Shown one piece after another: positions 1 to 64,000 of a stretch of 64,000 bases of DNA (position 1 is the first letter of the stretch; each line of letters opens with the position of its first letter). Below the pieces are notes generated by a model. It was given only the letters and a program-made list of their open reading frames with translations. It made no database searches and was not told where the DNA came from. Source of the stretch: Candidatus Thorarchaeota archaeon (GTDB lineage Archaea; Asgardarchaeota; Thorarchaeia; Thorarchaeales; Thorarchaeaceae); contig CP070761.1 in assembly GCA_020348985.1 (NCBI GenBank), positions 2,561,445-2,625,444 on the forward strand, in the 5' to 3' direction. The position numbers and the translations under genes were made by a program.

Positions 1-151
1 TGATGATCCCGGCTTCTACCGAGAAACCCGCCCCCCTTGAGCCACTCATCAGAGGGTCCTCATACGTGTCGTGAATACTGAACATACCTGTGATATGTCC
101 GGGCACAAACGCACGAGCCCTTTCTGCGTGTCTGCTCAAAGTGTTCGTCAT
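1..151 (-). CDS. Pantoate kinase, N-terminal fragment
   Basis: This is the first ~50 codons of a minus-strand gene that runs off the left edge. The start is the ATG read from 151 down to 149; no closer in-frame start is visible upstream. The translated start contains AFVPGHITGMFSIHDTYEDP and then GSRGAGFSVEAG. That pattern is typical of archaeal pantoate kinase (GHMP superfamily), in which the N-terminal PGHITG segment precedes a GSRGAG turn. The enzyme phosphorylates pantoate on the archaeal route to coenzyme A. CoaBC, a later step of the same pathway, starts at 1311 on the other strand, which supports the call. The ATP-binding GHMP motif is outside the window. Confidence 0.75.
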   Translation of the reverse strand, partial: MTNTLSRHAERARAFVPGHITGMFSIHDTYEDPLMSGSRGAGFSVEAGII

Positions 152-201
152 GTGTTCTCTTGTAGACCACAGTATAAAGTAATCCATTACATCCAGTGAT
201 G

Positions 202-220
202 GGTATATACTGGTATATAC
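202..220. promoter_or_regulatory. Tandem GGTATATAC boxes, likely TATA region of the pantoate kinase gene
   Basis: The nonamer GGTATATAC occurs twice with a 10-bp period (202-210 and 212-220). A further AT-rich box, TTTATACT on the minus strand, lies at about 173-180. These sit 20-70 bp upstream of the pantoate kinase start at 151 and just downstream of the stop of the gene at 240-1085. They fit archaeal TATA elements. Which box is used cannot be told from sequence. Confidence 0.4.
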
Positions 221-239
221 ATTATGCATTTTCTCGTCG

Positions 240-1085
240 CTACTGGCCTTGCTGCCTAAGGGGCACTAGGCTTGTATACTGCTTAACCCTCGGGTCCTTG
301 GACTGAGCGGCGGGATATGCCCAACGAGCATCAATGTCGCGACCACTGAGATCGTAGAGATTGAAGCTTCCAGAAGACCACGTGAGCGGACTGAATCCAA
401 GAAGTAGTGTCTGAGTTCTCCAGCTAGTAACCACTAAATGACGATTCATTCCGGCGGTAGGTGCCACGAGAAATGCGTTTGATAACTCCATCAAAAGAGA
501 GGTACTAATCCTGTAGAAGAAGCTGTATGTCTTCCTGTGTTCTTCAGCGCCCTGATCTCGGAGGTCATTCAGGTATCTTGTGATTGTTTCATCGTGAACG
601 GCAGGGTCAAGAACGTCTGACAATGACTCAACGTCAACGACAACTGCTGTTTCGAAGTAGTAGGCTAGAGGAAACTCTGTCAAGTGGACAATGATGAATT
701 TGTCCTTGGTGATTGTCTCATAGAGATGCTGGAAGATGGCCTGTTTGGAGAAGAGCAGAGACGGATCGAGCTCTGCTGGCTCGAAGTTTTCGGACGCCTC
801 CGACACTACGAGCCGAAACATATCGTCCAACATGTCGCCATCGTAACCGATTCTCACTAGGTAGTAAGGAAGGTCTCTCAAGTTCCCTCTCTTCTGCCCT
901 GTCAATTCCAGGAAGCTGTTGAAGTCACGTAGGAAAGTCTCAACCTCATTGTCATTGTCCAACACAAAGAGAGACTGTCCGGGAGTGCCAAGAGTCGATA
1001 TGACCTTTCTGTATGCTTGAAATCTGGCCCGCTGCTCTGAATCGAGCTTGCTGAGAATGGAGTCGATGTCAGGAGATTCGGCCAA
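240..1085 (-). CDS. Uncharacterised protein, 281 aa
   Basis: I do not recognise a family. The predicted product is soluble, with no signal peptide or membrane segment, and has an even mix of helix- and strand-forming stretches. The first 30 residues are charged and probably helical; the last 40 end in a polar tail. The start is a TTG at 1085 with AAGGTG eight bases upstream, and a TATA-like AATATAC (minus strand) lies near 1139-1146, fitting a short leader. It lies between the pantoate kinase fragment (same strand) and divergently transcribed CoaBC. A role near coenzyme A metabolism is possible, but location is the only reason to say so. Confidence 0.6.
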   Translation of the reverse strand: MAESPDIDSILSKLDSEQRARFQAYRKVISTLGTPGQSLFVLDNDNEVETFLRDFNSFLELTGQKRGNLRDLPYYLVRIGYDGDMLDDMFRLVVSEASENFEPAELDPSLLFSKQAIFQHLYETITKDKFIIVHLTEFPLAYYFETAVVVDVESLSDVLDPAVHDETITRYLNDLRDQGAEEHRKTYSFFYRISTSLLMELSNAFLVAPTAGMNRHLVVTSWRTQTLLLGFSPLTWSSGSFNLYDLSGRDIDARWAYPAAQSKDPRVKQYTSLVPLRQQGQ

Positions 1086-1230
1086 GCATACTGCACCTTC
1101 TGCTGTTATGATTGAAGGGTATCGGTTTTTGCTGTACGTATATTCTCAGGAACTCGCCTTTTGCGTCCCTGTATGCGGTGCTTCCACTAGGGGGTGCACT
1201 CTGGACATGAGGCTTGAAACCAACCCACTC

Positions 1231-1238
1231 ATATATTC
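1231..1238 (+). promoter_or_regulatory. TATA-like box for coaBC
   Basis: The ATATATTC element lies about 80 bp before the CoaBC start, in the 225-bp divergent intergenic region. It would give a transcript start near 1260 and a ~50-nt leader. Nothing else, such as a repeat or RNA gene, is evident in 1086-1310. Confidence 0.35.
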
Positions 1239-1310
1239 TTCGACGACCTCTATCTTCTCGACACGCTACCTTCAAATAGATTCGCTAGATGAGCACTTGA
1301 TTGAAGGCGG

Positions 1311-2567
1311 ATGACGAACATAGACATTCACACTTCAAAGCTCATCATTGGCTCGAAGAGTAGTCTGCTTGGCGGACGGTTGGTAGCCTTGTGTGTAACA
1401 GGTAGTGTGGCCGCCGTTGATTGTGTTGCCATTGCGCGCGGAATCATGCGACATGGTGCTGAAGTTCATTGTGTGATGAGCCGGATGGCCCAGAAAATCA
1501 TCCATCCATATCTACTTGAGTGGGCCACCGGAAATCCCGTCGTTACTGAACTCACTGGTAAAATCGAACATGTCACTCTTGCCGGCAAACATGAAGGTAG
1601 GGTCGACTTGGTTTTGGTCGCTCCTTCAACGGCAAACACAATAGGAAAGATCGCCAACGGAATTGACGACACTACGGTGACCACAACCGTTTCGTCGGCA
1701 ATTGGTGCCCGCATCCCCGTCGTAATAGTACCTGCAATGCACGAGTCGCTTTATGATCATCCTGCAGTGAATGAAAACATCGAGAAGCTAAGGAGAATGG
1801 GTGTGATTGTACTCGCTCCAAGAATGGAAGAAGCCAAGGCCAAGATTCCGAAGACGAACACGATAATCGATGAAGTCCTTGCTGTTCTTGGCCCCAAAGA
1901 CCTGGACGGCAAGAGGTTTGTAGTCACGGCAGGACCTAACAGAGCCTGGATTGACACTGTAAGGTTTGTCTCGAACCCGTCAACCGGTAAGATGGGAATC
2001 GCGATAACAGAAGAGCTACTTGGTAGGGGAGCAGAGGTTACACTAGTAATCGGACCTACTGTGCAGGAGCTACCGGAGAGAGCAACAACAAAGTCTGTGG
2101 AGACGGCCCAACAGATGCTAGAGGTGGTGATGGACTCCGTGACCAACGAATGTGACGCATTCATATCGTCCGCGGCAGTTCTGGACTACGTTCCGGCGAA
2201 GAAAGAACCTGGCAAGATCAGCTCGGGAGACAAGAGTCTGACACTTGAGCTTGTGCCTACAAAGAAGATTATCGATGAAGTCAGGAAAGCCCACAACAAG
2301 ATGTACATTGTCGGGTTCAAGGTAGAGTCCGGGGTCACAGATGATGAACTTGAATCTCGGGCAAGGACTAAGATAGATTCTGGTGTCTGTGATATTGTAA
2401 TTGCCAATGATTCAGAGCGAGCGGGTGTCGCCTTTGCCGGAGAAACAAACGAAGTGCTGATAGTTGGGAAGACAGGCATCATCGATAGAGTTACTCTAAC
2501 AACTAAGAGAGAAGTTGCACGTCGTATAGTAAATGTTCTAGCAAGCGAACTGCAGCAGCAGAAGTGA
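1311..2567 (+). CDS. coaBC: Bifunctional phosphopantothenoylcysteine decarboxylase / phosphopantothenate-cysteine ligase
   Basis: This enzyme makes 4'-phosphopantetheine: the N-terminal flavoprotein half (CoaC, about residues 20-190) decarboxylates phosphopantothenoylcysteine, and the C-terminal half (CoaB, about 200-410) ligates cysteine to phosphopantothenate. Visible hallmarks are the flavoprotein start LCVTGSVAAVD, the PSTANTIGKIANGIDD segment, the PAMH stretch, and in CoaB the ligase signature VTAGPNRAWIDTVRFVSN followed by STGKMG. The 418-aa length fits archaeal CoaBC. The start is ATG 1311, immediately after an AAGGCGG purine run. It is encoded divergently from an unknown gene and close to pantoate kinase, another enzyme of archaeal CoA synthesis. 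Confidence 0.95.
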   Translation: MTNIDIHTSKLIIGSKSSLLGGRLVALCVTGSVAAVDCVAIARGIMRHGAEVHCVMSRMAQKIIHPYLLEWATGNPVVTELTGKIEHVTLAGKHEGRVDLVLVAPSTANTIGKIANGIDDTTVTTTVSSAIGARIPVVIVPAMHESLYDHPAVNENIEKLRRMGVIVLAPRMEEAKAKIPKTNTIIDEVLAVLGPKDLDGKRFVVTAGPNRAWIDTVRFVSNPSTGKMGIAITEELLGRGAEVTLVIGPTVQELPERATTKSVETAQQMLEVVMDSVTNECDAFISSAAVLDYVPAKKEPGKISSGDKSLTLELVPTKKIIDEVRKAHNKMYIVGFKVESGVTDDELESRARTKIDSGVCDIVIANDSERAGVAFAGETNEVLIVGKTGIIDRVTLTTKREVARRIVNVLASELQQQK

Positions 2568-2585
2568 TATCATATTCGTGAAGAT

Positions 2586-2948
2586 TCAGAGTATCTCTAG
2601 TAGGCTCTGCGCCATGCGCTTCATATCAACGAAGATTAGTCCAAGTTGAGCATCGGACTTTGCAAGAACAAGAAGAAGTGCATCATCACCAACTGATGTC
2701 AAGAGAGTATAGCCTTTCTCGCCTTTGACGTAGATTTCCATGAGCGCTCCACGGTCAAGCTCACCGGTGGCCTTGTCTCCTAATGAAAGCATTGCGGCAC
2801 TGATCGCTGCAATCCTCTCTTGTTCACTCTCGGGGAGTGCGGAGGATATCATCAAGCCATCTTGTGACACAAGTGCGGCGCCCTCAACGCCGGGCACTGT
2901 TTCAAAGTCCCTGATCGTTTTGTTAATCCTATCCACTCGACTGGACAT
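2586..2948 (-). CDS. Roadblock/LC7 domain protein
   Basis: This 120-aa protein is essentially a single roadblock/LC7 domain. It has an N-terminal helix, the GVEGAALVSQDGLMISS beta-turn-beta element, a central helix with GDKATGEL, then GYTLLTS and a final amphipathic helix ending in MAQSLLEIL. Such proteins dimerise and act as GTPase partners (MglB, Rag-type scaffolds). I chose ATG 2948 over GTG 2960 because GGTGAG lies seven bases upstream of it. A TATA-like CTTTAAATC box (minus strand) is near 2992-2999. It sits downstream of the giant surface protein gene. A COG2229-type GTPase at 7944-8645 lies on the same strand and is a plausible, unproven partner. Confidence 0.85.
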   Translation of the reverse strand: MSSRVDRINKTIRDFETVPGVEGAALVSQDGLMISSALPESEQERIAAISAAMLSLGDKATGELDRGALMEIYVKGEKGYTLLTSVGDDALLLVLAKSDAQLGLIFVDMKRMAQSLLEIL

Positions 2949-3043
2949 GACGTCGCTCACCCGAAATGCCTCTAGCTCAGTTTGCGCAGATTTAAAGCTT
3001 TGTCGTTGAGAGAGGTTTAGAGCTGTTGAAAAGGCGGTGTGAT

Positions 3044-6000
3044 CTATACGTCAAAGAACTCCTTGGCATCAAATCGCTCTTCTCGTTCTCGACGCCTCTT
3101 TTCAGCCTCTTTCTCTCGACGCCGCGCTTCTTTCTCCCGTTCTCGGTCCCTTTTACGGTTATCACGTGGTTTCTTACTTGATCTCTTGAGGAGAGGTTCT
3201 TGTCGCCTCCTTTTTAGAGCGGCCCAGCCAATCATGGCTGCGATGAAGACACCACCGAGAATCGCCACTGTCAAGATAGGAGAAGGACGAATGAACATGA
3301 AATCTGATATCTCAACCGTGAGCGAATCATATCCAGCCTTCATTGCCAGAATTGTGATGCTGAAGGGACCCGTCCTACCAGTTGTCCACTCTTCGGATAA
3401 TAGGATAGTGTAGGTGCCCTGTGTACCTTCTTGGACCCCCACCTCAGTTTGATTGATCAATGAGCTCACTAATGCGCCGGTTATGGGGTCACCTACCTGG
3501 TCGATCAGCGTGAAGTTTATCCTGACACGGTCCCCTTCCCAGATAACCGTCTGACTCAGGTCAATGTCCGACAGTATTATCGAGGGAGCTCGCCTCCAGG
3601 CCAACGCATTCTCTAGGGTTCTGTTCTTCTCCAGCCCTGATGGATTCGTTGTGGTAAGCCCTATTTTCCCTGTTCCGACTGTCGACGCGATTATCACTGG
3701 ATTTGTGCCATCTGTAGCCACTACGCTGAAGTTGACCCAATGTGAATCGAAATGCCCTTGGTAGTCGACAACTGGCCCCAGAGAGTTCGGCTCTGAGACC
3801 AGAGGGTGGCCATCGTCTACTACAGTAATTGTCGAACCCGTTTCTGAGCTTGCGTAGGACACCGGCCATGGTAGCCAATCTAGGTTCCCGGTTGCTCCAA
3901 GGACAATAATTGTACCGCCGTTGGTCACAAACTCGGCGATGTCCGAGGAGATTGTGTTCATTGAGTTCTCAAGTGAGTCCAGTGATGAAGGCTCCATGAT
4001 CACAATCTTGTGAAGCGAGATTAGGTTGGTGAAGTCACTGAAGTTAGTTGATTCATAGTAGTCAAAATCTGCATCGAGAGCAGCAAGTCCCGTGGGCAAG
4101 TAGTTAGAATAACCAAGCGCAGCCACTTCGTGTACACCCCTTCCAGGTATGTGACCGTCGAGAACCAATGCGAGAGGATCAACTGCGGCTATATGCGGTG
4201 TCGCGTCAGGGTTGAACAGGTATGTTTCGGGATCACCATAAAGGATCTGTTGATTGGCGTAGTCAGGGGGGTCAAGATCAATGATTGGGTCGGTATAGTC
4301 AACTGATGTTGCTGCTAGCGCTCGATTGAGAGACAAGCCAGTACTATTACCATCTACAATGTTCTCTGTGAAAATGACTGAAAGCAGTCCACCAGCACGG
4401 AAATACACTGTTCTTGGTGCTGCGATCACGCCAGCCGCGCCATGCTCCATGAGTACTCGAGGAAGTCTTGATCCTCCCAAGAGACATGCAGTCACATGTA
4501 CGATTGTCGAGCCAATGTTACCAACACTCTGTTGAAGGTCATCTGTTGTGAGAAGCACGTGTCTTGGGTTCTCCAAGGGCCAAACGTATGGATTAACGAG
4601 TCCATTGTCATCACCATCTTGTACGGTCAGAGATACCTCATACCCATAGTCTTCGTCTTCATCCCGAAGTGAGAATATACCCACACCATCGGGTCTCATC
4701 GGAGGGTCTGTTGGAAAGACAGTGAGTGTGCCGTGAGTGCTGAGAGACCAGAAACCCACTTGTGAGCGTAATGCCTCAAAGACTTCGTCAGAGCCGATGT
4801 GATATTCCACTGCAAAACCTGCAGATTCAAGCGAATCGGTGAGGTCATCCACCTGATAGATTGTGTGTAAGTTATCGTAGTTGTCCTGCTGTCTGCCTCC
4901 GTGCGTGTAAGCATAAAGCGAGAGAAGGGAGGTGTCGGCAGAGTCCGATGTTTCGAATAGGAAGCGGTGTAGGACACCTCTTGAAATCATGACAGAGGCC
5001 GTCTCCGCGGACAGGGCAGGAATCCTTCCTGGGGAGAAGTGGGTTTGAAGTGACCTGTCGAAGCTCGCTTTTAGAAGGTCAATGGGTGAGACTATGAGCA
5101 GTGTCTGAATTGAAGTTGAATTGTAGGCACCTCTGTCTGTTAGAAAGCTCTCAAACTCTTGTGCAGAGTTTCTCATTGAGTAGATGTTTGGAATGCGTTC
5201 ATCGTACCACCCATTCTCAGTACGTGTTGTATACTGATTCTGAACATAGACTTCAATCTCAGGGCCAATGAGATAAGGAGCCCACGTTTCCTCAGCACGT
5301 GTAGTTATGGTGTTGTCATCACCTGCTAGTGAGAAAACGGGCCCACCATGTGCGGCCCCGGCAAACGCAGAAGCGCTGAAGAATTCATTTCCAGTTCCTA
5401 GCGGAAGTGATACTATGACGTCCGATTGACCGGACAGTGATTGTATCATGTTGGATAGCATGGGGTAGTTAGCAATGTTGACAAACAGATACTCTGAACT
5501 CAATGAAGTCTCCAAAGAGCTGGAGTGAAAATCAAGAGGATCAACCAAAATGCAGCTAGAAACACCTAGTCGGTCGAGTGCCCATTGCGTGGCAGATGGA
5601 ATTTCCGTCGGAGTTACATAAAGCAAGGGAGAATTGAGTTGAGACGCCAGAACTGCTCCATTGGCAGCTGACTCCAAATAGGCTGTGAGATCCTGTGGAA
5701 TCTGAGAAATAGACCAAGAAAGATCTGCGTTATTCACTTCTTCTGTTGCATCCATCCAGCCGACGACTATGTTCCATTGCCCTGGCATTGGATATGAAAT
5801 CTGAATGTCCTCCCTTCCGGGTTTGGACAGTATACTGCCCACAGGCGCCCAAGCAACAAGTCTGCCACTTGGATCAACCATTGCCATGTTTAGGTCAGTT
5901 GCAGCATTGTCCCAATTGAGAGTCACGTTCAGCCAAGATGCATCTGAAGGAACATCTACAGTGTGAGTGAAACCTGGATGGTATTTGATTTCAGAATCGA

Positions 6001-6907
6001 AACTCACCGGGTCGGCGACGAAGGATTCGGGATCAATCTCCAAGGTCCACTCCCCACTCACTGTATTTGGTACCCAGAAGTAGAGCGGGACCGGGCTTGG
6101 AGCGTAATTGCGCTCTGCGAAAACCTGCCTGTACAAAGAGTAGTCCATGACAACACCATTAGGGTCCGTAAGTGTATGTACAAACAGATCGGATCCGGTC
6201 CAGTTGAACTTCCCTTCAATCCATCCCACATTGGGCGAAGAAGTGAAATCAAACGTTACGGGGTTGGGCGTCGTAGCAACTATACTGGGGGAGACAACTG
6301 AGACCTGTGCTCCCGAGAATGTATACTCATAGGAACCTTCAGTCACAGTGGGCTCTTGGAACTGATCCTGTGACAGGGCTAACACTGCCGTATCTGTGGA
6401 GGCCCATTCGGCCACAGCAAGCCTAGCTGCAATTTGACTGGAGGAGGCCCCCTTCAGCTGAGGGTATACTTGTGTTCCAATGATGCCCTGCATCTTCATG
6501 ATGTAGTTGTGACTGAAATCACCGATCCCAATCGCCTGCGTAGTGCCTCCATCTTCATCCAAGTACTCGACCCAATCCTGAATTAGCCAGCCTTCACTAT
6601 CAGATTCAGAAACATGAATGACGGGAGAGATATAGTGTGTGCCCCCATACCAGAAGGTTGCAGTTGGGACAGCGGCCATGTACGCAAAATCATCAATGTA
6701 GGAGAGGGGATCAGATTGGACTAGTGTAATTCGACGAAGTGGTACGGGGTCTGGACTATTCCGGTAGGCGGCATCAGTACGGATTGTGCCATAGCTGTAA
6801 GGCGCGGGATTTGAAGTAATATGCACAAACCCCAGAGGGAGGAATGGTGATACGAAGATAATCGCTGCAAAAAGAACCGAGATTGTAAGTCTGCCAGGAA
6901 AATTCAT
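3044..6907 (-). CDS. Giant membrane-anchored surface protein with gingipain/caspase-like (clan CD) core
   Basis: This 1287-aa predicted surface protein starts with a signal peptide (about residues 1-30) and ends with a single membrane span (about 1215-1240) and a very basic, charged cytoplasmic tail (RRREKEAEKRRREREE). Around residues 690-850 are SLSTHG and VHVTACLLGGS, followed by HGAAGVIAAPRTVYF. This His...Cys arrangement resembles peptidase family C25 (gingipain) and related clan CD enzymes. Upstream are beta-rich modules of pre-peptidase/Ig type. Downstream is a glutamine-amidotransferase-like segment (GGTIIVLGATGN) and an Ig-like stalk. Many N-x-S/T sites fit an archaeal glycoprotein. 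The start is ATG 6907, with GGGTG nine bases upstream. Activity is inferred from the motif pair only. Confidence 0.7.
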   Translation of the reverse strand: MNFPGRLTISVLFAAIIFVSPFLPLGFVHITSNPAPYSYGTIRTDAAYRNSPDPVPLRRITLVQSDPLSYIDDFAYMAAVPTATFWYGGTHYISPVIHVSESDSEGWLIQDWVEYLDEDGGTTQAIGIGDFSHNYIMKMQGIIGTQVYPQLKGASSSQIAARLAVAEWASTDTAVLALSQDQFQEPTVTEGSYEYTFSGAQVSVVSPSIVATTPNPVTFDFTSSPNVGWIEGKFNWTGSDLFVHTLTDPNGVVMDYSLYRQVFAERNYAPSPVPLYFWVPNTVSGEWTLEIDPESFVADPVSFDSEIKYHPGFTHTVDVPSDASWLNVTLNWDNAATDLNMAMVDPSGRLVAWAPVGSILSKPGREDIQISYPMPGQWNIVVGWMDATEEVNNADLSWSISQIPQDLTAYLESAANGAVLASQLNSPLLYVTPTEIPSATQWALDRLGVSSCILVDPLDFHSSSLETSLSSEYLFVNIANYPMLSNMIQSLSGQSDVIVSLPLGTGNEFFSASAFAGAAHGGPVFSLAGDDNTITTRAEETWAPYLIGPEIEVYVQNQYTTRTENGWYDERIPNIYSMRNSAQEFESFLTDRGAYNSTSIQTLLIVSPIDLLKASFDRSLQTHFSPGRIPALSAETASVMISRGVLHRFLFETSDSADTSLLSLYAYTHGGRQQDNYDNLHTIYQVDDLTDSLESAGFAVEYHIGSDEVFEALRSQVGFWSLSTHGTLTVFPTDPPMRPDGVGIFSLRDEDEDYGYEVSLTVQDGDDNGLVNPYVWPLENPRHVLLTTDDLQQSVGNIGSTIVHVTACLLGGSRLPRVLMEHGAAGVIAAPRTVYFRAGGLLSVIFTENIVDGNSTGLSLNRALAATSVDYTDPIIDLDPPDYANQQILYGDPETYLFNPDATPHIAAVDPLALVLDGHIPGRGVHEVAALGYSNYLPTGLAALDADFDYYESTNFSDFTNLISLHKIVIMEPSSLDSLENSMNTISSDIAEFVTNGGTIIVLGATGNLDWLPWPVSYASSETGSTITVVDDGHPLVSEPNSLGPVVDYQGHFDSHWVNFSVVATDGTNPVIIASTVGTGKIGLTTTNPSGLEKNRTLENALAWRRAPSIILSDIDLSQTVIWEGDRVRINFTLIDQVGDPITGALVSSLINQTEVGVQEGTQGTYTILLSEEWTTGRTGPFSITILAMKAGYDSLTVEISDFMFIRPSPILTVAILGGVFIAAMIGWAALKRRRQEPLLKRSSKKPRDNRKRDREREKEARRREKEAEKRRREREERFDAKEFFDV

Positions 6908-7014
6908 TCCAAAACACCCTGCGAGATTGTCAAAATATGCGAGCGATACAATTTGACTTTTCCCGCTTAAGGATTCACATTTGACGCTGTTAGTAGACTC
7001 GCCTATGTGGACAA

Positions 7015-7911
7015 CTATTCGACATCGTCGAGTTCTAGAAGATCTTCATCGAAGTCTTCGTCTTCCATTTCATCTTCCTCAGGAAGCGCATCACGAATAT
7101 CATCTATGGCAGGCCGGAGTCGTCTACGAGTACCCTTGGGGACATCCCACATCATTTGCTCAGCCCTGTCAATGACCTCTCTGGATATGTCAAGTATTTC
7201 AGCGTTTAGGTAGCATTGAGCCGCCTCTACAAAGCATTCAGCTGCTTTTCGAACATTCCCTTGGGTCTCTGCAATTTCCCCAAGCAGGGATAGAACATCT
7301 GCAATACCTGCGTTGTCGTCCAGATCCCTATAGATCTTCAACGCTTTCCTGAATGTCTTCTCAGCTTCCTCAGTGTTCTGCTGGTCCTGATATGCATTGC
7401 CTATGTCTACAAGTGTGACGGCTACACCTTGCTCATTTTCAACTGTCTTGTAGGCTCGTTGTGCCTTCTTGAAGAAGTCCATAGCTTTGTCAAAGTCACC
7501 TTGTCCTAGACTTGCCAACGCCACACCGTACATTGCATCAGCTGCGCCGTCCTTGTTTCCAAGCTTTTGGAACAAATCCATGGCTTTTTGGCAAGTTATG
7601 ACCGCTTCAGTCCATCTCTCTAGGTTGATCTGTGCGACACCAAGATTGTACGTTGTGTCACTGATTCCGGTCTCATCCTTCAACTTCTTGTAAAGGCTCA
7701 ATGATTTCTCGAAGCAATCAAGCGCCTCTTCAAACTCTGCGACGGACATGTATACATTTCCGGCTGCATTGTAAATCCTCGCTGCGACAGTCTCCTCTCC
7801 TGCTTCTTGAGCTGCAGCGGCTTCTTCGATGAGAAGTGCCGGGTCCAAATCGTCCATATCTTGTTCGTCGTCGCTCAAAGATTTCACCAAACCTTGTTCT
7901 CTCCGGTCCAA
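7015..7911 (-). CDS. Tetratricopeptide-repeat protein with acidic tail
   Basis: This ~298-aa protein is built of TPR helices from about residue 35 to 240. Recognisable units include EEALDCFEKSLSLYKKL, AVITCQKAMDLFQKLG and KAMDFFKKAQRAYKTV. It ends in a strongly acidic tail of Glu/Asp runs. It probably acts as a cytoplasmic scaffold. The start is uncertain: TTG 7911 has GAGGTG very close by, an in-frame GTG lies at 7887 and an ATG at 7857. It is 32 bp downstream of the GTPase gene 7944-8645 and probably cotranscribed, suggesting that the TPR scaffold and GTPase work together. Confidence 0.8.
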   Translation of the reverse strand: MDRREQGLVKSLSDDEQDMDDLDPALLIEEAAAAQEAGEETVAARIYNAAGNVYMSVAEFEEALDCFEKSLSLYKKLKDETGISDTTYNLGVAQINLERWTEAVITCQKAMDLFQKLGNKDGAADAMYGVALASLGQGDFDKAMDFFKKAQRAYKTVENEQGVAVTLVDIGNAYQDQQNTEEAEKTFRKALKIYRDLDDNAGIADVLSLLGEIAETQGNVRKAAECFVEAAQCYLNAEILDISREVIDRAEQMMWDVPKGTRRRLRPAIDDIRDALPEEDEMEDEDFDEDLLELDDVE

Positions 7912-7943
7912 GACACCTCGCTTTTGATTCTTTCTAAGTGTGC

Positions 7944-8645
7944 TTAGCGTCGCATGATAAGGACAGGATTCTCTAGAAAGTGCTTCACAGGATCTCTCAC
8001 GACGAAGCGTTCATCTCCAACTTCAACTTCAAGGAGCTTTCTCAATTCGAATCTTCGGAGATAGCCAACCGCTTGCTCGCGTGGGAGATTCAAATCAGAC
8101 ATTAGATTCTTCAGTCCCTTCTTCTGACCACTGAATTCTGCAAGCTTGCTGAAGACCGAACTCCACTGCATCATCGTCAGATAGAGCAAAGTCCTCAACA
8201 TGCTATCAACATTCTTTCCGGTCTCCGCCGAAACCGGTATGACAGGAAGTCCAGCTAGGAATCTCATGCTCTTTCTTAGATGATCGACAGGACGGGCTGT
8301 GTCAAGGTCCTGCTTATTTGCCGCAACAACACATGGAACTCCGGGTAGGAAGAACGCAATCTCGCGGAAGAAGAGCTTGGCGCGTGCATCAGATTCAGGG
8401 TCTACCGAATCTACGACGAAAATGATCCCGTCAGCCCCCTCACTGAGAATCTTGCGCATAGTCCTGAACCTCAAGAGTCCTGGTGTGCCGAAAAGGAACA
8501 CACTGAGCCCGTCTATGTTTGCTAGGCCATGATCCATGGCGATTGTTGTCCCTCCGCGTTCAACATTGATACAGGATCCATCAGTAATATGATAAATCAT
8601 CTTGCTCTTTCCAGATTCGAAGGGACCGGTTACGACTAGTTTCAT
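7944..8645 (-). CDS. SRP-receptor-beta-like small GTPase (COG2229 type) with C-terminal winged helix
   Basis: This 233-aa protein has a small-GTPase domain in residues 1-160. It carries G1 GPFESGKS (7-14), TT at 33-34 in the switch region, G3 replaced by FGTPG (52-56), G4 NKQD (110-113) and G5 SAETG (139-143). The FGTPG form in place of DTAGQ is typical of the COG2229 family, which in bacteria works with roadblock proteins. The usual catalytic Gln after the Gly is replaced by Leu (GTPGLLRF). Residues 165-233 look like a winged-helix domain. I chose ATG 8645 because GGTG lies about nine bases upstream and the protein then starts directly with the MKLVVTGP strand. Confidence 0.85.
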   Translation of the reverse strand: MKLVVTGPFESGKSKMIYHITDGSCINVERGGTTIAMDHGLANIDGLSVFLFGTPGLLRFRTMRKILSEGADGIIFVVDSVDPESDARAKLFFREIAFFLPGVPCVVAANKQDLDTARPVDHLRKSMRFLAGLPVIPVSAETGKNVDSMLRTLLYLTMMQWSSVFSKLAEFSGQKKGLKNLMSDLNLPREQAVGYLRRFELRKLLEVEVGDERFVVRDPVKHFLENPVLIMRR

Positions 8646-8783
8646 ACTGCGACACCGTGCAATGCTCAAGCATGCGATAGAGTGCAAGTATCATCGCCGT
8701 TGTTAAATCCTTTTGCCGTGTTTCATTGACAGCGTTTCTGCGCAAAACATCATTGATATCGATACTGGGCTGAAAAGCTGGTG

Positions 8784-8814
8784 GAGAGACCGGCCGCTTG
8801 CGGCAGCAATCCTC
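8784..8814 (-). promoter_or_regulatory. 3'-UTR hairpin after selD, candidate SECIS element
   Basis: In minus-strand RNA this folds as GAG-GAUUG, a CU bulge, GCCG, loop CAAG, CGGC, then CGGUC-U-CUC. That is a lower stem of eight pairs with one bulged U, a two-base 5' bulge, and a GC-rich four-pair cap. It begins 34 nt after the selD stop codon. Archaeal SECIS elements usually lie in the 3' UTR and have an asymmetric internal loop beneath a short GC-rich cap. The layout fits, but the conserved GAA/A bases are not present, so the call is tentative. Confidence 0.3.
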
Positions 8815-8847
8815 AGTCGTCATTCCGATTCATGGTTTAGAACGACT

Positions 8848-9882
8848 TCATAGGAAATCGGTCTCAATGATCTGTACGTCATCAGCCAAACGGGCTTGAG
8901 GCGTAGGACTTGCTTTTGTAGTTACTCCCACGGACCAGCACTGTATGCCTTTCTTCTTCAGTAGATCAGAGAGGGTGCCGGCCCTTCCGGACTCGATGAA
9001 TATGAGCATCCCTCCGGCAGTCTCTGCACTCTGGCCTATTGCCAGCTTGTGTCCAAAGTATTCCGCCAGCTGAGAAGTTCCACGTATAATAGGAAGAGTG
9101 TCGATCACCACATCCACACCACTTAGGACGGCGACATTGTTTGCATGCCCAATTATCCCAAAACCCGTGATGTCCGTGGCAGCATTGACTCCTATCTCAA
9201 CCATGGCTGCTGCGACTTCGCGATTGCTTTGTGTCATCACATTAACCGCAGACTTCTCTATTCGTCGGAGTTCGGATTCATCAAACTGAGCAAGCAGGGT
9301 ATCGCGCTTCTCATCTCTCAGATCTCTGTAGGATCGCATTGCAGGTTGGATTCCTAATGGTTTTGTCAAGAGCACCGAGTCCCCTGCTTTGGCGCCAGAT
9401 GAGTAAATCACATCTTTGGGATGGGCAATCCCGAGACATATTCCACCAAATACGGGCTCGGGATTCGTTATTGTCTGTCCCCCAGTGACTTTGGAATCTA
9501 GCTTCTTCATGAAGTCAGTCATACCCTGAAGGACTCCTGCAGCTATGTCCCTTGGCAAGTGGCGAGGATACGCCATGAATGCCTGCATTGACAGAATCTT
9601 TGTCGCACCCATTGCAAAAACATCGTTAGTTGCATTGCAAGCGACGATTTCACCCTGCACACGAGGGTCATCGTGGATAGGCGTGAAGATATCGACGTTT
9701 TCTATGACTGCGACATCATCGTTAATGACTTGGACAACGGCATCCTCTCCATACTCTCTTGAACAGACAACATCGGTCGGAATCAGACCTGATGCCTGGA
9801 GGAGTAGCGTCAAATCATCCTGCTTCACCTTGCAGCTTCAGCCGTGGCTAGTGACCATTGCAGTTAGTCGCGTTTCACGCAC
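8848..9882 (-). CDS. selD: Selenide, water dikinase (selenophosphate synthetase) with in-frame UGA selenocysteine
   Basis: SelD makes selenophosphate from selenide and ATP for tRNA-Sec synthesis. The 344-codon frame includes a TGA at 9840-9838 (residue 15) in the context SHG-U-SCKV. This is the position of the catalytic Cys/Sec of SelD (E. coli GAGCGCK, human KGUGCK), with the essential Lys three residues later. Downstream motifs are intact: VDIFTPIHDDP, ATNDVFAMGA, TGGQTITNPEPVFGG, LLTKPLGIQP and DITGFGIIGH. I chose GTG 9882 as start (GGAGG 12 bases upstream), giving MRETRLTAMVTSHGU, like other SelD N termini. Calling the start at the GTG after the UGA would drop the active site. It is divergent from rtcB, with ~150 bp between. 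Confidence 0.9.
9838..9840 (-). other. UGA codon read as selenocysteine in selD
   Basis: Reading the minus strand through this TGA joins RLTAMVTSHG to SCKVKQDDLTLLL in one frame, with no shift needed. Both halves match the SelD N terminus, and the stop falls exactly at the catalytic chalcogen residue. A nonsense mutation or sequencing error would be unlikely to hit that codon by chance. Confidence 0.88.
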
Positions 9883-10031
9883 CTGGTGTTCATACCTCCA
9901 TCCTTTTTGGACAATCACGTCCCTCAAGACAGGAGAAATGGCTGGTAATAAACTGTAATATGAGTCCGAGTTCACAAGCCTTATAGCAAGAGCTTCGAAT
10001 TCGGCACTGACTCGACTAGGTGAGATATTGA

Positions 10032-11477
10032 TTGAGGATAAGCAAGATTTCTGAAAATATTCACGAGATACCCATGGGAACACAGCAGTGTATGAGAGTC
10101 CCTGTCAAGGTGTTTGCCTCTGATGCTCTTGTGAGTAAGATGCGACAAGACGCAACATTCCAACAAGGTGCTAATGCTGCATGTCTTCCAGGAATCTACT
10201 CACATGGCATAATCCTGCCAGATGGCCATCAGGGCTACGGGTTTCCAATAGGCGGAGTTGCGGCAATCGACTACGAGAACGGAGTGATTTCGCCAGGAGG
10301 TGTCGGCTACGACATCAACTGTGGTGTCCGTGTTCTGCGGACTGATTTTGATGAGAAAGATGTTAGACCGCAGCTGAAGGAGCTTGTCAATCGTCTTTTC
10401 AACGACATCCCGACTGGAGTTGGAAGAGGCGGAAGAATCGATGTAAGAGGAAAAGGGGGAGTTGACGAAATCCTACTTAGAGGAGCTGAATGGGCTGTCG
10501 AAAACGGATTCGGGTGGAAGGAAGACCTTGAACATCAGGAAGCCGGAGGGCGAATAGAATATGCAGATCCCTCAAAGGTTTCATCTCACGCGAAGGAGAG
10601 GGGAATGCGGCAGGTGGGCACATTGGGCTCGGGAAATCACTTCCTTGAGATTCAGGTTGTCGACCAGATCTATAATGAAGAAGCGGCCTCAGCAATGGGA
10701 ATAACCCATACAGGTCAAGTGACTGTCATGATTCATAGTGGATCGCGAGGACTTGGTCATCAGGTATGCAGTGACTACATCAAAATCATGACGCAAGCAA
10801 TGCGTAAGTATAGCTTGGATCTTCCGGACAGGGAGCTCTGTAGTGCACCCACGACATCTGATGAAGGACAGGCATATCTAGGTGCGATGAGTGCCGCGGC
10901 GAATTATGCGTTTGCCAATAGACAATCGATGCTGCACTGGACTCGCGAGACGTTTTCCAGTATCTTTGGACAAGCACCAGAGGACATTGGGATGCGTCTA
11001 ATCTATGACGTCGCACACAACATGGGAAAGGTTGAGGAACACGAAATAGAAGGTAAGAGAAGAAAAGTCGTAGTCCATCGAAAAGGAGCAACGCGAGCTT
11101 TTCCGCCAGGCCATGAAGAGGTCCCGTCCAAGTACAAGAATATCGGGCAACCGGTCCTGATACCAGGAACAATGGGGACGGCATCGTATATCCTCATTGG
11201 GGACAAGCGCGGGATGGACCTGACATTTGGATCAACGGCACATGGTGCTGGCAGATTCATGAGCCGCAGTAGAGCCAAGAAGCAATTCTTTGGGAAAGAA
11301 GTGCAGAGCTCGTTAGCAGAAACCGGGATCATTGTCAAAGCAACAAAAGGCATAGTCATAGCCGAAGAAGCACCTGGTGCTTACAAGGACGTAGACGAAG
11401 TTGTAAGGGTTTCAGATGCAGTCGGAATAGCTACCAAGGCAGTAAGACTACGACCGATTGGTGTCATCAAGGGCTGA
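10032..11477 (+). CDS. rtcB: tRNA-splicing RNA ligase RtcB
   Basis: RtcB joins tRNA exon halves, ligating a 2',3'-cyclic phosphate end to a 5'-OH end with GTP and Mn2+. The 481-aa protein has no intein and is full length. Visible motifs are LPDGHQGYGFPIGGVAA, the metal-binding GGVGYDINCGVR, GTLGSGNHFLEIQVV, the IHSGSRGLGHQ segment, and PGTMGTASYI with a downstream His region near FGSTAHGAGR. The start is TTG 10032 with GGTGAG seven bases upstream; a stop codon lies directly before it in frame. The N-terminal ISKISENIHEIP is conserved in archaeal RtcB, which supports this start. The 3' end overlaps the convergent transporter gene by 30 bp. Confidence 0.95.
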   Translation: MRISKISENIHEIPMGTQQCMRVPVKVFASDALVSKMRQDATFQQGANAACLPGIYSHGIILPDGHQGYGFPIGGVAAIDYENGVISPGGVGYDINCGVRVLRTDFDEKDVRPQLKELVNRLFNDIPTGVGRGGRIDVRGKGGVDEILLRGAEWAVENGFGWKEDLEHQEAGGRIEYADPSKVSSHAKERGMRQVGTLGSGNHFLEIQVVDQIYNEEAASAMGITHTGQVTVMIHSGSRGLGHQVCSDYIKIMTQAMRKYSLDLPDRELCSAPTTSDEGQAYLGAMSAAANYAFANRQSMLHWTRETFSSIFGQAPEDIGMRLIYDVAHNMGKVEEHEIEGKRRKVVVHRKGATRAFPPGHEEVPSKYKNIGQPVLIPGTMGTASYILIGDKRGMDLTFGSTAHGAGRFMSRSRAKKQFFGKEVQSSLAETGIIVKATKGIVIAEEAPGAYKDVDEVVRVSDAVGIATKAVRLRPIGVIKG

Positions 11478-12422
11478 TTCTTCATCACGCTCAGTAAGGG
11501 CAATATCGGCCAAGACCAAACCCACGCCAAGAATAATCACTACAAATCCGAGCATCGTTAACGCCGTGGGAAACTCACCCAGAAACACCATTGCCAGTAG
11601 TGTCGCACCAATAGGTTCTCCTAGTACTGCGGAGGACACAACATACGCGGGAACTATAGTGAGTAAGTAGTTGTTCACCGAGTGACCAAGTGCTGTTGGG
11701 AAGACCGCCAGTGCCAAGAAGATCATTACCTCGTATGGCTCAAAAACGATGAAATCAGGGGCTGCAGGAATCCCTGGCACAAATGGAGCTAGAGTAGATG
11801 AAAAGAAGAACGTGAACACAGCCGCTACAAGATAGATTGAAGATGTATAGACTGTTATGGGAATCCCCTTGGCATAGCGCCGCCCCCCTATGAAGTACAT
11901 CGCGAGAAAGACAGCACCTAGGATGGCAAGGAAATCACCACTGAGTGCCCCAATCCCCTGGGACACCAAATCACTCCATGCAAGCATGAGAGCTCCTGTA
12001 ACTGCTCCTATTATACCAATCCATGATCTGCGTCTCAATGCTTCTCCAATCAGAACTGTGGACATTATAGCTGTGAAAATCGGAGACGTGTTTACTAGAA
12101 CTACGCTAGCCGCCACTGTTGTCAAGTCAAGGGAAATGAACCAAGTTGAGAAGTGGAGTGAGAGGACTATTCCAATCAGAACCAGCCACTTTCTGTTTGC
12201 GCGAAAAGTCTGACTTCTGAAGCCTCCAAGATCCCCGTTTGCTATACCAAGCAATGCCATTACTGCGGAACCATAAAGTGCCCGCCAGAATACTACAACA
12301 ATTGCCGGCGAGTTACTAAGTCGGATGAGGATGCTCCCACTTGAAATCATCGAGACTGATAGGAAGAGGAGCAGAATCACTCGAGTGCTGCCCGTGCTGC
12401 TTCCAAGATTCTTCTGTGTCAT
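11448..12422 (-). CDS. EamA/DMT-family transporter
   Basis: This 324-aa integral membrane protein has about ten hydrophobic spans arranged as two EamA repeats. Each repeat has a typical first helix (SVSMISSGSILIRLSNSPAIVVVFWRA... and later GALSGDFLAILGAVFLAMYFIGGRR). These transporters export or import small metabolites; the substrate is unknown. I chose ATG 12422 because it overlaps the stop of the upstream gene as ATGA, indicating translational coupling. A longer start at 12464 would run inside that gene. It is the last gene of a three-gene operon with the OB-fold protein and the DNPH1-like protein. Confidence 0.88.
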   Translation of the reverse strand: MTQKNLGSSTGSTRVILLLFLSVSMISSGSILIRLSNSPAIVVVFWRALYGSAVMALLGIANGDLGGFRSQTFRANRKWLVLIGIVLSLHFSTWFISLDLTTVAASVVLVNTSPIFTAIMSTVLIGEALRRRSWIGIIGAVTGALMLAWSDLVSQGIGALSGDFLAILGAVFLAMYFIGGRRYAKGIPITVYTSSIYLVAAVFTFFFSSTLAPFVPGIPAAPDFIVFEPYEVMIFLALAVFPTALGHSVNNYLLTIVPAYVVSSAVLGEPIGATLLAMVFLGEFPTALTMLGFVVIILGVGLVLADIALTERDEESALDDTNRS

Positions 12423-12922
12423 CCTCGGGAAAGCTCCTCGCTTGTTTGTCCACACTTCACGCATTTCAGACGACTTTCCCGAACTTCAGCTACTCCTGAC
12501 AGACATTCATTGCAGTGTCCGACTCTTAAATTCGTAATGTTGATTCCACGGAGAATAGATTCTACCTCGTCCAAGTCGGTGTACTCAAACAGTGCCTTTC
12601 CTGGTGCACCCTTTGCCATGAAGGACAATGGCTTGGATTCCGTCTGCCAGAACATAAGAATCGGTTTGGACAGTTCAAAGGCAAGCATAATCTCCATCCC
12701 GACACCCAGGGAGGGATTAGAGACCTCTGTGATTAGAAGATCGCTCCTACGGACTTCCCTAACATCTCGTTGGAATACTTCGTCAGGTTCGGCTGCAGGG
12801 AGAAACTGCGGTGCAAAGACCTCGACCTCCATTGATCTCAGGATGTCAATGACTAGTTTGTAGAAGTTGTCTTTGCGAAGCTGGCTGTGAATGATAGGGC
12901 CTGATAGATAGGCGAGAACCAT
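12419..12922 (-). CDS. DNPH1/RCL-like nucleoside-phosphate hydrolase with C-terminal zinc ribbon
   Basis: Residues 1-110 resemble the nucleoside 2-deoxyribosyltransferase/DNPH1 family. They contain AYLSGPI at the N terminus, ERD-like QRDVREVRRSDLLITEV, and the signature NPSLGVGMEIMLAF with the catalytic Glu. DNPH1 proteins cleave the N-glycosidic bond of deoxynucleoside monophosphates. Residues 130-165 add a zinc ribbon, HCNECL...LKCVKCG, which is not part of the usual enzyme and may bind nucleic acid or a partner. The 167-aa form from ATG 12922 is preferred over GTG 12934. It is 28 bp after the OB-fold gene and overlaps the transporter by 4 bp. The substrate is inferred from family. Confidence 0.75.
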   Translation of the reverse strand: MVLAYLSGPIIHSQLRKDNFYKLVIDILRSMEVEVFAPQFLPAAEPDEVFQRDVREVRRSDLLITEVSNPSLGVGMEIMLAFELSKPILMFWQTESKPLSFMAKGAPGKALFEYTDLDEVESILRGINITNLRVGHCNECLSGVAEVRESRLKCVKCGQTSEELSRG

Positions 12923-12950
12923 GAGAACTAACACAGGTCAGAGTGGTACT

Positions 12951-13310
12951 TTAGTCTGATGCTCCCGATGAACCGTGCTGGAGACCTAATTCAGTCACAG
13001 GTGGTATCGACCCATCATCTGGAATTTCATCGTAATGTCCTGACCGTCCTAGCGAAAGCTGAACCTTTCCTTTCCATTCTTTCGCCCAGCCATCGACTAT
13101 CTTGATGACTTTTCCTGCTGAAAGAGCCGTCCCCTCACCAAATCCCCATAAGGAGAGGATCAGTGTTCCAGTTTCGTCCGCAACTAGGACTTCTCTGAGC
13201 TGAGTCATTCTGCCAGTCTTTGTTCGGATCATTCGAGGCGGTGCTACTTTCATCACTCTAACAACAACATCGGTTACTGGTTTCCCGCCCTGCACCTCGC
13301 TCAGCTTCAA
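12951..13310 (-). CDS. Single OB-fold nucleic-acid-binding protein (RPA/SSB-like)
   Basis: This 119-aa protein is a single OB fold. It has SEVQGGKPVTDVVVRVMKV, a basic turn RTKTGRMTQLREVLVADETGT, LILSLWGFG, and KVIKIVDGWAKEWKGKVQLSLG. This order (strand with Arg/Lys turn, DETG, LWG, then GKVQLSLG) is that of archaeal SSB/RPA-type OB domains, as in the crenarchaeal SSB. A short flexible Ser/Gly/Asp tail follows, as in SSB proteins. It likely binds single-stranded DNA or RNA. It is first in a three-gene minus-strand operon; ~120 bp of noncoding sequence separates it from the GTPase gene's 3' end. Confidence 0.82.
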   Translation of the reverse strand: MKLSEVQGGKPVTDVVVRVMKVAPPRMIRTKTGRMTQLREVLVADETGTLILSLWGFGEGTALSAGKVIKIVDGWAKEWKGKVQLSLGRSGHYDEIPDDGSIPPVTELGLQHGSSGASD

Positions 13311-13430
13311 CGTTAACGCCTACATTGAACTAACCTACTACATCCAAATGAAACTTGCGGGAAGAATTCACTGGGCCCCTGTAGGCACTATACTGTTTGT
13401 CCAAAAGGAAACACGAGTCAATACTAGCGG

Positions 13431-15248
13431 CTAGGATTCGTCGTTCTTGGAGCTCTGACTGTCAAGGCGATTGTTCTCTTCAGATACACCATCATCTGTA
13501 GGTACTGTGTCGAGAATTCCCAATGCCCTTTCGAGGTCTGTACGCATCTTATCATCAAGATCTTCCAATGGCTCTACCTCGCCGTCTAGAAGTACAACCT
13601 CCTCGCAAGAGAACGCTTCGAGGGCTGTTTCGAGTTCTTCTTTGGTTGCCTTTTCAATCTCTTCCGATACTAGATCGTCTGCATCAAGAGCCTCCGATAT
13701 CAGTGCGCGTGCCATCATCGATCCGTTTGATTCATCTGCGCTTGTCTCAATTTCGCTTTCTTCGATAAGAATAGGAACTGCCTCCTCAACTTCATCGTCA
13801 GATATAGTGACTACATCAAAGTCATCAGATGCTTCTACGGGGACCATCTCTGGTGCGATTCCTTCAACAACCACATCATCTTCAACAGCATCTTGGACTG
13901 GTATCTCGATTTCACGCTCCTCCAAATCGGCTGAAAGCGCAGCATCAACTTCAATGAAGAATTCCTCAATGGCATCCATTTCTGAGACATCCGAAACAAC
14001 AGGAGATTCTTCCGTCACAGCCGCCATGTGCTCTACAATCTCTTCTGTTACAAGATCCTCATCGAAGTGTTCAATCTCATCCTCAGCACCACCAACTTCA
14101 GGTACATCGGGGATAACAGAGGGTTCTTCAGCCACTACCTCGACAGGTTCCTCGAAAATTCCCTCGGCTTCTTCTGAGTCAGGCTCCACATCGACGTACT
14201 CAATAACTTCTTCAACGATTTCGTACTCATCTGCGTCCTCAATTATCCGACCATCTTCGTCAACGAGGATTTCTTCTACAATCTCAACTGTTTCGTATTC
14301 CTCTTCAACCTCTTCTTCTGAAACAGCAGAGGCTATTACCGCAGCTGCTTCGACAGCTTCTTCTGAGAACTTGAGCAGCTCAGAGGCTGGAAGATCAGGC
14401 AACGCCACTCCGACATACTGCGCAGCAGCTGTCATTAAGATGCGAAGCATCTCATCTCGACGGCCCTTGTCAATTGCAACCATTGGATAGGTCGGAATTC
14501 CTAATATCTTCTGAACCACCTCAGGTTTCATAGCATTTGGTTTGTCTTGCTTGTTAGCTATTGCGAAGACAGGAACCTTGGGTGCATCTCGCTTTATCAG
14601 TTTGAGAATGTCTTTGCTGATTATCACATTCCTTAGGGTTGAATCGCACACGAGAATGATAACATCAGCACCGTGGAAATAAAACCGCCAGAGTGTTCGG
14701 AATCTCTCTTGGCCTGCGAAATCCCACAGAACGAGTGAGTAGTTGCCGAAACGGATGTTCTCGACAGTCTCAAGGTTGAGTGCGATTGTAGGAACGTATT
14801 GAAGGGGAGGTGTGTCACCCAGGAGGAGATGAAGAGTAGTTGTCTTCCCTGTACCGCCCTCGCCAACCAGCGCTATCTTCAGCCTAGTAACCACCGAAGG
14901 CTCGATTATCTCCTCGAATCTCTCAAGCACGCTATTTAGATCGGCTCTTTCAATCTCAATAGTAAGATCGTGGGCTGCTTTCTTGACACGGTCTTGAGTG
15001 CTGAGCTCATCTTCACCCTTGTCTGTGACAAACACAAGAATTGAATCATCATTAACTTCGCTGCCCATGAACTTGTTCTGATCGATCACCAGAGGAATAT
15101 CCTCTAGTGCGTCATGGTTTTCCGCTAGCTCCTCTCTTGTTGAAATGTATTCTTCAATCTCGCTGGCCCCCACCTCAACTGGCCAGTACTGAACAGATGA
15201 GAGAATCTCATTGTCGTCCAGTCGGATAAGGAAGGCATTATGAATCAT
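13431..15248 (-). CDS. Longin-like domain fused to Arf-like GTPase with long acidic tail
   Basis: The 605-aa protein has three parts. Residues 1-115 start MIHNAFLIRLDDNEILSS and look like a longin/profilin-type fold. Residues 122-285 are a small GTPase of Arf/Rab character: G1 GEGGTGKT (129-136), switch I Thr154, WDFAGQERFRTLWRFYF from 175, NKQD (232-235), and a weak G5 (AIDK). Residues ~300-600 are a low-complexity, highly acidic Glu/Asp/Val region. The catalytic Gln of DFAGQ is kept. Eukaryotic SRP receptor and trafficking factors pair longin domains with Arf-like GTPases, but here they are in one chain. No lipid-anchor motif is seen. It likely regulates a membrane-associated process; the effector is unknown. 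Confidence 0.82.
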   Translation of the reverse strand: MIHNAFLIRLDDNEILSSVQYWPVEVGASEIEEYISTREELAENHDALEDIPLVIDQNKFMGSEVNDDSILVFVTDKGEDELSTQDRVKKAAHDLTIEIERADLNSVLERFEEIIEPSVVTRLKIALVGEGGTGKTTTLHLLLGDTPPLQYVPTIALNLETVENIRFGNYSLVLWDFAGQERFRTLWRFYFHGADVIILVCDSTLRNVIISKDILKLIKRDAPKVPVFAIANKQDKPNAMKPEVVQKILGIPTYPMVAIDKGRRDEMLRILMTAAAQYVGVALPDLPASELLKFSEEAVEAAAVIASAVSEEEVEEEYETVEIVEEILVDEDGRIIEDADEYEIVEEVIEYVDVEPDSEEAEGIFEEPVEVVAEEPSVIPDVPEVGGAEDEIEHFDEDLVTEEIVEHMAAVTEESPVVSDVSEMDAIEEFFIEVDAALSADLEEREIEIPVQDAVEDDVVVEGIAPEMVPVEASDDFDVVTISDDEVEEAVPILIEESEIETSADESNGSMMARALISEALDADDLVSEEIEKATKEELETALEAFSCEEVVLLDGEVEPLEDLDDKMRTDLERALGILDTVPTDDGVSEENNRLDSQSSKNDES

Positions 15249-15373
15249 CCTTCAAGGTCACCAGCCAGATTTCACAAGTCAATTGCGAATCAGCAATCCA
15301 TCTGTGTTGAGATATGGATAAATCGATTGACATGTATCTAATAGTTTGTGGTGTATATGTCCTATTGAGCGTC

Positions 15374-15635
15374 TGTTAGACTAGCTCAAATTCGTAAGTA
15401 GGAGCGGGGCTCGCCCAGCCGAAGCTGATAGTGGCGAACCGTATCCGCATCCGTGACACGCTTTCATCGGAGCATGCGAAAGAACTCAGTTCTTTATGCG
15501 CAAGTATTGGAGTGGCAATCTCGGGGAAGATGCCACAGGGGACCAATGCTTGGAAACTCGCTAGGGGGACCGTGCATTGCAGTGCGAGTTTCCATGACGG
15601 GGGGAAATCGCACATCCCGATAAGAGCAGTCAACA
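15374..15635 (-). ncRNA. Unidentified, strongly structured RNA candidate (~260 nt)
   Basis: This gene-free stretch is rich in nested pairing. The ends pair: TGTT-A-GACT-A-GCTC at 15374-15387 with GAGC-AGTC-AACA at 15624-15635 (12 pairs, two bulged A). Inside are 392-394/618-620 and 401-406 with 609-611 and 615-617. Local hairpins are 15416-15427, 15472-15499 (11 pairs around a 3-nt bulge), 15512-15536 (6 pairs) and 15552-15593 (10 pairs). On the minus strand the first hairpin is CAGC-UUCG-GCUG, the classic stable tetraloop, and an AT-rich box lies ~25 bp upstream of 15635, so I favour that strand. I find no RNase P, SRP or tRNA signatures. Short frames in both strands look non-protein-like. 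Confidence 0.45.
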
Positions 15636-15712
15636 TGAAGAGAGGCATACTGGCCTAATAACCTTACTCCCCTTCACCTAGTGGAACCGCTTGAACACTA
15701 GCCAGGGCAGTT

Positions 15713-16873
15713 TTACCGCGGGAAGTTGTCCCTCAGTAGTCTCAGATGATGGTGGACAAGCTCCATCTGCTTTGCGTCGTCAGGAGTCTTTTCAAGCTCC
15801 ACGATTAAAGTCTGAAGGAAGTATTCGGGGAAGAATAATCGCACACGAATATCGTTAAGCAAGAAGAGCCATTTATCGTACTCGCCAGATGGTCCCTTTC
15901 TTCTCTTTTCGGAGACTACTCTGAATTTCTTTAGCGTCTGAACGGCTGTTTTGAGCTCCTTCGGAGGAATGCCCAGGGTAGCTTCTAGTTCGGATATATT
16001 CACTGGCCTACGTCGGAGGACTACTAGCGTGTCGTAGGCATCGGGATCAGCCAAGATTGAAGCAACTGATACAGTATCCTCAGGTGTCTTTTTCCATTCT
16101 GTGAGGAATTCGAGTACCTCTCGTTTGTACTCAGCGGCGAGTTCCGGATCCAGAACCTGATTTGCAGCCTCCATCGCCATCAGCGGAGGAGCACGGAAGA
16201 CTTCTAGGTCCTTTATCATGAACACACAGGTCCGGCCAATTTCGTCGACCCATTCACTCTTGACAAGTCCGAGTTCCTCAAAGGGTGAGAGGATCGAATC
16301 GACACTGACGCTTGGAAGACCAGTTACCATCTTCAACCATTCTTCTAGCTCTTCTTTGGATATGCCACCCTTCCAGAGCTTCGGAAACACGGCCCTAGAG
16401 ACTTCCTCTGAAAAGAGACGAGCTAAGCGGCTCTCATCAGCCATTCCCGCGAGCCGGATGATCCTCCTGTAGGTGTTATCAAGCTCGCCCTGCAGCTCTG
16501 CATCAGTCATAGAAATTACTGCATTAGTTATGGGTGAGACGACCGATGTTATGGCCGCCTCAAACATCTTGGGGTCTTCGCCTGTTGTAAGAAGCAGTGA
16601 GATGCAATACTGCTCCTCTTCACGAACAATACCAGTATAATATGATGCAACTTGGTATTCCTCTCCCCCAATCCTGACGCTCAGTGATGCAAAACCTGCA
16701 GTGGCGTCTCCCATGGCGTGAGATGTGAAGATCCTCATAATCTCTGTGTTCAAGTCCTCTCGGTATCCATCCGCAAAATTCGCGGGCACCTTAGTCTTGA
16801 GGACTGCTCCGATTTTGCTATCCCAATCTATCAACAAGAGGGCTACGGGCAAGTACAGTATCTCCTTGTCCAT
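15713..16873 (-). CDS. Protein with possible longin-like N terminus and C-terminal winged helix, 386 aa
   Basis: I do not recognise a named family. Residues 1-130 (LPVALLLIDWDSKIGAVLKT, then a beta-rich stretch and helix) could be a longin/roadblock-like fold. The middle is helical. Residues ~290-350 contain a winged-helix pattern (VNISELEATLGIPPKELKTAVQTLKKFRVVSEKRRKG). The rest is soluble with no signal. It lies next to the longin-GTPase gene on the same strand, with the structured RNA candidate in between. Its 3' end is followed by a 6-bp hairpin (15678-15701) that might mark termination. A role in GTPase signalling or transcription is plausible from layout only. Confidence 0.65.
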   Translation of the reverse strand: MDKEILYLPVALLLIDWDSKIGAVLKTKVPANFADGYREDLNTEIMRIFTSHAMGDATAGFASLSVRIGGEEYQVASYYTGIVREEEQYCISLLLTTGEDPKMFEAAITSVVSPITNAVISMTDAELQGELDNTYRRIIRLAGMADESRLARLFSEEVSRAVFPKLWKGGISKEELEEWLKMVTGLPSVSVDSILSPFEELGLVKSEWVDEIGRTCVFMIKDLEVFRAPPLMAMEAANQVLDPELAAEYKREVLEFLTEWKKTPEDTVSVASILADPDAYDTLVVLRRRPVNISELEATLGIPPKELKTAVQTLKKFRVVSEKRRKGPSGEYDKWLFLLNDIRVRLFFPEYFLQTLIVELEKTPDDAKQMELVHHHLRLLRDNFPR

Positions 16874-16995
16874 CCGCGGCTGAATTGCGCAACTTATCAG
16901 GAAGACACATAATCGAGCATAAAAGGATTGTCACATATCATTCCGCAAAATGAGAATTCTGCCCCTTTTTTCGACCGAAGTGTCAAGATTCCAAA

Positions 16996-17631
16996 TCATT
17001 CGATGACTTGCTTAATTGCTGAGAAAACCTCAAGAACGACAGTTTCCAGCGATTGAGTTGCATCTACGACTATGTATGTGCCATGATCTTGTTTGGACAT
17101 CTCTAAATATGCCAGACGAACACTGATTAGGCGCTCAATCTGCTCGAACTGCTCATTTCTATCGCCTTCGCGACCAAGTGCCCTCTCCAAGCCCACTTCT
17201 GCCGGCAAATCCAGGATGAATATTATGTCGGGCTCGGGAGCGCCGATTTCCTCTCGATTTCGCTCTAGTATCTCCTGCCAAGGAAGTCCTGTGCTTACTG
17301 TCTGGTATGCCCCGGTTGCAAAGAAGTATCGGTCCATCAGTACAACTTTGCCAGCCGCGAGAGCGGGCAGGATTCTATTAGCAACATTCCACTCGCGATC
17401 TCGGATGAACAGCTCCAGTTCTTCAGAAGGCGTTAGCTCGCCCTTAGGCGAACGGGCACGGATTTCTTTCCCCCACTTGCTCTCGTCTGTTGGTTCCCGG
17501 ATTCTGGTCACTTGATGACCATCTTGTGTGAGCATTTCTACTACTCGATTACAGACTGCTGTCTTGCCAGCACCATCCACTCCCTCTAGGACAAACAACC
17601 ATCCGTTGCGTTCAGCGCTCTCATGACTCAT
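16996..17631 (-). CDS. tmk: Thymidylate kinase
   Basis: This enzyme phosphorylates dTMP to dTDP. The 211-aa protein shows the P-loop FVLEGVDGAGKTAVC, the DR[YF] motif in VLMDRYFFATGAYQ, TRIREPTDE in the nucleotide-binding part, and DIIFILDLPAEVGLERALGR leading into the LID. I prefer ATG 17631; an upstream GTG at 17688 would add a basic, non-conserved 19-residue extension. It is divergent from the DUF4430/ECF operon and shares the 150-bp intergenic region holding the repeat array. Confidence 0.92.
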   Translation of the reverse strand: MSHESAERNGWLFVLEGVDGAGKTAVCNRVVEMLTQDGHQVTRIREPTDESKWGKEIRARSPKGELTPSEELELFIRDREWNVANRILPALAAGKVVLMDRYFFATGAYQTVSTGLPWQEILERNREEIGAPEPDIIFILDLPAEVGLERALGREGDRNEQFEQIERLISVRLAYLEMSKQDHGTYIVVDATQSLETVVLEVFSAIKQVIE

Positions 17632-17718
17632 AGAGTGTAATCGCCTGTGTCCTCGACGCGGCGTATTTGTTTTAGATGCTTTGGTCACATTTTCCGAGCA
17701 ACGCGTGCAAAGAGAACG

Positions 17719-17770
17719 TTTAAAGGGAGCTGTAGGTCAACATATCCTACAATAGGACAACCTATCCTAC
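17719..17770 (+). promoter_or_regulatory. Promoter with CCTA/TAGG half-site array (putative operator)
   Basis: A TATA-like TTTAAA (17719-17724) is followed by repeated half-sites: GTAGG at 17732-17736, TATCCTAC at 17743-17750, ATAGGA at 17752-17757 and TATCCTAC at 17763-17770. The two TATCCTAC copies are exactly 20 bp apart, about two helical turns. They form palindromes TCCTA-CAA-TAGGA and ATAGG-ACAA-CCTAT. The array overlies the expected transcript start (~17746), as an archaeal repressor site would. A Shine-Dalgarno-like GAGGGTGG follows at 17771. Confidence 0.6.
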
Positions 17771-17783
17771 GAGGGTGGCCGAA

Positions 17784-18311
17784 ATGAAGAGGAGATCTTT
17801 GTCCATCTTGCCAATTCTGATTGGTATCTGCCTAACTCTTCCGGCCCCAGGTACGGCTGTGCTAGAGGGGACAAATCATCTTTCTGCAGATGGAATCTCT
17901 TTGACAATCGATTTCGGCAACGAAACATCGATGTCTTTCCTTGATCTAAATGCAACCGACGTCCTAGAATTGATTCAATCTGTGACTGCAGTTGATGTCC
18001 TGTGGTATGGAGATCTGGCGTATGTCACAGGAATAGAAGGGATCTCCAACAGCGCATCTGAAGGCAAATGGTGGCAATACTGGGTGAACGACGAGCTTGC
18101 ATCAGTAGCCGCCAATAAATTCCTGTTGCAAGATGGAGACTCAGTGCTGTGGAGTCGTCAAGACTCGGCCGTGGGTGGGAATGCATCTCCGGATGTAACG
18201 ATGCAAACCGATACGAGCTTGGTTGCTGGAAGCGCCATTGTCGCAGTCGTAGGATTGTTGTTTCTTGGTATTCTATATGTCAAAGGATCTAGGAGTGTAA
18301 TGGCCAATTGA
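17784..18311 (+). CDS. Secreted DUF4430 (transcobalamin-like) protein
   Basis: This 175-aa protein has a signal peptide (about residues 1-25), a DUF4430-type domain ending in SEGKWWQYWVNDELASVAANKFLLQDGDSVLWS, and a C-terminal membrane span (AGSAIVAVVGLLFLGILYV) with a short basic tail. DUF4430 occurs in proteins related to the C-terminal domain of transcobalamin and often next to vitamin transporters. ATG 17784 has GAGGGTGG about five bases upstream and is preferred over GTG 17775. It is the first gene of a likely operon with 18308-19057, the ECF S component and the DUF4443 regulator; its stop overlaps the next start (TTGA). Confidence 0.75.
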   Translation: MKRRSLSILPILIGICLTLPAPGTAVLEGTNHLSADGISLTIDFGNETSMSFLDLNATDVLELIQSVTAVDVLWYGDLAYVTGIEGISNSASEGKWWQYWVNDELASVAANKFLLQDGDSVLWSRQDSAVGGNASPDVTMQTDTSLVAGSAIVAVVGLLFLGILYVKGSRSVMAN

Positions 18312-19057
18312 AGGGAAGACTTCTACTGGCAGTGTTGATCTGTCTAGGACTAGTGTGTTCTAATGCATCTGCGGCAATTGATGACTATAGTCCGCTGCTC
18401 ACATCCCCAAATGAGAATGTAATCCTGACGTGGAATGTGATAGAAACCCCGGACGTTCCGTTTTCGCTGTTTTGGGCAGGACAAGGCTTCTGGTTAGCTG
18501 AGGCCGGCAGCGAGATGAGCTTCGAGTTGCTGGAACTGCTTGATGATGATGTCGAAGGTATCCTAACAGTAGGCAACTTGACTGTGACAGCCAATAACTC
18601 GGAGATTGCACAAGACTTTGCGTTGGGGGTATGGGGTCTGACACAGTGGATGCCTGGATTGGTCGTCAAGGTTGGGGATGATAACCGAAACAATCTCAAT
18701 GCTACGGCGTACGCTGCAGCGGCCAGGTTGAGTGGCAACTATCTAAATGGTACAATGAATTCCCGCTATGAGGTTCTCACAGTTGGCGATTCAGCGTACG
18801 ATTGCATAGTCTTTGACTATGTGCAAGATCCACCGCTGTTCGGAGAGGCCCAGCAGACTCATCTTGCCTACGAAATAGAAACAGGAGTCCTTGTCCTCTG
18901 CAACACAAGCTATTCGTTCGGTACACCATACTCGCTTGTACTAGAGGTGTCTTCTCTTCCGAGTGCATCTCCCGATTTGTTGCTTCTTCTTCAGATTGCT
19001 ATCTCAGTCACTGGTGTTGTTATTGTTGTGACAATAATCGTCCTGAGAAGACGGTAA
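18308..19057 (+). CDS. Secreted, membrane-anchored protein of unknown function
   Basis: The 249-aa product has an N-terminal signal peptide (LLLAVLICLGLVCSNASA), a beta-rich external part with several N-x-S/T sites, and a C-terminal span (LLLLLQIAISVTGVVIVVTIIVL) ending in RRR. I do not recognise the domain. Its start TTG overlaps the stop of the DUF4430 gene, so the two are translationally coupled and probably work together at the cell surface, perhaps in substrate capture for the ECF transporter encoded next. Confidence 0.7.
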   Translation: MKGRLLLAVLICLGLVCSNASAAIDDYSPLLTSPNENVILTWNVIETPDVPFSLFWAGQGFWLAEAGSEMSFELLELLDDDVEGILTVGNLTVTANNSEIAQDFALGVWGLTQWMPGLVVKVGDDNRNNLNATAYAAAARLSGNYLNGTMNSRYEVLTVGDSAYDCIVFDYVQDPPLFGEAQQTHLAYEIETGVLVLCNTSYSFGTPYSLVLEVSSLPSASPDLLLLLQIAISVTGVVIVVTIIVLRRR

Positions 19058-19077
19058 TTGGAGTCGAGGAGATTCTG

Positions 19078-19677
19078 ATGAATCACGAGCGCCGGAGATC
19101 TGCAACTTACGGTGCAAGATGGGTGGCGATTGCATCAATAATGAGTGCGCTGGCCCTTGTAGGCAACTACTCGCTTGTGGCGGTACCCAATGTCGAGTTG
19201 GGGACAACTGTGCTCTTCATCACATCAACGAGCTTTGGACTTCCCATGGGTATTTGGTGCACACTCATTATGTCTGTAATCTTTGGAACTATCAATCCTT
19301 GGGGACCATTTGTGCCGCAGATTTGGATTACGCAGGTGATAGGTTGGGCATATGTGGCGGTAGCTGGCGGGCTTGTACGACGGATAGATAGGCCTGCTGG
19401 AACGACATACAGAGCTTCCCGCGACTTGTTCATCGTTGGGCTATTCGTGACCGCGATGTTTGATTCAATCTCGAACATTGGCTATTCACTGGCATTCTCT
19501 GTACCTTACTCTATCGCAATGATCGCGGGCTTGCCTTTCATGGCTGCACATGTGCTTTCAAACGGTGTGCTCTTTTCACTCGTCATTCCGAGAGTTGAGA
19601 GCATAATAGGAAAGGAGTTTGGACCGGCATTATGGAGTGGTACAGTAGAGAGACTTGAGGTGCTTGGCGAAGAGTAA
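19078..19677 (+). CDS. ECF transporter S component (vitamin-type)
   Basis: This 199-aa protein has about five to six hydrophobic spans and the S-component look: a short basic N terminus, ARWVAIASIMSALALVGNY in helix 1 (like the ARxxA region), then GTTVLFITSTSFGLPMGIW and a WGPFVPQIWITQVIGW segment. S components bind a vitamin and dock on EcfT/EcfA ATPases. Beside a DUF4430 gene, cobalamin is a reasonable guess, but the substrate is unproven. An ATPase of this class lies ~44 kb away at 63197-63952. The ATG start is 20 bp after the preceding gene. Confidence 0.72.
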   Translation: MNHERRRSATYGARWVAIASIMSALALVGNYSLVAVPNVELGTTVLFITSTSFGLPMGIWCTLIMSVIFGTINPWGPFVPQIWITQVIGWAYVAVAGGLVRRIDRPAGTTYRASRDLFIVGLFVTAMFDSISNIGYSLAFSVPYSIAMIAGLPFMAAHVLSNGVLFSLVIPRVESIIGKEFGPALWSGTVERLEVLGEE

Positions 19678-19716
19678 AAAGTGGAACGAAGAAAGAGAAG
19701 ACGGAGTTCGAAGTAG

Positions 19717-20358
19717 TTGGCACCTTGGAGAGATGAATTCATCAAACTAGTGGAGGCAGCGGATGGACGTGTATCCCCCTCCTTTAAACCCCATCATGCT
19801 GCTGTTGCTCTTCTAATGATCGGCCGACAGCAACCCATAGGCAGGTATGAGCTCTGCGAAAACCTATCAATCGGTGAAGGAAGCGCCAGGACTCTTCTCA
19901 AACGCCTCACTGAATCGCAGTATGTTACTGCAGACGGTAAGCAGGGACAACGCCTGACTGAGAAGGGCAGTCGTCTCTTCTTAAGCGTCTCTGAAGACAT
20001 ACCATTGGGTATGTCTTTGAACTTGAGGAGCCTTGTTGTCTACGAGCATGCATATGGAAACAGAGTCGTAGGCCGTGCTGACAAAGTAGCTGATGGGGTA
20101 AGGCAGAGAGATGAGGCAATAATCCAAGGCGGATATGGTGCAGCAGGAGCAACGACGCTTGTGCACAAGGACGGTGTGCTCGTCATTCCACCGGATGACT
20201 TCGAAGCACATCTTGCGAGTATGCGTGAGGCTACTCTGATTCTCGAGAGTCTAAGACCCGAAGACGATGATGTCATCGTGATTGGATCGGCCAATGATGG
20301 GAACCTAGCTAGAGAAGTCTCTATGGCAGCGGTGATGACCCTCTTCGAAGAGGATTGA
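19717..20358 (+). CDS. DUF4443 winged-helix protein, putative regulator
   Basis: The 213-aa protein begins with a winged helix (LMIGRQQPIGRYELCENLSIGEGSARTLLKRL...GQRLTEKGSRLF, about residues 25-90). It continues into a second domain with the GAAGATTLVHKDGVLVIPPDD pattern that recalls DUF4443 proteins. Such proteins are likely ligand-sensing transcription regulators. Being third after an ECF S component, it is a good candidate to bind the CCTA array at 17719-17770. The start is taken as TTG 19717 with GGAG ten bases upstream; no ATG is well placed. Confidence 0.7.
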   Translation: MAPWRDEFIKLVEAADGRVSPSFKPHHAAVALLMIGRQQPIGRYELCENLSIGEGSARTLLKRLTESQYVTADGKQGQRLTEKGSRLFLSVSEDIPLGMSLNLRSLVVYEHAYGNRVVGRADKVADGVRQRDEAIIQGGYGAAGATTLVHKDGVLVIPPDDFEAHLASMREATLILESLRPEDDDVIVIGSANDGNLAREVSMAAVMTLFEED

Positions 20359-20360
20359 AT

Positions 20361-21188
20361 ATGCAGATGGATTTGCTTGGCAACGTGCCTCAGATTGTGG
20401 TGGACATTCATGAGACCACGGGAAAACGAATGAATGCTTGCAAGCATTTGATGTCAATGCTAGAAAAAGAGGGCATCTCATACACGGTTGAAAAAATACC
20501 CATTGGAGACATTCTCGGACTTGATGGAGTCGCGATAGAGAGGAAGACTGTCAGTGATCTTGTGAATACGCTCAAAGGGAGCAGTGCAGGGGTTCCCAGA
20601 CTGACCAAGCAATTGCAAGCGCTTCTCCAATATGAAAAGCCGTACGTGCTAATCGAAGACATCCTGGCAATTAGACGGGATCCAATGAATAAGTGTGTGT
20701 ACATTCCGTTTTCATCTAAAAGAACAAAAGGAAAGCCCTACTTTGTTACCATGGAGAGGGCTAGCTACATTCATCCAAGTTCACTTGATGCCCTCGTAGA
20801 AAGCGTAGCCGAAATGGGTATCGAAGTCATCAAGGGCTTTAACGCGCTTCATTCCGCAGGGCTACTCTTCGGAATCTTGGTGGACAGGTCAGAGGCCGAC
20901 AAGAAGAAGGGCCAGAGGCTGCCTGTAATAAGGACACGCAAAGGTCTCGAGAGCCTTAACGATGAGCAGGAGTTCCTCATTGCGGGATTCCCAGGCATCA
21001 ATGTAGTAAGAGCGAAAGCACTTCTCGAAGAATTCGGTTCACCGTTCGAGGCAATAACAAGAGTTGATGAATGGACCAAAGTTCCCGGAATAGGACCCAA
21101 GACTGTGTCATCTGCAAAAAAGATGCTCTATGCTGGCTATGAGTCATCTGATTCAAAAGAGATAGATGATGAAATGAATGAGCAATAG
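20361..21188 (+). CDS. xpf: XPF/ERCC4-type structure-specific nuclease (short form)
   Basis: This 275-aa protein is the short archaeal XPF form, lacking the helicase half. An ERCC4 nuclease domain (residues 8-150) carries VDIHE, the GDILG strand and the signature IERKTVSDLVNTL (the GDxnERKx3D motif). A tandem helix-hairpin-helix DNA-binding region lies near residues 195-260 (AGFPGINVVRAKALLEEFGS and KVPGIGPKTVSSAKKML). It cuts branched DNA such as flaps and forks. ATG 20361 follows the DUF4443 stop by two bases; a TTG at 20355 is also in frame. It may be read from the operon but is functionally unrelated. Confidence 0.92.
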   Translation: MQMDLLGNVPQIVVDIHETTGKRMNACKHLMSMLEKEGISYTVEKIPIGDILGLDGVAIERKTVSDLVNTLKGSSAGVPRLTKQLQALLQYEKPYVLIEDILAIRRDPMNKCVYIPFSSKRTKGKPYFVTMERASYIHPSSLDALVESVAEMGIEVIKGFNALHSAGLLFGILVDRSEADKKKGQRLPVIRTRKGLESLNDEQEFLIAGFPGINVVRAKALLEEFGSPFEAITRVDEWTKVPGIGPKTVSSAKKMLYAGYESSDSKEIDDEMNEQ

Positions 21189-21216
21189 GACCCTTTTCTA
21201 TTAGATAGATATTAGA

Positions 21217-21244
21217 TATATTTATGCTCATAGAATAGTATATA
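21217..21244 (+). promoter_or_regulatory. TATA boxes upstream of ino1
   Basis: Two AT boxes, ATATATTTATG near 21217-21227 and GTATATATGG near 21237-21246, precede the Ino1 start at 21284. They would give leaders of about 40 and 15 nt. The stretch 21189-21283 contains nothing else. Confidence 0.45.
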
Positions 21245-21283
21245 TGGAATCCTGCTTGGACAGATTTCGTTGATGGTGATAAC

Positions 21284-22369
21284 ATGGGCGAAGTTCGTAT
21301 AGCAGTTGCAGGACTTGGCAATTGTGCTTCAGCACTAGTGCAGGGAGTACACTACTATCGCAATGCAAAGGCTGACGAAGAAATCCCTGGTCTAATGCAC
21401 GTCGATTTTGGGGGCTACTTCCCGAGAGACCTGAAGTTCGTCGCTGCTTTTGAGGCAAACAGGAAGAAGGTCGGACTTGATATTGCTGATGCGATCTGGA
21501 TAGAGCCCAATTGCTGCCTTAGATTTGCACCTGATGTGCCGAAAATCGGTGTGAAGGTAGTTGCAGGACCCATCTCTGACGGTGTGGCCCCACACATGAA
21601 AGAGTCCTTCTTTGCTCATAACGAGGACGTAGACCTATCCTTCGTGACGGAGGAATTGAAGAAGAGCAAGGCTGACGTGTTGGTGAACTACTTGCCAGTG
21701 GGTAGTGCTGATGGCTCCAGAATGTACGCTCAGGCAGCATTAGAAGCCGGTGTTGCATTTGTCAATGCTATACCTGAATTCATAGTGTCAGATCCAGATA
21801 GCCCAATAGGTAAAGAGTTCGAGAAGCAAGGAATTCCTATGGCCGGGGATGACATCAAGAGTCAGCTCGGTGCAACTATTCTGCACAGAGTCTTGGCCCA
21901 GCTTTTCGACAAGCGAGGTCTGATTCTTCAGAACACATATCAGCTTAACATCGGTGGAAACACCGATTTCGAGAATATGCAGGTGGAGAACCGCCTTTCA
22001 TCGAAGAGAATAAGCAAGACTGAAGCAGTCACAAGCTGTGTTGACTACGAGCTTCCTACCAAGATAGGGCCAAGCGATTATGTGCCATTTCTAGAAGACA
22101 ACAAGATCTGCTACATCAGCATGAGATCCAGAGCGTTTGGCGACCTTCCTTTGAACTTGGACCTCAAGCTGTCAGTCCAAGATTCGCCAAACAGTGCAGG
22201 GGTCATCATAGATGTCGTTAGAGCTGTGAAGATAGCACTCGATCGAGGAGTAGGTGGAGAGCTCTCCAGTATTAGCTCCTACAGCTTCAAACATCCAAGG
22301 TATCAGATTGACGACTTCGAGGCAAGAAAACACGTAGACGAGTTCATCGAAGGTAGGCGAGAACGCTAG
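21284..22369 (+). CDS. ino1: Myo-inositol-1-phosphate synthase
   Basis: The enzyme converts glucose-6-phosphate to inositol-1-phosphate using NAD. The 361-aa sequence has the N-terminal dinucleotide fold AVAGLGNCASALVQG, the family stretch VLVNYLPVGS, GIPMAGDDIKSQLGATILHRVL, and the region LNIGGNTDFENM...KRISKTEAVTS. Its length fits archaeal and actinobacterial forms. The product feeds archaetidylinositol synthesis, and a CDP-alcohol phosphotransferase that could use it lies at 33886-34587. Confidence 0.95.
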   Translation: MGEVRIAVAGLGNCASALVQGVHYYRNAKADEEIPGLMHVDFGGYFPRDLKFVAAFEANRKKVGLDIADAIWIEPNCCLRFAPDVPKIGVKVVAGPISDGVAPHMKESFFAHNEDVDLSFVTEELKKSKADVLVNYLPVGSADGSRMYAQAALEAGVAFVNAIPEFIVSDPDSPIGKEFEKQGIPMAGDDIKSQLGATILHRVLAQLFDKRGLILQNTYQLNIGGNTDFENMQVENRLSSKRISKTEAVTSCVDYELPTKIGPSDYVPFLEDNKICYISMRSRAFGDLPLNLDLKLSVQDSPNSAGVIIDVVRAVKIALDRGVGGELSSISSYSFKHPRYQIDDFEARKHVDEFIEGRRER

Positions 22370-22431
22370 TCTTGTGTGCTCCAAGTCGGGGTTCAGTGCT
22401 AGTTTGATTCCATTTGCAGATTCAAGCGCAA

Positions 22432-23001
22432 CTAAATCGTGGTCTTAGCAAGCTCTTGGAATGCCTCTTCTACGTTCTGACCGGTCAGAGCACTTGTCTC
22501 CAGATAGCCGTTGAGACCATTCTCTTCGACAAACTGCTTGCCCTCCTCCGTCGAAATGACTCGTTCACCCTCGAGATCCACTTTGTTTGCCAAGAGTATA
22601 ATGGGAATCCGTTCGTTCAGCGCATCTTCAGTTTCGGTGATCCACTTCGGCAATTCGATGAATGTGCTCTTCCGAGTGGTATCAAACACAAGCAGGGCAC
22701 CCTTGGATCCACGGTAGTACGCGGCTCTGATGAAGTCGAATCGTTCTTGTCCAGCAAGATCCCAGACGAGAAGCTTGACAACAACATCTTTACCGTTGTT
22801 CTTCTCTACTAAAACGGTCTTGACGGCGAACTGTGATCCAATCGTGACTATGTATTGCTCTGAGAACTTGTTCGTCAGGAACCGATTGACGATGGCAGTC
22901 TTTCCGCTTCCACCGGCGCCTATCATTACCACTTTGCGCATGAAATCGAATTCCGACACGTTCTCCCAAACCTCAATCATTGATTCAAATACTTGCAGCA
23001 T
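22432..23001 (-). CDS. Rab/Ras-like small GTPase
   Basis: The 189-aa GTPase has complete motifs: G1 GAGGSGKT (28-35), switch I Thr53 (VTIGSQF), WDLAGQERFDF (80-90) with the catalytic Gln, NKVD (139-142) and ETSALTG (168-174). The WDLAGQERF and YRGSKGALLVFD pattern is of Rab type. There is no C-terminal cysteine for prenylation. Possible starts are ATG 23001, 22980 and 22941; the last would begin MRKVVMIGAGG. A TATA-like TAAATAG (minus strand) near 23058 favours a start at 23001 or 22980. The gene stands alone, divergent from the small ribbon-helix-helix gene. Confidence 0.88.
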   Translation of the reverse strand: MLQVFESMIEVWENVSEFDFMRKVVMIGAGGSGKTAIVNRFLTNKFSEQYIVTIGSQFAVKTVLVEKNNGKDVVVKLLVWDLAGQERFDFIRAAYYRGSKGALLVFDTTRKSTFIELPKWITETEDALNERIPIILLANKVDLEGERVISTEEGKQFVEENGLNGYLETSALTGQNVEEAFQELAKTTI

Positions 23002-23233
23002 ACAAGCTTTGGCTGGCCTTGTTGAAGGAGCTTGCTCTCGCTGAGTTGGCCGTGATGCTATTTAGTCTTTATTGGATTGCCCTTCTGGTTGTTGTCGGCC
23101 CTAGAGACTAGAAGCGCGACCAATAATGAGAAAACTTTCGTTGGAAGGCGCGGTATCGAGAGTATAATCCATTCATCTCGAAGGGGTTATATCAATCACA
23201 GAGAGCTGACAACTGCCGGGAGAACGTGCTGAC

Positions 23234-23413
23234 ATGCGACTGATTACTGTTAAGATGAGCGACATCTATGTGAATGGTCTTGACAAGCTAGTTGAGAGTG
23301 GCATGTACCCCTCGAGATCCGAAGCCATCAGGGTTGCGATTCGAGACCTTCTTCGAAGAGAGCTTTGGATTGATGGAGTACCAGTAATCGAAGAGTCCAA
23401 TCCAAATAGGTAG
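23234..23413 (+). CDS. Small ribbon-helix-helix (CopG-type) protein, 59 aa
   Basis: This short gene starts MRLITVKMSDIYVNGLDKL and continues ESGMYPSRSEAIRVAIRDLLRREL. The beta strand (LITVKMS), helix, the turn GMYPSRSEAIRVAIR, and second helix are those of CopG/NikR-like RHH DNA-binding domains. The tail VIEESNPNR is short, with no effector domain. A TATA-like TTATATC lies near 23185-23191. It precedes the permease and ATPase pair (23524-24747), and might regulate it. A 28-codon frame (23419-23505) follows but is not convincing. Confidence 0.75.
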   Translation: MRLITVKMSDIYVNGLDKLVESGMYPSRSEAIRVAIRDLLRRELWIDGVPVIEESNPNR

Positions 23414-23523
23414 AATTCATGAGTCCAATCATCATCGGAATTGACCCAACTCGTACCAACAACATCTTTAGGGAATGTTCAATCAGGGGATGTCATCACG
23501 CCTAGTGCTAAGAGGTTCCAGAC

Positions 23524-24054
23524 ATGAATTGGAGGATTCTTTTCAAAAGCATCAAGTTCGCATTTCGCGCCAGGAAACGAGTCATAGTGTTCATAGTGAT
23601 CTATTCGATACTTCTTCTTGTTGTTGGGCGGGGCTTGACTAACGCCGCTGCCAGCCCGGGAGCTGAAGTACCCTGGCTATTGATGGCGTTCGTTGTTTCG
23701 ACGCTTTATGCAGTTCTGATAAGTCAGTTTAGAAGAACGGACATAGCCATCCTCAAATGCGTGTCTTGGGGAAACTCAGAGATACTTTTACTCTTGATTG
23801 GTGAGGTCGTGTTAGTTTCACTTTCTGCTTTCCTGGTGGTGTTTCAGATTAGTGTTGAAATACTTGGTTTCGCAACCTATTTCGCGATTCAGGATGCTGC
23901 GTTCATAACTGGACTGCAAGAACTGATTGCATTGCCCGCAGGACCCCTGTTCACTAGCATGTTCTACATCGTGATTCTGCAGCTTCCTGGTCTGGCATTA
24001 GCTCAGTTCAGAGCTATGAAGATACCACCAATGAGAGCACTACGGGAGGAGTAA
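23524..24054 (+). CDS. Small FtsX/MacB-like ABC permease
   Basis: The 176-aa protein has four membrane spans: the first near residues 20-36, then WLLMAFVVSTLYAVLIS, LLLIGEVVLVSLSAFLVV, and one near 145-160. It ends AQFRAMKIPPMRALREE, the cytoplasmic PxxALR motif of FtsX/MacB permeases. It lacks the large extracytoplasmic domain that usually lies between spans 1 and 2, so it is a minimal or half-size permease. The ATPase at 24058 follows by 3 bp and is clearly its partner. Confidence 0.78.
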   Translation: MNWRILFKSIKFAFRARKRVIVFIVIYSILLLVVGRGLTNAAASPGAEVPWLLMAFVVSTLYAVLISQFRRTDIAILKCVSWGNSEILLLLIGEVVLVSLSAFLVVFQISVEILGFATYFAIQDAAFITGLQELIALPAGPLFTSMFYIVILQLPGLALAQFRAMKIPPMRALREE

Positions 24055-24057
24055 AGC

Positions 24058-24747
24058 ATGCCTAATCCGATAATCCAAGTTCAGGAAGTCAACAAAGAGT
24101 ATGGTAGAGGCAAGAACACTGTTGCCGCTCTTAAAGACATAAACATCGAGATTCAGCCAGGCGATTTTGTCGCGGTGTTGGGTCCGTCAGGATGTGGGAA
24201 GAGCACTCTGCTACACGTGATGGCCGGACTCGAACAACCAACAACGGGAAGAATTCTCCTTGACGGAGTTGATGTGACGCTCATCACAGAGAGAGACCTT
24301 CCGAAAGTTAGGGCGCAGAAGATTGGTTTTGTGTTTCAGGCCTTTCTCCTCATAGAGGACTTGACTGCTTTCGAAAACGTTGAATCTGTATTGTGGCCCA
24401 GTGAAGAGCTTACCAAGCAAAAACAGGAAGAGATGGCTCTCGAGGTTCTAAGAGAAGTAGATATGCTCGAGAGACGGGATCACTTTCCACGACAGATGAG
24501 CGGTGGAGAGCAACAGAGAGTAGCGATTGCGAGAGCCTTGGTCAACAGCCCACCGATTCTGTTCTGTGACGAGCCAACAGGGAATCTAGATTCCAAGTCT
24601 GGAGAAGGCGTAATGAAGATAATCGCGAAACTAAACAAGGAACGAAAGATGACTGTCGTACTAGTCACACATAACGAAGAGCTCAGTCGCTATGCGCGTC
24701 GCACTCTCCGAATGCACGATGGTGATATAAAATCCGATAGGTCATGA
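24058..24747 (+). CDS. ABC transporter ATPase (MacB/LolD type)
   Basis: The 229-aa ATPase has Walker A GPSGCGKSTLLHVM, Q-loop FVFQAFLLIEDLTAFENV, signature [15 protein letters not shown], Walker B PILFCDEPTGNLDS, and the H-loop VVLVTHNEEL. The LDS after DEPTGN and the length are those of the MacB/LolD export group, not of nutrient importers. It forms a complex with the adjacent minimal permease. The substrate is unknown. Confidence 0.93.
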   Translation: MPNPIIQVQEVNKEYGRGKNTVAALKDINIEIQPGDFVAVLGPSGCGKSTLLHVMAGLEQPTTGRILLDGVDVTLITERDLPKVRAQKIGFVFQAFLLIEDLTAFENVESVLWPSEELTKQKQEEMALEVLREVDMLERRDHFPRQMSGGEQQRVAIARALVNSPPILFCDEPTGNLDSKSGEGVMKIIAKLNKERKMTVVLVTHNEELSRYARRTLRMHDGDIKSDRS

Positions 24748-24842
24748 CTCTCCCGAGTAAGCTCGCCCAATGTACTTTTGTTCCAAAGGTTTAGAAGTGC
24801 CTAGAGCCTGACCTATGCATCCTTCATGGATGGCGCGTACAT

Positions 24843-25673
24843 ATGAGATTCTCGGACTGCCAAAAAGCGGAGAAGCTGGCGGAAGAGAGGGCTAAAGAGG
24901 GACGCAACACAGATGCGACGAATCTATTCAGCAGAGCAGGTGATTGCTGGAAGAGATGGGAATCATTCGCCAAGGCGGCGAGAAGCTATGAGCGCGCCTA
25001 TGAACACGCAATGTTATGTCAGGAGTACACTAGAGCCGCAGAATTGGTCATGGAAGCAGGCGAGACTTGGATTAAGCAGGGAGAATTTGAGAAGTTTGAA
25101 ATTGACTGCCAGATCGCTTCTGAGGCATATGTTCTTGCAACCGAAGCAGAGCGTGACCCTGCTTTGTTCGTTGAGGGTGCCTTCTGTGCCATTCAGGGCG
25201 GAGATCTCGAGATGGCCAAACAGCTGATTCATGCGGCATCAGAAACAACACGTGGACAGCAAATGGAACGCATCAACCTGGCTTTGATGTTGAGTGAGTA
25301 CGACTTTGGTGATGCGGATCGGTATATCGATGGCGCCGTCGTGAGGGTCCTGGACAGAGACGGAATACGAAGGACTCGAAGAGCATTCTCTCTTGTCTTT
25401 GCAGGCTTTGTTCGCACCTCTCTTGAATCAGAAGCCGCGGTTACTCTGGCGAGTTTGGCAGAGAGCACAGGGCTTGACACACACAAACTGAAAGAACTCG
25501 TTGAAAGAGGGATTGAGGAAGGGATTATTCCTGCGTTTCTCGATCCGGAAACGCAAGAACTTGTAGTTGATGCGGATCGCTTTGATGTGTCTAGCCTAGC
25601 GCGTCGCAAAGGACCAATAATGAGCAGAGACCTGGAAGACCCTGGTGCGTGGGACGTCGACCTTGAAGACTGA
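24843..25673 (+). CDS. SNAP-like helical-repeat protein with PCI-like winged helix
   Basis: The first ~130 of 276 residues are TPR/SNAP-like helices (AGDCWKRWESFAKAARSYERAYEHA, ELVMEAGETWIKQGEFEKFE). Residues ~200-250 form a winged helix (VTLASLAESTGLDTHKLKELVERGIEEGIIPAFLDPETQELVVD) that resembles the PCI C-terminal wing found in proteasome-lid, COP9 and eIF3 subunits. This combination suggests a helical scaffold with a terminal protein-docking module. There is no signal or membrane segment. The ATG start is preceded by TATA-like TTTAGAAG. The PCI link is by pattern and unproven. Confidence 0.7.
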   Translation: MRFSDCQKAEKLAEERAKEGRNTDATNLFSRAGDCWKRWESFAKAARSYERAYEHAMLCQEYTRAAELVMEAGETWIKQGEFEKFEIDCQIASEAYVLATEAERDPALFVEGAFCAIQGGDLEMAKQLIHAASETTRGQQMERINLALMLSEYDFGDADRYIDGAVVRVLDRDGIRRTRRAFSLVFAGFVRTSLESEAAVTLASLAESTGLDTHKLKELVERGIEEGIIPAFLDPETQELVVDADRFDVSSLARRKGPIMSRDLEDPGAWDVDLED

Positions 25674-25807
25674 CCAGTGCCACAACGGTTGATTTGGCGT
25701 CAAAGCGCCTCGATTCAATCTCAGCTGGAAGCCATCTGACAAGGAAATCTTTTTAGTACGATTGACTTGTTCTCGATTGACTACGCCACTCTATGCAGGT
25801 GTTGTTG

Positions 25808-26020
25808 ATGGCTGAAGGGCTGAAATGGCTACAATGTCCCGTCTGCAAGGATTCGTTCAATTGGAAAGTCCCTGCGGATGCCCTGAAGGACGTCAAGAGA
25901 TACCCGGTTGCAGTGGTTATCAAGCACAAGGATCACTATCTCGTTTGTTATCTTGACAGTCATCAACAGCTTGCAGACACTGAGGTTGCGGCTGCGCTAA
26001 TTGAGGCGGAAGAGCAGTAG
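25808..26020 (+). CDS. Small CxxC protein, 70 aa
   Basis: The protein begins MAEGLKWLQCPVCKDSFNW, a single CPVC knuckle, and ends with an acidic helix. It is not recognised as a family. One CxxC could pair with a partner to hold zinc. I chose ATG 25808 because AGGTG lies six bases upstream; ATG 25793 has none. It is a single gene with no clear operon partner. Confidence 0.55.
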   Translation: MAEGLKWLQCPVCKDSFNWKVPADALKDVKRYPVAVVIKHKDHYLVCYLDSHQQLADTEVAAALIEAEEQ

Positions 26021-26059
26021 TCGGAATCGTACTCGCTCTTAGCTTTGTCTTTACGTATC

Positions 26060-26635
26060 CTATTCGACACCCATGCCCTCTAGGTCATTATCCAAAGCCC
26101 ATTCCAGAACACGGGCAGCCTGTGCACTGGCCATTCCCCAAGTCTTCAAGTTTGAAACCAAGTCGCGAATGCCGCGGACCCAGTCAACGAGAAGGGTTCT
26201 AATCCGGGCCTTGATGTTCTCATCTTCAACTTCTCGCATGAAGGGCAGGAGCTTATCGACCAAACTTTGAGAAAGGACCAGAACGGTCTCAAGCCTCGCA
26301 ATCCACTCCTCTCTGGGCAGGCCCGTCAGCGTTTGGGCGACAGACAGATGGTAGTCGTACTGCGTATCGTAGTAGCGTAGACGCCAGCTCAGTGCTTCCA
26401 CTAGTAGAGCTCTGTGCGCCGTGCTCGGAGATGTCTTAATCAAAACCGTGAGAAAGCGCTCTGTCATCTCATCCGCCGTTTGACTTGCATCGAAAAACAG
26501 AGCCATGGCTTGTTGGTACTCTTCATTTGATAGATGCTGACATGCCTCATCATGAGATGCCTTGAACCTCTCAACGAGATCGCGTGTAGAGCCAACTAAT
26601 GCGGGATCCAACAAGTTCTCGTCGATTTTCGTCAT
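26060..26635 (-). CDS. All-helical protein of unknown function, 191 aa
   Basis: This soluble protein appears fully alpha-helical (LVERFKASHDEACQHLSNEEYQQAMALFFDASQTADE...) and could be a bundle. I do not recognise a family. ATG 26635 follows an AGGTG motif nine bases upstream, while GTG 26647 is less likely. It is the last gene of a three-gene minus-strand operon, after the ACT-like protein (26648-27064) and the winged-helix protein (27052-27327). These neighbours suggest a regulatory role, but that is an inference. Confidence 0.65.
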   Translation of the reverse strand: MTKIDENLLDPALVGSTRDLVERFKASHDEACQHLSNEEYQQAMALFFDASQTADEMTERFLTVLIKTSPSTAHRALLVEALSWRLRYYDTQYDYHLSVAQTLTGLPREEWIARLETVLVLSQSLVDKLLPFMREVEDENIKARIRTLLVDWVRGIRDLVSNLKTWGMASAQAARVLEWALDNDLEGMGVE

Positions 26636-26647
26636 TCCCTGTATCAC

Positions 26648-27064
26648 CTATCGTCCCTGAAGATGTGTGACTTCAACACTCAGCATTGAGTCTAAGCTCT
26701 CAAGCCACTTGGAGAACTCCTCAATCTCATTCCTCTGTGTGGATAGGAAGTATCCCTCATAGACACATTCTTCGGATATCGGGCAGAATCCAGTCGAGTG
26801 AACCAGTTCAAGTTTCCTCTTCTTCATCTCCTCAAAAACATATCTGCCAATCTCTGGAAAGCCATTGAGGGCCATCCGCATTCGGACAATCGAGATCTCC
26901 GGAGTGGAAACTGGAATGACTCTGAGAAATCCACTTTTGGTGCTGACAACCAGAACTTTGGAGCCTTCTTCAAGGCCTACGTAAGAGGCTACTCCAGAAA
27001 TGTCAACTGTGCCGTCAATCACTTCAGTTACAGAACCTTCGGTCAGATACTTCAGATATTCCAC
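26648..27064 (-). CDS. ACT-like ligand-binding protein, 138 aa
   Basis: The protein has two sub-parts. The N-terminal half is beta-rich (SKVLVVSTKSGFLRVIPVSTPEISIVRM) and the second half is an alpha-beta region (GRYVFEEMKKRKLELVHSTGFCPISE). The pattern recalls an ACT domain, a small-molecule sensor. No catalytic motif is seen. Its GTG start overlaps the stop of the upstream winged-helix gene by 13 bases, indicating translational coupling. It probably acts as the sensory partner of that regulator. Confidence 0.55.
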   Translation of the reverse strand: MEYLKYLTEGSVTEVIDGTVDISGVASYVGLEEGSKVLVVSTKSGFLRVIPVSTPEISIVRMRMALNGFPEIGRYVFEEMKKRKLELVHSTGFCPISEECVYEGYFLSTQRNEIEEFSKWLESLDSMLSVEVTHLQGR

Positions 27065-27327
27065 CCCAGAGCTATTTCGAGATACTTCTCACCCGCGGGA
27101 GTTATCTCGTAGCCGTCGTCATCATCTCTAACAAGGTCAAGTTCTCTCAAGACAGTTATCCTCACATCAAGACATTCCTGCGTGATAGAACCAAATCGGG
27201 TTAGTTCGTCATCCAATCGACATCCTTGGTAAATCAAGCGGAGTACGAGCTCTCCCATTTCACCAAGGAGATTCCTGGTTGAATCTATTTCTTTGCTGAT
27301 GTTAGATGCTGTCTCGTCCAATCCCAT
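27052..27327 (-). CDS. Winged-helix protein, 91 aa
   Basis: Helical N-terminal region followed by a winged helix: LRLIYQGCRLDDELTRFGSITQECLDVRITVLRELDLVRDDDDGYEITPAGEKYLEIAL. The ITPAGEKYLE wing is typical of archaeal MarR/ArsR-like regulators. It heads the operon with the ACT-like and helical proteins. Promoter elements upstream are not obvious in the 70 bp before the divergent or convergent genes. Confidence 0.7.
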   Translation of the reverse strand: MGLDETASNISKEIDSTRNLLGEMGELVLRLIYQGCRLDDELTRFGSITQECLDVRITVLRELDLVRDDDDGYEITPAGEKYLEIALGWNI

Positions 27328-27398
27328 CTTGGCTTTTACGTCTCCACAAATGCCCTAAAAGTAACCTATGATGTCCTCTCTTCCCTCAGGTGCCGAAG

Positions 27399-28376
27399 TT
27401 AGTCCAATGGAGGTTTGTGCTTCATCTTATATTCGTCAGTAGCTTGTGTCCAATCAACAAACTCCACTGTTGGTGGACTTGAGGCGTATAGATCTGCCCT
27501 CTGTGACTCCAATGGACGGGGTAGCATCCCTGCCATTTCAGCCATGCACATGAGCTCATTCCCATGTTCTTGTGCAAGGGATTCTATCGGGCTTAGCCAC
27601 TCTCTCCAATTTGGTGATCGAAGAAGATGATGGTCCACAATTAGTCGAGGGACTCTCTCTCCCAGCTTTCGAAGTGCCGAGATTGCAGTGTGAGCATGTT
27701 CACTGCTGAACGAGGCCAAGTAGATCGGAGGTCCACCGATAATCGTCAAATCCGAATTGCTAGAAAGGATGTATCGAAGAGTCTCGTCCACTACTGGCCC
27801 TTGGACATCCGGAGCAAAAAGGACCCGGTTGTCGGCGTGTTGTATTGTGCAACCAATAATAAACCCAAGTGGCGTGTCAGCTGGACCGTGAGGGAGCACA
27901 GAAGAAAATGTGATTCTCGTATCACCAAATTCAAACGTGGAACCATCAGCCCAATGCAACTCATTGACAATCTTGCGGACATCACGCTCGAAGTAATATC
28001 CGCGTCTTCTTTGGGATGGATTGATGTTGTCTCTATTGTCCTTGGCCAGCACAGTCTTATTCTCGAATAGCTCCTGGAACTCTTCCTTCGAACTGAAGTT
28101 GTACCTGTAGTTGGTGAATCCCGGTCTGACGTGGTCAAAGTGGTAATGACTAACAGTGACTATGTCTGCTCGATTTGCAGCATCATGAATCCGCTTCAAA
28201 GATGATTGGAGGGCGCTGTACTCTTCTGGATGAGGCTCCTTGCCTTGCCTAAAGGCAAGAGCAGCAGATGGGTCAAGCAGAATGCTCACACTAGGCGTCT
28301 GAATCATTGTGCACATGGAACGAACACCCATGCTTTCTCCAGCAATGGGGATTATCTCAATTTCATCAATGTTCAA
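27399..28376 (-). CDS. Metallo-beta-lactamase-fold hydrolase (UPF0282 family)
   Basis: The 325-aa protein has the metal-binding VSHYHFDHVRPG (HxHxDH), an SSVLPHGPADTPLGF stretch and VDHHL near the end, as in archaeal UPF0282. The N terminus IPIAGESMGVRSMCTMIQT is also characteristic. It likely hydrolyses a phosphoester or ring substrate; the reaction is unknown. Its start overlaps the stop of the Nudix gene by four bases (ATGA), so the two are coupled. Confidence 0.85.
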   Translation of the reverse strand: MNIDEIEIIPIAGESMGVRSMCTMIQTPSVSILLDPSAALAFRQGKEPHPEEYSALQSSLKRIHDAANRADIVTVSHYHFDHVRPGFTNYRYNFSSKEEFQELFENKTVLAKDNRDNINPSQRRRGYYFERDVRKIVNELHWADGSTFEFGDTRITFSSVLPHGPADTPLGFIIGCTIQHADNRVLFAPDVQGPVVDETLRYILSSNSDLTIIGGPPIYLASFSSEHAHTAISALRKLGERVPRLIVDHHLLRSPNWREWLSPIESLAQEHGNELMCMAEMAGMLPRPLESQRADLYASSPPTVEFVDWTQATDEYKMKHKPPLD

Positions 28377-28867
28377 GGCTTTGCCTCTCGATAGTATACT
28401 AGATGATAACCAGTTGATGTCCGTAGGAGTTCAGCTTCAAACATTGCAAAGTCGTCATCCATCTGTAGACAGGAATTGAACATGTACCAATCTGATGGTA
28501 GGAAAGACTCCTGCTTCTTGTGAACTTCTTGTGCTTTAAAGAGAGCCAATTCTCCCTCCCGATGGTTCTTGGAAAATGCCCCTATTTCGGCCATGCCTAG
28601 ATGAATCAGGAAATGAGCCAGAAGAGAGCCATTTTCGTCTACGAGACGTTCAGACACGAGTCCTTTGAAAGCATAATTCTCCACAGACGACGTAGAGGTC
28701 TCTTCAATGATTTCTCTCCTAGCGGCCTCAAGAATGTGCTCTCCAGGTTCCAACTTACCACCCACCATGCTCCAAAGATTCTCGTAAGGAGGTCGATTTC
28801 GCTTCAGGAAGAGAAAACGCCCTTTGTACCTCAAAACACTGATCGCAATGGGGACTATCTTGGTCAC
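28373..28867 (-). CDS. Nudix hydrolase
   Basis: The 164-aa protein has the Nudix box GKLEPGEHILEAARREIIEETS, keeping the G-x5-E-x7-RE-x2-EE core but with Ser in place of the final Gly. The fold strand before it (FLFLKRNRPPYENLWSMVGG) is typical of pyrophosphohydrolases acting on oxidised or cyclic nucleotides. It is the first of two coupled genes with the UPF0282 hydrolase, suggesting a two-step clean-up of a nucleotide-like compound. The substrate is unknown. Confidence 0.9.
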   Translation of the reverse strand: MTKIVPIAISVLRYKGRFLFLKRNRPPYENLWSMVGGKLEPGEHILEAARREIIEETSTSSVENYAFKGLVSERLVDENGSLLAHFLIHLGMAEIGAFSKNHREGELALFKAQEVHKKQESFLPSDWYMFNSCLQMDDDFAMFEAELLRTSTGYHLVYYREAKP

Positions 28868-28992
28868 TTATCAGACCTCCAAGAACGTTGCATTATCATC
28901 CCAGATGTCCATTAGCCACTCATGCTTTAAACATAGAGTAAGCGAGCGAAGATTCAAAGCCTGGCCGACATTGAGATGATGTGTGATTCGGG

Positions 28993-30441
28993 TTGGGTAG
29001 TCTTCCTGGAAAACTTCGGAGTAGAGTACTTTCTGTCATATGCCCTACACCAGAGGAGATTAGAGACCAGCGAGCCGCGATTGATACATTGAGGCAAGCA
29101 CTTGAGCTGAGGGCAGACAATATTGGCCAGTCATACTCATTCATCGAAGCCCAAGGTTCCACGGGGAAGAAACAGACGCAATTGGCGGGTATATCAGATA
29201 TCGATCTCTTTGTTGGACTTCGCGTGCAGGACTTTCAAGACATATTCATGAAAGACCCTAAGGAGAGACACAAACATGTAGGAAAGGTCCTCGATAGCCT
29301 GGTGGATGATTGGTTTATTCCGGCCGTACAGACATTGGAGGCCACGAATGTGCAGAAGACCTACTCACAGCATCCATACTTGTCTCTCACTCTAATGGGT
29401 CTTGACGTGGACATACTCTCTTGTTTTGATATTTCTGCAGAAGCTATCGCTAATGACGGCCCGATCACTGCTGTTGATAGGACTGTTCATCACTCCAATT
29501 TCGTTGCAGAGAATCTCACGCCTGAGAAGAGGGAAGATGTGAGGCTCCTCAAATCATTCGTTCGTGCTTGTCACGCCTATGGCGACGATTGCGCAATCGG
29601 GAGGATGGGTTTCACGGGTTATTCACTTGAGCTGCTAGTCCTAGACTCTGATAGCTTCGCGGACGCGATACGAAGGATTGCACGGCTTAGAGTTGAACCT
29701 TTGGATCCAAAAGGTCGAAGCGTCGAGAAGCTTCGTAGTATTCCCTCCTTCCGTGATGACTACATACTGATAATTGATCCAACAGATCACGGAAGAAACG
29801 TAGCGTCAAGTTTCGATGAGCGAGCGGTACGATGGGTTCAACACAAGGCGAGACAGGTTGAGGAGTACTTAGAGAGAGGAATCCTAGAAGAGAATGCTGA
29901 GATTCTTATTGAAGAGGCGATATCTGAAGAGCCCCTCCCAGAGTCAGTCCGGAATCATGCTCTCTCGTTCGAGTTCCTGTCCGACGCGACAGTCCATTAT
30001 ACAGTCCAAAGGGACAAGCTTTACCGTCTGGCCAGGCGCATCTCTTCGCAACTGGAGCGGGAAGAAACTGGCGAAGTTAGATTCGGCAGGTCACTTGCGG
30101 AGGTCTACTTCGAAGGTACAAGATTTGCTTTAGGGATATTTGTTCAGAGGGCGTCAGTCTCAGAAGACTACGTCCGGCAGGGACCCCCGGTCGAGATGAA
30201 AGACGCTGCTGAGAGATTCATTCAAACGCATCCTGGGGCGTTTGAGGATGCAGGGCGATTGTGGGCTGAAGTGACCAGGAAGTGGACTGATGCGGGAATG
30301 CTGGCTAAGTACATAATCAGACATCATTCAATCAAGGGATTGACTCTAGTTTCAGAGAAAACAGCAGTATCAAGAAAAGCACTGAGAGCACTCTATGAGT
30401 ATGTCTTGCACGTAGAGAAGGACTTTACCACAGAAGAATGA
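28993..30441 (+). CDS. cca: CCA-adding enzyme (archaeal class I tRNA nucleotidyltransferase)
   Basis: This enzyme builds or repairs the 3' CCA of tRNA. The 482-aa protein has the nucleotidyltransferase motif QGSTGKKQTQLAGISDIDLFV (GS...D-x-D), a third carboxylate in MGLDVDILSCFDI, and the class I RLLKSFVRACHAYG region. The length is normal for archaea. The start is taken as TTG 28993; no ATG is close by and ribosome-binding sequence is weak. Its stop overlaps an in-frame ATG of the next gene (ATGA), suggesting cotranscription with the HDAC-like gene. Confidence 0.93.
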   Translation: MGSLPGKLRSRVLSVICPTPEEIRDQRAAIDTLRQALELRADNIGQSYSFIEAQGSTGKKQTQLAGISDIDLFVGLRVQDFQDIFMKDPKERHKHVGKVLDSLVDDWFIPAVQTLEATNVQKTYSQHPYLSLTLMGLDVDILSCFDISAEAIANDGPITAVDRTVHHSNFVAENLTPEKREDVRLLKSFVRACHAYGDDCAIGRMGFTGYSLELLVLDSDSFADAIRRIARLRVEPLDPKGRSVEKLRSIPSFRDDYILIIDPTDHGRNVASSFDERAVRWVQHKARQVEEYLERGILEENAEILIEEAISEEPLPESVRNHALSFEFLSDATVHYTVQRDKLYRLARRISSQLEREETGEVRFGRSLAEVYFEGTRFALGIFVQRASVSEDYVRQGPPVEMKDAAERFIQTHPGAFEDAGRLWAEVTRKWTDAGMLAKYIIRHHSIKGLTLVSEKTAVSRKALRALYEYVLHVEKDFTTEE

Positions 30442-30485
30442 AAGAGTTTAAGGAACTAAGAAACAGTCTCGAAAGGGGAGGAAGC

Positions 30486-31559
30486 ATGCCAAGTCGCTCG
30501 ATTGCATTCATTTCTCATCCAGAGCCCGGCCAGCATATTCAGCCATTTCCTAGACCACATCTTGAGTCATTTGAGAATCCCCTGAGAGCTCAAATGGCTG
30601 AGTTACATCTCAGGAACAGAGGGCTACTAGATGAGATGTCCGTCTTTGAGGCGGTAGAGGCGGACTCCAGTGATGTTCTCAGTGTGCATTCCGAGTATGT
30701 TCTGGACACAGCCATGCTTATGACAGATTTGGGATCCGGACAGCTGGGAGAAGCGGCCTATGCCAGCCCGGAACTATTGCGATCAGCTCTTCTTTCTACC
30801 GGAGGTGCAAAGCTGGCTGCAAATCTGGTCACTGAACCAGACTACATTCACTCGTTTTCTCTCATGAGACCTCCAGGTCATCATGCAACCTCATCAGCGT
30901 CTATGGGCCTCTGCTACTTCAACAACATCGCCATCGCAGCGAGAAGTATTCAAACAGAGGTAGGCATAAAGCGAATCTCGATAGTCGACATCGATGATCA
31001 TTTTGGCAACGGGACCGCAGAAATCTTCTATTCAGACCCTAGTGTTCAGTACATAAGCATACACGAGTATGACTATGAGAGTCTGGGTCTTGGACATTAC
31101 TATGAAGTTGGACAGGGGAAGGCTAAGGGTACAAACATCAACATCCCACTTGTTGAAATGAGTCAAGACGAGTCGTATAACTCAGCATTTGAGAGAGTAG
31201 TTCTCCCTGCCATCAAGAGTTTCAAACCGGAAGTGATTGGTGTGTCTGCTGGATTTGACGCACACTATTCGGATCCAGTGGGAAACATGAACATAGACTC
31301 AAAGACGTTTTGGTGGATTGGCCGAGAAGTGAATAGTCTTGTTCAGGACTTGAAGCTGCAGGGTTCTTTCTGGGTACTCGAGGGAGGTTACAATCCGTTT
31401 TCACTAGGACCCTGTATAGAGGCAAGTCTACGGGGCTTGGCGGGAGAGGAGACGCCTGAACTTGAAGATCAGTGCGAGAGAGTCATAAATCAAGAGTTGA
31501 TAGACGCAAACAACGAGATAATTGATGCAGTTCTTGAGACTGTCGAAGTGTACTGGTAG
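30486..31559 (+). CDS. Histone-deacetylase-family hydrolase
   Basis: The 357-aa enzyme shows the HDAC-fold motifs MRPPGHHA, GLCYFNNIAIAA, the zinc-binding DIDDHFGNGTAEI (Asp and His retained; the second usual His is Phe), SAGFDAHYSDP with the third Asp, and LEGGYNPF with the active-site Tyr. Archaeal members deacetylate small amides or acetylated lysines; the substrate is unproven. I prefer ATG 30486, with strong GGGGAGG four bases before it, over ATG 30438, which overlaps the CCA-enzyme stop but has no binding site. Confidence 0.9.
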   Translation: MPSRSIAFISHPEPGQHIQPFPRPHLESFENPLRAQMAELHLRNRGLLDEMSVFEAVEADSSDVLSVHSEYVLDTAMLMTDLGSGQLGEAAYASPELLRSALLSTGGAKLAANLVTEPDYIHSFSLMRPPGHHATSSASMGLCYFNNIAIAARSIQTEVGIKRISIVDIDDHFGNGTAEIFYSDPSVQYISIHEYDYESLGLGHYYEVGQGKAKGTNINIPLVEMSQDESYNSAFERVVLPAIKSFKPEVIGVSAGFDAHYSDPVGNMNIDSKTFWWIGREVNSLVQDLKLQGSFWVLEGGYNPFSLGPCIEASLRGLAGEETPELEDQCERVINQELIDANNEIIDAVLETVEVYW

Positions 31560-31662
31560 TCGATTAGTGGTGAGAAGAAGATTTGCATCTTTGGGTGCCA
31601 AGGCTAAGATTTTAAGCGGAGCATCCTAGGCGCGCAAGAGCAGCATAATAGGTGAGAATCCA

Positions 31663-31947
31663 ATGGCCAAGAAACGAAAGTCCGGAGGGCGCGCAAAAGG
31701 CAGCTCCGGAAAGAGCGGCGCGGTCCAATGCTCAAAATGTGGACGTGTCGTTCCTGCAGACAAGGCGAAGAAATACACAAAGAGAGTCTCATCGGTCGAT
31801 CCGCAACTAGCAAGAGAACTAAGGAAGCAAGGTAGCTTCATTCCAGCGCGTCGAGTAACAGAGTACTACTGCGTTAGCTGCGCAGTTCACTCTGGCAGAG
31901 TCCAGATAAGACAGGCCAGCGAGAGAAGAACGAGAGGCAGACGTTAG
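31663..31947 (+). CDS. rps26e: Ribosomal protein eS26
   Basis: This 94-aa small-subunit protein has the two-part zinc finger CSKCGRVV...YYCVSCAVHSG, the motif VPADKAKKYTKRV, and a basic tail rich in Arg. eS26 occurs in eukaryotes, Crenarchaeota and Asgard archaea and sits at the mRNA exit. The N-terminal basic stretch KKRKSGGRAKGSS is typical. GGTGAG lies six bases before the ATG, and a TATA-like TTTTAAG lies near 31607. Confidence 0.95.
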   Translation: MAKKRKSGGRAKGSSGKSGAVQCSKCGRVVPADKAKKYTKRVSSVDPQLARELRKQGSFIPARRVTEYYCVSCAVHSGRVQIRQASERRTRGRR

Positions 31948-32021
31948 AACTCAAACTCACGATGTCCGACCTGCTGAATACCAACCTAATGCGGAAGACA
32001 CTTGCTTAGCTGGTAGGCCAA

Positions 32022-32615
32022 ATGCCAACTTCGATAGGCCTTATTCGCTTCATCCAACTACTTCCTTCTGTGCCTGTGAGCAGTGATTTCACCCTGAGAG
32101 ACCTCCCAGGTTCTGGAAAGAGAATAGACATCCTATGTCGAGATTTGGCGGCATGCTTCGATTGGGGACCAACGACTTGGCCAAAAGAGAATCTTGAATT
32201 TGTCGCGCTATTTGAAGACAAGCTAGCAATCACCATCCGATTCCCCTCAGAGAAGACTCCGTCCGGGGAAGTAGAATGGGCCACCGTAATAGCCGATGCA
32301 CTAAGAGGGGTGGAATATGATTTTGTGTCGGTTGAACCGACAAACCTCTTGAACGTCATTCTGAAGCTAAAGAACGAACCGCAAGGCAACCTGTGGATCC
32401 TAGATGAGTCTGGGAATCCACTAGATGATGTTCTTGGCCCTATTCTATCGTCGCAGAACAGTTTTATGCTGGGAGACCATCAGGGCTTTGATTCTCGGGA
32501 CCTTGAGACCTTCGAGAATCAGGAGATTGTTAGCGTCTCTTTGGGAGATCTGAGCTATCTGAGTAGCCACTGTGTGGCTGCAATAATCTCCAAGATGGAA
32601 AGGAGGGTTGCCTGA
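32022..32615 (+). CDS. trmY: tRNA (pseudouridine-54 N1)-methyltransferase TrmY
   Basis: TrmY methylates pseudouridine 54 in archaeal tRNA. The 197-aa SPOUT protein shows the N-terminal SDFTLRDLPGSGKRIDILCR and the C-terminal knot with FMLGDHQGF and VSLGDLSYLSSHCVAAI, which are the family's AdoMet-binding motifs. ATG 32022 is preceded by GGTAGG. The next gene (PadR) starts directly after its stop. Confidence 0.9.
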   Translation: MPTSIGLIRFIQLLPSVPVSSDFTLRDLPGSGKRIDILCRDLAACFDWGPTTWPKENLEFVALFEDKLAITIRFPSEKTPSGEVEWATVIADALRGVEYDFVSVEPTNLLNVILKLKNEPQGNLWILDESGNPLDDVLGPILSSQNSFMLGDHQGFDSRDLETFENQEIVSVSLGDLSYLSSHCVAAIISKMERRVA

Positions 32616-32963
32616 GTGCCTGAAGACAAGGAAATTGAAATCTCCAAAGCCATGACAAGATTGGTCAAGAAACTGACCAAGGAGATGCTTTGGATCTACA
32701 TTCTACGATTGCTTCAAGAGAGACCTCACTATGGCTACGAGATAAAGGAGCTTGTCACAAAGAGGTTCAGTTTCTCTCCGGCAACTGTTAGTGGCTATGC
32801 CATTATTTATCGACTAACGAAGGATGGATTGATTGAAGAGCAAAGAACTGGCGACTCTCCGAGAAAGTACTATGGCATCACAGAGAAGGGACTTTGTGCA
32901 ATGAGAGAAGCAAAGGATTTCCTAGGACGCACGTTGGAAACTGTTTTTGATATTACTGAGTAG
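32616..32963 (+). CDS. PadR-family transcription regulator
   Basis: A 115-aa winged helix typical of PadR: LQERPHYGYEIKELVTKRFSFSPATVSGYAIIYRLTKDGLIEEQ followed by RKYYGITEKGLCAM. The GTG start touches the TrmY stop (TGAGTG), so it is probably cotranscribed. PadR proteins often repress transporter genes, but the target here is not evident. Confidence 0.9.
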   Translation: MPEDKEIEISKAMTRLVKKLTKEMLWIYILRLLQERPHYGYEIKELVTKRFSFSPATVSGYAIIYRLTKDGLIEEQRTGDSPRKYYGITEKGLCAMREAKDFLGRTLETVFDITE

Positions 32964-32975
32964 GTCCCAACTGCT

Positions 32976-33908
32976 TCAGCGAAATTCCACCTTTTCTAAG
33001 AGGTACTCACTTCTTCGCGCGACCTCTTCAAGATCAACGCTAATCTTGTGGCTTTCTCTCTCAATCAGTATACTCGCAGTACATGTCGCAAAGATTCCGC
33101 TGTCCAAATGGTTGTAACCATTCAGCATCTGAGAAGCAAAAGCTGCGAGGAACGCATCACCTGCTATGGTGCAGTCCCGCGCAACTGATTCGAAACTGGG
33201 AAAGATGACAAAATCAGATCCATCGAATAGAATGCTCCCCTTTTCCCCCATCGTCACTACAGCAGTATCGCAGCCATTCTCTACAAGCATCTCAACGGCC
33301 ACGAATAGGTCGCTCTGGCCGGTTAGAGCTTCTGCTTCCTTCTCATTTACTTGGATCTGATGGACCAAACCCACAATCTCTTCCAACAGGTCATTGCCAC
33401 CAACAAGCTCAATCTTACCACCATTGGTCGTTTTCTGGAGCAGCCCTCGCGGATCAAGAATTATCCTAGCATTAGTAGCTCCTGACAACCAGTCGATGAA
33501 TTCAACATCAATCTCCCTGTGACTTGGAGTCATAAGGACTATTCTGGATTTGAGAAGCTCGGCAGGAAAGTCCGAAATCCGAATTCGATTGGCGAGCCCA
33601 ATGACCTGTAATGATTCAGAATCACCATCACTGTAATCTACTTCAAATCCGCCGGTTGCCTTTGAAGGTAAAAGCACTGATTCTGCAAATGGGTAGTCAC
33701 TGAGATCCTGCAAGAACTCTGCGCGAAAGTCATCGCCAAGGCATCCTACAATAGCGGCTTGCTCAACTCCAAGATGAGCAGCGACTCTAAACACATTGGC
33801 TGCCGATCCAGAGAGGACTCTGTCTTTCGTATCAAGCAACGGTGACACGAATCTGTTATAATGAGGGTTGCCTACGACAACCAAGTCATACGTTATCGAC
33901 GCTGTCAC
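32976..33908 (-). CDS. PfkB-family sugar kinase
   Basis: The 310-aa protein has the PfkB fold: GSAANVFRVAAHLG in the N-terminal lid, LDPRG and QVNEKEAEALTG, and the C-terminal TIAGDAFLAAF, where the usual GAGD is IAGD but the catalytic Asp is kept. It phosphorylates a sugar or sugar-like alcohol. The start is GTG 33908 with GGGGAG seven bases upstream, overlapping the end of the CDP-alcohol phosphotransferase gene by 23 bp. The shared transcript suggests a link to inositol-lipid metabolism, though the substrate is unknown. Confidence 0.85.
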   Translation of the reverse strand: MTASITYDLVVVGNPHYNRFVSPLLDTKDRVLSGSAANVFRVAAHLGVEQAAIVGCLGDDFRAEFLQDLSDYPFAESVLLPSKATGGFEVDYSDGDSESLQVIGLANRIRISDFPAELLKSRIVLMTPSHREIDVEFIDWLSGATNARIILDPRGLLQKTTNGGKIELVGGNDLLEEIVGLVHQIQVNEKEAEALTGQSDLFVAVEMLVENGCDTAVVTMGEKGSILFDGSDFVIFPSFESVARDCTIAGDAFLAAFASQMLNGYNHLDSGIFATCTASILIERESHKISVDLEEVARRSEYLLEKVEFR

Positions 33909-34587
33909 TCCTTGGCTCCCCTATGACCTTTCTGGCGTATAGCAAACGTTGGATGACCGTGATGTGTGATAGAAGCCCGACTATCACCACGCATAGCGTG
34001 AGTATGTTGGTTATCGACAATACATCAATCATGAAGACCGGGACTGAGGCGGAGTATCCCATCCATCCATCAACGGGATCCACCATAAGCAGAAGAATGC
34101 CGACGAATGTCAGGATGAGCTTCTCTTGCCGCTCGGCAATTCCCACCGAACAGTCGTCCATTCCGCCAACAGATTCTGCTTTGGCTCTTGTGAAGCTGGC
34201 CATGACCATACCAAAAAGAGCAAAGTAGCCCCAGACCCAATGCAGGAACTTCTGGAGAGAGGCAGCGGGCCCCAACATAAGTCCAAAGAGAAAAAGGAAC
34301 TCAGCATATCTGTCAAGAGTGTGGTCTAGAGTGGCACCAAAAGGTGAGCTCATGTTGTTCGCCCTTGCAACGGCACCGTCAAACATGTCCAGAATGACTG
34401 TGAATACCATCGTTAGTAGGCCAAGTAGTAGATCTCCGAAATAGAAGAACCAGGCCGTGAGGATTGCTATAGCAAGAGTGAGCACGCTAATGGCATTGGG
34501 AGTTATCCCAGTTTTGGCGATTACTCTTCCAATCGGCATCATCATTGCCTGATAGCGTTCTCGTAGACGACCCAACATCGAGTTCAC
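33886..34587 (-). CDS. CDP-alcohol phosphatidyltransferase (archaetidylinositol phosphate synthase-like)
   Basis: This 233-aa membrane protein has about six spans and the CDP-alcohol phosphotransferase motif DMFDGAVARANNMSSPFG... (D67, D70, G71, A74, R75, then G84, D88, D92). Such enzymes transfer a CDP-linked lipid to an alcohol. An inositol-1-phosphate synthase is present in the same window, so an archaetidylinositol-phosphate synthase is the likely role. The start is GTG 34587 or ATG 34578. The PfkB kinase gene follows with overlap. Confidence 0.88.
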   Translation of the reverse strand: MNSMLGRLRERYQAMMMPIGRVIAKTGITPNAISVLTLAIAILTAWFFYFGDLLLGLLTMVFTVILDMFDGAVARANNMSSPFGATLDHTLDRYAEFLFLFGLMLGPAASLQKFLHWVWGYFALFGMVMASFTRAKAESVGGMDDCSVGIAERQEKLILTFVGILLLMVDPVDGWMGYSASVPVFMIDVLSITNILTLCVVIVGLLSHITVIQRLLYARKVIGEPRSDSVDNV

Positions 34588-34655
34588 ATTTCCGGCCCAT
34601 TGGCTGGGGTCGGCAACTTCGTTTCGTTAATAAACGTGTTGAGAAGGGCTTTCGT

Positions 34656-36335
34656 TTACCCTACCAATTCCAGCGCGTCTGTTATTCTACGAATAACCCA
34701 ATCTCTTCCGAGCATGTTGATGAAAGGTGCAAGACGTGGACCAGACTTTCTGGATATAAGAATTCGGTAGAGCACAACGAATGCACGTTTCTCTTTTAGT
34801 CCCAATTCTCTTGCAATACCGAATACTGCTGATTGCAGGGTTTCATCGTCCATCTCTTCTGCTCGAAGCTTCTCGAGAAAGCCTTGGAGAAACCTAATGT
34901 CAAGCTCAGTCAGCGTTTCTATGATGCTGCTAGGAACCAAGTCAGGGACATCAACACGGTCCCGATTAGAACCAAACTCTTGTACCCACTTCAGAGCTCT
35001 ATCAAGCCTTCTTCGGATATTGCGACGAGACTCTGCCGAGACGGACTCAAGGCTGTACTGTCTCTGGATAGCATATTCGCTTCGACTCATCACCATGTCT
35101 GAACCAATCACACTTTCAAGCTGGGACATCACAATTGCGAATTTGAACGGGATATTGGGAGTGAACTCCTCTGGCACTGCACCAGACAGACATAGTGGAT
35201 ACAGCAACCTAGCCAGCTCATCATCGATGGCGCTTTCAGCGTCTATGCCATAATATGTCCGTTCAAGTCTCTCAAATTCGTCAGTCATGTCCGGAACTTT
35301 CTCAGGCATAATGTTGATCGCTCTGTTGAGATCTGTCTTCAGCATGATGAACCTGTAAAGCTCAGGTGGTGCAATTGCGGACCATCGCTTCGGGATGAAC
35401 ACAATACCCTCCGACGAACTCATGTCCCGCCCCCCAATCCGAACCCACTCAAATGGCACCTTCACAGGGCCCTCCCATCCAAACACTCTTCGAGATATCT
35501 CTAGACCAGAGTCATAAGATCCTCCTTTGACAGCATGGTCTTTCCCCGCAGGTTCACATGTCACATCCAGCACATGCCATTTGGCCGGCCAGTCTACTCT
35601 CCATGAAAGTTTGACGCGAATGGAATCTAGAGGGAGAGTGTTGGCATGACCACAAGCCGGACAGTTAAAGGAGACCATATCCTTCTCTGCGTCGTAATTC
35701 GTTACTCTGTTTGGGACGATCTCCCCTTTTGCACCAGACTGCAGTCGACCGCAGTCCGGACAAACAACTGTTGCGGGATACCAGCTTCTAATCGATTCAA
35801 TGTATTCCTTTTGCTGTTCATCGTTGAAATCTCGTGCCACGTATTCAATTAGTATCTCCCGGATGGTATCTGTATTGAGAAGACAAGTACGTACCGCTTG
35901 CTTCATTTCGGGGGTTTCGTAGAGCTTGTGATGCCAAATGACCTCAGGATCGACTCCAAACTCCGGAAATGTTTCAATTAGTTCGTTGGCGTGGTGCTCG
36001 CCGTAACTCTGACAACAACCAAACTCATCTGGAACATCAGAGTAGGGAATTCCAGCCCACTCATCCAGGGAAAGCGAACTCGACCCAGGGAGCGAGCGCA
36101 ACGGATCGAAGTCATCTACGATGAACAGCGTACAAGACTTCAGACCCCTTTCGCGAAGCTCACGCATTATAACATCGCAGATTACGAGCTCGCGCATGAA
36201 GCCTAAGTGAATCGAGCCGCTTACGCTTTTTCCAGAACTGATTCGATACTCCTCTACGTTGCGCTCGGCAACCTTGTCGACTACGTCACGTATCCAGTGA
36301 ATTGAGTACTCATCGTCTGGGGGTTCGTGTGTCAT
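34656..36335 (-). CDS. lysS: Lysyl-tRNA synthetase, class I
   Basis: The 559-aa enzyme charges tRNA-Lys and is the archaeal class I form. Motifs are the HIGH-like SGSIHLGFMRE (near residue 43), the KMSKS-like RDMSSSEGI (near residue 290), and two zinc-binding pairs CPDCG and CPACG near residues 193-230. The VKGGSYDSGLEISRRVFGW segment is typical of LysRS-I. The gene stands alone on the minus strand, with a GGATGA purine stretch before ATG 36335. Confidence 0.93.
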   Translation of the reverse strand: MTHEPPDDEYSIHWIRDVVDKVAERNVEEYRISSGKSVSGSIHLGFMRELVICDVIMRELRERGLKSCTLFIVDDFDPLRSLPGSSSLSLDEWAGIPYSDVPDEFGCCQSYGEHHANELIETFPEFGVDPEVIWHHKLYETPEMKQAVRTCLLNTDTIREILIEYVARDFNDEQQKEYIESIRSWYPATVVCPDCGRLQSGAKGEIVPNRVTNYDAEKDMVSFNCPACGHANTLPLDSIRVKLSWRVDWPAKWHVLDVTCEPAGKDHAVKGGSYDSGLEISRRVFGWEGPVKVPFEWVRIGGRDMSSSEGIVFIPKRWSAIAPPELYRFIMLKTDLNRAINIMPEKVPDMTDEFERLERTYYGIDAESAIDDELARLLYPLCLSGAVPEEFTPNIPFKFAIVMSQLESVIGSDMVMSRSEYAIQRQYSLESVSAESRRNIRRRLDRALKWVQEFGSNRDRVDVPDLVPSSIIETLTELDIRFLQGFLEKLRAEEMDDETLQSAVFGIARELGLKEKRAFVVLYRILISRKSGPRLAPFINMLGRDWVIRRITDALELVG

Positions 36336-36383
36336 TGGTCATCCAAACGGGACTTCCCCTGTCGGTGCTAAAGAAACTTGTCC

Positions 36384-38234
36384 TCAAACAGAGAACTCAG
36401 AGACACGCAAGTCAGTTCCACTATTGAAGATGAGATACACCGGGACAGCTGCAATAATCACTACTAACACCAAGGAGAGAAGCATTGTCACTATAGCTAA
36501 TGGAAGGTAGAGAACAGACGGAACCGCAGCTTCAGGAACGAGGAGGTACACACTGAAGATTGTGGCAAACGCTATTGAAGGAATACCTGAGCCGAACCCA
36601 ATGGCAACTCCTTCAGCAATCATTGTTTTAGCTACAAACGAGGGCGCTGCACCAATTGACCTCATAATCACATAGTCCCTGAATCTTCCAAAGACTGAAA
36701 CTAACAAGTAATTCATGAGACTGAGAAAAGCGCTGATGATTGCCATAATCGGTAGCGGCTGCAATAGAAACCAGAAGGCTGACACAGTTGCCAAGTTGCC
36801 TTGCAGAACATCTTCTTGAAGGTATATACCTAGGCCCCGGGTTGATGCCATTCCACTGATTTGCGAAATCAGCGTCTCAGAGTACTCATCAAGCTGAACG
36901 AGGACCAGATTGACTCCATCGATGCCCCAGGCAGACTGCATCTCGGCCAGACTCATGAAGGCGGTCTTGCCTCCATTGAGAATCTCGAATGCTATGGCTC
37001 TGACTGCCAGTGAGCTTCCTCCGACATCGATACTCTGGATGAGCGGGTCTACAAACATGCCAGTTGCCAGCTCCCCACCTATCCAAGCTTGCTGCGAACC
37101 GTTGACTTGAGATCCCTCAAAGTACCAGTCAGATATCGTGCTTCCCCACTCGAGCCCTACAATCAGTGCAGAATCTGTTCTGTCCTCTCCAATCCGTTCA
37201 TACATCTCTGTTGTTGGATTCCAGACAATCGCCGGATTCTCTATTACAGGTGCAAAATCGACCAGCCTTTGTTCAACTCTGACGACTCCCGGCATCTCTA
37301 GAAACTCCTCGACAAGATCTGACGGCACTAGATCTGAAGAATTCAGATAGCTGAAGCTTTCGTCAAGCAGTGTGCCACTCAGAGAATATGCCGAATAGTA
37401 TTCATTCAGCAATGTCGGATTTCCGATGGCCACAACATTCTGACCCATTGACCGGACAATGTAGGCGTCGGTTGTAGTTTCAATGATGCCCCCACCAATC
37501 CATAGCATTGCCGCAAGTGAAATGCTCAGGAATAGAGAGACCATCGTCCGCCGAGACCCACTTATTCTTCGGCCCGTAGCTTTAGTAGCTACCTTGAAAG
37601 GCAGTCCAAAGCTGTCCAAAAACCCGGACTTCCGTACTCTGGAGCCAAGTTCTGGATTCATTGTTGTGATTGGTGATTCGTGAACTGCATCGTAGATAGG
37701 CTTCTGCGCAGCCAAATAACCAGCAAAGAGATAGATGATGACCACCAATCCAAGCTGAAGCCAGGGAAATTCGAAGGTCAGCCTGACTGCAGGCAAGACT
37801 GATGACAGCCACAGAAGTCCACCCAGATAAAGAGCCAGTCCAAAAACCACACCGAGGACTGTTCCTCCTACTAGCAATATCAATGCCTGGGCCATGAAAT
37901 GGTCAAAGATTGTGTCCATGAGCGTTCCGATTGATTTCATCAAACCAATGTCCTTTCGACGGCTCACCATCTCCAATGAAATAGTACTAGAAACGACTAC
38001 ACCACCAAGTAGCAGAACCAATATCAGAGTGGCCCAGATGAAGGACTGGAAGAAGACACCAAGAGCTGAACTGAGCCCGCCGGAGGTCAGAACCGATGTT
38101 ACATCCAGGAGAATATTCCCGAAGAGGAACAGAAACGTGGTTGTAGCTACAACACAAGTGAGAGTTATCATCATCAGTGTTGAGCGAAACGGACGTCTCT
38201 TCAGGTCTGTAGATGCATAGTCCTGCTGGGACAT
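36384..38234 (-). CDS. ABC transporter permease (FtsX/MacB type)
   Basis: The 616-aa protein has an N-terminal span (residues 17-38), two FtsX domains separated by a large extracytoplasmic region with N-x-S/T sites, and about eight spans in total. The first FtsX core has SRRKDIGLMKSIGTLMDTIF and the second RDYVIMRSIGAAPSFVAKTMIAEG. The ATPase gene stop directly precedes its ATG, so they form one transporter. Many archaeal systems of this type export lipids, peptides or lipoproteins; the substrate here is not known. Confidence 0.88.
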   Translation of the reverse strand: MSQQDYASTDLKRRPFRSTLMMITLTCVVATTTFLFLFGNILLDVTSVLTSGGLSSALGVFFQSFIWATLILVLLLGGVVVSSTISLEMVSRRKDIGLMKSIGTLMDTIFDHFMAQALILLVGGTVLGVVFGLALYLGGLLWLSSVLPAVRLTFEFPWLQLGLVVIIYLFAGYLAAQKPIYDAVHESPITTMNPELGSRVRKSGFLDSFGLPFKVATKATGRRISGSRRTMVSLFLSISLAAMLWIGGGIIETTTDAYIVRSMGQNVVAIGNPTLLNEYYSAYSLSGTLLDESFSYLNSSDLVPSDLVEEFLEMPGVVRVEQRLVDFAPVIENPAIVWNPTTEMYERIGEDRTDSALIVGLEWGSTISDWYFEGSQVNGSQQAWIGGELATGMFVDPLIQSIDVGGSSLAVRAIAFEILNGGKTAFMSLAEMQSAWGIDGVNLVLVQLDEYSETLISQISGMASTRGLGIYLQEDVLQGNLATVSAFWFLLQPLPIMAIISAFLSLMNYLLVSVFGRFRDYVIMRSIGAAPSFVAKTMIAEGVAIGFGSGIPSIAFATIFSVYLLVPEAAVPSVLYLPLAIVTMLLSLVLVVIIAAVPVYLIFNSGTDLRVSEFSV

Positions 38235-38984
38235 TCAGATCAATTCTCCGTTGGACATCTTCAAATGACGCGCACTCTCGGTATGGATTATGTCCAAATC
38301 ATGAGTCATCACAATGACGGCCTTCCCTTTGGCGTTCAGTTGTCTGAGGAGCGACCTCACCATCTCTGCACTATCCTCGTCCAAGTTAGCCGTAGGCTCA
38401 TCAGCAAGAATTATCGGAGGGTCGTTTGCCATCGCTCTAGCAATTGCGACTCTTTGCTGCTCGCCAGAACTGAGCTGCCAAGGCAAGTGATCAAATCGTT
38501 CCTCAAGGCCAACTGTGGTGAGTAATACTTGAGCGTCGTGTGTTAGTTCACCTATCGGCTTGGTCGAAAGCTGCATGGGAAACATGACATTCTCCAAGGC
38601 TGTCAGAGTGGAGATCAGATTATAACTCTGGAAGATGAACCCTGTATTCTGAAGTCTGAAATTCGAACGGAAAGTCTCGTCATAGTCTCCTATGGGAACA
38701 TCCATGACGATAACTCTACCTTCGGATGCCACGTCGATTGCCCCAATGATATTCAGAAGCGTGGTCTTTCCCGATCCAGAGTGGCCAGAGATTACAACAA
38801 ACTCTCCTGGCTTCACATCCAGGGTGACCTGTCTCAGCGCTTCAATGCGCCTCTTACCCAGTTTGAAGGTTCTTGAGACTCCCTCTAGTCGCACTGCACT
38901 CCTGACTATATCGAGTCCATCAAGCTCATCAATGTCAATCTCTTCATCTTCGATGTGACTTCCTAGTACTGTGTCTTCATCCAT
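38235..38984 (-). CDS. ABC transporter ATPase (MacB/LolD type)
   Basis: The 249-aa protein has Walker [19 protein letters not shown]-loop [19 protein letters not shown], signature [15 protein letters not shown], Walker [17 protein letters not shown] and an H-loop MTHDLDI. An acidic N-terminal extension ([14 protein letters not shown]) precedes the domain. I chose ATG 38984 with GAGGGTC about eight bases before it; a longer start at 39095 overlaps the regulator gene. It abuts the permease gene, and the membrane-anchored regulator upstream may control it. Confidence 0.92.
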
Positions 38985-39075
38985 TGTTCTTGACCCTCTA
39001 TGGAGATGCCTGCAAGTGGTCGTAATTGCGAATTCAGAGCCAATCCTCTTGAAGATAAGGATAGGGGTTGTTGAG

Positions 39076-39831
39076 CTAATGCACCAGTAGATCATGGTTT
39101 ATTAGTGCGTCCCGGGCCCAATCCGATAGTATAAGTGGGCGCTCTCTTCCGAAGACCTTGATTGTACTCAGTATGTCCATTTGCACGAGCTGACTGGTGT
39201 AATAGCTAATCAGACTTTTGTCAACTGCTAAGGTTCTGCTTAGCTCGGCTTGTGTCATTCTTCCGTTTGCGAGCCCTTCAACAAGAATCGACCTTATCGT
39301 GGGATTTCTGGCGGAAGCAGCTAGTCTCAGAACAGAATCCTCAATTGAGAAGCTGCTCGGGAAGAAATGCCTAGTGTTCCCTTGCCTAATACTAATTACC
39401 TCGGCCTCCCGTTCCAAGCTGATTAGGTGGTATTGAAGTGCACCCATGGCGCATCCTAATGCTCTATGAAGCTCTCTTAGATGAATACCCGGACTGGCTG
39501 CTATTTCGTCCGCCACCCGGTCTCTAAGCTTCTTGTTTCGGACCTCCTCCCGCCGTTCAGTCGCGACAGTGCCAACGATCAGGAATAGGGCATATGTGGT
39601 GAGACTGTTCACCATCGTATCTGGAAAGAGAGCAAGAGTACCGCCACTTACAGTTGCTGTGACCATGTCAATCCGCATCTTGGATGTGGCCGACATTACG
39701 GGTTCAGAGGCCTCAGCCACCGCAAGCGTTCCGTTTCCCGGCCCTGCGCTAGACATCAGTATGGAAAGAAGACTGGTCATAACTAGGGCAGCTGCAATTG
39801 CAACAGCTATTCTACGGCCTATCCGTCCCAT
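39076..39831 (-). CDS. Membrane-anchored double winged-helix regulator
   Basis: This 251-aa protein has an N-terminal span (IAVAIAAALVMTSLLSILMSS), a short outer loop, a second span (TTYALFLIVGTVA) and two winged helices (GIHLRELHRALGCAMGALQYHLISLE and MTQAELSRTLAVDKSLISYYTSQLVQMDIL). The N terminus therefore lies at the membrane and the DNA-binding domains in the cytoplasm. It sits just upstream of the ABC ATPase and permease and probably senses a signal affecting their expression. Confidence 0.85.
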   Translation of the reverse strand: MGRIGRRIAVAIAAALVMTSLLSILMSSAGPGNGTLAVAEASEPVMSATSKMRIDMVTATVSGGTLALFPDTMVNSLTTYALFLIVGTVATERREEVRNKKLRDRVADEIAASPGIHLRELHRALGCAMGALQYHLISLEREAEVISIRQGNTRHFFPSSFSIEDSVLRLAASARNPTIRSILVEGLANGRMTQAELSRTLAVDKSLISYYTSQLVQMDILSTIKVFGRERPLILSDWARDALINHDLLVH

Positions 39832-39897
39832 AGTACTGACCGTACAGGCATTCGGACTTTTGCACTTAAGTGCAGTCGTTGGAGTAAGAATGTACTA

Positions 39898-40446
39898 CTA
39901 TCCTCTTTGGGGGTAGCTGAGAGTTATCTTGAAGGAGCAATGCGGCCCGCCCACTGACATGCAGGACTCTTCCTCCACAATAAGCTTCTCATACTCGATT
40001 CGATTGAAGTCCGTTAGGTATTCGAGAACGGCCTCAACAAATCCGCGAAGGAAATAGCAACTTGGCTCTTGGCTTTCTAGACCTGAAGCGTAAGGATTCT
40101 CTCCAATCTCAATGATTGCCTCTTCATCTAGCCAGAGTTTGTATAGCTTGGAAATCCTGACATCACCAAATGGAACTATGAGATTCTCAAGTGCCATCTT
40201 GATGAACTCTACGATGCCCTTGAAGTCGCCAGGGGGTTTCTGTTTCCCTACTTTGAAGTACTCACGCTGTGCTTCAAGTCCAGCCAGGCGTCCTGCACTA
40301 TAATACAAATCACGAATACGATCAGGAAACATGACGGCAATCCTATTGCCAAGCATTGTCCACGTCTTCGAGAAGAAAGCACGCATTGTCTGACGCTGCT
40401 TCAGCTTGCCAGTCCACCATGGCGGAATATCCTTTGTGTTCGACAT
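39898..40446 (-). CDS. V4R/Bet3-superfamily protein, 182 aa
   Basis: The C-terminal half has the V4R pattern: PSCYFLRGFVEAVLEYL (Cys130), a strand, then EEESCMSVGGPHCSFKI (Cys162 and Cys170). V4R and Bet3 (TRAPP) domains belong to one superfamily. The N terminus is basic and helical. It is the third such protein in 5 kb and lies beside a Bet3-like gene (40523-40996). It may bind a small ligand or heme, or serve in a TRAPP-like complex; the sequence cannot decide. Confidence 0.72.
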   Translation of the reverse strand: MSNTKDIPPWWTGKLKQRQTMRAFFSKTWTMLGNRIAVMFPDRIRDLYYSAGRLAGLEAQREYFKVGKQKPPGDFKGIVEFIKMALENLIVPFGDVRISKLYKLWLDEEAIIEIGENPYASGLESQEPSCYFLRGFVEAVLEYLTDFNRIEYEKLIVEEESCMSVGGPHCSFKITLSYPQRG

Positions 40447-40522
40447 CTGGCGGCCTCTTTAATGACAGAGACTGAGCAGCACGTGTTAAGTGCTTTACTG
40501 GGATTGACCTGCAAAACGTGGC

Positions 40523-40996
40523 TCAGTTTAGTCTAATATTCCAAACGCAGTTATCCGCACCAGTTGCTCGACTTGCTTCTTGGAATACTTTCGCTTGTAC
40601 GTCCTTGAACTCTAGGATAGCTTCGATCATTCCGCTAAAGACCTCACAATATCCAAAGCCCCTCATGCCTTCGAGATTGACGTCCTGACACCATATGCAA
40701 TCCTTGTCAGCAATTCGAACTGAACCCCTTGCAGTATCCATATCGACGTCTGTTGGCCTTTTGTTGTAAAGCGTTCTGAAGACCACATCGATTAGTTTCG
40801 CAACGTCCTCACGTGTCGTGACAGTCTCTTTGGTCTTCTCCACGATTTCAGAGTTAAGATAGACCTGGGACCCTAGCTCCTTTCCGATCTCCCGGAGTCT
40901 TTGATTCGCCTCATCGATACTAGAAGTTGAAGACAGCACTTGGTCAACAGTCTGTGCATACAAACCTAGCAGTAACGGATTCTCAATCTTGACCAT
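40523..40996 (-). CDS. Bet3/V4R-like protein (cassette A)
   Basis: The 157-aa protein shares its core with 43401-43907. It has a helical N-terminal half, then CIWC (100-103), GFGYCEVFSGMIEAILEF (Cys117) and NCVWNIRLN (Cys150). The four cysteines have exactly the same spacing as in the paralog (C-x2-C-x13-C-x32-C). The fold suggests V4R/Bet3, as in TRAPP. ATG 40996 has AGGAGG ten bases upstream, and 22 bp separate it from the upstream roadblock gene (41019-42005). A metal or heme site is possible. Confidence 0.72.
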   Translation of the reverse strand: MVKIENPLLLGLYAQTVDQVLSSTSSIDEANQRLREIGKELGSQVYLNSEIVEKTKETVTTREDVAKLIDVVFRTLYNKRPTDVDMDTARGSVRIADKDCIWCQDVNLEGMRGFGYCEVFSGMIEAILEFKDVQAKVFQEASRATGADNCVWNIRLN

Positions 40997-41018
40997 TGAA
41001 TGTAAGCCTCCTAGCTGT

Positions 41019-42005
41019 CTATCTTGTTTTACCAATCATTCGCATGCCGTACTTTCTGTATTTGGCAAGAATCTGAATCACTTTTGGATGTGCCACGCCA
41101 GTCTTCTCAGCGATTTGCTCAGGTGTTAGAGAACCATTGCATAGCTTGACAATCTCTATGTCAGGGCCTTGGATTTTGGAGAGGTCGCCCTCAAACTTAG
41201 GACATTTCACAAATCGGCCCATAGCTGCTTCTTCTGCGGCTACAGCCTCCTCTCCACCTTCTGGCACAGTCACAATCTTCCGCGACGCCGCCCATTTCAG
41301 AAGGTCGGAGACTCGCTCTGTGGACTGAAACATTGTGTCGGCTATCTCTTCTACGTTCTTGCTTCCATCGACAAGCATCAGAACGTCGAACCCGAAGTTC
41401 CTGTAGGCGGACTTCATCTCGCTGTATAGATCCGACTCAAGTGAAAGCGCTGACGCATACGCTTCGCCCCTCTCAGGAACAGTGGTCGTCGTCACTGAGA
41501 ATGATTCTGGACTTGTCACTTCCGTTTCAGCAGGGGCATCAGCTGTTGCCGATGGTTCGGAAAGTGCTTCTGCTGGCGCGGGTTCAGGTTCAGGAGGTGG
41601 TGCCTCAGTTGCTGCTGCCTTCATAGCGATGCTTTCGAGAACCTGAAGATTGTCTTCAGCTGCATCTTCGAACTCTTCTGGAGGTGGTGGGAGCTCAACT
41701 CCTTCTAGAAGTCGTAGGACGTTTTTCGTCTTCGCGATTGCAAGACCCAGCTGCAATTCCGGAACGTATAGAACGGTCAGAATCCAATTTTCATCTACTG
41801 GAGACAGGACAACAAGACCTCGGTCCGTATCAATAGTCATGAGGCGCAGGTCGGACTTGTACAGATTGATGCTGTCCTTGACACGAGGAAATAGCTCATC
41901 AGGGAAAGCGAAGCTCACAAACGGCCGTCCAGCCTTGGTCATCAGTGAGTATCCTATCACTTGATCATCGAAACGAAGTTTCGAAAGTGCACGTTCCAAG
42001 TCCAT
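41019..42005 (-). CDS. Roadblock-winged helix protein (cassette A)
   Basis: The 328-aa protein has three parts. Residues 1-100 are a roadblock/longin-type domain (LSKLRFDDQVIGYSLMTKAG...WILTVLYVPELQLGLAIAK). Residues 105-175 form a Pro/Ala/Glu linker after LEGVELPPPP. Residues 180-328 hold two winged-helix-like units (EEIADTMFQSTERVSDLLKWAASRKIVTV and LTPEQIAEKTGVAHPKVIQILAKY). It is paralogous to 43929-44855 along its length. The ATG at 42005 aligns with the paralog's start. The Bet3-like gene follows immediately. It is likely a GTPase-linked scaffold with a regulatory tail. Confidence 0.75.
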   Translation of the reverse strand: MDLERALSKLRFDDQVIGYSLMTKAGRPFVSFAFPDELFPRVKDSINLYKSDLRLMTIDTDRGLVVLSPVDENWILTVLYVPELQLGLAIAKTKNVLRLLEGVELPPPPEEFEDAAEDNLQVLESIAMKAAATEAPPPEPEPAPAEALSEPSATADAPAETEVTSPESFSVTTTTVPERGEAYASALSLESDLYSEMKSAYRNFGFDVLMLVDGSKNVEEIADTMFQSTERVSDLLKWAASRKIVTVPEGGEEAVAAEEAAMGRFVKCPKFEGDLSKIQGPDIEIVKLCNGSLTPEQIAEKTGVAHPKVIQILAKYRKYGMRMIGKTR

Positions 42006-42203
42006 GGACATTTCCTAACACCCTGCGCAATATGGAATAGGCCCGACCCCGGCCATTCACAGCTCTTCCTCAGATGGTGGTCTATAAAGGATTGTGGTGC
42101 TGTACTCTTCCGCGACGACTCTTTTTCGATTCTCCGAGAGTCAAAAACGATTAAGAAGAGCTGTATCACCCAACAAAGTGCAAGAGCGAGAGGATATTGG
42201 AAG

Positions 42204-42779
42204 ATGAGAAACTTTCTGGGCGCACTAGTTGGCGCTCTAATGGGTACGTCACTAATTGTGGCCATTACAGGGCTCGCCCCACCCTCATATCCTGCGCCCC
42301 TCGACCTTGTATGGTTCGTACTAGCTGGAAGCGAATCACTGCTGCTATCAGTTCTAGATGCCGTTGATCCAACAAGCATGCTTGTGGGAACTATGGTCTG
42401 GATTGCTATGGGGGTAATCGCAGGGCTAGTCGCAACTTCTCGTTGGAATGTTCTAAGATCAGTCCTGTGGATGGGCGTCCTGGTGGCAGTTCTTGGACTT
42501 GTGTCCCTCTTCGCAATATCTCCAGACTTATGGTTTCAGGACCAAGCAGTAAGAAACACAGTGATTCTGTATCGCTTTGTGACAACATTGCTACTGTCAT
42601 TGGTGTCTGTGCTAGGCGCATTGCCAGTAGCTATGGCGATTATTACAATCAGAAAGAAGTCACTAGCCCTCCCTCCAGGTAAAATCGAGACAATATGTGA
42701 ATGCGGTGCGATCTTCAAGTCAAAGCCATTGATGTGTTCTGAATGTGGAAGGTTTTTGAGTGACAACCAGTCCAAATAG
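42204..42779 (+). CDS. Four-span membrane protein with C-terminal zinc ribbon
   Basis: The 191-aa protein has four membrane spans (about residues 5-25, 58-76, 86-105, 125-150) and a cytoplasmic C-terminal zinc-ribbon-like motif ICECGAIFKSKPLMCSECGRFL. It has no signal sequence beyond the first span. It is unrecognised. It lies between the two Bet3-roadblock cassettes and is convergent with another small membrane protein. ATG 42204 is in the same frame as a longer but implausible upstream extension. Confidence 0.68.
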   Translation: MRNFLGALVGALMGTSLIVAITGLAPPSYPAPLDLVWFVLAGSESLLLSVLDAVDPTSMLVGTMVWIAMGVIAGLVATSRWNVLRSVLWMGVLVAVLGLVSLFAISPDLWFQDQAVRNTVILYRFVTTLLLSLVSVLGALPVAMAIITIRKKSLALPPGKIETICECGAIFKSKPLMCSECGRFLSDNQSK

Positions 42780-42797
42780 ACCGAACACCGAGAGGCA

Positions 42798-43346
42798 TCA
42801 GCGATCCCGGCTTATTCCTCCTCCCAATAGGCCACCAACAATGGATGCAACGCCAGGCCAGATGCTTCCTTGAAGTGCAAGTTGCATGATAATCATGGAC
42901 TCGGTGCCGAATAGTGCGAAGAGGTCGGCATAGGGCTGAATTAGAAAAATCAGGAGCCAAGTCAGGAATGCACCGATGATAACGGCAAACAAGGATGCGA
43001 AGAGGCCTTCGAGGAAGCCCCTAGCTAGAAGCCCAGCGACAAGACCTGCTGTGCCCCATGTGACAAATGTGAGAACAGTTGTCTGGGTTGCGCCAAAGCT
43101 CAGGTGGCTTCCAAGATAATACGGATAAAGCACAGTCCCAACAATAGCCACCCGCAATTCTAAGTCGTTCACAGACAAAAACTCGGACACGAGTGCAGGT
43201 GGAATTACCTGTGAAGGTATGAACAGGCCGAATGTCAAGACTAGGAAAGCCATTACATATGCTACGACAAGTCCTACAATCATTCCAAGTCCTTGACCCA
43301 ATGCATATCCTCCAGTGGTTCTTCTAGCTCTCAAGTCCTCTCTCAA
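42798..43346 (-). CDS. Small integral membrane protein, 182 aa
   Basis: This hydrophobic protein has about five predicted spans with Gly-rich packing (GLGMIVGLVVAYVMAFLVLTFG, GTAGLVAGLLARG, GGLLGGG). It has a short basic start (REDLRARR) and is not recognised. It is convergent with the zinc-ribbon membrane protein, and both lie between the duplicated cassettes, so it may be their membrane partner. That is inference from location. Confidence 0.65.
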   Translation of the reverse strand: MREDLRARRTTGGYALGQGLGMIVGLVVAYVMAFLVLTFGLFIPSQVIPPALVSEFLSVNDLELRVAIVGTVLYPYYLGSHLSFGATQTTVLTFVTWGTAGLVAGLLARGFLEGLFASLFAVIIGAFLTWLLIFLIQPYADLFALFGTESMIIMQLALQGSIWPGVASIVGGLLGGGISRDR

Positions 43347-43400
43347 GTGTTCACTTTTATGCCTATTCCATGGGAACTAAGCCTAGAACACACTGGAGGT

Positions 43401-43907
43401 CTAGTCTCTGAGTCGAATGGTCCAGGTGCATGTTCCGTCTCCTACAGCTTTGCACGACTCTTGATAGGCTTCTCCGTTGAATCCTCGCAGATCGAGAACA
43501 GCCTGAAACACTCCGCTTACAAGATTGCAATACTGGAGACCTGGCATGTCGGTGATATGGACACCTTCACATAGCGGACACTCTTCATCGCTAAACTTCA
43601 CAGCTCGCTTGTCATCACTCAGCCAGATGTTTGTGAATTCTTGACCCGAGTTGACCTTGTAGGCGAGATGGAGGGTCGACGAGAATTCGTGAAATGCCTT
43701 TGCGTGCGCTCGGATCCTCTCCGCATAATCCATGAGCAGGTGCTCGCCTACCTTGTACCCCATGTCCAACAGCTTCTCATTAATGGCATCGACACTTTCG
43801 CTGCTCGATATCAACAAGTTGAGGAGCTCCCGATACATGCTCTGAAACAGGGGCTTAGCGACCTTCGGTGTCATGAATCTCCAGGCTACCTTTCCTCTGA
43901 AGCCCAT
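43401..43907 (-). CDS. Bet3/V4R-like protein (cassette B)
   Basis: The 168-aa paralog of 40523-40996 has an extra basic N terminus, then the conserved core: CPLC (110-113), GLQYCNLVSGVFQAVLDL (Cys127) and TCTWTIRLRD (Cys160). Cysteine spacing is identical to cassette A. ATG 43907 has GGAGG nine bases upstream and follows the stop of the roadblock gene by 21 bp. The pattern CxxC...C...C suggests a structural metal or heme. Its relation to TRAPP Bet3 is by fold pattern, not demonstrated. Confidence 0.72.
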   Translation of the reverse strand: MGFRGKVAWRFMTPKVAKPLFQSMYRELLNLLISSSESVDAINEKLLDMGYKVGEHLLMDYAERIRAHAKAFHEFSSTLHLAYKVNSGQEFTNIWLSDDKRAVKFSDEECPLCEGVHITDMPGLQYCNLVSGVFQAVLDLRGFNGEAYQESCKAVGDGTCTWTIRLRD

Positions 43908-43928
43908 TCCTTTGTTCCTCCATGATAT

Positions 43929-44855
43929 CTAGTTGATTTCTATGATCTTTCGGATAAACCGTACGGTCTTGCCACGATAGGGTACGATTGACTGTAGTGC
44001 TTGGAAGTATGGAATGTCCAACTCGCCAGCTATATCATGAATTGTGCGGTTGCCATCACAAAGAGCAAGCACTTCACGGTGCTGTTTCTTTGCCTTGCTT
44101 AGTTTCCCCTCAAATAGAGGAACCTCAACGACCTCCTTCTGACTAGTCTCTTGTACTTCGGGACATTCTAGCGTGACAACATGTCTTGAAGTGCACCATT
44201 TGACAACCTCAAGGACTCGTTCCACTCGTCGGGCCAGAGATTCAGCGATCCCGAATACAGTCCGCTGTTCATCCACCATCAGAAGTACATCGACTCCCAT
44301 GTTGGAAAAACCGCCAACCAGAAGTCTGTTGAGTTCACTATCAATGCTTGTTGCTTCTTGGTACAAATCACCCCGAAGGACCACACAACCATGGGAAATG
44401 GAAATCTCATCGAGTGGTATGTCTTCCTTCTCTTCGACGACAACAACCTCAGGCAGAGCTTCTTGAACAACTGATGCAGAGGCTTGGACTGCTGTTGCAA
44501 CCTCTGTCATGGCGGGAATTATGCGGCTTGGTGGTGGAGGAAGATCCACACCCTCAAGTAGAGTGACCACGTCTTGCGTTCTCTGAAGCGCCAGACCAAG
44601 AGGAGAATCGGGGGAGAAGACCACTGCAAGAACCCAATTGACATCCACTCTTGCAAGGATTACGGTCCCCTCACTGGACATGACATTCATCAGTTTCAAT
44701 GAGGAGGAATAGATTTCCATGGTTCCTTTGATTATCGGCACAGTCTCGTCAGGAAGTGAGAAAGTCAGGAAAGGCATGCCATCGTTGGTAATAAGAGCGT
44801 ATCCATTAACTGATTCATCGTATCTTAGTTTAGTCAGTACACGCTCTAGTGCCAA
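43929..44855 (-). CDS. Roadblock-winged helix protein (cassette B)
   Basis: The 308-aa paralog of 41019-42005 has the same order: a roadblock/longin-type N terminus (LTKLRYDESVNGYALITNDG...WVLAVVFSPDSPLGLALQR), the linker starting LEGVDLPPPPSR, and two winged-helix-like units ending YRGKTVRFIRKIIEIN. Residue identity is moderate, so the duplication is not recent. I chose TTG 44855, which aligns with the cassette A start and has GGGTG eight bases before it; another TTG lies at 44861. It is followed directly by the Bet3-like gene. Confidence 0.75.
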   Translation of the reverse strand: MALERVLTKLRYDESVNGYALITNDGMPFLTFSLPDETVPIIKGTMEIYSSSLKLMNVMSSEGTVILARVDVNWVLAVVFSPDSPLGLALQRTQDVVTLLEGVDLPPPPSRIIPAMTEVATAVQASASVVQEALPEVVVVEEKEDIPLDEISISHGCVVLRGDLYQEATSIDSELNRLLVGGFSNMGVDVLLMVDEQRTVFGIAESLARRVERVLEVVKWCTSRHVVTLECPEVQETSQKEVVEVPLFEGKLSKAKKQHREVLALCDGNRTIHDIAGELDIPYFQALQSIVPYRGKTVRFIRKIIEIN

Positions 44856-44938
44856 TCCCAAGACACCCTTCCGTTTTGACCGGCAGATTACCCGCCTAGC
44901 ACTTGCCTTCGACGCTTAAGTAGATTATTCCGAGTAGT

Positions 44939-46042
44939 CTAGCGGACAGACTGACTACATATGAATGAAATGACATCTTGTGGGGTTGGATGGTCGCCCT
45001 CGGATGATGAAATGTATAGAGCAGCGACTGCATTGGCTAGAACTAGACGATCGCTCGGCATCAGATTCAGCAATGTTCCATAGATTGTCCCTGCATTCCA
45101 AGCATCACCGGCTCCGCAGACGATATTGGCATCCACACTAAACGCGGGAATCTTGGTGCACTCTCCATCCTCGATTGTTGCGGCGTAGCTTGGAGTGTGG
45201 AGATCCACGCGGACGCCGGTCTCCATGGAAATCAACTCTGCTGCAGGAAGCCAAAGACCGGACTCTTTGAATGTCTGCTTCCACCTGTCGTTTCTGTCGG
45301 ATAGGGCTTGGGCAAACCATCCAACTTCATTCTCATTCACTCCAAGAATGTCTACCAGACCTTCGCACAGAACCTTTCTAGTAAGAGGTTCTATGATGTC
45401 AGGATTCCCAGAGGGATCTCCAATGTCCATGAAAGTCAGACTCTTTGCTGAATCACGAGCAAAGCCGAAGAGATTCTCAGCAAGAGCAACGGCATTCCTG
45501 TTGTGGTTAAGACATAACAACGCAACAAGTCCACAGTCACGGATTGCGCTTAGGTCGTTCTCGGAAAGGTCCTCAAACGAGAATTCTGCGGCAGATCCAC
45601 TGTCGCTTACCATCAGATTCACTCTTCGTCCTTCATATTCAGTCTCAATTGAGACTGTGGAAGAGAGGGCCCCGTTGTCCTTTACAAGACCGAGATCCAA
45701 TTCAGGGCTGACCAATACTTCAAGAATGGACGCACCCTTTTTGTCTGTCTTGACAATCAGTTTTGGGTTCGCGCCGAGGGCTTGCAGAGCTGACGCAGTG
45801 TTAACCGAGTTCCCCCCGCGAGAGATGATTTGAGACGTGCCGATTAGATTGCCGCCACCTTGTTCAGCAAGTTTCCTCAGGTCCGCCATGAAGTCCTCGA
45901 AAGAGCCAGTAATGACAAAATGATCTAGGAAGAAGTCAGGAAGAATGACGGGATATGGCACTGGTGGTGGGTCACGAAGAATCTTGACGAGCCGGTCGAA
46001 ATCCAGCTCCATCCTCTCCGTATTATATTGCCCTTTCCGCAC
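44939..46042 (-). CDS. PfkB-family kinase (ribokinase type)
   Basis: The 367-aa protein has a long N-terminal lead, the sugar-binding lid SRGGNSVNTASALQALG, and the C-terminal CGAGDAWNAGTIYG with the catalytic Asp. It resembles ADP- or ATP-dependent sugar kinases of the PfkB family; the substrate cannot be named. A GTG at 46042 overlaps the eL13 stop by one base; an in-frame ATG 46012 is also possible. It is likely cotranscribed with eL13 as its downstream gene. Confidence 0.82.
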   Translation of the reverse strand: MRKGQYNTERMELDFDRLVKILRDPPPVPYPVILPDFFLDHFVITGSFEDFMADLRKLAEQGGGNLIGTSQIISRGGNSVNTASALQALGANPKLIVKTDKKGASILEVLVSPELDLGLVKDNGALSSTVSIETEYEGRRVNLMVSDSGSAAEFSFEDLSENDLSAIRDCGLVALLCLNHNRNAVALAENLFGFARDSAKSLTFMDIGDPSGNPDIIEPLTRKVLCEGLVDILGVNENEVGWFAQALSDRNDRWKQTFKESGLWLPAAELISMETGVRVDLHTPSYAATIEDGECTKIPAFSVDANIVCGAGDAWNAGTIYGTLLNLMPSDRLVLANAVAALYISSSEGDHPTPQDVISFICSQSVR

Positions 46043-46485
46043 TAGACTTTTTTGAGCGCGGCCTTGACCATTTCGGTCAAACGATCTTCATCTATTCCAG
46101 ACTTTTTGGCGACCTTGGAGATCTCCATGTAGGCCAAATCCTCGAGAGTTTTTATTCCGGCATCGACAAGCAATTGCGCCTCAGCCTTATTCACTGCGCG
46201 CAGAGACGATAGTTCAGCCACCGCATCCTCAATAGCCTTGAAAGGAACTTCCACGGACACACTTGCTGCAACTTCCTGGATGGTCTTGCTGAATTCTGTG
46301 AGGGCTTCGGCATTTTCAGGATGACTAGTCTTCCGACGAAGATCTACGATAACACCCATTCTTCTTGCCTCCTTCACCGTCAAGCCAGCCGCTTGAATCT
46401 CCGCCCTGCTAAAGCCGCGTCCAATCCTAGGTTGGCCGTCTCTAGGAGACTTCACGGATGGATCCGAAAACGAATCGTAGCTCAT
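46042..46485 (-). CDS. rpl13e: Ribosomal protein eL13 with C-terminal helix-hairpin-helix
   Basis: Residues 1-60 are eL13: GRGFSRAEIQAAGLTVKEARRMGVIVDLRRKTSHPENAEAL. Residues ~85-147 form a helix-hairpin-helix pattern (LRAVNKAEAQLLVDAGIKTLEDLAYMEISKVAKKSGIDEDRLTEMVKAAL) not found in the minimal protein. eL13 is present in eukaryotes and some archaea. A TATA-like CTAATAAGC (minus strand) near 46527 fits a short leader. The extra domain could bind rRNA or DNA. The PfkB kinase gene follows with a one-base overlap. Confidence 0.88.
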   Translation of the reverse strand: MSYDSFSDPSVKSPRDGQPRIGRGFSRAEIQAAGLTVKEARRMGVIVDLRRKTSHPENAEALTEFSKTIQEVAASVSVEVPFKAIEDAVAELSSLRAVNKAEAQLLVDAGIKTLEDLAYMEISKVAKKSGIDEDRLTEMVKAALKKV

Positions 46486-46579
46486 GTGCTAGTCACCTGA
46501 CTTTGCAGCCGAGCCGGTGGTGCGCTTATTAGGCTTTCGAGATAGGAGCTGTTTCAGGGCTTCCGGTGGATTCGTCAAA

Positions 46580-47395
46580 TCAGAAGTCCTCCAAGGAAGA
46601 TTGGGACACAGACATGTAAGAGAGCATACGGTCGAGTTTGTTATCTTGTCTTTGAGAAACAAGACCCATCATCTTTATCATTTGTAGTGCATTCAGAGGC
46701 GCGTTTCCATGGAAGTGGTTGTTGAAGTATCCAAGAACTGGGTCTGCCTGCTTCATCACCTCTTCGACCCTAGGCACCCATTCCTCAAGCTCCTCCACGG
46801 AATATCGGTAGTTGTACCATGGCCTCTTCCCATGACCATGCCACCGGATGTATGTGAAGTCTGCTGTTATTCTAAGGTCGATTGGTAATTTCGGTTCGTC
46901 AACTATGACATTCGCGATTCCGTAATCTTCCAAGAGACCCCAGACTTTTTTATTGAGCCAGCTTTCATGTCTGAATTCGATTGCATAGCGAAAAGCCGGA
47001 TCAAGTTTGGAGAAGAATGTCTCAAGACTGGCCATGTTCGAGATATCCCAGGGGGGAAGCTGAATGAGTAATGCTTCTATGCGGTCTCTAGCAGGATGCA
47101 TAAGGGAGAAGAACTCGGTCAGAACGTCTCCTCCTTCGCCACGGAGATCCAGCTTATGGTTGTGTGTGACTTTCTTCGGAATCTTTGCTGTGAAGAATTT
47201 CCCCTCTTCTACTCTTTCTGTCAAGTGTTGAATGAATCTGGGAGTTGGCTGCGCATAGAAGGTTGAGTTAATCTCTGCAGTTTCGAATATCTGCATGTAT
47301 TGTTTTAGAAGCGCTCCTGATCTCGAATAGAATGACCCTTTCCAATCATCCGGATAGGACCAGCCACTGCAGCCCAAATGGAGCCCCTTTCTCAT
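46580..47395 (-). CDS. DUF72 (YecE-like) family protein
   Basis: The 271-aa TIM-barrel-like protein carries LGCSGWSYPDDWKGSFY, AEINSTFYAQPT, YAIEFRHESWL, YIRWHGHGK and VLGYFNNHFHGNAPLNAL, all DUF72 hallmarks. The function of this widespread family is still debated; a nuclease or glycosidase role has been suggested. The ATG is at 47395, 80 bp from the small plus-strand gene at 47476. Confidence 0.92.
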   Translation of the reverse strand: MRKGLHLGCSGWSYPDDWKGSFYSRSGALLKQYMQIFETAEINSTFYAQPTPRFIQHLTERVEEGKFFTAKIPKKVTHNHKLDLRGEGGDVLTEFFSLMHPARDRIEALLIQLPPWDISNMASLETFFSKLDPAFRYAIEFRHESWLNKKVWGLLEDYGIANVIVDEPKLPIDLRITADFTYIRWHGHGKRPWYNYRYSVEELEEWVPRVEEVMKQADPVLGYFNNHFHGNAPLNALQMIKMMGLVSQRQDNKLDRMLSYMSVSQSSLEDF

Positions 47396-47475
47396 CCCAA
47401 GTCAGGTTTGCTTAGAACACGTATCGGTTTGTATGTTACGATATGATGAATGAAGCCATGACATGAACACAGAAG

Positions 47476-47826
47476 TTGATAAGCAGGTGTGTGGCCTCGA
47501 AACTCGTGGTCGACGTGATCGCAGAAGATGTGAAGGCAGAGTTCAGCAATCTTGAGATTCACATGGGCCAATTCAGAGAGACGAAGTTCAAGATGAAATG
47601 TAATGTAACCTATGAAGACCAGCTTCTTGTTATGGATGGTGGAAAAAGGGTGGCAAGACTGCACGCCCGCAACATAGGCAATGTCCATCTTGAAAAGAAA
47701 GCCCTTCGAATCTCTGCCCTCAACTTCGAGATTGTCGAGGGAGAAAATGTAAGCGTTGTGACCGGATCTATTCAGGTGGAGTTTGGAATAGACACCGATG
47801 CTTGGTATCAAGAGCTCTGGGGATAA
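47476..47826 (+). CDS. Small beta-rich protein of unknown function, 116 aa
   Basis: Predicted mixed strand/helix protein (SKLVVDVIAEDVKAEFSNLEIHMG, KMKCNVTYEDQLLVMDGGKRVARL). I do not recognise it. The plus strand is favoured over the opposite frame, whose product is unusually rich in Cys and His. The start is uncertain: TTG 47476, or GTG 47491, which would begin MASKLVVDVIAEDVK. It is followed 62 bp later by the glutamine-synthetase-like gene and may be in one transcript. Confidence 0.55.
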   Translation: MISRCVASKLVVDVIAEDVKAEFSNLEIHMGQFRETKFKMKCNVTYEDQLLVMDGGKRVARLHARNIGNVHLEKKALRISALNFEIVEGENVSVVTGSIQVEFGIDTDAWYQELWG

Positions 47827-47888
47827 AGGCAGGGTTCATATACACCATAGGTTGCAGACGAGCCCCCGCCCTGTGGAGGTTCAGAGGA

Positions 47889-49190
47889 ATGGCGGAGAGT
47901 TTCAGGTACATAGAGCTTCAACTTGTCGATATTCTTGGGAGAGTCAAAGCCATGACAATCCCGAGTTCACCACTCAATTCTTTGGAGGAACTCGGGACTG
48001 ACACCAGTTTCTTGAACGGCACAAGCATTGATGGTAGCTCAATACTAGGCTTGGCTTCCGTCGAAGCGTCAGACTTGAGATTGGTCCCCGATCCTGAATC
48101 TCTCGTTGATCTTCCCTATACAAAACAACGAACGGCCGCCGCGCTTTGCTTCGTACGGGACAAGATTGAGAGCGAAGGGCAGCACTATCCAAAGGACTGC
48201 AGAGGTGCCTTGCACAGGGTTTGCGAGGAGCACCTCCCCGGAAGTCTCAGTCTCAAGGTTAAGGTTGAACCCGAATTCAGCTTCATAACCTTTGAAGGAG
48301 AGCCCTACGATGATGGAGGGTATGCAGATGTATATCCAGCAGTCCCAAGCTCAGACATCTTGATGGAGATTGCGGATGCAATCCAGAGAATGGGCATGCA
48401 GCCAAGAGTCATTCATCATGAGGTAGGCGAAGCCCAACAAGAGATAGAGCTTGATTTTGAAGACGTAACAGTAATGGCTGACAACATCATTCGCTTCAAG
48501 GCTCTGGCGAGAGCAATAGCACTTGCACATGGCATTGACGTCTCATTCCTGCCAAAACCGTTTGCTGGTTCTGCCGGGAATGGGTTACACTGCCACCTTC
48601 AGCTATGGGATGGGAAGAAGAATCTTTTTGGTAGCGAAGGCACCAGTAACCTGTCAGAGAAAGGGGAATGGTTTGTTGCAGGACTCCTAGCGCATTCATC
48701 GGCACTGACTGCAATCGCCAATCCAAGCATCAATTCATTCAAGCGCCTGGTACCGCATCATGAAGCACCCGTATACAAATGCTGGGGACCCATGAACCGA
48801 ACAGCTTTGATCAGAGAGCCGTTATTTAGCCAGCCGGAGAAGGCGGCTATTGAGTTTAGATCTCCAGACCCGCTTGCCAATCCGTATCTTCTATTCTCAG
48901 CTATAATAGCTAGCGGGATGGATGGAATCAATCGCCAGCTTTCACCTCCAAGCCCCATAAGCAGAGATGTCTTCCAGCTCAGCGAAGAGAAACTACGCAA
49001 ACTCCGTGTTGAGATGTTACCATCCTCATTAGATGAGGCAATTGATTACCTAGAGAACGACAAAGTCATCAGGGACGCCCTTGGCGACCACATCTTCGAG
49101 ACATACGTCAAGATCAAACGAAAAGAATCTGAAGATTACATGAGAGGGAGCGTCACAGACTGGGAGTGGCGTCGATACCAAGACATCTAA
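47889..49190 (+). CDS. Glutamine-synthetase-like ligase
   Basis: The 433-aa protein has GS catalytic-domain signatures: the metal-site VEPEFSFITF, HHEVGEAQQEIELDF, the ATP-binding SAGNGLHCHLQLWD, INSFKRLVPHHEAP, NRTALIREP and AAIEFRSPDPLANPYL. This is the type III/GlnA-like group that includes gamma-glutamyl-amine ligases, so ammonia and glutamate are only the default assumption. ATG 47889 with GGAGG nine bases upstream is preferred to 47802. The 3' end overlaps the convergent aminotransferase gene by four bases. Confidence 0.88.
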   Translation: MAESFRYIELQLVDILGRVKAMTIPSSPLNSLEELGTDTSFLNGTSIDGSSILGLASVEASDLRLVPDPESLVDLPYTKQRTAAALCFVRDKIESEGQHYPKDCRGALHRVCEEHLPGSLSLKVKVEPEFSFITFEGEPYDDGGYADVYPAVPSSDILMEIADAIQRMGMQPRVIHHEVGEAQQEIELDFEDVTVMADNIIRFKALARAIALAHGIDVSFLPKPFAGSAGNGLHCHLQLWDGKKNLFGSEGTSNLSEKGEWFVAGLLAHSSALTAIANPSINSFKRLVPHHEAPVYKCWGPMNRTALIREPLFSQPEKAAIEFRSPDPLANPYLLFSAIIASGMDGINRQLSPPSPISRDVFQLSEEKLRKLRVEMLPSSLDEAIDYLENDKVIRDALGDHIFETYVKIKRKESEDYMRGSVTDWEWRRYQDI

Positions 49191-50341
49191 CCTTCGAAGT
49201 ATGCCTTCAACCTGTCAAATGCCTCGTCGACTGCCTCCGGTGTCAGAGGTCCGATAGAGAGTCTGATGAATCCCTCACCTGACGTGCCAAACACACTTCC
49301 AGGCAAAACAAGAACCTCAGCGGTCTGCAGAATATCCAATACTAGTGATCTCGAATCTGTACATCCTTTCACCCTTGGAAACATATAGAATGTTCCTGCA
49401 GTCCGCACCGTCTCTAACGCCTCAATTTCGCTGATTCTAAGGTATGCCAAGTCTCTAAGGAGCTTCAGCTTCTGAATTTCCTCATCTATCTTCAGAAGTC
49501 CACTTTTTAGAACCTCAAGAGCAAGCATCTGACCAGCTGTTGGAGCACAAATTGTAATTGTATCCTGAACCTTGAGGAACTCCTTAGTGAAGTCCGGAGG
49601 TCCGACAACATATCCAACTCTCCACCCACTCATGCCGAAATCCTTTGAGAAGCTACCAAGTGTAATAACATGTTTGCCAGCATCTCTTCGAGATCGAGGA
49701 CTATAATGAATAGAATCATCGAAAGCCATTCGCGCGTAGGTTTCGTCGGTAATAAGCCAGAGATTCCGGTCAATACAGATGTCTGTGACTGCATCGATGG
49801 TCTCTCTGTCGTACACGGCTCCAGTGGGGTTGTTGGGAGTGATCAGAAGCACTGCACACGTTCTGTCATCTATGGCAGCTTCGATATTCTCTACTTCTGG
49901 CTTGAAGCTACCGTTTACAGGGACCTCCTTGACATGACCGCCAAAAAGATTGACGGCCATTAGCGAATTGAAATAATGTGGGCTTGGGATTACGATATTC
50001 TGACCAGTCAGCATTATTGTTAGAATAGTCCCAGCGAAGGCCGAGTTTGCTCCCGTCGTTACAACGAGCTCAGTTGAGGGGTCCACTTGAAGGCCCGAAT
50101 TCTGTCGGAGGTAGATGGCAAGTTCCTCTCTCAGTTCTACCAATCCTGGATCAGGAGTGTATCTATGTGCAGAGGGATGCATTATCCGTTCTGTCAATAT
50201 GTCGAGACAAGGCCTAGGGGGTATGTGTCCAGGAAGACCTTGGCCGAGATTGAGGAAGCTAGATGCACCAATGTGTTTCTTGGCTGCCTCCTGTAGCTCT
50301 GCAATTGGTGGGGGCATTATGTCGCTCGTTCGAAATCTCAT
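49187..50341 (-). CDS. Class I/II PLP-dependent aminotransferase
   Basis: The 384-aa enzyme has LNLGQGLPGHIPP, LVVTTGANSAFAGTI, LITPNNPTGAVYDRE, DETYARMAF, and the PLP lysine in LGSFSKDFGMSGWRVGY. The closest type is aspartate or aromatic aminotransferase; the substrate is not fixed by sequence. It is convergent with the GS-like gene by a four-base overlap. A nitrogen-handling pair (amino-group donor and amide ligase) is possible but not proven. Confidence 0.93.
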   Translation of the reverse strand: MRFRTSDIMPPPIAELQEAAKKHIGASSFLNLGQGLPGHIPPRPCLDILTERIMHPSAHRYTPDPGLVELREELAIYLRQNSGLQVDPSTELVVTTGANSAFAGTILTIMLTGQNIVIPSPHYFNSLMAVNLFGGHVKEVPVNGSFKPEVENIEAAIDDRTCAVLLITPNNPTGAVYDRETIDAVTDICIDRNLWLITDETYARMAFDDSIHYSPRSRRDAGKHVITLGSFSKDFGMSGWRVGYVVGPPDFTKEFLKVQDTITICAPTAGQMLALEVLKSGLLKIDEEIQKLKLLRDLAYLRISEIEALETVRTAGTFYMFPRVKGCTDSRSLVLDILQTAEVLVLPGSVFGTSGEGFIRLSIGPLTPEAVDEAFDRLKAYFEG

Positions 50342-50481
50342 GCTTTAGATTCTCCAGTCGTTCAACTTCTAGAGACTAGGTGTCCCTCAAACTGATAGAA
50401 TTGGAGGTAGGCTGCATTACTGATAATGACTTCGATAGAAAGCGTTAAGAGCTCCTCGTTTTGGTGCGACTTTGTGATATA

Positions 50482-51873
50482 ATGAGTCCGCATCAGAAAG
50501 GCAGAGAAAAAGTAGCCCGAGCAGCAGCCCTATCGGTAGGTGCAGCCACACTCTTGACCATTCTGAAGTTAATTGCGGGCATAATAACTGGTTCCCTGGG
50601 CGTACTTTCAGAAGCACTTCACAGCGGCCTGGATTTGATTGCTGCAGGCATTACATTTCTTGCTGTGCGTAAGGCATCCGCTCTGCCTGATTACGATCAC
50701 CAGTACGGACACGGCAAGATTGAGAATTTCGCTGCGCTTGCTGAAACAATCATCCTTTGGCTAACATCCGCGTGGATTGTTCTTGAGGCAGTTAGAAGAA
50801 TTCAGTATCAGGAATGGGTGGAAGGCAGTGTCATCGGAATTAGTGTTATGGTAGTGAGTATCATAGTAACAAGATGGCAAAGCAGTATGCTAAACCGAAC
50901 TGCATCGGAGCACGGCAGCCAAGCACTTGAAGCTGATGCCCTCCATTTTGGTGCTGATATGATTAGCTCCATGGTCGTTCTAGCTGGGCTTGGGTTTGTG
51001 TATCTAGGCATTCCGATTGCTGACCCCATTGCGGCCATTGGAGTTGCTATTGTCATAGTTGTTGTATCGTTTCAATTGGGGAGACGTGCGTTCGATATTC
51101 TCGTTGACAGCGCGCCACAGGGACTTAGGGAAAGGATAGAGGAGAAGGCATTGGCAGTTGATGGTGTTCATCACTGCAAACGTGTAAGAGCGAGGATGTC
51201 GGGCCCAGAGCTCTTCATAGACGTTGTGCTTGCAGTAGATGAGGGACATTCAGTGAGTGAAGCTAAGACAATTGGCGAACTGGTGGAGAGGACTCTCGAA
51301 GATCTAGCGCCGAAAGTGGACGTGGTAGTTCAGCTTGAACCAATAGACTTGCCGAATGCGATTCTCGAAGACAACGTGTATTCAACCCTTCAGCAGTTGG
51401 CTAGAATGCGGTCAGACATCAAGAGCATTCACAATGTTAGTGTTCTTGTTATGATTGAGGGAACGCACATAATTGCCGATTTGGAGATGGATGCGACTCT
51501 CACCCTAAACGAGGCTCATCAAACCTCAGAAGAGCTTGAGCATTCTATCAAGTCAAGTATACAGTCAATCTCTCAAGTCACTTTTCACTTGGAGTCTGCC
51601 GGAAACGAAACTCCTGCACATGATATTACTGCGATAAGCGATGAGATGGTCCAGCAAATCGAAAGAATCGTTGAATTGGAGACTCCAGCAGAAGAATGTC
51701 ATGAAGTTAGAATCAGTGAAGACAAGCATGGATTAGTGGTGTCACTCGAGTGCGAATTGGATGGAACGGCGACTCTTCAATTCAGCCATGAGGTTGCCGA
51801 TCGTATAGAGCTTCTGGTCAAGAGGGCCTTTTCAAGGGTGAATGAAGTTATAGTCCATGTAGAGCCTCGTTGA
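50482..51873 (+). CDS. Cation diffusion facilitator (CDF) transporter with tandem C-terminal domains
   Basis: The 463-aa protein has six spans and HxxxD pairs in spans 2 and 5 (EALHSGLDLI and ALHFGADMISS), the metal-site signature of Zn/Co/Mn-type CDF proteins. After the membrane domain (residues 1-220) are two beta-rich cytoplasmic domains (about 230-320 and 320-463) rather than the usual single dimerisation domain. ATG 50482 is chosen over GTG-like 50461, which is upstream without a binding site. The metal is not predictable. Confidence 0.92.
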   Translation: MSPHQKGREKVARAAALSVGAATLLTILKLIAGIITGSLGVLSEALHSGLDLIAAGITFLAVRKASALPDYDHQYGHGKIENFAALAETIILWLTSAWIVLEAVRRIQYQEWVEGSVIGISVMVVSIIVTRWQSSMLNRTASEHGSQALEADALHFGADMISSMVVLAGLGFVYLGIPIADPIAAIGVAIVIVVVSFQLGRRAFDILVDSAPQGLRERIEEKALAVDGVHHCKRVRARMSGPELFIDVVLAVDEGHSVSEAKTIGELVERTLEDLAPKVDVVVQLEPIDLPNAILEDNVYSTLQQLARMRSDIKSIHNVSVLVMIEGTHIIADLEMDATLTLNEAHQTSEELEHSIKSSIQSISQVTFHLESAGNETPAHDITAISDEMVQQIERIVELETPAEECHEVRISEDKHGLVVSLECELDGTATLQFSHEVADRIELLVKRAFSRVNEVIVHVEPR

Positions 51874-51923
51874 CTCAAAGTTAATAATCGACCCAACCCT
51901 TCATGAAATGGGGTTCTAGTGTA

Positions 51924-52709
51924 ATGGATGAGGAATGTGAAGCGAAAATCCTGGGTTCTCCAGAGGCGAAAGTCGTACAAACCAAGGAGGTAGACGTAGA
52001 GCAGCCCTTGCTAGTGTGCTGTTTCCCTTCAGCGGGAGTTGTGGGAACAATCGCGGCCAACACAATCATCGAGCAATTCGATATGGAGGAGATTGCTCAT
52101 GTCAGATCCAGGTACATGCCTTCAGCAGCAGTCTTCATGGACGGCAGACTGCGTCATCCTTTCAGAATCTACGGAAAGCCTGAGAGGAATCTTCTCGTAG
52201 TGACTGCAGAGCTTCCTATTGCTGAAGATGGACTCTACTACGTAAGCTCGGCACTTCTTGACTGGGCAGCGAGCATAGGTGTCAAAGAGACAGTGATTCT
52301 TGATGGAATCCCCGTGCAGGGGATTCCTCTGGAGCGCAAAGTCTTGTATGCCGCTGAAGAGGAGAAGCTTGCGGATCTGGAAGGCGACGAGCATTTGGAG
52401 ATTCTGCAGAAGGGGGTCATTTCGGGAATCGCAGGTTCCATCTTGACAGAGACACTCTGCAGAGCCATGATAGGATTTGCTTTGTTGACTCCCGCAATCG
52501 CTGTTGTTCCCGATCCAGAAGGAGCCATATTGCTGCTTCAGGCACTAAACAGACTATATGACTTTGGTGTGGAAGTTAGCGAATTGCAGGAGAGTGCCGA
52601 CAACATCAGGAAAAAGATGGAAGAAATGGCACAGCAAGTTGATGGAATACGCAGAAGCCAGACAGGGGCTAGCCGGCACTCCGACGCTTATGAGAGAATG
52701 TTCGCTTGA
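51924..52709 (+). CDS. PAC2-family protein (proteasome-assembly-chaperone-like)
   Basis: The 261-aa protein shows the PAC2 fold pattern LVCCFPSAGVVGTIAANTIIEQF, ELPIAEDGLYYVSSALLDWAASIGVKETVILDGIP, LLTPAIAVVPDPEGAILLLQALNRLYD, and a C-terminal coiled coil. Archaeal PbaB proteins of this family assist proteasome and other assemblies. The start is taken as ATG 51924: a TATA-like TTAATAAT near 51883 puts the expected transcript start downstream of the alternative ATG 51903. Confidence 0.82.
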   Translation: MDEECEAKILGSPEAKVVQTKEVDVEQPLLVCCFPSAGVVGTIAANTIIEQFDMEEIAHVRSRYMPSAAVFMDGRLRHPFRIYGKPERNLLVVTAELPIAEDGLYYVSSALLDWAASIGVKETVILDGIPVQGIPLERKVLYAAEEEKLADLEGDEHLEILQKGVISGIAGSILTETLCRAMIGFALLTPAIAVVPDPEGAILLLQALNRLYDFGVEVSELQESADNIRKKMEEMAQQVDGIRRSQTGASRHSDAYERMFA

Positions 52710-52715
52710 GGAGAC

Positions 52716-53273
52716 CTAATCAGAACAGGTATCATAGGCTTCCTTAGCGCCCTCTGCATTCTTTTCGCCCACTTTGCCGGACCACTTCTCAGTTATCACT
52801 TTCTGAATGGTCTCCAACTTCACTAGACCTGTAGCCTTCGCAAATGCACCCAGCATTGTGGTGTTTACAACAGGCAAGCCCGCAACTAGAAGCCCATGTT
52901 TCAGTGCGATTCCAGTGCCATCGTAGGTGTAGACATGCCCCTTCGGAAGATCGATTTCGCTTGCACTCTTCGGGGAATTGATGACTATCTTCCCACCTTC
53001 TTTCAGTCCTTCCGCGACATCGATTACATCAATTATCGATTCGTCAAGCACCGTAACGATATCTGGGGTGTACACCTGGCTTCGGACGTTGACCTCTTCA
53101 TCAGAGATTCGAGTGAAAGCTCTCACAGGTGCCCCTCTTCTCTCGGCCCCAAAATAGGGGAATGCTTGCACCCCCTTGTAACCATCGTAGTAGGCAGCTT
53201 TCGCAAGTAGTTCGGCGGACGTTACGCCACCTTGCCCGCCGCGCCCGTGCCATCTAATCTCAATCATCGGCAT
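52716..53273 (-). CDS. 2-oxoacid:ferredoxin oxidoreductase gamma subunit (orphan)
   Basis: The 185-aa protein is the PorG/VorC-type gamma domain: MIEIRWHGRGGQGGVTSAELLAKAA, QAFPYFGAERRGAPVRAFTRI, and VVNTTMLGAFAKATGLV. This subunit normally helps decarboxylate 2-oxoacids to acyl-CoA with ferredoxin. The alpha, beta and delta subunits are not nearby, so it is either separated from its operon or an orphan. ATG 53273 has GGAG nine bases upstream. Confidence 0.9.
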   Translation of the reverse strand: MPMIEIRWHGRGGQGGVTSAELLAKAAYYDGYKGVQAFPYFGAERRGAPVRAFTRISDEEVNVRSQVYTPDIVTVLDESIIDVIDVAEGLKEGGKIVINSPKSASEIDLPKGHVYTYDGTGIALKHGLLVAGLPVVNTTMLGAFAKATGLVKLETIQKVITEKWSGKVGEKNAEGAKEAYDTCSD

Positions 53274-53376
53274 TGGGATAGCTCCTTGTGATCTCCCTCA
53301 GTCAACCTGACGCCGACATCGGCAAGACAAAACCTTTTCGCTGTACGTTTGCTAGACCACATGAAGAGGCTGAGGA

Positions 53377-53859
53377 ATGAACATTCTGTTTGTGTGTACA
53401 GGGAACACAGGTCGTAGCGTCATGAGTGAGGCAATCTTCAATTCGCTGGCAATCGAGAATGAAGACATGCACGTAGGACGAGTTCACGCGCAATCGGCCG
53501 GTGTGAATGCTAGCATGGGAAAAGAACCAGAGAACCTTGCTGTGGAAATAATGGCCGAACACGGTATCGATATCAGACAGCACACCTCAAGACCAGTTAC
53601 CCTCGAGCTTATACAAGATTCAGATTTGGTTTTGACACTCGAACAAAGACACAAGGACATCATTCTGGAAATGCTCAAAGACGAGAATCAGGACATGCGT
53701 GACAAGGTATGCACATTGACAGGCTATGTAGGGGAGTCAGGAGATGTTGAGGACTGCTATGGTAAGGAGTTTCAAGCTTACAAACAATGTGCGGACAGAC
53801 TCACTCATCTCATCACCAACCTGATCAGGAAGCTCAGCCAGGAATCCTCGTGTACCTGA
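53377..53859 (+). CDS. Low-molecular-weight phosphatase / arsenate-reductase-like protein
   Basis: The 160-aa protein has the phosphatase loop FVCTGNTGRSVMSEA (C-x5-R) and near the C terminus DVEDCYGKE, where LMW phosphatases have DPYG. An arsenate reductase or protein-tyrosine phosphatase role is possible. The change of DPYG to EDCYG keeps the general acid Asp. ATG 53377 has GAGG eight bases upstream. Confidence 0.83.
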   Translation: MNILFVCTGNTGRSVMSEAIFNSLAIENEDMHVGRVHAQSAGVNASMGKEPENLAVEIMAEHGIDIRQHTSRPVTLELIQDSDLVLTLEQRHKDIILEMLKDENQDMRDKVCTLTGYVGESGDVEDCYGKEFQAYKQCADRLTHLITNLIRKLSQESSCT

Positions 53860-53870
53860 GAAGGCTGGCT

Positions 53871-55244
53871 CTAATCGCCAATTCGTTTAAAGAGAGTTTT
53901 CGCAACTCCTTCTGCCGAGTTGGCTGCCTGTTGGAGGCCAACTCCCTCCCCTGCAGTATCCGTCCCCACGATGTAGAGACCTTCTATTGGGGTCTCAGGA
54001 CCAGGTCTATCTAAAGCAGTCTGGCCTGGAATCAGTGCAGCCCTTGTGGCGTATGACACTTGAACGTGTTGCATCTCAATGTGGTCAAGTATCTCGGGAT
54101 GGACAATGCGAAGAACCTTTTCTCTAACTTCCTCAACTTTGGCCTCTCTTGTTTCATCTTCCCGAATGACTGTAGCTACTCCAACAAGCTCCTTGCCTTT
54201 GGGAGCGCAGGAGGGATCAAAGCTCGACAGAGAGATGATCCATGTATTTGGGTTGGGGTGAACGATAACTCTTGACTTGCGGTCACCAATCACGACTTCA
54301 CTCAGACCAAGCCATATCGTCAGGCCTTTGGTGTATTTCATGTTGGACCACTTCTTGAAGAACTCTTGGTCCTCGGTACGGTCTGAGTCTACAATTCCTG
54401 GCATGAACCATAACGGAATGTTGCTAACAATGAAGGGGTGTTGAAACTCACGACCGCCTGCAACGAAATGACTAACCTTCCCATCCCGAGCAACGATTCT
54501 CTCCACTGGGACATTTAGGACATAGTCACCACTGATGGCATCTACAACACGTTCGACTAGATTCTGCATTCCCCCGATGACATATCCTTCATCATATTCA
54601 CTAGAACCAAAAATCAATCTCTTTGCAGAGCCAAGTTTGGATGATTCTTTATCGGTATCCTTCAGCGTGCGCAAGGCTTCGTATGCGGAAGCTTCGTCTA
54701 TTGGCACACCAGCAGCCATGAAGATTGCACTCTGCATCACATCAAGTATAACCTGGTTATCGGCGCCCCGTGACATCATGAATTCGAGAAAAGTGATGTC
54801 CTTGTACTTGCGCATTTCTTCCAATTTCATAGTCTTGATTCTAGCACCAATTCTTGCAAGCCCAAGTCGACCTCGAAGATCGGTGAGTGGCCATCTCAGG
54901 GTTTCGCCTATGGTTGATGGAATTGTCCCCACCTTATCGTGGACTCTGAAAAACCATCCTTCATGTAACACAAACTCGGGAGGAGGATCCAAGTAGGTAC
55001 GCAGAAACCTAGTAAAAGCTCCGTGTTTCACTCTGGTAATGACATGCAGGCCTTGATCTACACGAAAATCGCCCACGCGATAGCCGTGCCAAACTCCACC
55101 CAGGCGGCTCTCTTTCTCAAGAATCAGTATTCTCTTCCCGTTGGCCGAAAGAGCAAGGGAAGTGAGCAGACCTCCTGCGCCAGCACCAAGAACAACTGCG
55201 TCGTATTTGCTGACATCAATTTCGTCAATGGAGGTTTGTTGCAT
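53871..55244 (-). CDS. FAD-dependent oxidoreductase (phytoene desaturase/isomerase type)
   Basis: The 457-aa flavoprotein has the N-terminal FAD motif AVVLGAGAGGLLTSLALSANGKRILILEKESRLGG (GxGxxG...E), a central hydrophobic region, and the C-terminal GLYIVGTDTAGEGVGLQQAANSAEGVA. This order is found in carotenoid desaturases and related isoprenoid reductases. Substrate unknown; archaeal lipid isoprenoid processing is one option. It is convergent with the LMW phosphatase gene (11 bp gap). Confidence 0.85.
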   Translation of the reverse strand: MQQTSIDEIDVSKYDAVVLGAGAGGLLTSLALSANGKRILILEKESRLGGVWHGYRVGDFRVDQGLHVITRVKHGAFTRFLRTYLDPPPEFVLHEGWFFRVHDKVGTIPSTIGETLRWPLTDLRGRLGLARIGARIKTMKLEEMRKYKDITFLEFMMSRGADNQVILDVMQSAIFMAAGVPIDEASAYEALRTLKDTDKESSKLGSAKRLIFGSSEYDEGYVIGGMQNLVERVVDAISGDYVLNVPVERIVARDGKVSHFVAGGREFQHPFIVSNIPLWFMPGIVDSDRTEDQEFFKKWSNMKYTKGLTIWLGLSEVVIGDRKSRVIVHPNPNTWIISLSSFDPSCAPKGKELVGVATVIREDETREAKVEEVREKVLRIVHPEILDHIEMQHVQVSYATRAALIPGQTALDRPGPETPIEGLYIVGTDTAGEGVGLQQAANSAEGVAKTLFKRIGD

Positions 55245-55318
55245 GGCCTACTCAGCTCAATGGGACTGAGTTTCCTACTTAAGGATGACTCAATATTTCT
55301 GGATGTCTACTGGCTTTG

Positions 55319-56422
55319 CTATAGCTGTTCAACACAGCGGGATTCACTTGACGATCGATAGGCGGCATCCACAACTTTGTGTGCGGCGATAGCATCCATG
55401 AAGTCAGGACTTGGTGCGTTGCCCGATAGGATTGCCTTCAGAAACGAGTATGATAGAGCCGCATATCTCTCGCTGCCGACCTCAGTCAATACCTCAACAA
55501 CGTCTGGCGATAGCTTCTTCTCAACAAGACCAAGATGATTCAGAAGTGTTGATCTCGTTTCGATCTCGGAAACACGTACAGGACTCTGTCCCTGAAGCTG
55601 ATAGTCAAGGAATCGTTTCTCGGACTCCAGGGCTATTCCCATGTACCCCTTTTCGAAGAAGAACTCGATTCTTCTTTCATTTGGTCGTTCGACCCAGTGC
55701 CAGATAGAGTCCAGAGTGCTGACGGCTCCATCTTTATGAGTCATGATGAGTGAAGCTTGGTCTTCCACTTCTCTCCCAGCAAAGAAACCAATCTTGGCAT
55801 AAACACTCTCAACATCACCCAGAAACCATTGAAGAATATCTATGTCGTGAATACTGTGTTCAATCAAGGTTCCTCCGCCCGCGATCGATCGGTCGCCTCG
55901 CCATTTGGAGTAGTAGATATAGTCGACCGGAAAGCGCTGATCATCACGAATATGCGCCAATATGGGTTTGCCAAAGTCATGCTTGGCCAAGAGATTCTTC
56001 GCGTAGAGCAGAAGCTGGTCCAAGCGTAGTACCAACCCGACGCCAGCCATGACGCCAGCATCCTTTGTTACCATAAGAAGCTCTCTAGCTTGTGGAGTGC
56101 TATGAGCAAGGGGTTTCTCGCAAAAGACATGCTTGCCAGCCTTCGCAGTCGCTTTTACCATATCGCCGTGTTTGCTAGTGGGGGTGCACACGTATACAAT
56201 GTTAACCCCCTCATCATTGATTAGACCCTCATAGTCCTCATAGACGGTCTCAACTCCGAAGAGTTCAGCTGCTTCTTTGAGAGACTTTGGGTCGCTGTCA
56301 CAGAGCGCAGAGATTTGAACATTGACCAGCCCAGCCTCAATCAGAGAAGAAATACCAGTAAGATGGATCCTGCCTACGTTCCCAGTTCCTATAAGCCCAA
56401 GCCCAATTCGTTCCTTGGTCAC
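55319..56422 (-). CDS. Gfo/Idh/MocA-family oxidoreductase
   Basis: The 367-aa NAD(P) enzyme has LGLIGTGNVGRIHLTG at the start, VYVCTPTSKHGDMVKATAKAGKHVFCEKPLAHS and a C-terminal GGTLIEHSIHDIDILQWFLGDV with the catalytic His region. It oxidises or reduces sugars or sugar-like alcohols; inositol or nucleotide-sugar use is possible but not fixed. The start is GTG 56422. Confidence 0.9.
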   Translation of the reverse strand: MTKERIGLGLIGTGNVGRIHLTGISSLIEAGLVNVQISALCDSDPKSLKEAAELFGVETVYEDYEGLINDEGVNIVYVCTPTSKHGDMVKATAKAGKHVFCEKPLAHSTPQARELLMVTKDAGVMAGVGLVLRLDQLLLYAKNLLAKHDFGKPILAHIRDDQRFPVDYIYYSKWRGDRSIAGGGTLIEHSIHDIDILQWFLGDVESVYAKIGFFAGREVEDQASLIMTHKDGAVSTLDSIWHWVERPNERRIEFFFEKGYMGIALESEKRFLDYQLQGQSPVRVSEIETRSTLLNHLGLVEKKLSPDVVEVLTEVGSERYAALSYSFLKAILSGNAPSPDFMDAIAAHKVVDAAYRSSSESRCVEQL

Positions 56423-56574
56423 CGGCTCTCCACTACCGGAAGTGACTTTGGTTTTGTTCTATTTGAGTCTTCTCTGAGATGCATCAAGAACAGAACCCGG
56501 GCAATACAATGGAATTAATATACAGTCTCACTTGATTCGAACAAGCGCAGAATAACAGGCCAGGTGGTTCACGG

Positions 56575-58413
56575 GTGGCTTCTGAACAAGAACGGCTCAA
56601 ACAGGCAAGAGAAGAGCTAGGCAAAGGAAACAGAGAAGCCGCCGCCAAGATTCTGATCGAGGTTGCTGACAAGCTGTCTGGTCAGGGAGACTACAAGGGA
56701 GCAGCTGGAATCTATGAGGAGGCAGCCCAAATCTATCGTGAGAACTACATGGCCGACGAGTGTTTTCAGAGCTTTGACAATGCAATACTCATGTATGTGA
56801 GACAGGGATCCGAGCCTGAGACCCTAAAGGAGATTGTCAGAGTAGCCAAAATGGCTGCCAACATTGCCGAAGAGGCAGAAGAGTTCAAGAGAGCAGCAGA
56901 CTATTACTTCCGTGGAACAGACTTTGCTACTGATGAAGAGAAGGAACCTCTTCTCATTGGTGCAGCTGATGCCTTGGAGAATCTTGCTGACGTCCGGGAG
57001 GAGGAGGGTAGATTCGAAGATGCAGTCTCTCTACTCAAAAAGGTAGGGAGGTTGTTCTTTTCAGTTCAAGATGAGGAGCTCGGAGAGAGGATTTACGAGC
57101 GAGCAATCAAATTGGCACATCAATGGGCTGATACCGCAAAGGGAGACAAGGATTACGTATCTGCTGGGAACGCACTAGCAGAAGCTGCACAAATCATGCA
57201 GTCGAGGGGCGAGTCGCCCGAATCTCCTCGGCTTCTTATGGCCGCTGGGGGGCTATACGAGCAGGCAGGGCTTCTGGAGAAGGCAGGAAACATCTATGAT
57301 GCTGCCCGAGAGGCCTATGTAGCTTTGAGAAATACCTCAGCCAGAAAGATGGCCATGACTAAAGCTGCAGAAGCATATCTGAAAATGGAGGGCAGACAGG
57401 AGATTGTAGCTCCTCTACTAATGAAAGCAGGTGCACTGTTCAAGGAGTTGGGGAGTGTCAAGGCCAAATGGGCGTACAAACGGGCGAATGAAATCTTCCA
57501 AGAGCTTGCTTCGAAGGCTGCCAAAGATGGTGAAACAGAATCTGAGAAGACGTATCTCAGATACAGGGCAATGTGCCTTAGGGAGTGGGGAAGCCTCGAT
57601 GAGGCTGAAGCAGTCTACAGAACCGTTATTGACTACTTCCTAACCCAGGCAAAGAACGAGGCAGAGCAAGGAAACAAGGAGAATCAGGCAGTTTCCTTGG
57701 AAGAGGCCGCGAAGGTCTTGCTTGAATCGGGTCAGGAGGGTGAAGCTAGAACACGTCTCGAAGAGGCTCTTGGCATATACGTTGATCTGGCAGAAGAGGC
57801 TGCAGAAGGAGAACAGCCTGACGAAGCCTCAAAACACTATAGCAAGGCTGCAACATGTGCCATGAATCTTGGCAACAATGAAAGAGCTGCCGAATTACAC
57901 GAAGTAGCAAGTGAGAAAGCTCTGAGGGCAGCCAAACTCTACGAAGAACTTGATGTCGGCGAGTTGGCTGTCATCTGGATAAGGACAGCTGGCATGGAAG
58001 CACTGAAGACTAACAATCCGGAGTTCGTTGACAAAGCTATTGGCCTATTTCGTCAATCATCTGCCGGCTTCGAGAAGATAAAGGAACCACGAGAGGCCTT
58101 TGAAGATATCTTCACGATTTTCGAGACTTTGTTCCTTCATAGACCTGATGCACGTTCTGAAATATCGGCAGTTCTTCTGGACGCAGAACAAATCTCACGA
58201 CACACGCGTGATGACCGCCTAATGGTCTTGAGTGCGATTCTCATTGCATTAGACAGTGGAAGTCACGTGGCTGCGCTTCTTGCACTGCAGGAGAGAGAGG
58301 AAGAACTAGCAGACAAACGAGATAGGATAGTCAAACTGATAGAACAGTCGAAGTTGGTCAGAAAGACCGAGACTGAAAAGGCCAAAGGCCGCACACACTG
58401 GCTTTACAAGTGA
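56575..58413 (+). CDS. Large SNAP-like TPR protein, 612 aa
   Basis: This soluble protein is nearly all helical repeat, with about a dozen TPR or SNAP-like units (KGAAGIYEEAAQIYRE, RFEDAVSLLKKVGRLFFS, DEAEAVYRTVIDYFLT and so on). The unit pattern, with EAA and YEE(A) stretches, is like alpha-SNAP/Sec17. A C-terminal helical region has no clear wing. The GTG start at 56575 is tentative. It resembles the protein at 24843-25673 in repeat type. A role in membrane fusion or a multi-subunit scaffold is possible but unsupported here. Confidence 0.78.
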   Translation: MASEQERLKQAREELGKGNREAAAKILIEVADKLSGQGDYKGAAGIYEEAAQIYRENYMADECFQSFDNAILMYVRQGSEPETLKEIVRVAKMAANIAEEAEEFKRAADYYFRGTDFATDEEKEPLLIGAADALENLADVREEEGRFEDAVSLLKKVGRLFFSVQDEELGERIYERAIKLAHQWADTAKGDKDYVSAGNALAEAAQIMQSRGESPESPRLLMAAGGLYEQAGLLEKAGNIYDAAREAYVALRNTSARKMAMTKAAEAYLKMEGRQEIVAPLLMKAGALFKELGSVKAKWAYKRANEIFQELASKAAKDGETESEKTYLRYRAMCLREWGSLDEAEAVYRTVIDYFLTQAKNEAEQGNKENQAVSLEEAAKVLLESGQEGEARTRLEEALGIYVDLAEEAAEGEQPDEASKHYSKAATCAMNLGNNERAAELHEVASEKALRAAKLYEELDVGELAVIWIRTAGMEALKTNNPEFVDKAIGLFRQSSAGFEKIKEPREAFEDIFTIFETLFLHRPDARSEISAVLLDAEQISRHTRDDRLMVLSAILIALDSGSHVAALLALQEREEELADKRDRIVKLIEQSKLVRKTETEKAKGRTHWLYK

Positions 58414-58501
58414 AGGTATCATCCGAATCCGACCCGAAGTACCAGAGATCAAGCAGAAGCGTTATCACAACCAAGTATCAACGCATTAGGTGTGGAACGC
58501 A

Positions 58502-58921
58502 ATGAGTGTATACCAAGACAGGATTAGTCTTCAGACTAAAGGCAATAGCCACATGTTAGACATAACAAATCAGACGGAACGAATTGTGAGTGAAAGTGGT
58601 TTGCGGTCGGGAATCTGTACAGTATTCTGTGTTGGTTCGACAGGATCCATCATCACAATCGAGTTCGAAGGTGGGCTGATAAAGGACTTTCCAGAAGCCA
58701 TGGAGAGAATTGCTCCAGAAGGCGCATCGTACGAGCACGAATTGCGATGGCATGATGGAAACGGGCACTCTCACGTAAAAGCCTCGATAATCGGACCGAG
58801 TCTTACCGTTCCGTTTACAGATGGCAAGCTTACTTTGGGTACATGGCAGCAAATCGCGTTTGTAGATTTTGATAGCAAACCAAGAAGTAGAAATCTTGAG
58901 GTCACTGTTCTGGGAGAGTAG
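58502..58921 (+). CDS. UPF0047 (YjbQ) family protein
   Basis: The 139-aa protein has the UPF0047 signature: ISLQTKGNSHMLDITNQTERIVSESGLRSGICTVFCVGSTGSIITIE, a conserved HxxxH-type DGNGHSHVKASIIGPSLTVPFTDGKLTLGTWQQIAFVDFD. YjbQ proteins have been reported to form thiamine phosphate or be metal enzymes. The ATG at 58502 has AGGTG about 11 bases upstream. It abuts the convergent small gene at 58922. Confidence 0.9.
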   Translation: MSVYQDRISLQTKGNSHMLDITNQTERIVSESGLRSGICTVFCVGSTGSIITIEFEGGLIKDFPEAMERIAPEGASYEHELRWHDGNGHSHVKASIIGPSLTVPFTDGKLTLGTWQQIAFVDFDSKPRSRNLEVTVLGE

Positions 58922-59191
58922 CTAGAATAGTTCTGGTTCTCTGTCTAGGTCCCATGAAAGTTCTCTTGTGCTTGAAGTGGGCGTTGATTCACGTATCTTC
59001 AGCGCCAGATAATGAATCCGAAGAGCCCGTCGAAGTCTATGCAGGTGGTATGGGGCGTTCCATCCAGGAGGACCCGTTTTGTAACTTATCGAATCGCAAA
59101 AATCTCGAATCGTGTCCAGCTCTTTTTTTACGTGAGCCTTGATGTCCTCGAGGTCGCGATCGATTGTTAATGCAGAATAATCATCTGACAT
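58922..59191 (-). CDS. Small helical protein of unknown function, 89 aa
   Basis: Mostly helical with a conserved-looking centre (DLEDIKAHVKKELDTIRDFC, APYHLHRLRRALRIHYLAL). Unrecognised. ATG 59191 with GAGG eight bases upstream is preferred over 59248. It is convergent with UPF0047, downstream of Nob1 on the same strand, and may be cotranscribed with it. Confidence 0.6.
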   Translation of the reverse strand: MSDDYSALTIDRDLEDIKAHVKKELDTIRDFCDSISYKTGPPGWNAPYHLHRLRRALRIHYLALKIRESTPTSSTRELSWDLDREPELF

Positions 59192-59266
59192 CGTGGATTC
59201 CTCTATCAGAGGAACGGTGAAAGATGAGCAGATAACTAGGAGTATCACATGGGTATTACTACAATC

Positions 59267-59782
59267 TCATCGCAAATTGCGCTTATGCTTAACACGTCTC
59301 TTCATTTCCGTGCCACAAATTGGACAGTCCATTTGACGAGTCTCTTTCTCTTCAACTTGATTACAGGCAGGGCATTGAAGAAACCATTGACGTCCCTCTT
59401 TCATCTGACCCTTGGGGTCAAGAACTTCAAGACCGAGGTAGATCGCTGTGTTCAGGAGTGCCAGATCGGAAGACACGACAACTATCCCCCCTTCGAGTCT
59501 CTCAATCTCAAGAGCATAGGCAATCAGCTCAATGTCTGCATGAGACAGGACAGGAATGTCCCCGGATTCTTCTGCGGCATCTTCAACCTGCTTGAGTGAC
59601 TCTCTTCCTGGCGAACCAATTCGAAGTCGTCCTAGACCAATCAGGGTCTCAGTCCTCTGGCGAGTCGGCCGATTTCGAATCTCGTCGAGGATTCTGTCGG
59701 TTGTGGCAAACATAGCTTCAGGTTGTTGCTGCGTCCACATAGAGAACAGAGTGCCTGCATCAACAATATAGAGTGGCGCCAT
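59267..59782 (-). CDS. nob1: rRNA endonuclease Nob1
   Basis: The 171-aa protein has a PIN domain (IVDAGTLFSMW with catalytic Asp, then DIPVLSHADIELIAYALEIE, VVSSDLALLN) and a C-terminal zinc ribbon CPACNQ...MDCPICG. Nob1 makes the final 3' cut of 16S rRNA in ribosome biogenesis. ATG 59782 with AGGTG seven bases upstream is preferred; a GTG at 59791 overlaps the NAD kinase stop by one base. The NAD kinase lies upstream on the same strand. Confidence 0.9.
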   Translation of the reverse strand: MAPLYIVDAGTLFSMWTQQQPEAMFATTDRILDEIRNRPTRQRTETLIGLGRLRIGSPGRESLKQVEDAAEESGDIPVLSHADIELIAYALEIERLEGGIVVVSSDLALLNTAIYLGLEVLDPKGQMKEGRQWFLQCPACNQVEEKETRQMDCPICGTEMKRRVKHKRNLR

Positions 59783-59791
59783 GAAATGCAC

Positions 59792-60673
59792 CTATAGAGT
59801 CCTTGGGACGAGCCTTGTGTTGATTCGATCCCAGTAGTTGTCGTACAGCCTAATAAAACGGCTTACGCTATCTGACTTCTTTATCCAAACAGTTTCACTG
59901 GGTTCTATGATATACTGAACCTGCCCATCGACTACTGCGAGACCCGGAGCGTCGGGCTTGTCCAATTCTAGTTCAACAACACACCAATCGGGTATCACGA
60001 GAGACTTGAGTTCAAAACGCGGAGGGCACACTGGAACGAATATGAGTCCATTGACATCTCTAGCAAGGATAGACCCCCCTGCGGCGAGGGCATATGCTGA
60101 AGATCCTGTGGGTGTTGCAACCATAGCTCCATCAGCACGTCCATAGTCAACTAGGACACCATCAATACGAACTTTGAAAGTGAGTAGACGGCCAGGGGTA
60201 CGAGAGACTACATAGACCTCGTTGAGGGCATTCTCGAAGACGCGGTCTCCGACACCGGAAGATAGGTTGGAATTCTGAATCACAATGCACTCACCTGAGA
60301 GAACCTTCTTCAAATCGTCAACAGCGTTCTCAGTGCTACTTTCTGTCAGGAAACCGACCTTTCCGCGATTGACGCAGAAGAGAGGTTTCTGCCGATCACT
60401 TAGCCTGGAAAGAGTATACAGGATGGTTCCGTCACCGCCAACTGTGATGACAAAATCTACATCGAATTCCTCAATTTCTCGGGTCTCCGCTTTGCCGTGG
60501 GCCATCTTGCAGGACCTGCTGTCAACTTGAACTTCGATGTCCTGTGACTGAATAAACTCGACAAGGTTGGTTGCAGTCTTTTCAATCTCAGGCCTTCCAG
60601 GACGACAAACGAGACCCACTGCTCTTTTATCAGACAGTATCGAAGGATTGTCCTCTATCAAGAGATGGCACAT
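59792..60673 (-). CDS. nadK: NAD kinase
   Basis: The 293-aa protein has the GGDGT motif (VITVGGDGTILY), the NE motif ALNEVYVV, and the C-terminal YGRADGAMVATPTGSSAYALAAGG. It makes NADP from NAD and ATP. The gene is divergent from aIF5A, with ~150 bp between. Confidence 0.93.
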   Translation of the reverse strand: MCHLLIEDNPSILSDKRAVGLVCRPGRPEIEKTATNLVEFIQSQDIEVQVDSRSCKMAHGKAETREIEEFDVDFVITVGGDGTILYTLSRLSDRQKPLFCVNRGKVGFLTESSTENAVDDLKKVLSGECIVIQNSNLSSGVGDRVFENALNEVYVVSRTPGRLLTFKVRIDGVLVDYGRADGAMVATPTGSSAYALAAGGSILARDVNGLIFVPVCPPRFELKSLVIPDWCVVELELDKPDAPGLAVVDGQVQYIIEPSETVWIKKSDSVSRFIRLYDNYWDRINTRLVPRTL

Positions 60674-60823
60674 CCAGCCACACCCTCCTTGCAGTTCCCT
60701 TTTACTCTTGTTGTTTCATTGTGTCACAAACGATGATGCTTCTGAGTCCAAGTGAGACGGTAAAGTATATCTTTGAGTCAGAGTGTAGTCGCACGGCGTC
60801 GTCTGACGAACAGAGGAGCACTG

Positions 60824-61234
60824 GTGGTTTGTTTGAGCATCAAGAAGACGGTCGTGAAGAGCCTGAAGCCCGGTTCTTACTTTCTTATTGAGGAAGAACC
60901 TTGTGTAGTTGTAAGCATTGAGAAGTCAAAGCCAGGAAAGCACGGATCAGCAAAGGCCAACATCACCGCAAGAGGTCTATTCGATAATCGAAAACGGAAT
61001 GTCATAATGCCAGCCGATAGAATGGTAGATGTTCCGGTCATCGACAAGAGGACTGCCACGATTATTGCGGATATGGGTGAGTCACTCAGTCTGATGGACT
61101 CAGAAACCTATGCCACTTATGACATACCAAGACCAACTGATGAGGACATTGCAACCAAGATTGAACTTAATGCCGTTGTTGAGGTTTGGGATGTGATGGG
61201 TCGGATGAAGGTTGTGCGAGTCAAGAAGGATTAG
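60824..61234 (+). CDS. eif5a: Translation factor aIF5A
   Basis: This is the hypusine-bearing factor that helps elongation and termination. The protein shows SLKPGSYFLIEEEPCVVVSIEKSKPGKHGSAKANI, with hypusine at Lys39 in PGKHG, and the C-terminal OB fold ending VRVKKD. GTG 60824 with AGAGGAG five bases upstream gives 136 aa; TTG 60833 is an alternative; the longer TTG 60773 is unlikely. A TATA-like AAGTATATCTT near 60762-60772 fits a ~35-nt leader. Confidence 0.9.
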   Translation: MVCLSIKKTVVKSLKPGSYFLIEEEPCVVVSIEKSKPGKHGSAKANITARGLFDNRKRNVIMPADRMVDVPVIDKRTATIIADMGESLSLMDSETYATYDIPRPTDEDIATKIELNAVVEVWDVMGRMKVVRVKKD

Positions 61235-61330
61235 AGCTGAAGTTTCTTCGAGCGCCAGCGTCTGAGTGAATCCAAACCATTTATCACCTACATCCACAGG
61301 ACCGGTTTCAATTGCGAAGGGATGGTTCTG

Positions 61331-61768
61331 ATGGGTTCGATGGAGAAAATCGATAGCAGGGATCGTAAGATACTGTCCATTCTCACTGAGGATGCAAGGA
61401 GTTCCCTGAGGAATATCTCAGCTCAAGTCAAACTAAGTCCAAGTTCTGTGAGGAACAGAATCAAGAGATTGGAAGATATCGGCGTCATAGAACGGTTCAC
61501 GATTGATGTGGATCACCGACTGCTTGGTCTTGAAATTCAAGTCGTAGTCCTGGTGACCTGCAAACCTGGCTCATCCGAAGAACTTTACGACCTTCTAAGT
61601 GGGTATCAACAAGTCACACAAATCTACTGGACAGCAGGCCCCGCCAACTTCATCCTAATCGTTAGGGTCAAGGACATGATTGAACTCTCAAAATTGTTGA
61701 CCGGTGAGATAGAGAAGCTGCCCGGAATCGAGAGGATAGAGACTCATTTTCTTATGCCCCGGTCATAA
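61331..61768 (+). CDS. Lrp/AsnC-family regulator
   Basis: The 145-aa protein has the Lrp winged helix (IDSRDRKILSILTEDARSSLRNISAQVKLSPSSVRNRIKRLEDIGVI) and the RAM ligand domain (LEIQVVVLVTCKPGSSEELYDLL...IERIETHFLMPRS). Lrp proteins act as octamers sensing amino acids. The start is ATG 61331 or 61340. A TATA-like CATTTATC lies near 61277. Confidence 0.92.
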   Translation: MGSMEKIDSRDRKILSILTEDARSSLRNISAQVKLSPSSVRNRIKRLEDIGVIERFTIDVDHRLLGLEIQVVVLVTCKPGSSEELYDLLSGYQQVTQIYWTAGPANFILIVRVKDMIELSKLLTGEIEKLPGIERIETHFLMPRS

Positions 61769-61791
61769 TACTGACTGGACATGATTCACAG

Positions 61792-61944
61792 GTGTGCGAA
61801 AGCACTCTTTCAATATGGATCAATTACACAACAATCCCAAGAGAGCAGCAAATGATGATTGATGAATTCGGTGTAGAGTATTTGGAATACACTGCAAGGA
61901 CTGGAAGTCTATTGCCACGCTTTCGTCGGAGCAGAGAGGCATGA
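61792..61944 (+). pseudogene. Remnant of an isoprenylcysteine/phospholipid methyltransferase
   Basis: Between the Lrp gene and the alpha/beta hydrolase, one frame reads TTIPREQQMMIDEFGVEYLEYTARTGSLLPRFR and stops. This matches the C-terminal tail of ICMT/phospholipid N-methyltransferases (EE.L.EEFGEEY.EY...T..LLP). The 5' membrane-spanning part is missing, with no continuation in other frames upstream that I could follow. So it looks like a 3' fragment left by deletion. Confidence 0.55.
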
Positions 61945-62005
61945 CAATCAGGTAGACGCCCAAGATTAGAAAACCTTCAAAGCATTCCCAACTAGACGCT
62001 TCGTT

Positions 62006-63022
62006 GTGCGGATATTGCTATCTGAGATACTCTTGGCTATCGGAGTCTTCTTTGTAGGTCTTCTAGTGTGGGCGGCCGTCGCTTTCAAGGGATGGAAGAA
62101 GAATCTCCTGACTGAATTGAAGCAACACAGCCTCGTGCAGTCCACAGCACTGGGACTAATGGAATACGCACTAGTGGGAGATGGCCCTGTACTGCTCGTT
62201 ATTCACGGTGCTCCCGGAGGTTATGATCAAGGTCTTCTCGCGATGAATAAGTGGACTGATGAAGGCTTTTCAGTACTCTCCATCTCAAGACCAGGTTACT
62301 TGCAGACCCCCATCGAAACGGGACCAACATTGGAGGAGCAGGCAGATGCTGTTGCGGCATTGTTGGATTCTCTGAACATCACAAAGGTAGCAGTCCTTGG
62401 CGCTTCAACAGGCGGGGCCGTTGCACTTCACTTTGCCTTACGTCATTCAGACAGACTCTGGGCGCAGGTAGTAGTCGCAGGAGTAAGTCAGCCTTACACC
62501 ATGAAGACGAGTCAAAAGAGGTCTTTTCTCAGACGCGTGATCTTCTCGAATCTGCTCATGGACATTGGAGTCTGGCTGTTTGATGTTGCTACACGATACC
62601 GTCCAGTATTCTCATTAAATGAGATGTTCAAGGTGAATGTTGCCTTGGAATCGAGGGAGAGGAAGAGATACGTAGCGTGTGTCATGAATAGACCAGGGCA
62701 AGTGGAATGGTACAAGAGATTCATCAAAACAACGTGCCCGCTCAGTTCCCGCAACCCCGGTCTGGCGAACGATGTAGAACAGCTGGCAAATCTTTCCCTT
62801 AAGCAAGTCGAGAGAATACGTTGTCCGACGATGATCATACATGGAACAGCTGATGGTGAAGTGCCTTTCTCACACGCGGAGTACACGTCCTCCTCAATTT
62901 CAAACTCAATCCTCTACGGACTCAAGGGCATAGGTCATATTGTATGGCTAGGAGACCACGTTGATCAAATGGAATCGGACATGTTTGAATTCCTCAAGGA
63001 GCATGAGCCATCGACGTTTTGA
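62006..63022 (+). CDS. Membrane-anchored alpha/beta hydrolase
   Basis: The 338-aa protein starts with a span (SEILLAIGVFFVGLLVWAAVAF) and carries the hydrolase fold: IHGAPGGYDQG (oxyanion), LGASTGGAVAL (nucleophile Ser in GxSxG), HGTADGEVP (acid Asp) and IGHIVWLG (catalytic His). The substrate is unknown; a lipid or ester hydrolase role is likely. The start is GTG 62006. It is followed by the tRNA gene on the other strand. Confidence 0.85.
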   Translation: MRILLSEILLAIGVFFVGLLVWAAVAFKGWKKNLLTELKQHSLVQSTALGLMEYALVGDGPVLLVIHGAPGGYDQGLLAMNKWTDEGFSVLSISRPGYLQTPIETGPTLEEQADAVAALLDSLNITKVAVLGASTGGAVALHFALRHSDRLWAQVVVAGVSQPYTMKTSQKRSFLRRVIFSNLLMDIGVWLFDVATRYRPVFSLNEMFKVNVALESRERKRYVACVMNRPGQVEWYKRFIKTTCPLSSRNPGLANDVEQLANLSLKQVERIRCPTMIIHGTADGEVPFSHAEYTSSSISNSILYGLKGIGHIVWLGDHVDQMESDMFEFLKEHEPSTF

Positions 63023-63053
63023 TTTCGATGAGCTGTCAAAAGCAAGACTATGA

Positions 63054-63141
63054 TGGTGCGGAGGGCGAGATTCGAACTCGCGAACACCTACGTGATAGGG
63101 ATCTGAACCCTACGCCTTTGACCTGGCTTGGCAACCTCCGC
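63054..63141 (-). tRNA. tRNA-Leu (anticodon CAG)
   Basis: Complete class II cloverleaf: acceptor GCGGAGG paired with CCTCCGC, D stem GCC/GGC, anticodon stem TAGGG/CCCTA with loop TTCAGAT (anticodon CAG), a long variable arm with CAC/GTG stem, and T arm GCGAG-TTCGAAT-CTCGC. The 3' CCA is encoded. A TTAAAAGG box on the minus strand near 63173-63180 is the likely promoter. No intron. Confidence 0.95.
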
Positions 63142-63196
63142 AAGTACTCGGAAGCGGGTTCACTTGACAGAGCCTTTTAACAATATCGTACTTGGC

Positions 63197-63952
63197 TCAA
63201 TGTTGAGCTGTTCGAGACGCTCTAATCCGCCTCCTGAGTTGCTCCCAATTCCCAATCTTATCAACAAGGTCGGGAGACGAAAGCGCTTCCTGTGGGGAAC
63301 CGTCAAAGATAATGCGTCCCTTGTCTAGTACAGCCATAGAATCGGTCCAGTTCTCAATGAAGAAACGATTGTGTGTCGTAAAGAGAATGCTCAGCCCCTC
63401 TTCGCGTAGATCTTGGACGATCTCAGCCATATTCGTGACCATTTCGAAATCAAGTCCTGTGAAGGGTTCATCAAGTATTAGGATGCTGGGTCGCATCGCA
63501 ATGATACCTGCCAGAGCCACTCGTTTTGCTTGTCCATGACTCATCTGGTTTACTGGCCTATTGATGAAATCGCACATGCCAACAGTATCGAGAGCCCAGT
63601 CAACTCTCCTAGCGACCTCGTCTTCAGACAGTCCCAGGTTGCGAGGACCAAACGCCACATCTTCCCAAACGGTCGGCGCGAAGAGCTGGTCATCGGGGTT
63701 CTGAAACAGAAACCCTACTTCCTGTCTCATTTCCCAGAGGTTTTCCGGATTCACCATGCGATCATAGACGAAGACTTCTCCCTCTTTGGGCTCTAAGAGT
63801 CCCATTATGATCTTGAAGAGAGTAGTCTTCCCAGAACCATTAGGCCCCACAATGGCTTTCTGCTCGCCCACATGAAGCTCCATGTAGATGTTCTGGAGTG
63901 AGAAATTCTCGTATTCGAAACTGACACCGTTTACATCTATTGCACAAGTCAT
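63197..63952 (-). CDS. ECF/Cbi-type transporter ATPase (CbiO/EcfA)
   Basis: The 251-aa ATPase has Walker A IVGPNGSGKTTLFKIIMG, Q-loop GFLFQNPDDQLFAPTVWEDVAFGP (the FQNPDDQ form typical of CbiO/EcfA), signature MSHGQAKRVALAGI, Walker B LILDEPFTGLD, and the H-loop FTTHNRFF. It would power uptake of a vitamin or a metal. Its start overlaps an upstream gene (63949-64000) as ATGA. It may serve the S component at 19078. Confidence 0.92.
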   Translation of the reverse strand: MTCAIDVNGVSFEYENFSLQNIYMELHVGEQKAIVGPNGSGKTTLFKIIMGLLEPKEGEVFVYDRMVNPENLWEMRQEVGFLFQNPDDQLFAPTVWEDVAFGPRNLGLSEDEVARRVDWALDTVGMCDFINRPVNQMSHGQAKRVALAGIIAMRPSILILDEPFTGLDFEMVTNMAEIVQDLREEGLSILFTTHNRFFIENWTDSMAVLDKGRIIFDGSPQEALSSPDLVDKIGNWEQLRRRIRASRTAQH

Positions 63953-64000
63953 ACGAATATCGCTCCTATTATGTTTGGAATCAAGATGGCATACGCGACA
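63949..64000 (-). CDS. Hydrophobic membrane protein, C-terminal fragment (ECF/Cbi partner)
   Basis: Only the last ~16 codons are in the window: AYAILIPNIIGAIFV then stop, overlapping the ATPase start (ATGA). The strongly hydrophobic end and tight coupling suggest a membrane component such as EcfT/CbiQ or an S component of the same transporter. The identity cannot be settled from this piece. Confidence 0.5.
   Translation of the reverse strand, partial: VAYAILIPNIIGAIFV

Follow-up and report, generated by a model that had tools for sequence, protein, structure and literature searches.

TRAPP is a Rab GEF that drives exchange on Rab1/Rab11-type GTPases, and its Bet5/Trs23 longin heterodimer forms most of the catalytic site. 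In regulators such as PoxR and MsvR, a V4R sensor is coupled to a DNA-binding output. Individual TRAPPC3, longin and roadblock proteins of Asgard archaea, along with one longin-TRAPPC3 fusion, have already been published. The work on Thor-TRAPPC3 (PDB 7yh2, 7yh3) describes a homodimer, reads it as a ligand binder, and reports no membrane localisation in HeLa cells (PMC10933270). It also states that MK-D1 GTPases generally lie outside operons with such genes, and that genome layout makes it difficult to assign partners and target GTPases to these three kinds of protein (PMC10933270). Here we examined a 64,000-nt stretch of a Candidatus Thorarchaeota genome (the window), in which a first-pass annotation had proposed a duplicated roadblock/longin plus Bet3/V4R cassette as a possible proto-TRAPP module, an interpretation that our analysis supported in part.

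Layout and conservation of the cassette

We confirmed all five genes of the proposed cassette, each on the minus strand (Table 1). The two pairs, each consisting of a roadblock gene with winged-helix (wHTH) domains (RB-A, RB-B) and a Bet3 gene (Bet3-A, Bet3-B), are indeed paralogous: RB-A and RB-B are 34% identical over 328 aa (E 3e-64), and Bet3-A and Bet3-B 23% identical over 154 aa (E 9e-26). Because both members are paralogous, the locus holds a duplicated pair, and chance is excluded. The linker LEGVxLPPPP, said to be common to both partners, occurs as LEGVELPPPP and LEGVDLPPPP, one form in each. The third, V4R gene was also found where it had been placed; within the Thorarchaeal family it always adjoins Bet3-A, and its product is the most conserved member of the module (68–79% identity).

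Table 1. Genes of the cassette and those lying between the two pairs.
Feature	Coordinates	Strand	Evidence
V4R protein, 182 aa	39898..40446	-	PF02830 E 2.9e-10, 40.5 bits vs cut-off 31
Bet3-A, TRAPP-domain protein	40523..40996	-	ATG start; PF04051 E 3.8e-10; PDB 7yh2 E 4.9e-78
RB-A: N-terminal roadblock, then an acidic Pro-rich linker and a pair of wHTH domains	41019..42005	-	34% identity to RB-B; alignment to modelled RB-B
Membrane protein, convergently encoded between the two pairs, ending in a zinc ribbon	41961..42779	+	Hydrophobic segments; synteny
Small predicted membrane protein, 54 nt downstream of Bet3-B	42798..43346	-	Several hydrophobic segments; synteny
Bet3-B, TRAPP-domain protein, more TRAPPC3-like paralogue	43401..43907	-	PF04051 E 2.5e-9; direct TRAPPC3/BET3 matches
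RB-B: N-terminal roadblock, then a linker and a pair of wHTH domains; located 21 nt upstream of Bet3-B	43929..44855	-	AF2 model; Foldseek

The two membrane-protein genes between the pairs are unrelated to the module proteins, yet conserved. The smaller product is kept in nearly all Thorarchaeal family loci (45–59% identity) and is a candidate module member; a search for its relatives in non-family loci returned none. The convergent gene, on the opposite strand, encodes a protein 30–44% identical across family loci and is probably a bystander. No GTPase gene lies close to the cassette: the window's own GTPase genes are at 7944-8687, 13431-15248 and 22432-23001, and the last of these, ~17 kb away, is the nearest.

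The gene order of the cassette is syntenic across Thorarchaea, within a long conserved block, and in nearly all family loci the roadblock-wHTH and Bet3 genes lie on the same strand with a spacing of -17 to ~40 nt. This synteny is unspecific, however, because ~15 unrelated neighbouring genes likewise keep their order across the whole family, and we dismissed it as proof of function.

Folds of the paired proteins

Both Bet3 proteins passed the PF04051 gathering cut-off of 27 (Bet3-A, 40.1 bits; Bet3-B, 37.5 bits), aligning to positions 1/4-152 of 154, as expected from their initial description as Bet3-like. Bet3-A (157 aa, a length also seen in its orthologues) is by sequence orthologous to the crystallised Thor-TRAPPC3 (7yh2/7yh3), with the same fold and zinc cysteines and presumably the same dimer and cavity, whereas Bet3-B, a separate paralogue (E 3e-24), lies nearer to eukaryotic TRAPPC3; the part of the Thor-TRAPPC3 paper cited here discusses neither a paired roadblock-wHTH gene nor the duplication (PMC10933270). 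The four cysteines of the crystallised protein are common to Bet3-A and Bet3-B, with one extra in Bet3-B, so the cysteine spacing, which had been claimed to be identical, is nearly but not exactly so. A feature of the TRAPP/Bet3 family is a doublet of glycines in helix 2 and another in helix 5 (PMC2253512). On inspection of the alignment, both proteins carry the first doublet (GYKVG, GKELG), and both have G-x3-A at the position of the second (SGVFQAV, SGMIEAI).

Bet3-B directly matched eukaryotic TRAPPC3/BET3 (best 6.7e-9), more strongly than did Bet3-A, which is of the Thor-TRAPPC3 type, and its family profile matched TRAPPC3 (1.3e-15), TRAPPC5 (6e-5) and a third TRAPP-type subunit (6e-4). 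The C-terminal tail of Bet3, which in TRAPP opens the nucleotide pocket (PMC10152722), ends in Bet3-B ~4-10 residues past the last shared position, compared with 15-21 in eukaryotic chains, and is thus ~10 shorter. By profile-profile comparison the V4R protein aligned with Bet3-B over 58 columns (prob 94.6), and its profile also matched the MJ1460 V4R structure (E 0.007).

The AF2 model of RB-B (pLDDT 90.4) displayed an H-EE-H-EEE-H order followed by two wHTH domains, and its top Foldseek matches were Asgard roadblocks, with 9jue at 9e-7, and 7f8m, Ragulator and MglB (~1e-4) among its matches. On this model the N-terminal domain of the window partners is a roadblock, to which Pfam PF03259 (Robl_LC7) adds a weak match on RB-A (E 0.18). 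Of the "roadblock/longin" protein with a winged-helix tail that had been described, the roadblock and the tail held up, while a longin identity was ruled out by the AF2 topology, in line with Foldseek. The roadblock and Bet3/V4R folds were accordingly found, by Pfam scores and the RB-B model, but the statement that the cassette is built from exactly the two TRAPP fold classes fails for the window and holds only in other lineages.

The wHTH domains resemble PF16221/DUF742/PqqD types (top models HTH_47, DUF742 and PqqD-like), and DUF742 is the CvnC component of roadblock-GTPase conservons. Actinobacterial conservons likewise bring together a roadblock (CvnB), a DUF742 HTH (CvnC) and a Ras-like GTPase (CvnD) in one operon, but they include a histidine-kinase-like CvnA, and Bet3/V4R is absent from their four core genes. 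The window cassette is no conservon, since its neighbouring genes include neither a kinase-like nor a GTPase gene.

A tail of this kind could also belong to a ligand- or redox-sensing transcription regulator like methanogen MsvR (V4R + HTH), with Bet3/V4R detecting a small molecule and the wHTH tail serving as the DNA-binding part. V4R domains are ligand sensors in archaea and bacteria, the V4R gene matched MsvR weakly (E 0.002), TrmB/ArsR/MarR models gave weak matches, and the second wHTH has a net charge of ~+5 in RB-A and ~+3 in RB-B. We nevertheless consider this explanation improbable: the top wHTH models belong to types without an established role in DNA binding, the part always found alongside is a roadblock, a longin or a zinc ribbon, and GTPases are present in operons. 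PoxR and MsvR have a homologous sensor fold, and no roadblock or GTPase.

Bet3 partners and GTPases in other Asgard genomes

Pairing was scored with independent profiles for Bet3 and for RB-wHTH. Among the strong Bet3 loci outside the window's Thorarchaeal family, 24 of 36, in other Asgard families, had Bet3 adjoining a partner, or fused to one, of the roadblock-wHTH, longin-wHTH or zinc-ribbon-wHTH type. Bet3 and RB-wHTH neighbours were observed in seven families (f2, f4, f12, f14, f24, f25, f27); a longin is fused to Bet3 in f28 and in f19, and a wHTH domain to Bet3 in f29. Some Asgard Bet3 genes had no such partner, including tandem Bet3s in f3 and f13 and loci L056, L088 and L106. Conservation is thus borne out well beyond the Thorarchaeal family as pairing, which is stronger evidence than the family synteny. 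The order-conserved neighbours within the family would fit the explanation that there is no functional link and that slow gene-order change alone keeps genes together, but the non-family pairs, whose proteins are 20–25% identical, recur in different gene contexts and as fusions, making that explanation very improbable.

The link to small GTPases drawn by the first-pass annotation was upheld through operons in other Asgard genomes; the alternative it named, membrane tethering, found no support. In two Borrarchaeum genomes, one of them represented by contig JAHQJS010000004.1, two or three Ras-like GTPase genes are followed by longin-wHTH and then Bet3, and Ras GTPase - zinc-ribbon-wHTH - V4R/Bet3 operons occurred five times in four Thorarchaeal genomes. 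A single-protein search of genome contigs led to Borrarchaeum and Hermodarchaeota. A profile of seven longins had TRAPP BET5 as its top PDB match (E 5.5e-4), while one of three longins returned nothing relevant from the PDB, so the longin-Bet5 link has a modest E-value and is alignment-sensitive.

These longins also bear on whether the module is GATOR1/Nprl2-3-like or Ragulator-like, that is, a GAP or scaffold for Rag/Arf-like GTPases in which Bet3 is incidental and there is no special TRAPP kinship. GATOR1 Nprl2/Nprl3 regulate a small GTPase and combine a longin with two or more wHTH domains, the top Foldseek matches of the Borrarchaeum longin-wHTH model were SEA/GATOR1 (~1e-6), the RB-B model matched Ragulator and GATOR1 chains (the latter at E ~4e-6), and MglB, a roadblock protein, is a GAP. 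The GATOR1 superpositions, however, had low TM-scores (0.2-0.4) and large rmsd, so that only domain order is held in common; GATOR1 has no Bet3, and the top sequence match of the longin profile was TRAPP Bet5. We regard this explanation, too, as unlikely.

Proposed function and relation to TRAPP

The module is most likely a small-GTPase regulatory complex of TRAPP-like parts. We propose that each pair would form a two-component complex. The roadblock-wHTH protein would dimerise into a platform on which a small Ras/Rab/Arf-like GTPase may sit, and its wHTH tail would connect this platform to a Bet3 dimer that is stabilised by zinc and has an inner cavity for a ligand, perhaps a lipid. Ligand binding would cause the complex to alter the nucleotide state of the GTPase or its placement at membranes, whether by TRAPP-like exchange, by GTP hydrolysis of the MglB or GATOR1 kind, or by Ragulator-like scaffolding. 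Taken whole, we give this reading a little better than an even chance. As counter-evidence we counted the window cassette's lack of an adjoining GTPase, the place of the family synteny in a long block, and the partnerless Bet3 genes, as well as the homodimer, ligand-binding and localisation data on Thor-TRAPPC3 and the MK-D1 operon statement in that work (PMC10933270).

Like the eukaryotic TRAPP core (Bet3/TRAPPC3, Bet5/TRAPPC1, Trs23/TRAPPC4), the window cassette has a Bet3-family subunit, and in Borrarchaeum a Bet5-like longin gene adjoins Bet3 and Ras-like GTPases. In contrast to that core, the window partner is a roadblock, the wHTH of the partner genes is absent from TRAPP, and the Bet3 tail is shorter. 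We found no Bet5/Trs23-type longin heterodimer in the window cassette, and a Bet5-like longin beside Bet3 only in other genomes. The window module, without a longin pair and with a short Bet3 tail, is not a TRAPP complex. The Heimdall longin-TRAPPC3 fusion MBD3190748.1 (PMC10933270) unites the same partners in one chain, but is a single fused gene as opposed to the window's duplicated gene pair with wHTH. We observed comparable fusions at loci L087, L103 and probably L060.

Given its recurrence across Asgard archaea, in some cases within a single operon with Ras-like GTPases, the pair may resemble the ancestor of the eukaryotic TRAPP complex. A tentative and rather doubtful extension is that Asgard archaea have a proto-TRAPP, a wHTH-bridged roadblock/longin-Bet3 complex serving as an exchange factor for Rab-like GTPases, from which TRAPP descended; the wHTH would have been lost, Bet5/Trs23-type longins adopted and the Bet3 tail extended. 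If this were true, the Borrarchaeum GTPase-longin-Bet3 operon would stand near the ancestral arrangement.

We found no description in the literature of the recurrent wHTH-bridged cassette or of the GTPase operons. Where Rab control and the tethering of vesicles came from is a standing question about how eukaryotes arose; the conserved pairs, fusions and GTPase operons name partners and likely GTPases, so that complex formation and exchange activity become directly testable with a handful of small proteins.

Paralogous pairs in the window and their relation to TRAPP

The two pairs of a roadblock-type and a Bet3 gene, described in the first-pass annotation as duplicated, are paralogous by sequence comparison, with 34% identity between RB-A and RB-B across 328 residues and 23% between Bet3-A and Bet3-B across 154 residues. 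Profile searches bore out the Bet3 and V4R assignments, including that of a third V4R gene adjoining Bet3-A (see table). The small membrane protein encoded at 42798-43346 had no relatives at the other loci searched.

Features of the window and GTPase-associated loci in other Asgard genomes
Feature	Coordinates	Strand	Remark
RB-B	44855-43929	minus	roadblock-wHTH, first of minus-strand order
Bet3-B	43907-43401	minus	above curated TRAPP cut-off
Conserved small membrane protein	43346-42798	minus	directly 3′ of Bet3-B
Convergent membrane-protein gene	between 43346-42798 gene and RB-A	opposite to cassette	
RB-A	42005-41019	minus	paralogue of RB-B
Bet3-A	40996-40523	minus	above curated TRAPP cut-off
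V4R gene	40446-39898	minus	above V4R cut-off
Window GTPase	13431-15248		605-aa protein, central Arf/Roc-like domain
Window GTPase	7944-8687		Ras-like, beside TPR protein
Window GTPase	22432-23001		Rab-like motifs
Borrarchaeum cluster	L081:1244-4864; L082:1781-4781		two or three Ras-like GTPases, longin-wHTH, Bet3
Thorarchaeal operons	L101:2864-4537 and 5912-7483; L102:2804-4364; L145:4654-6317; L146:3047-4677		GTPase/zinc-ribbon-wHTH/V4R-Bet3

The structure model of RB-B (44 sequences, pLDDT 90.4) has the element order of a roadblock, H-EE-H-EEE-H, then a disordered linker and two winged-helix (wHTH) domains, and its best Foldseek matches were roadblocks of strain MK-D1 and Thorarchaeota, followed by Streptomyces, Ragulator and MglB. 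Of the proposed "roadblock/longin-type" protein with a winged-helix tail, the roadblock and the tail, as two domains, thus stand, while this order and these matches rule out a longin.

Thor-TRAPPC3, the crystallised Thorarchaeal protein, is orthologous to Bet3-A but not to Bet3-B, which matches that structure at 3e-24. Direct sequence matches to eukaryotic TRAPPC3/BET3 were obtained with Bet3-B (7e-9 to 1e-4), and were weaker for Bet3-A (0.02) and for Hermodarchaeal (1e-5) and Borrarchaeal (0.003) Bet3; the Bet3-B family profile matched TRAPPC3 at 1e-15 versus 6e-5 and 6e-4 for other TRAPP-type subunits. An unrooted tree (support 91/97, with long branches that leave the split not firm) placed Bet3-B among the Bet3s from the majority of other Asgard families, while Bet3-A formed a separate branch. 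Both are TRAPP-domain family members. The cassette itself does not amount to a TRAPP complex, because the longin pair of TRAPP is absent in the window and the Bet3 tail is short, but it may work in a TRAPP-like way despite its differing make-up.

Conservation of the pairing

In the Thorarchaeal family, recognised by Bet3-A, an orthologue of the Thor SMTZ1-45/AB25 proteins, almost every genome with contigs covering the region keeps the order LysS, FtsX, ABC, HTH, V4R, Bet3-A, RB-A, membrane proteins, Bet3-B, RB-B, PfkB, L13e, DUF72, GlnA. The conserved neighbourhood sought since the first pass therefore exists, but is not specific to the cassette: housekeeping genes also stay in place, so synteny alone carries little functional information. 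The spacing within each pair (-17 to about 40 nt at family loci) suggests co-transcription.

We searched 228 genomes of the phylum, mostly drafts, with separate Bet3 and RB-wHTH profiles and then inspected the loci. Pairing proved conserved beyond the Thorarchaeal family: among 36 non-family Bet3 loci (E ≤ 1e-20; our tally of the listed hits), 24 had a profile-confirmed partner, adjoining or fused, two more were fusions whose N-terminal domain was unconfirmed, and ten (tandem Bet3 genes in families f3 and f13, single genes elsewhere) had no partner. Since the RB-wHTH profile was made from f1 and f14 only, families f2, f4, f12, f24, f25 and f27 count as independent cases. A genome of 3 Mb has about three such hits, from which we estimate the odds of adjacency by chance, to an order of magnitude, at 1 in 1000 per locus. 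Longin-wHTH profile matches occur in 222 of the 228 genomes, so that adjacency is informative and presence alone is not.

The partner's N-terminal half is a roadblock (f1, f2, f4, f14, f24), a longin (f24, f27; fusions in f28, f19) or a zinc-ribbon domain (f12, Hermodarchaeota), types other than the modelled ones being assigned by eye; what usually stays the same is the wHTH, which the f28 and f19 fusions lack. Profile A3, made from seven longins (Borrarchaeal type plus L087), best matched TRAPP BET5 in the PDB (5.5e-4, then 0.008; Trs23 0.94), and Pfam Sybindin aligned with the longins at full length, but at an E-value of just 0.028. A longin model (pLDDT 78) has the longin order EE-H-EEE-HH; Foldseek ranked SEA/GATOR1 chains highest (1e-6 at low TM), with matches to TRAPP longins starting at 6e-5.

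Other arrangements were also seen. A Borrarchaeal operon (L054:6935-8667, L055, L092, L093) reads Bet3-Bet3-longin-wHTH, its two different Bet3 genes suggesting a heterodimer as in TRAPP. Several families carry divergent Bet3/V4R genes in tandem pairs without a wHTH partner (L083, L084, L085, L086, L094, L096, L098, L104). At L100, L108 and L109 a V4R/Bet3 gene directly precedes one for a ~490-aa protein starting with a V4R/Bet3-like domain, and at L105:2998-4260 a V4R/Bet3 domain is fused to a KaiC/RadA-like N-terminal half (by eye). In f14, a histone deacetylase-like gene (by eye) lies 5′ of the RB-wHTH/Bet3 pair (L058:1065-1841, L059:4585-5361); the window's HDAC gene (30438-31559, PF00850 E 1e-72) lies away from the cassette.

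GTPase operons and a possible switch

A run of Ras-like genes, three in Candidatus Borrarchaeum weybense and two in yapensis, precedes longin-wHTH and Bet3 on one strand; two of the three weybense genes were tested (PF00071 down to 2e-41). Four Thorarchaeal genomes, one of them twice, carry a compact operon encoding a Ras-family GTPase together with zinc-ribbon-wHTH and V4R/Bet3 proteins, and in f29 (L060) a probable longin-Bet3 fusion adjoins two divergent Ras-family genes. According to the published survey (PMC10933270), MK-D1 GTPases generally lie outside operons with such genes. The loci described here are exceptions, in lineages other than MK-D1.

The roadblock- or longin-wHTH protein and Bet3 probably form a physical pair. 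DNA binding by the wHTH domains is conceivable, but they are less like known DNA binders than like DUF742 of conservons and the Nprl2/3 arrangement, each of which is linked to GTPases. Small-GTPase regulation is named here as the somewhat favoured putative function, and exchange in particular as a tentative one with less than even odds. Small GTPases usually have a roadblock or longin domain as their platform, and Bet3/V4R domains accommodate hydrophobic ligands; the economical reading of the cassette would thus be a ligand-controlled small-GTPase switch.
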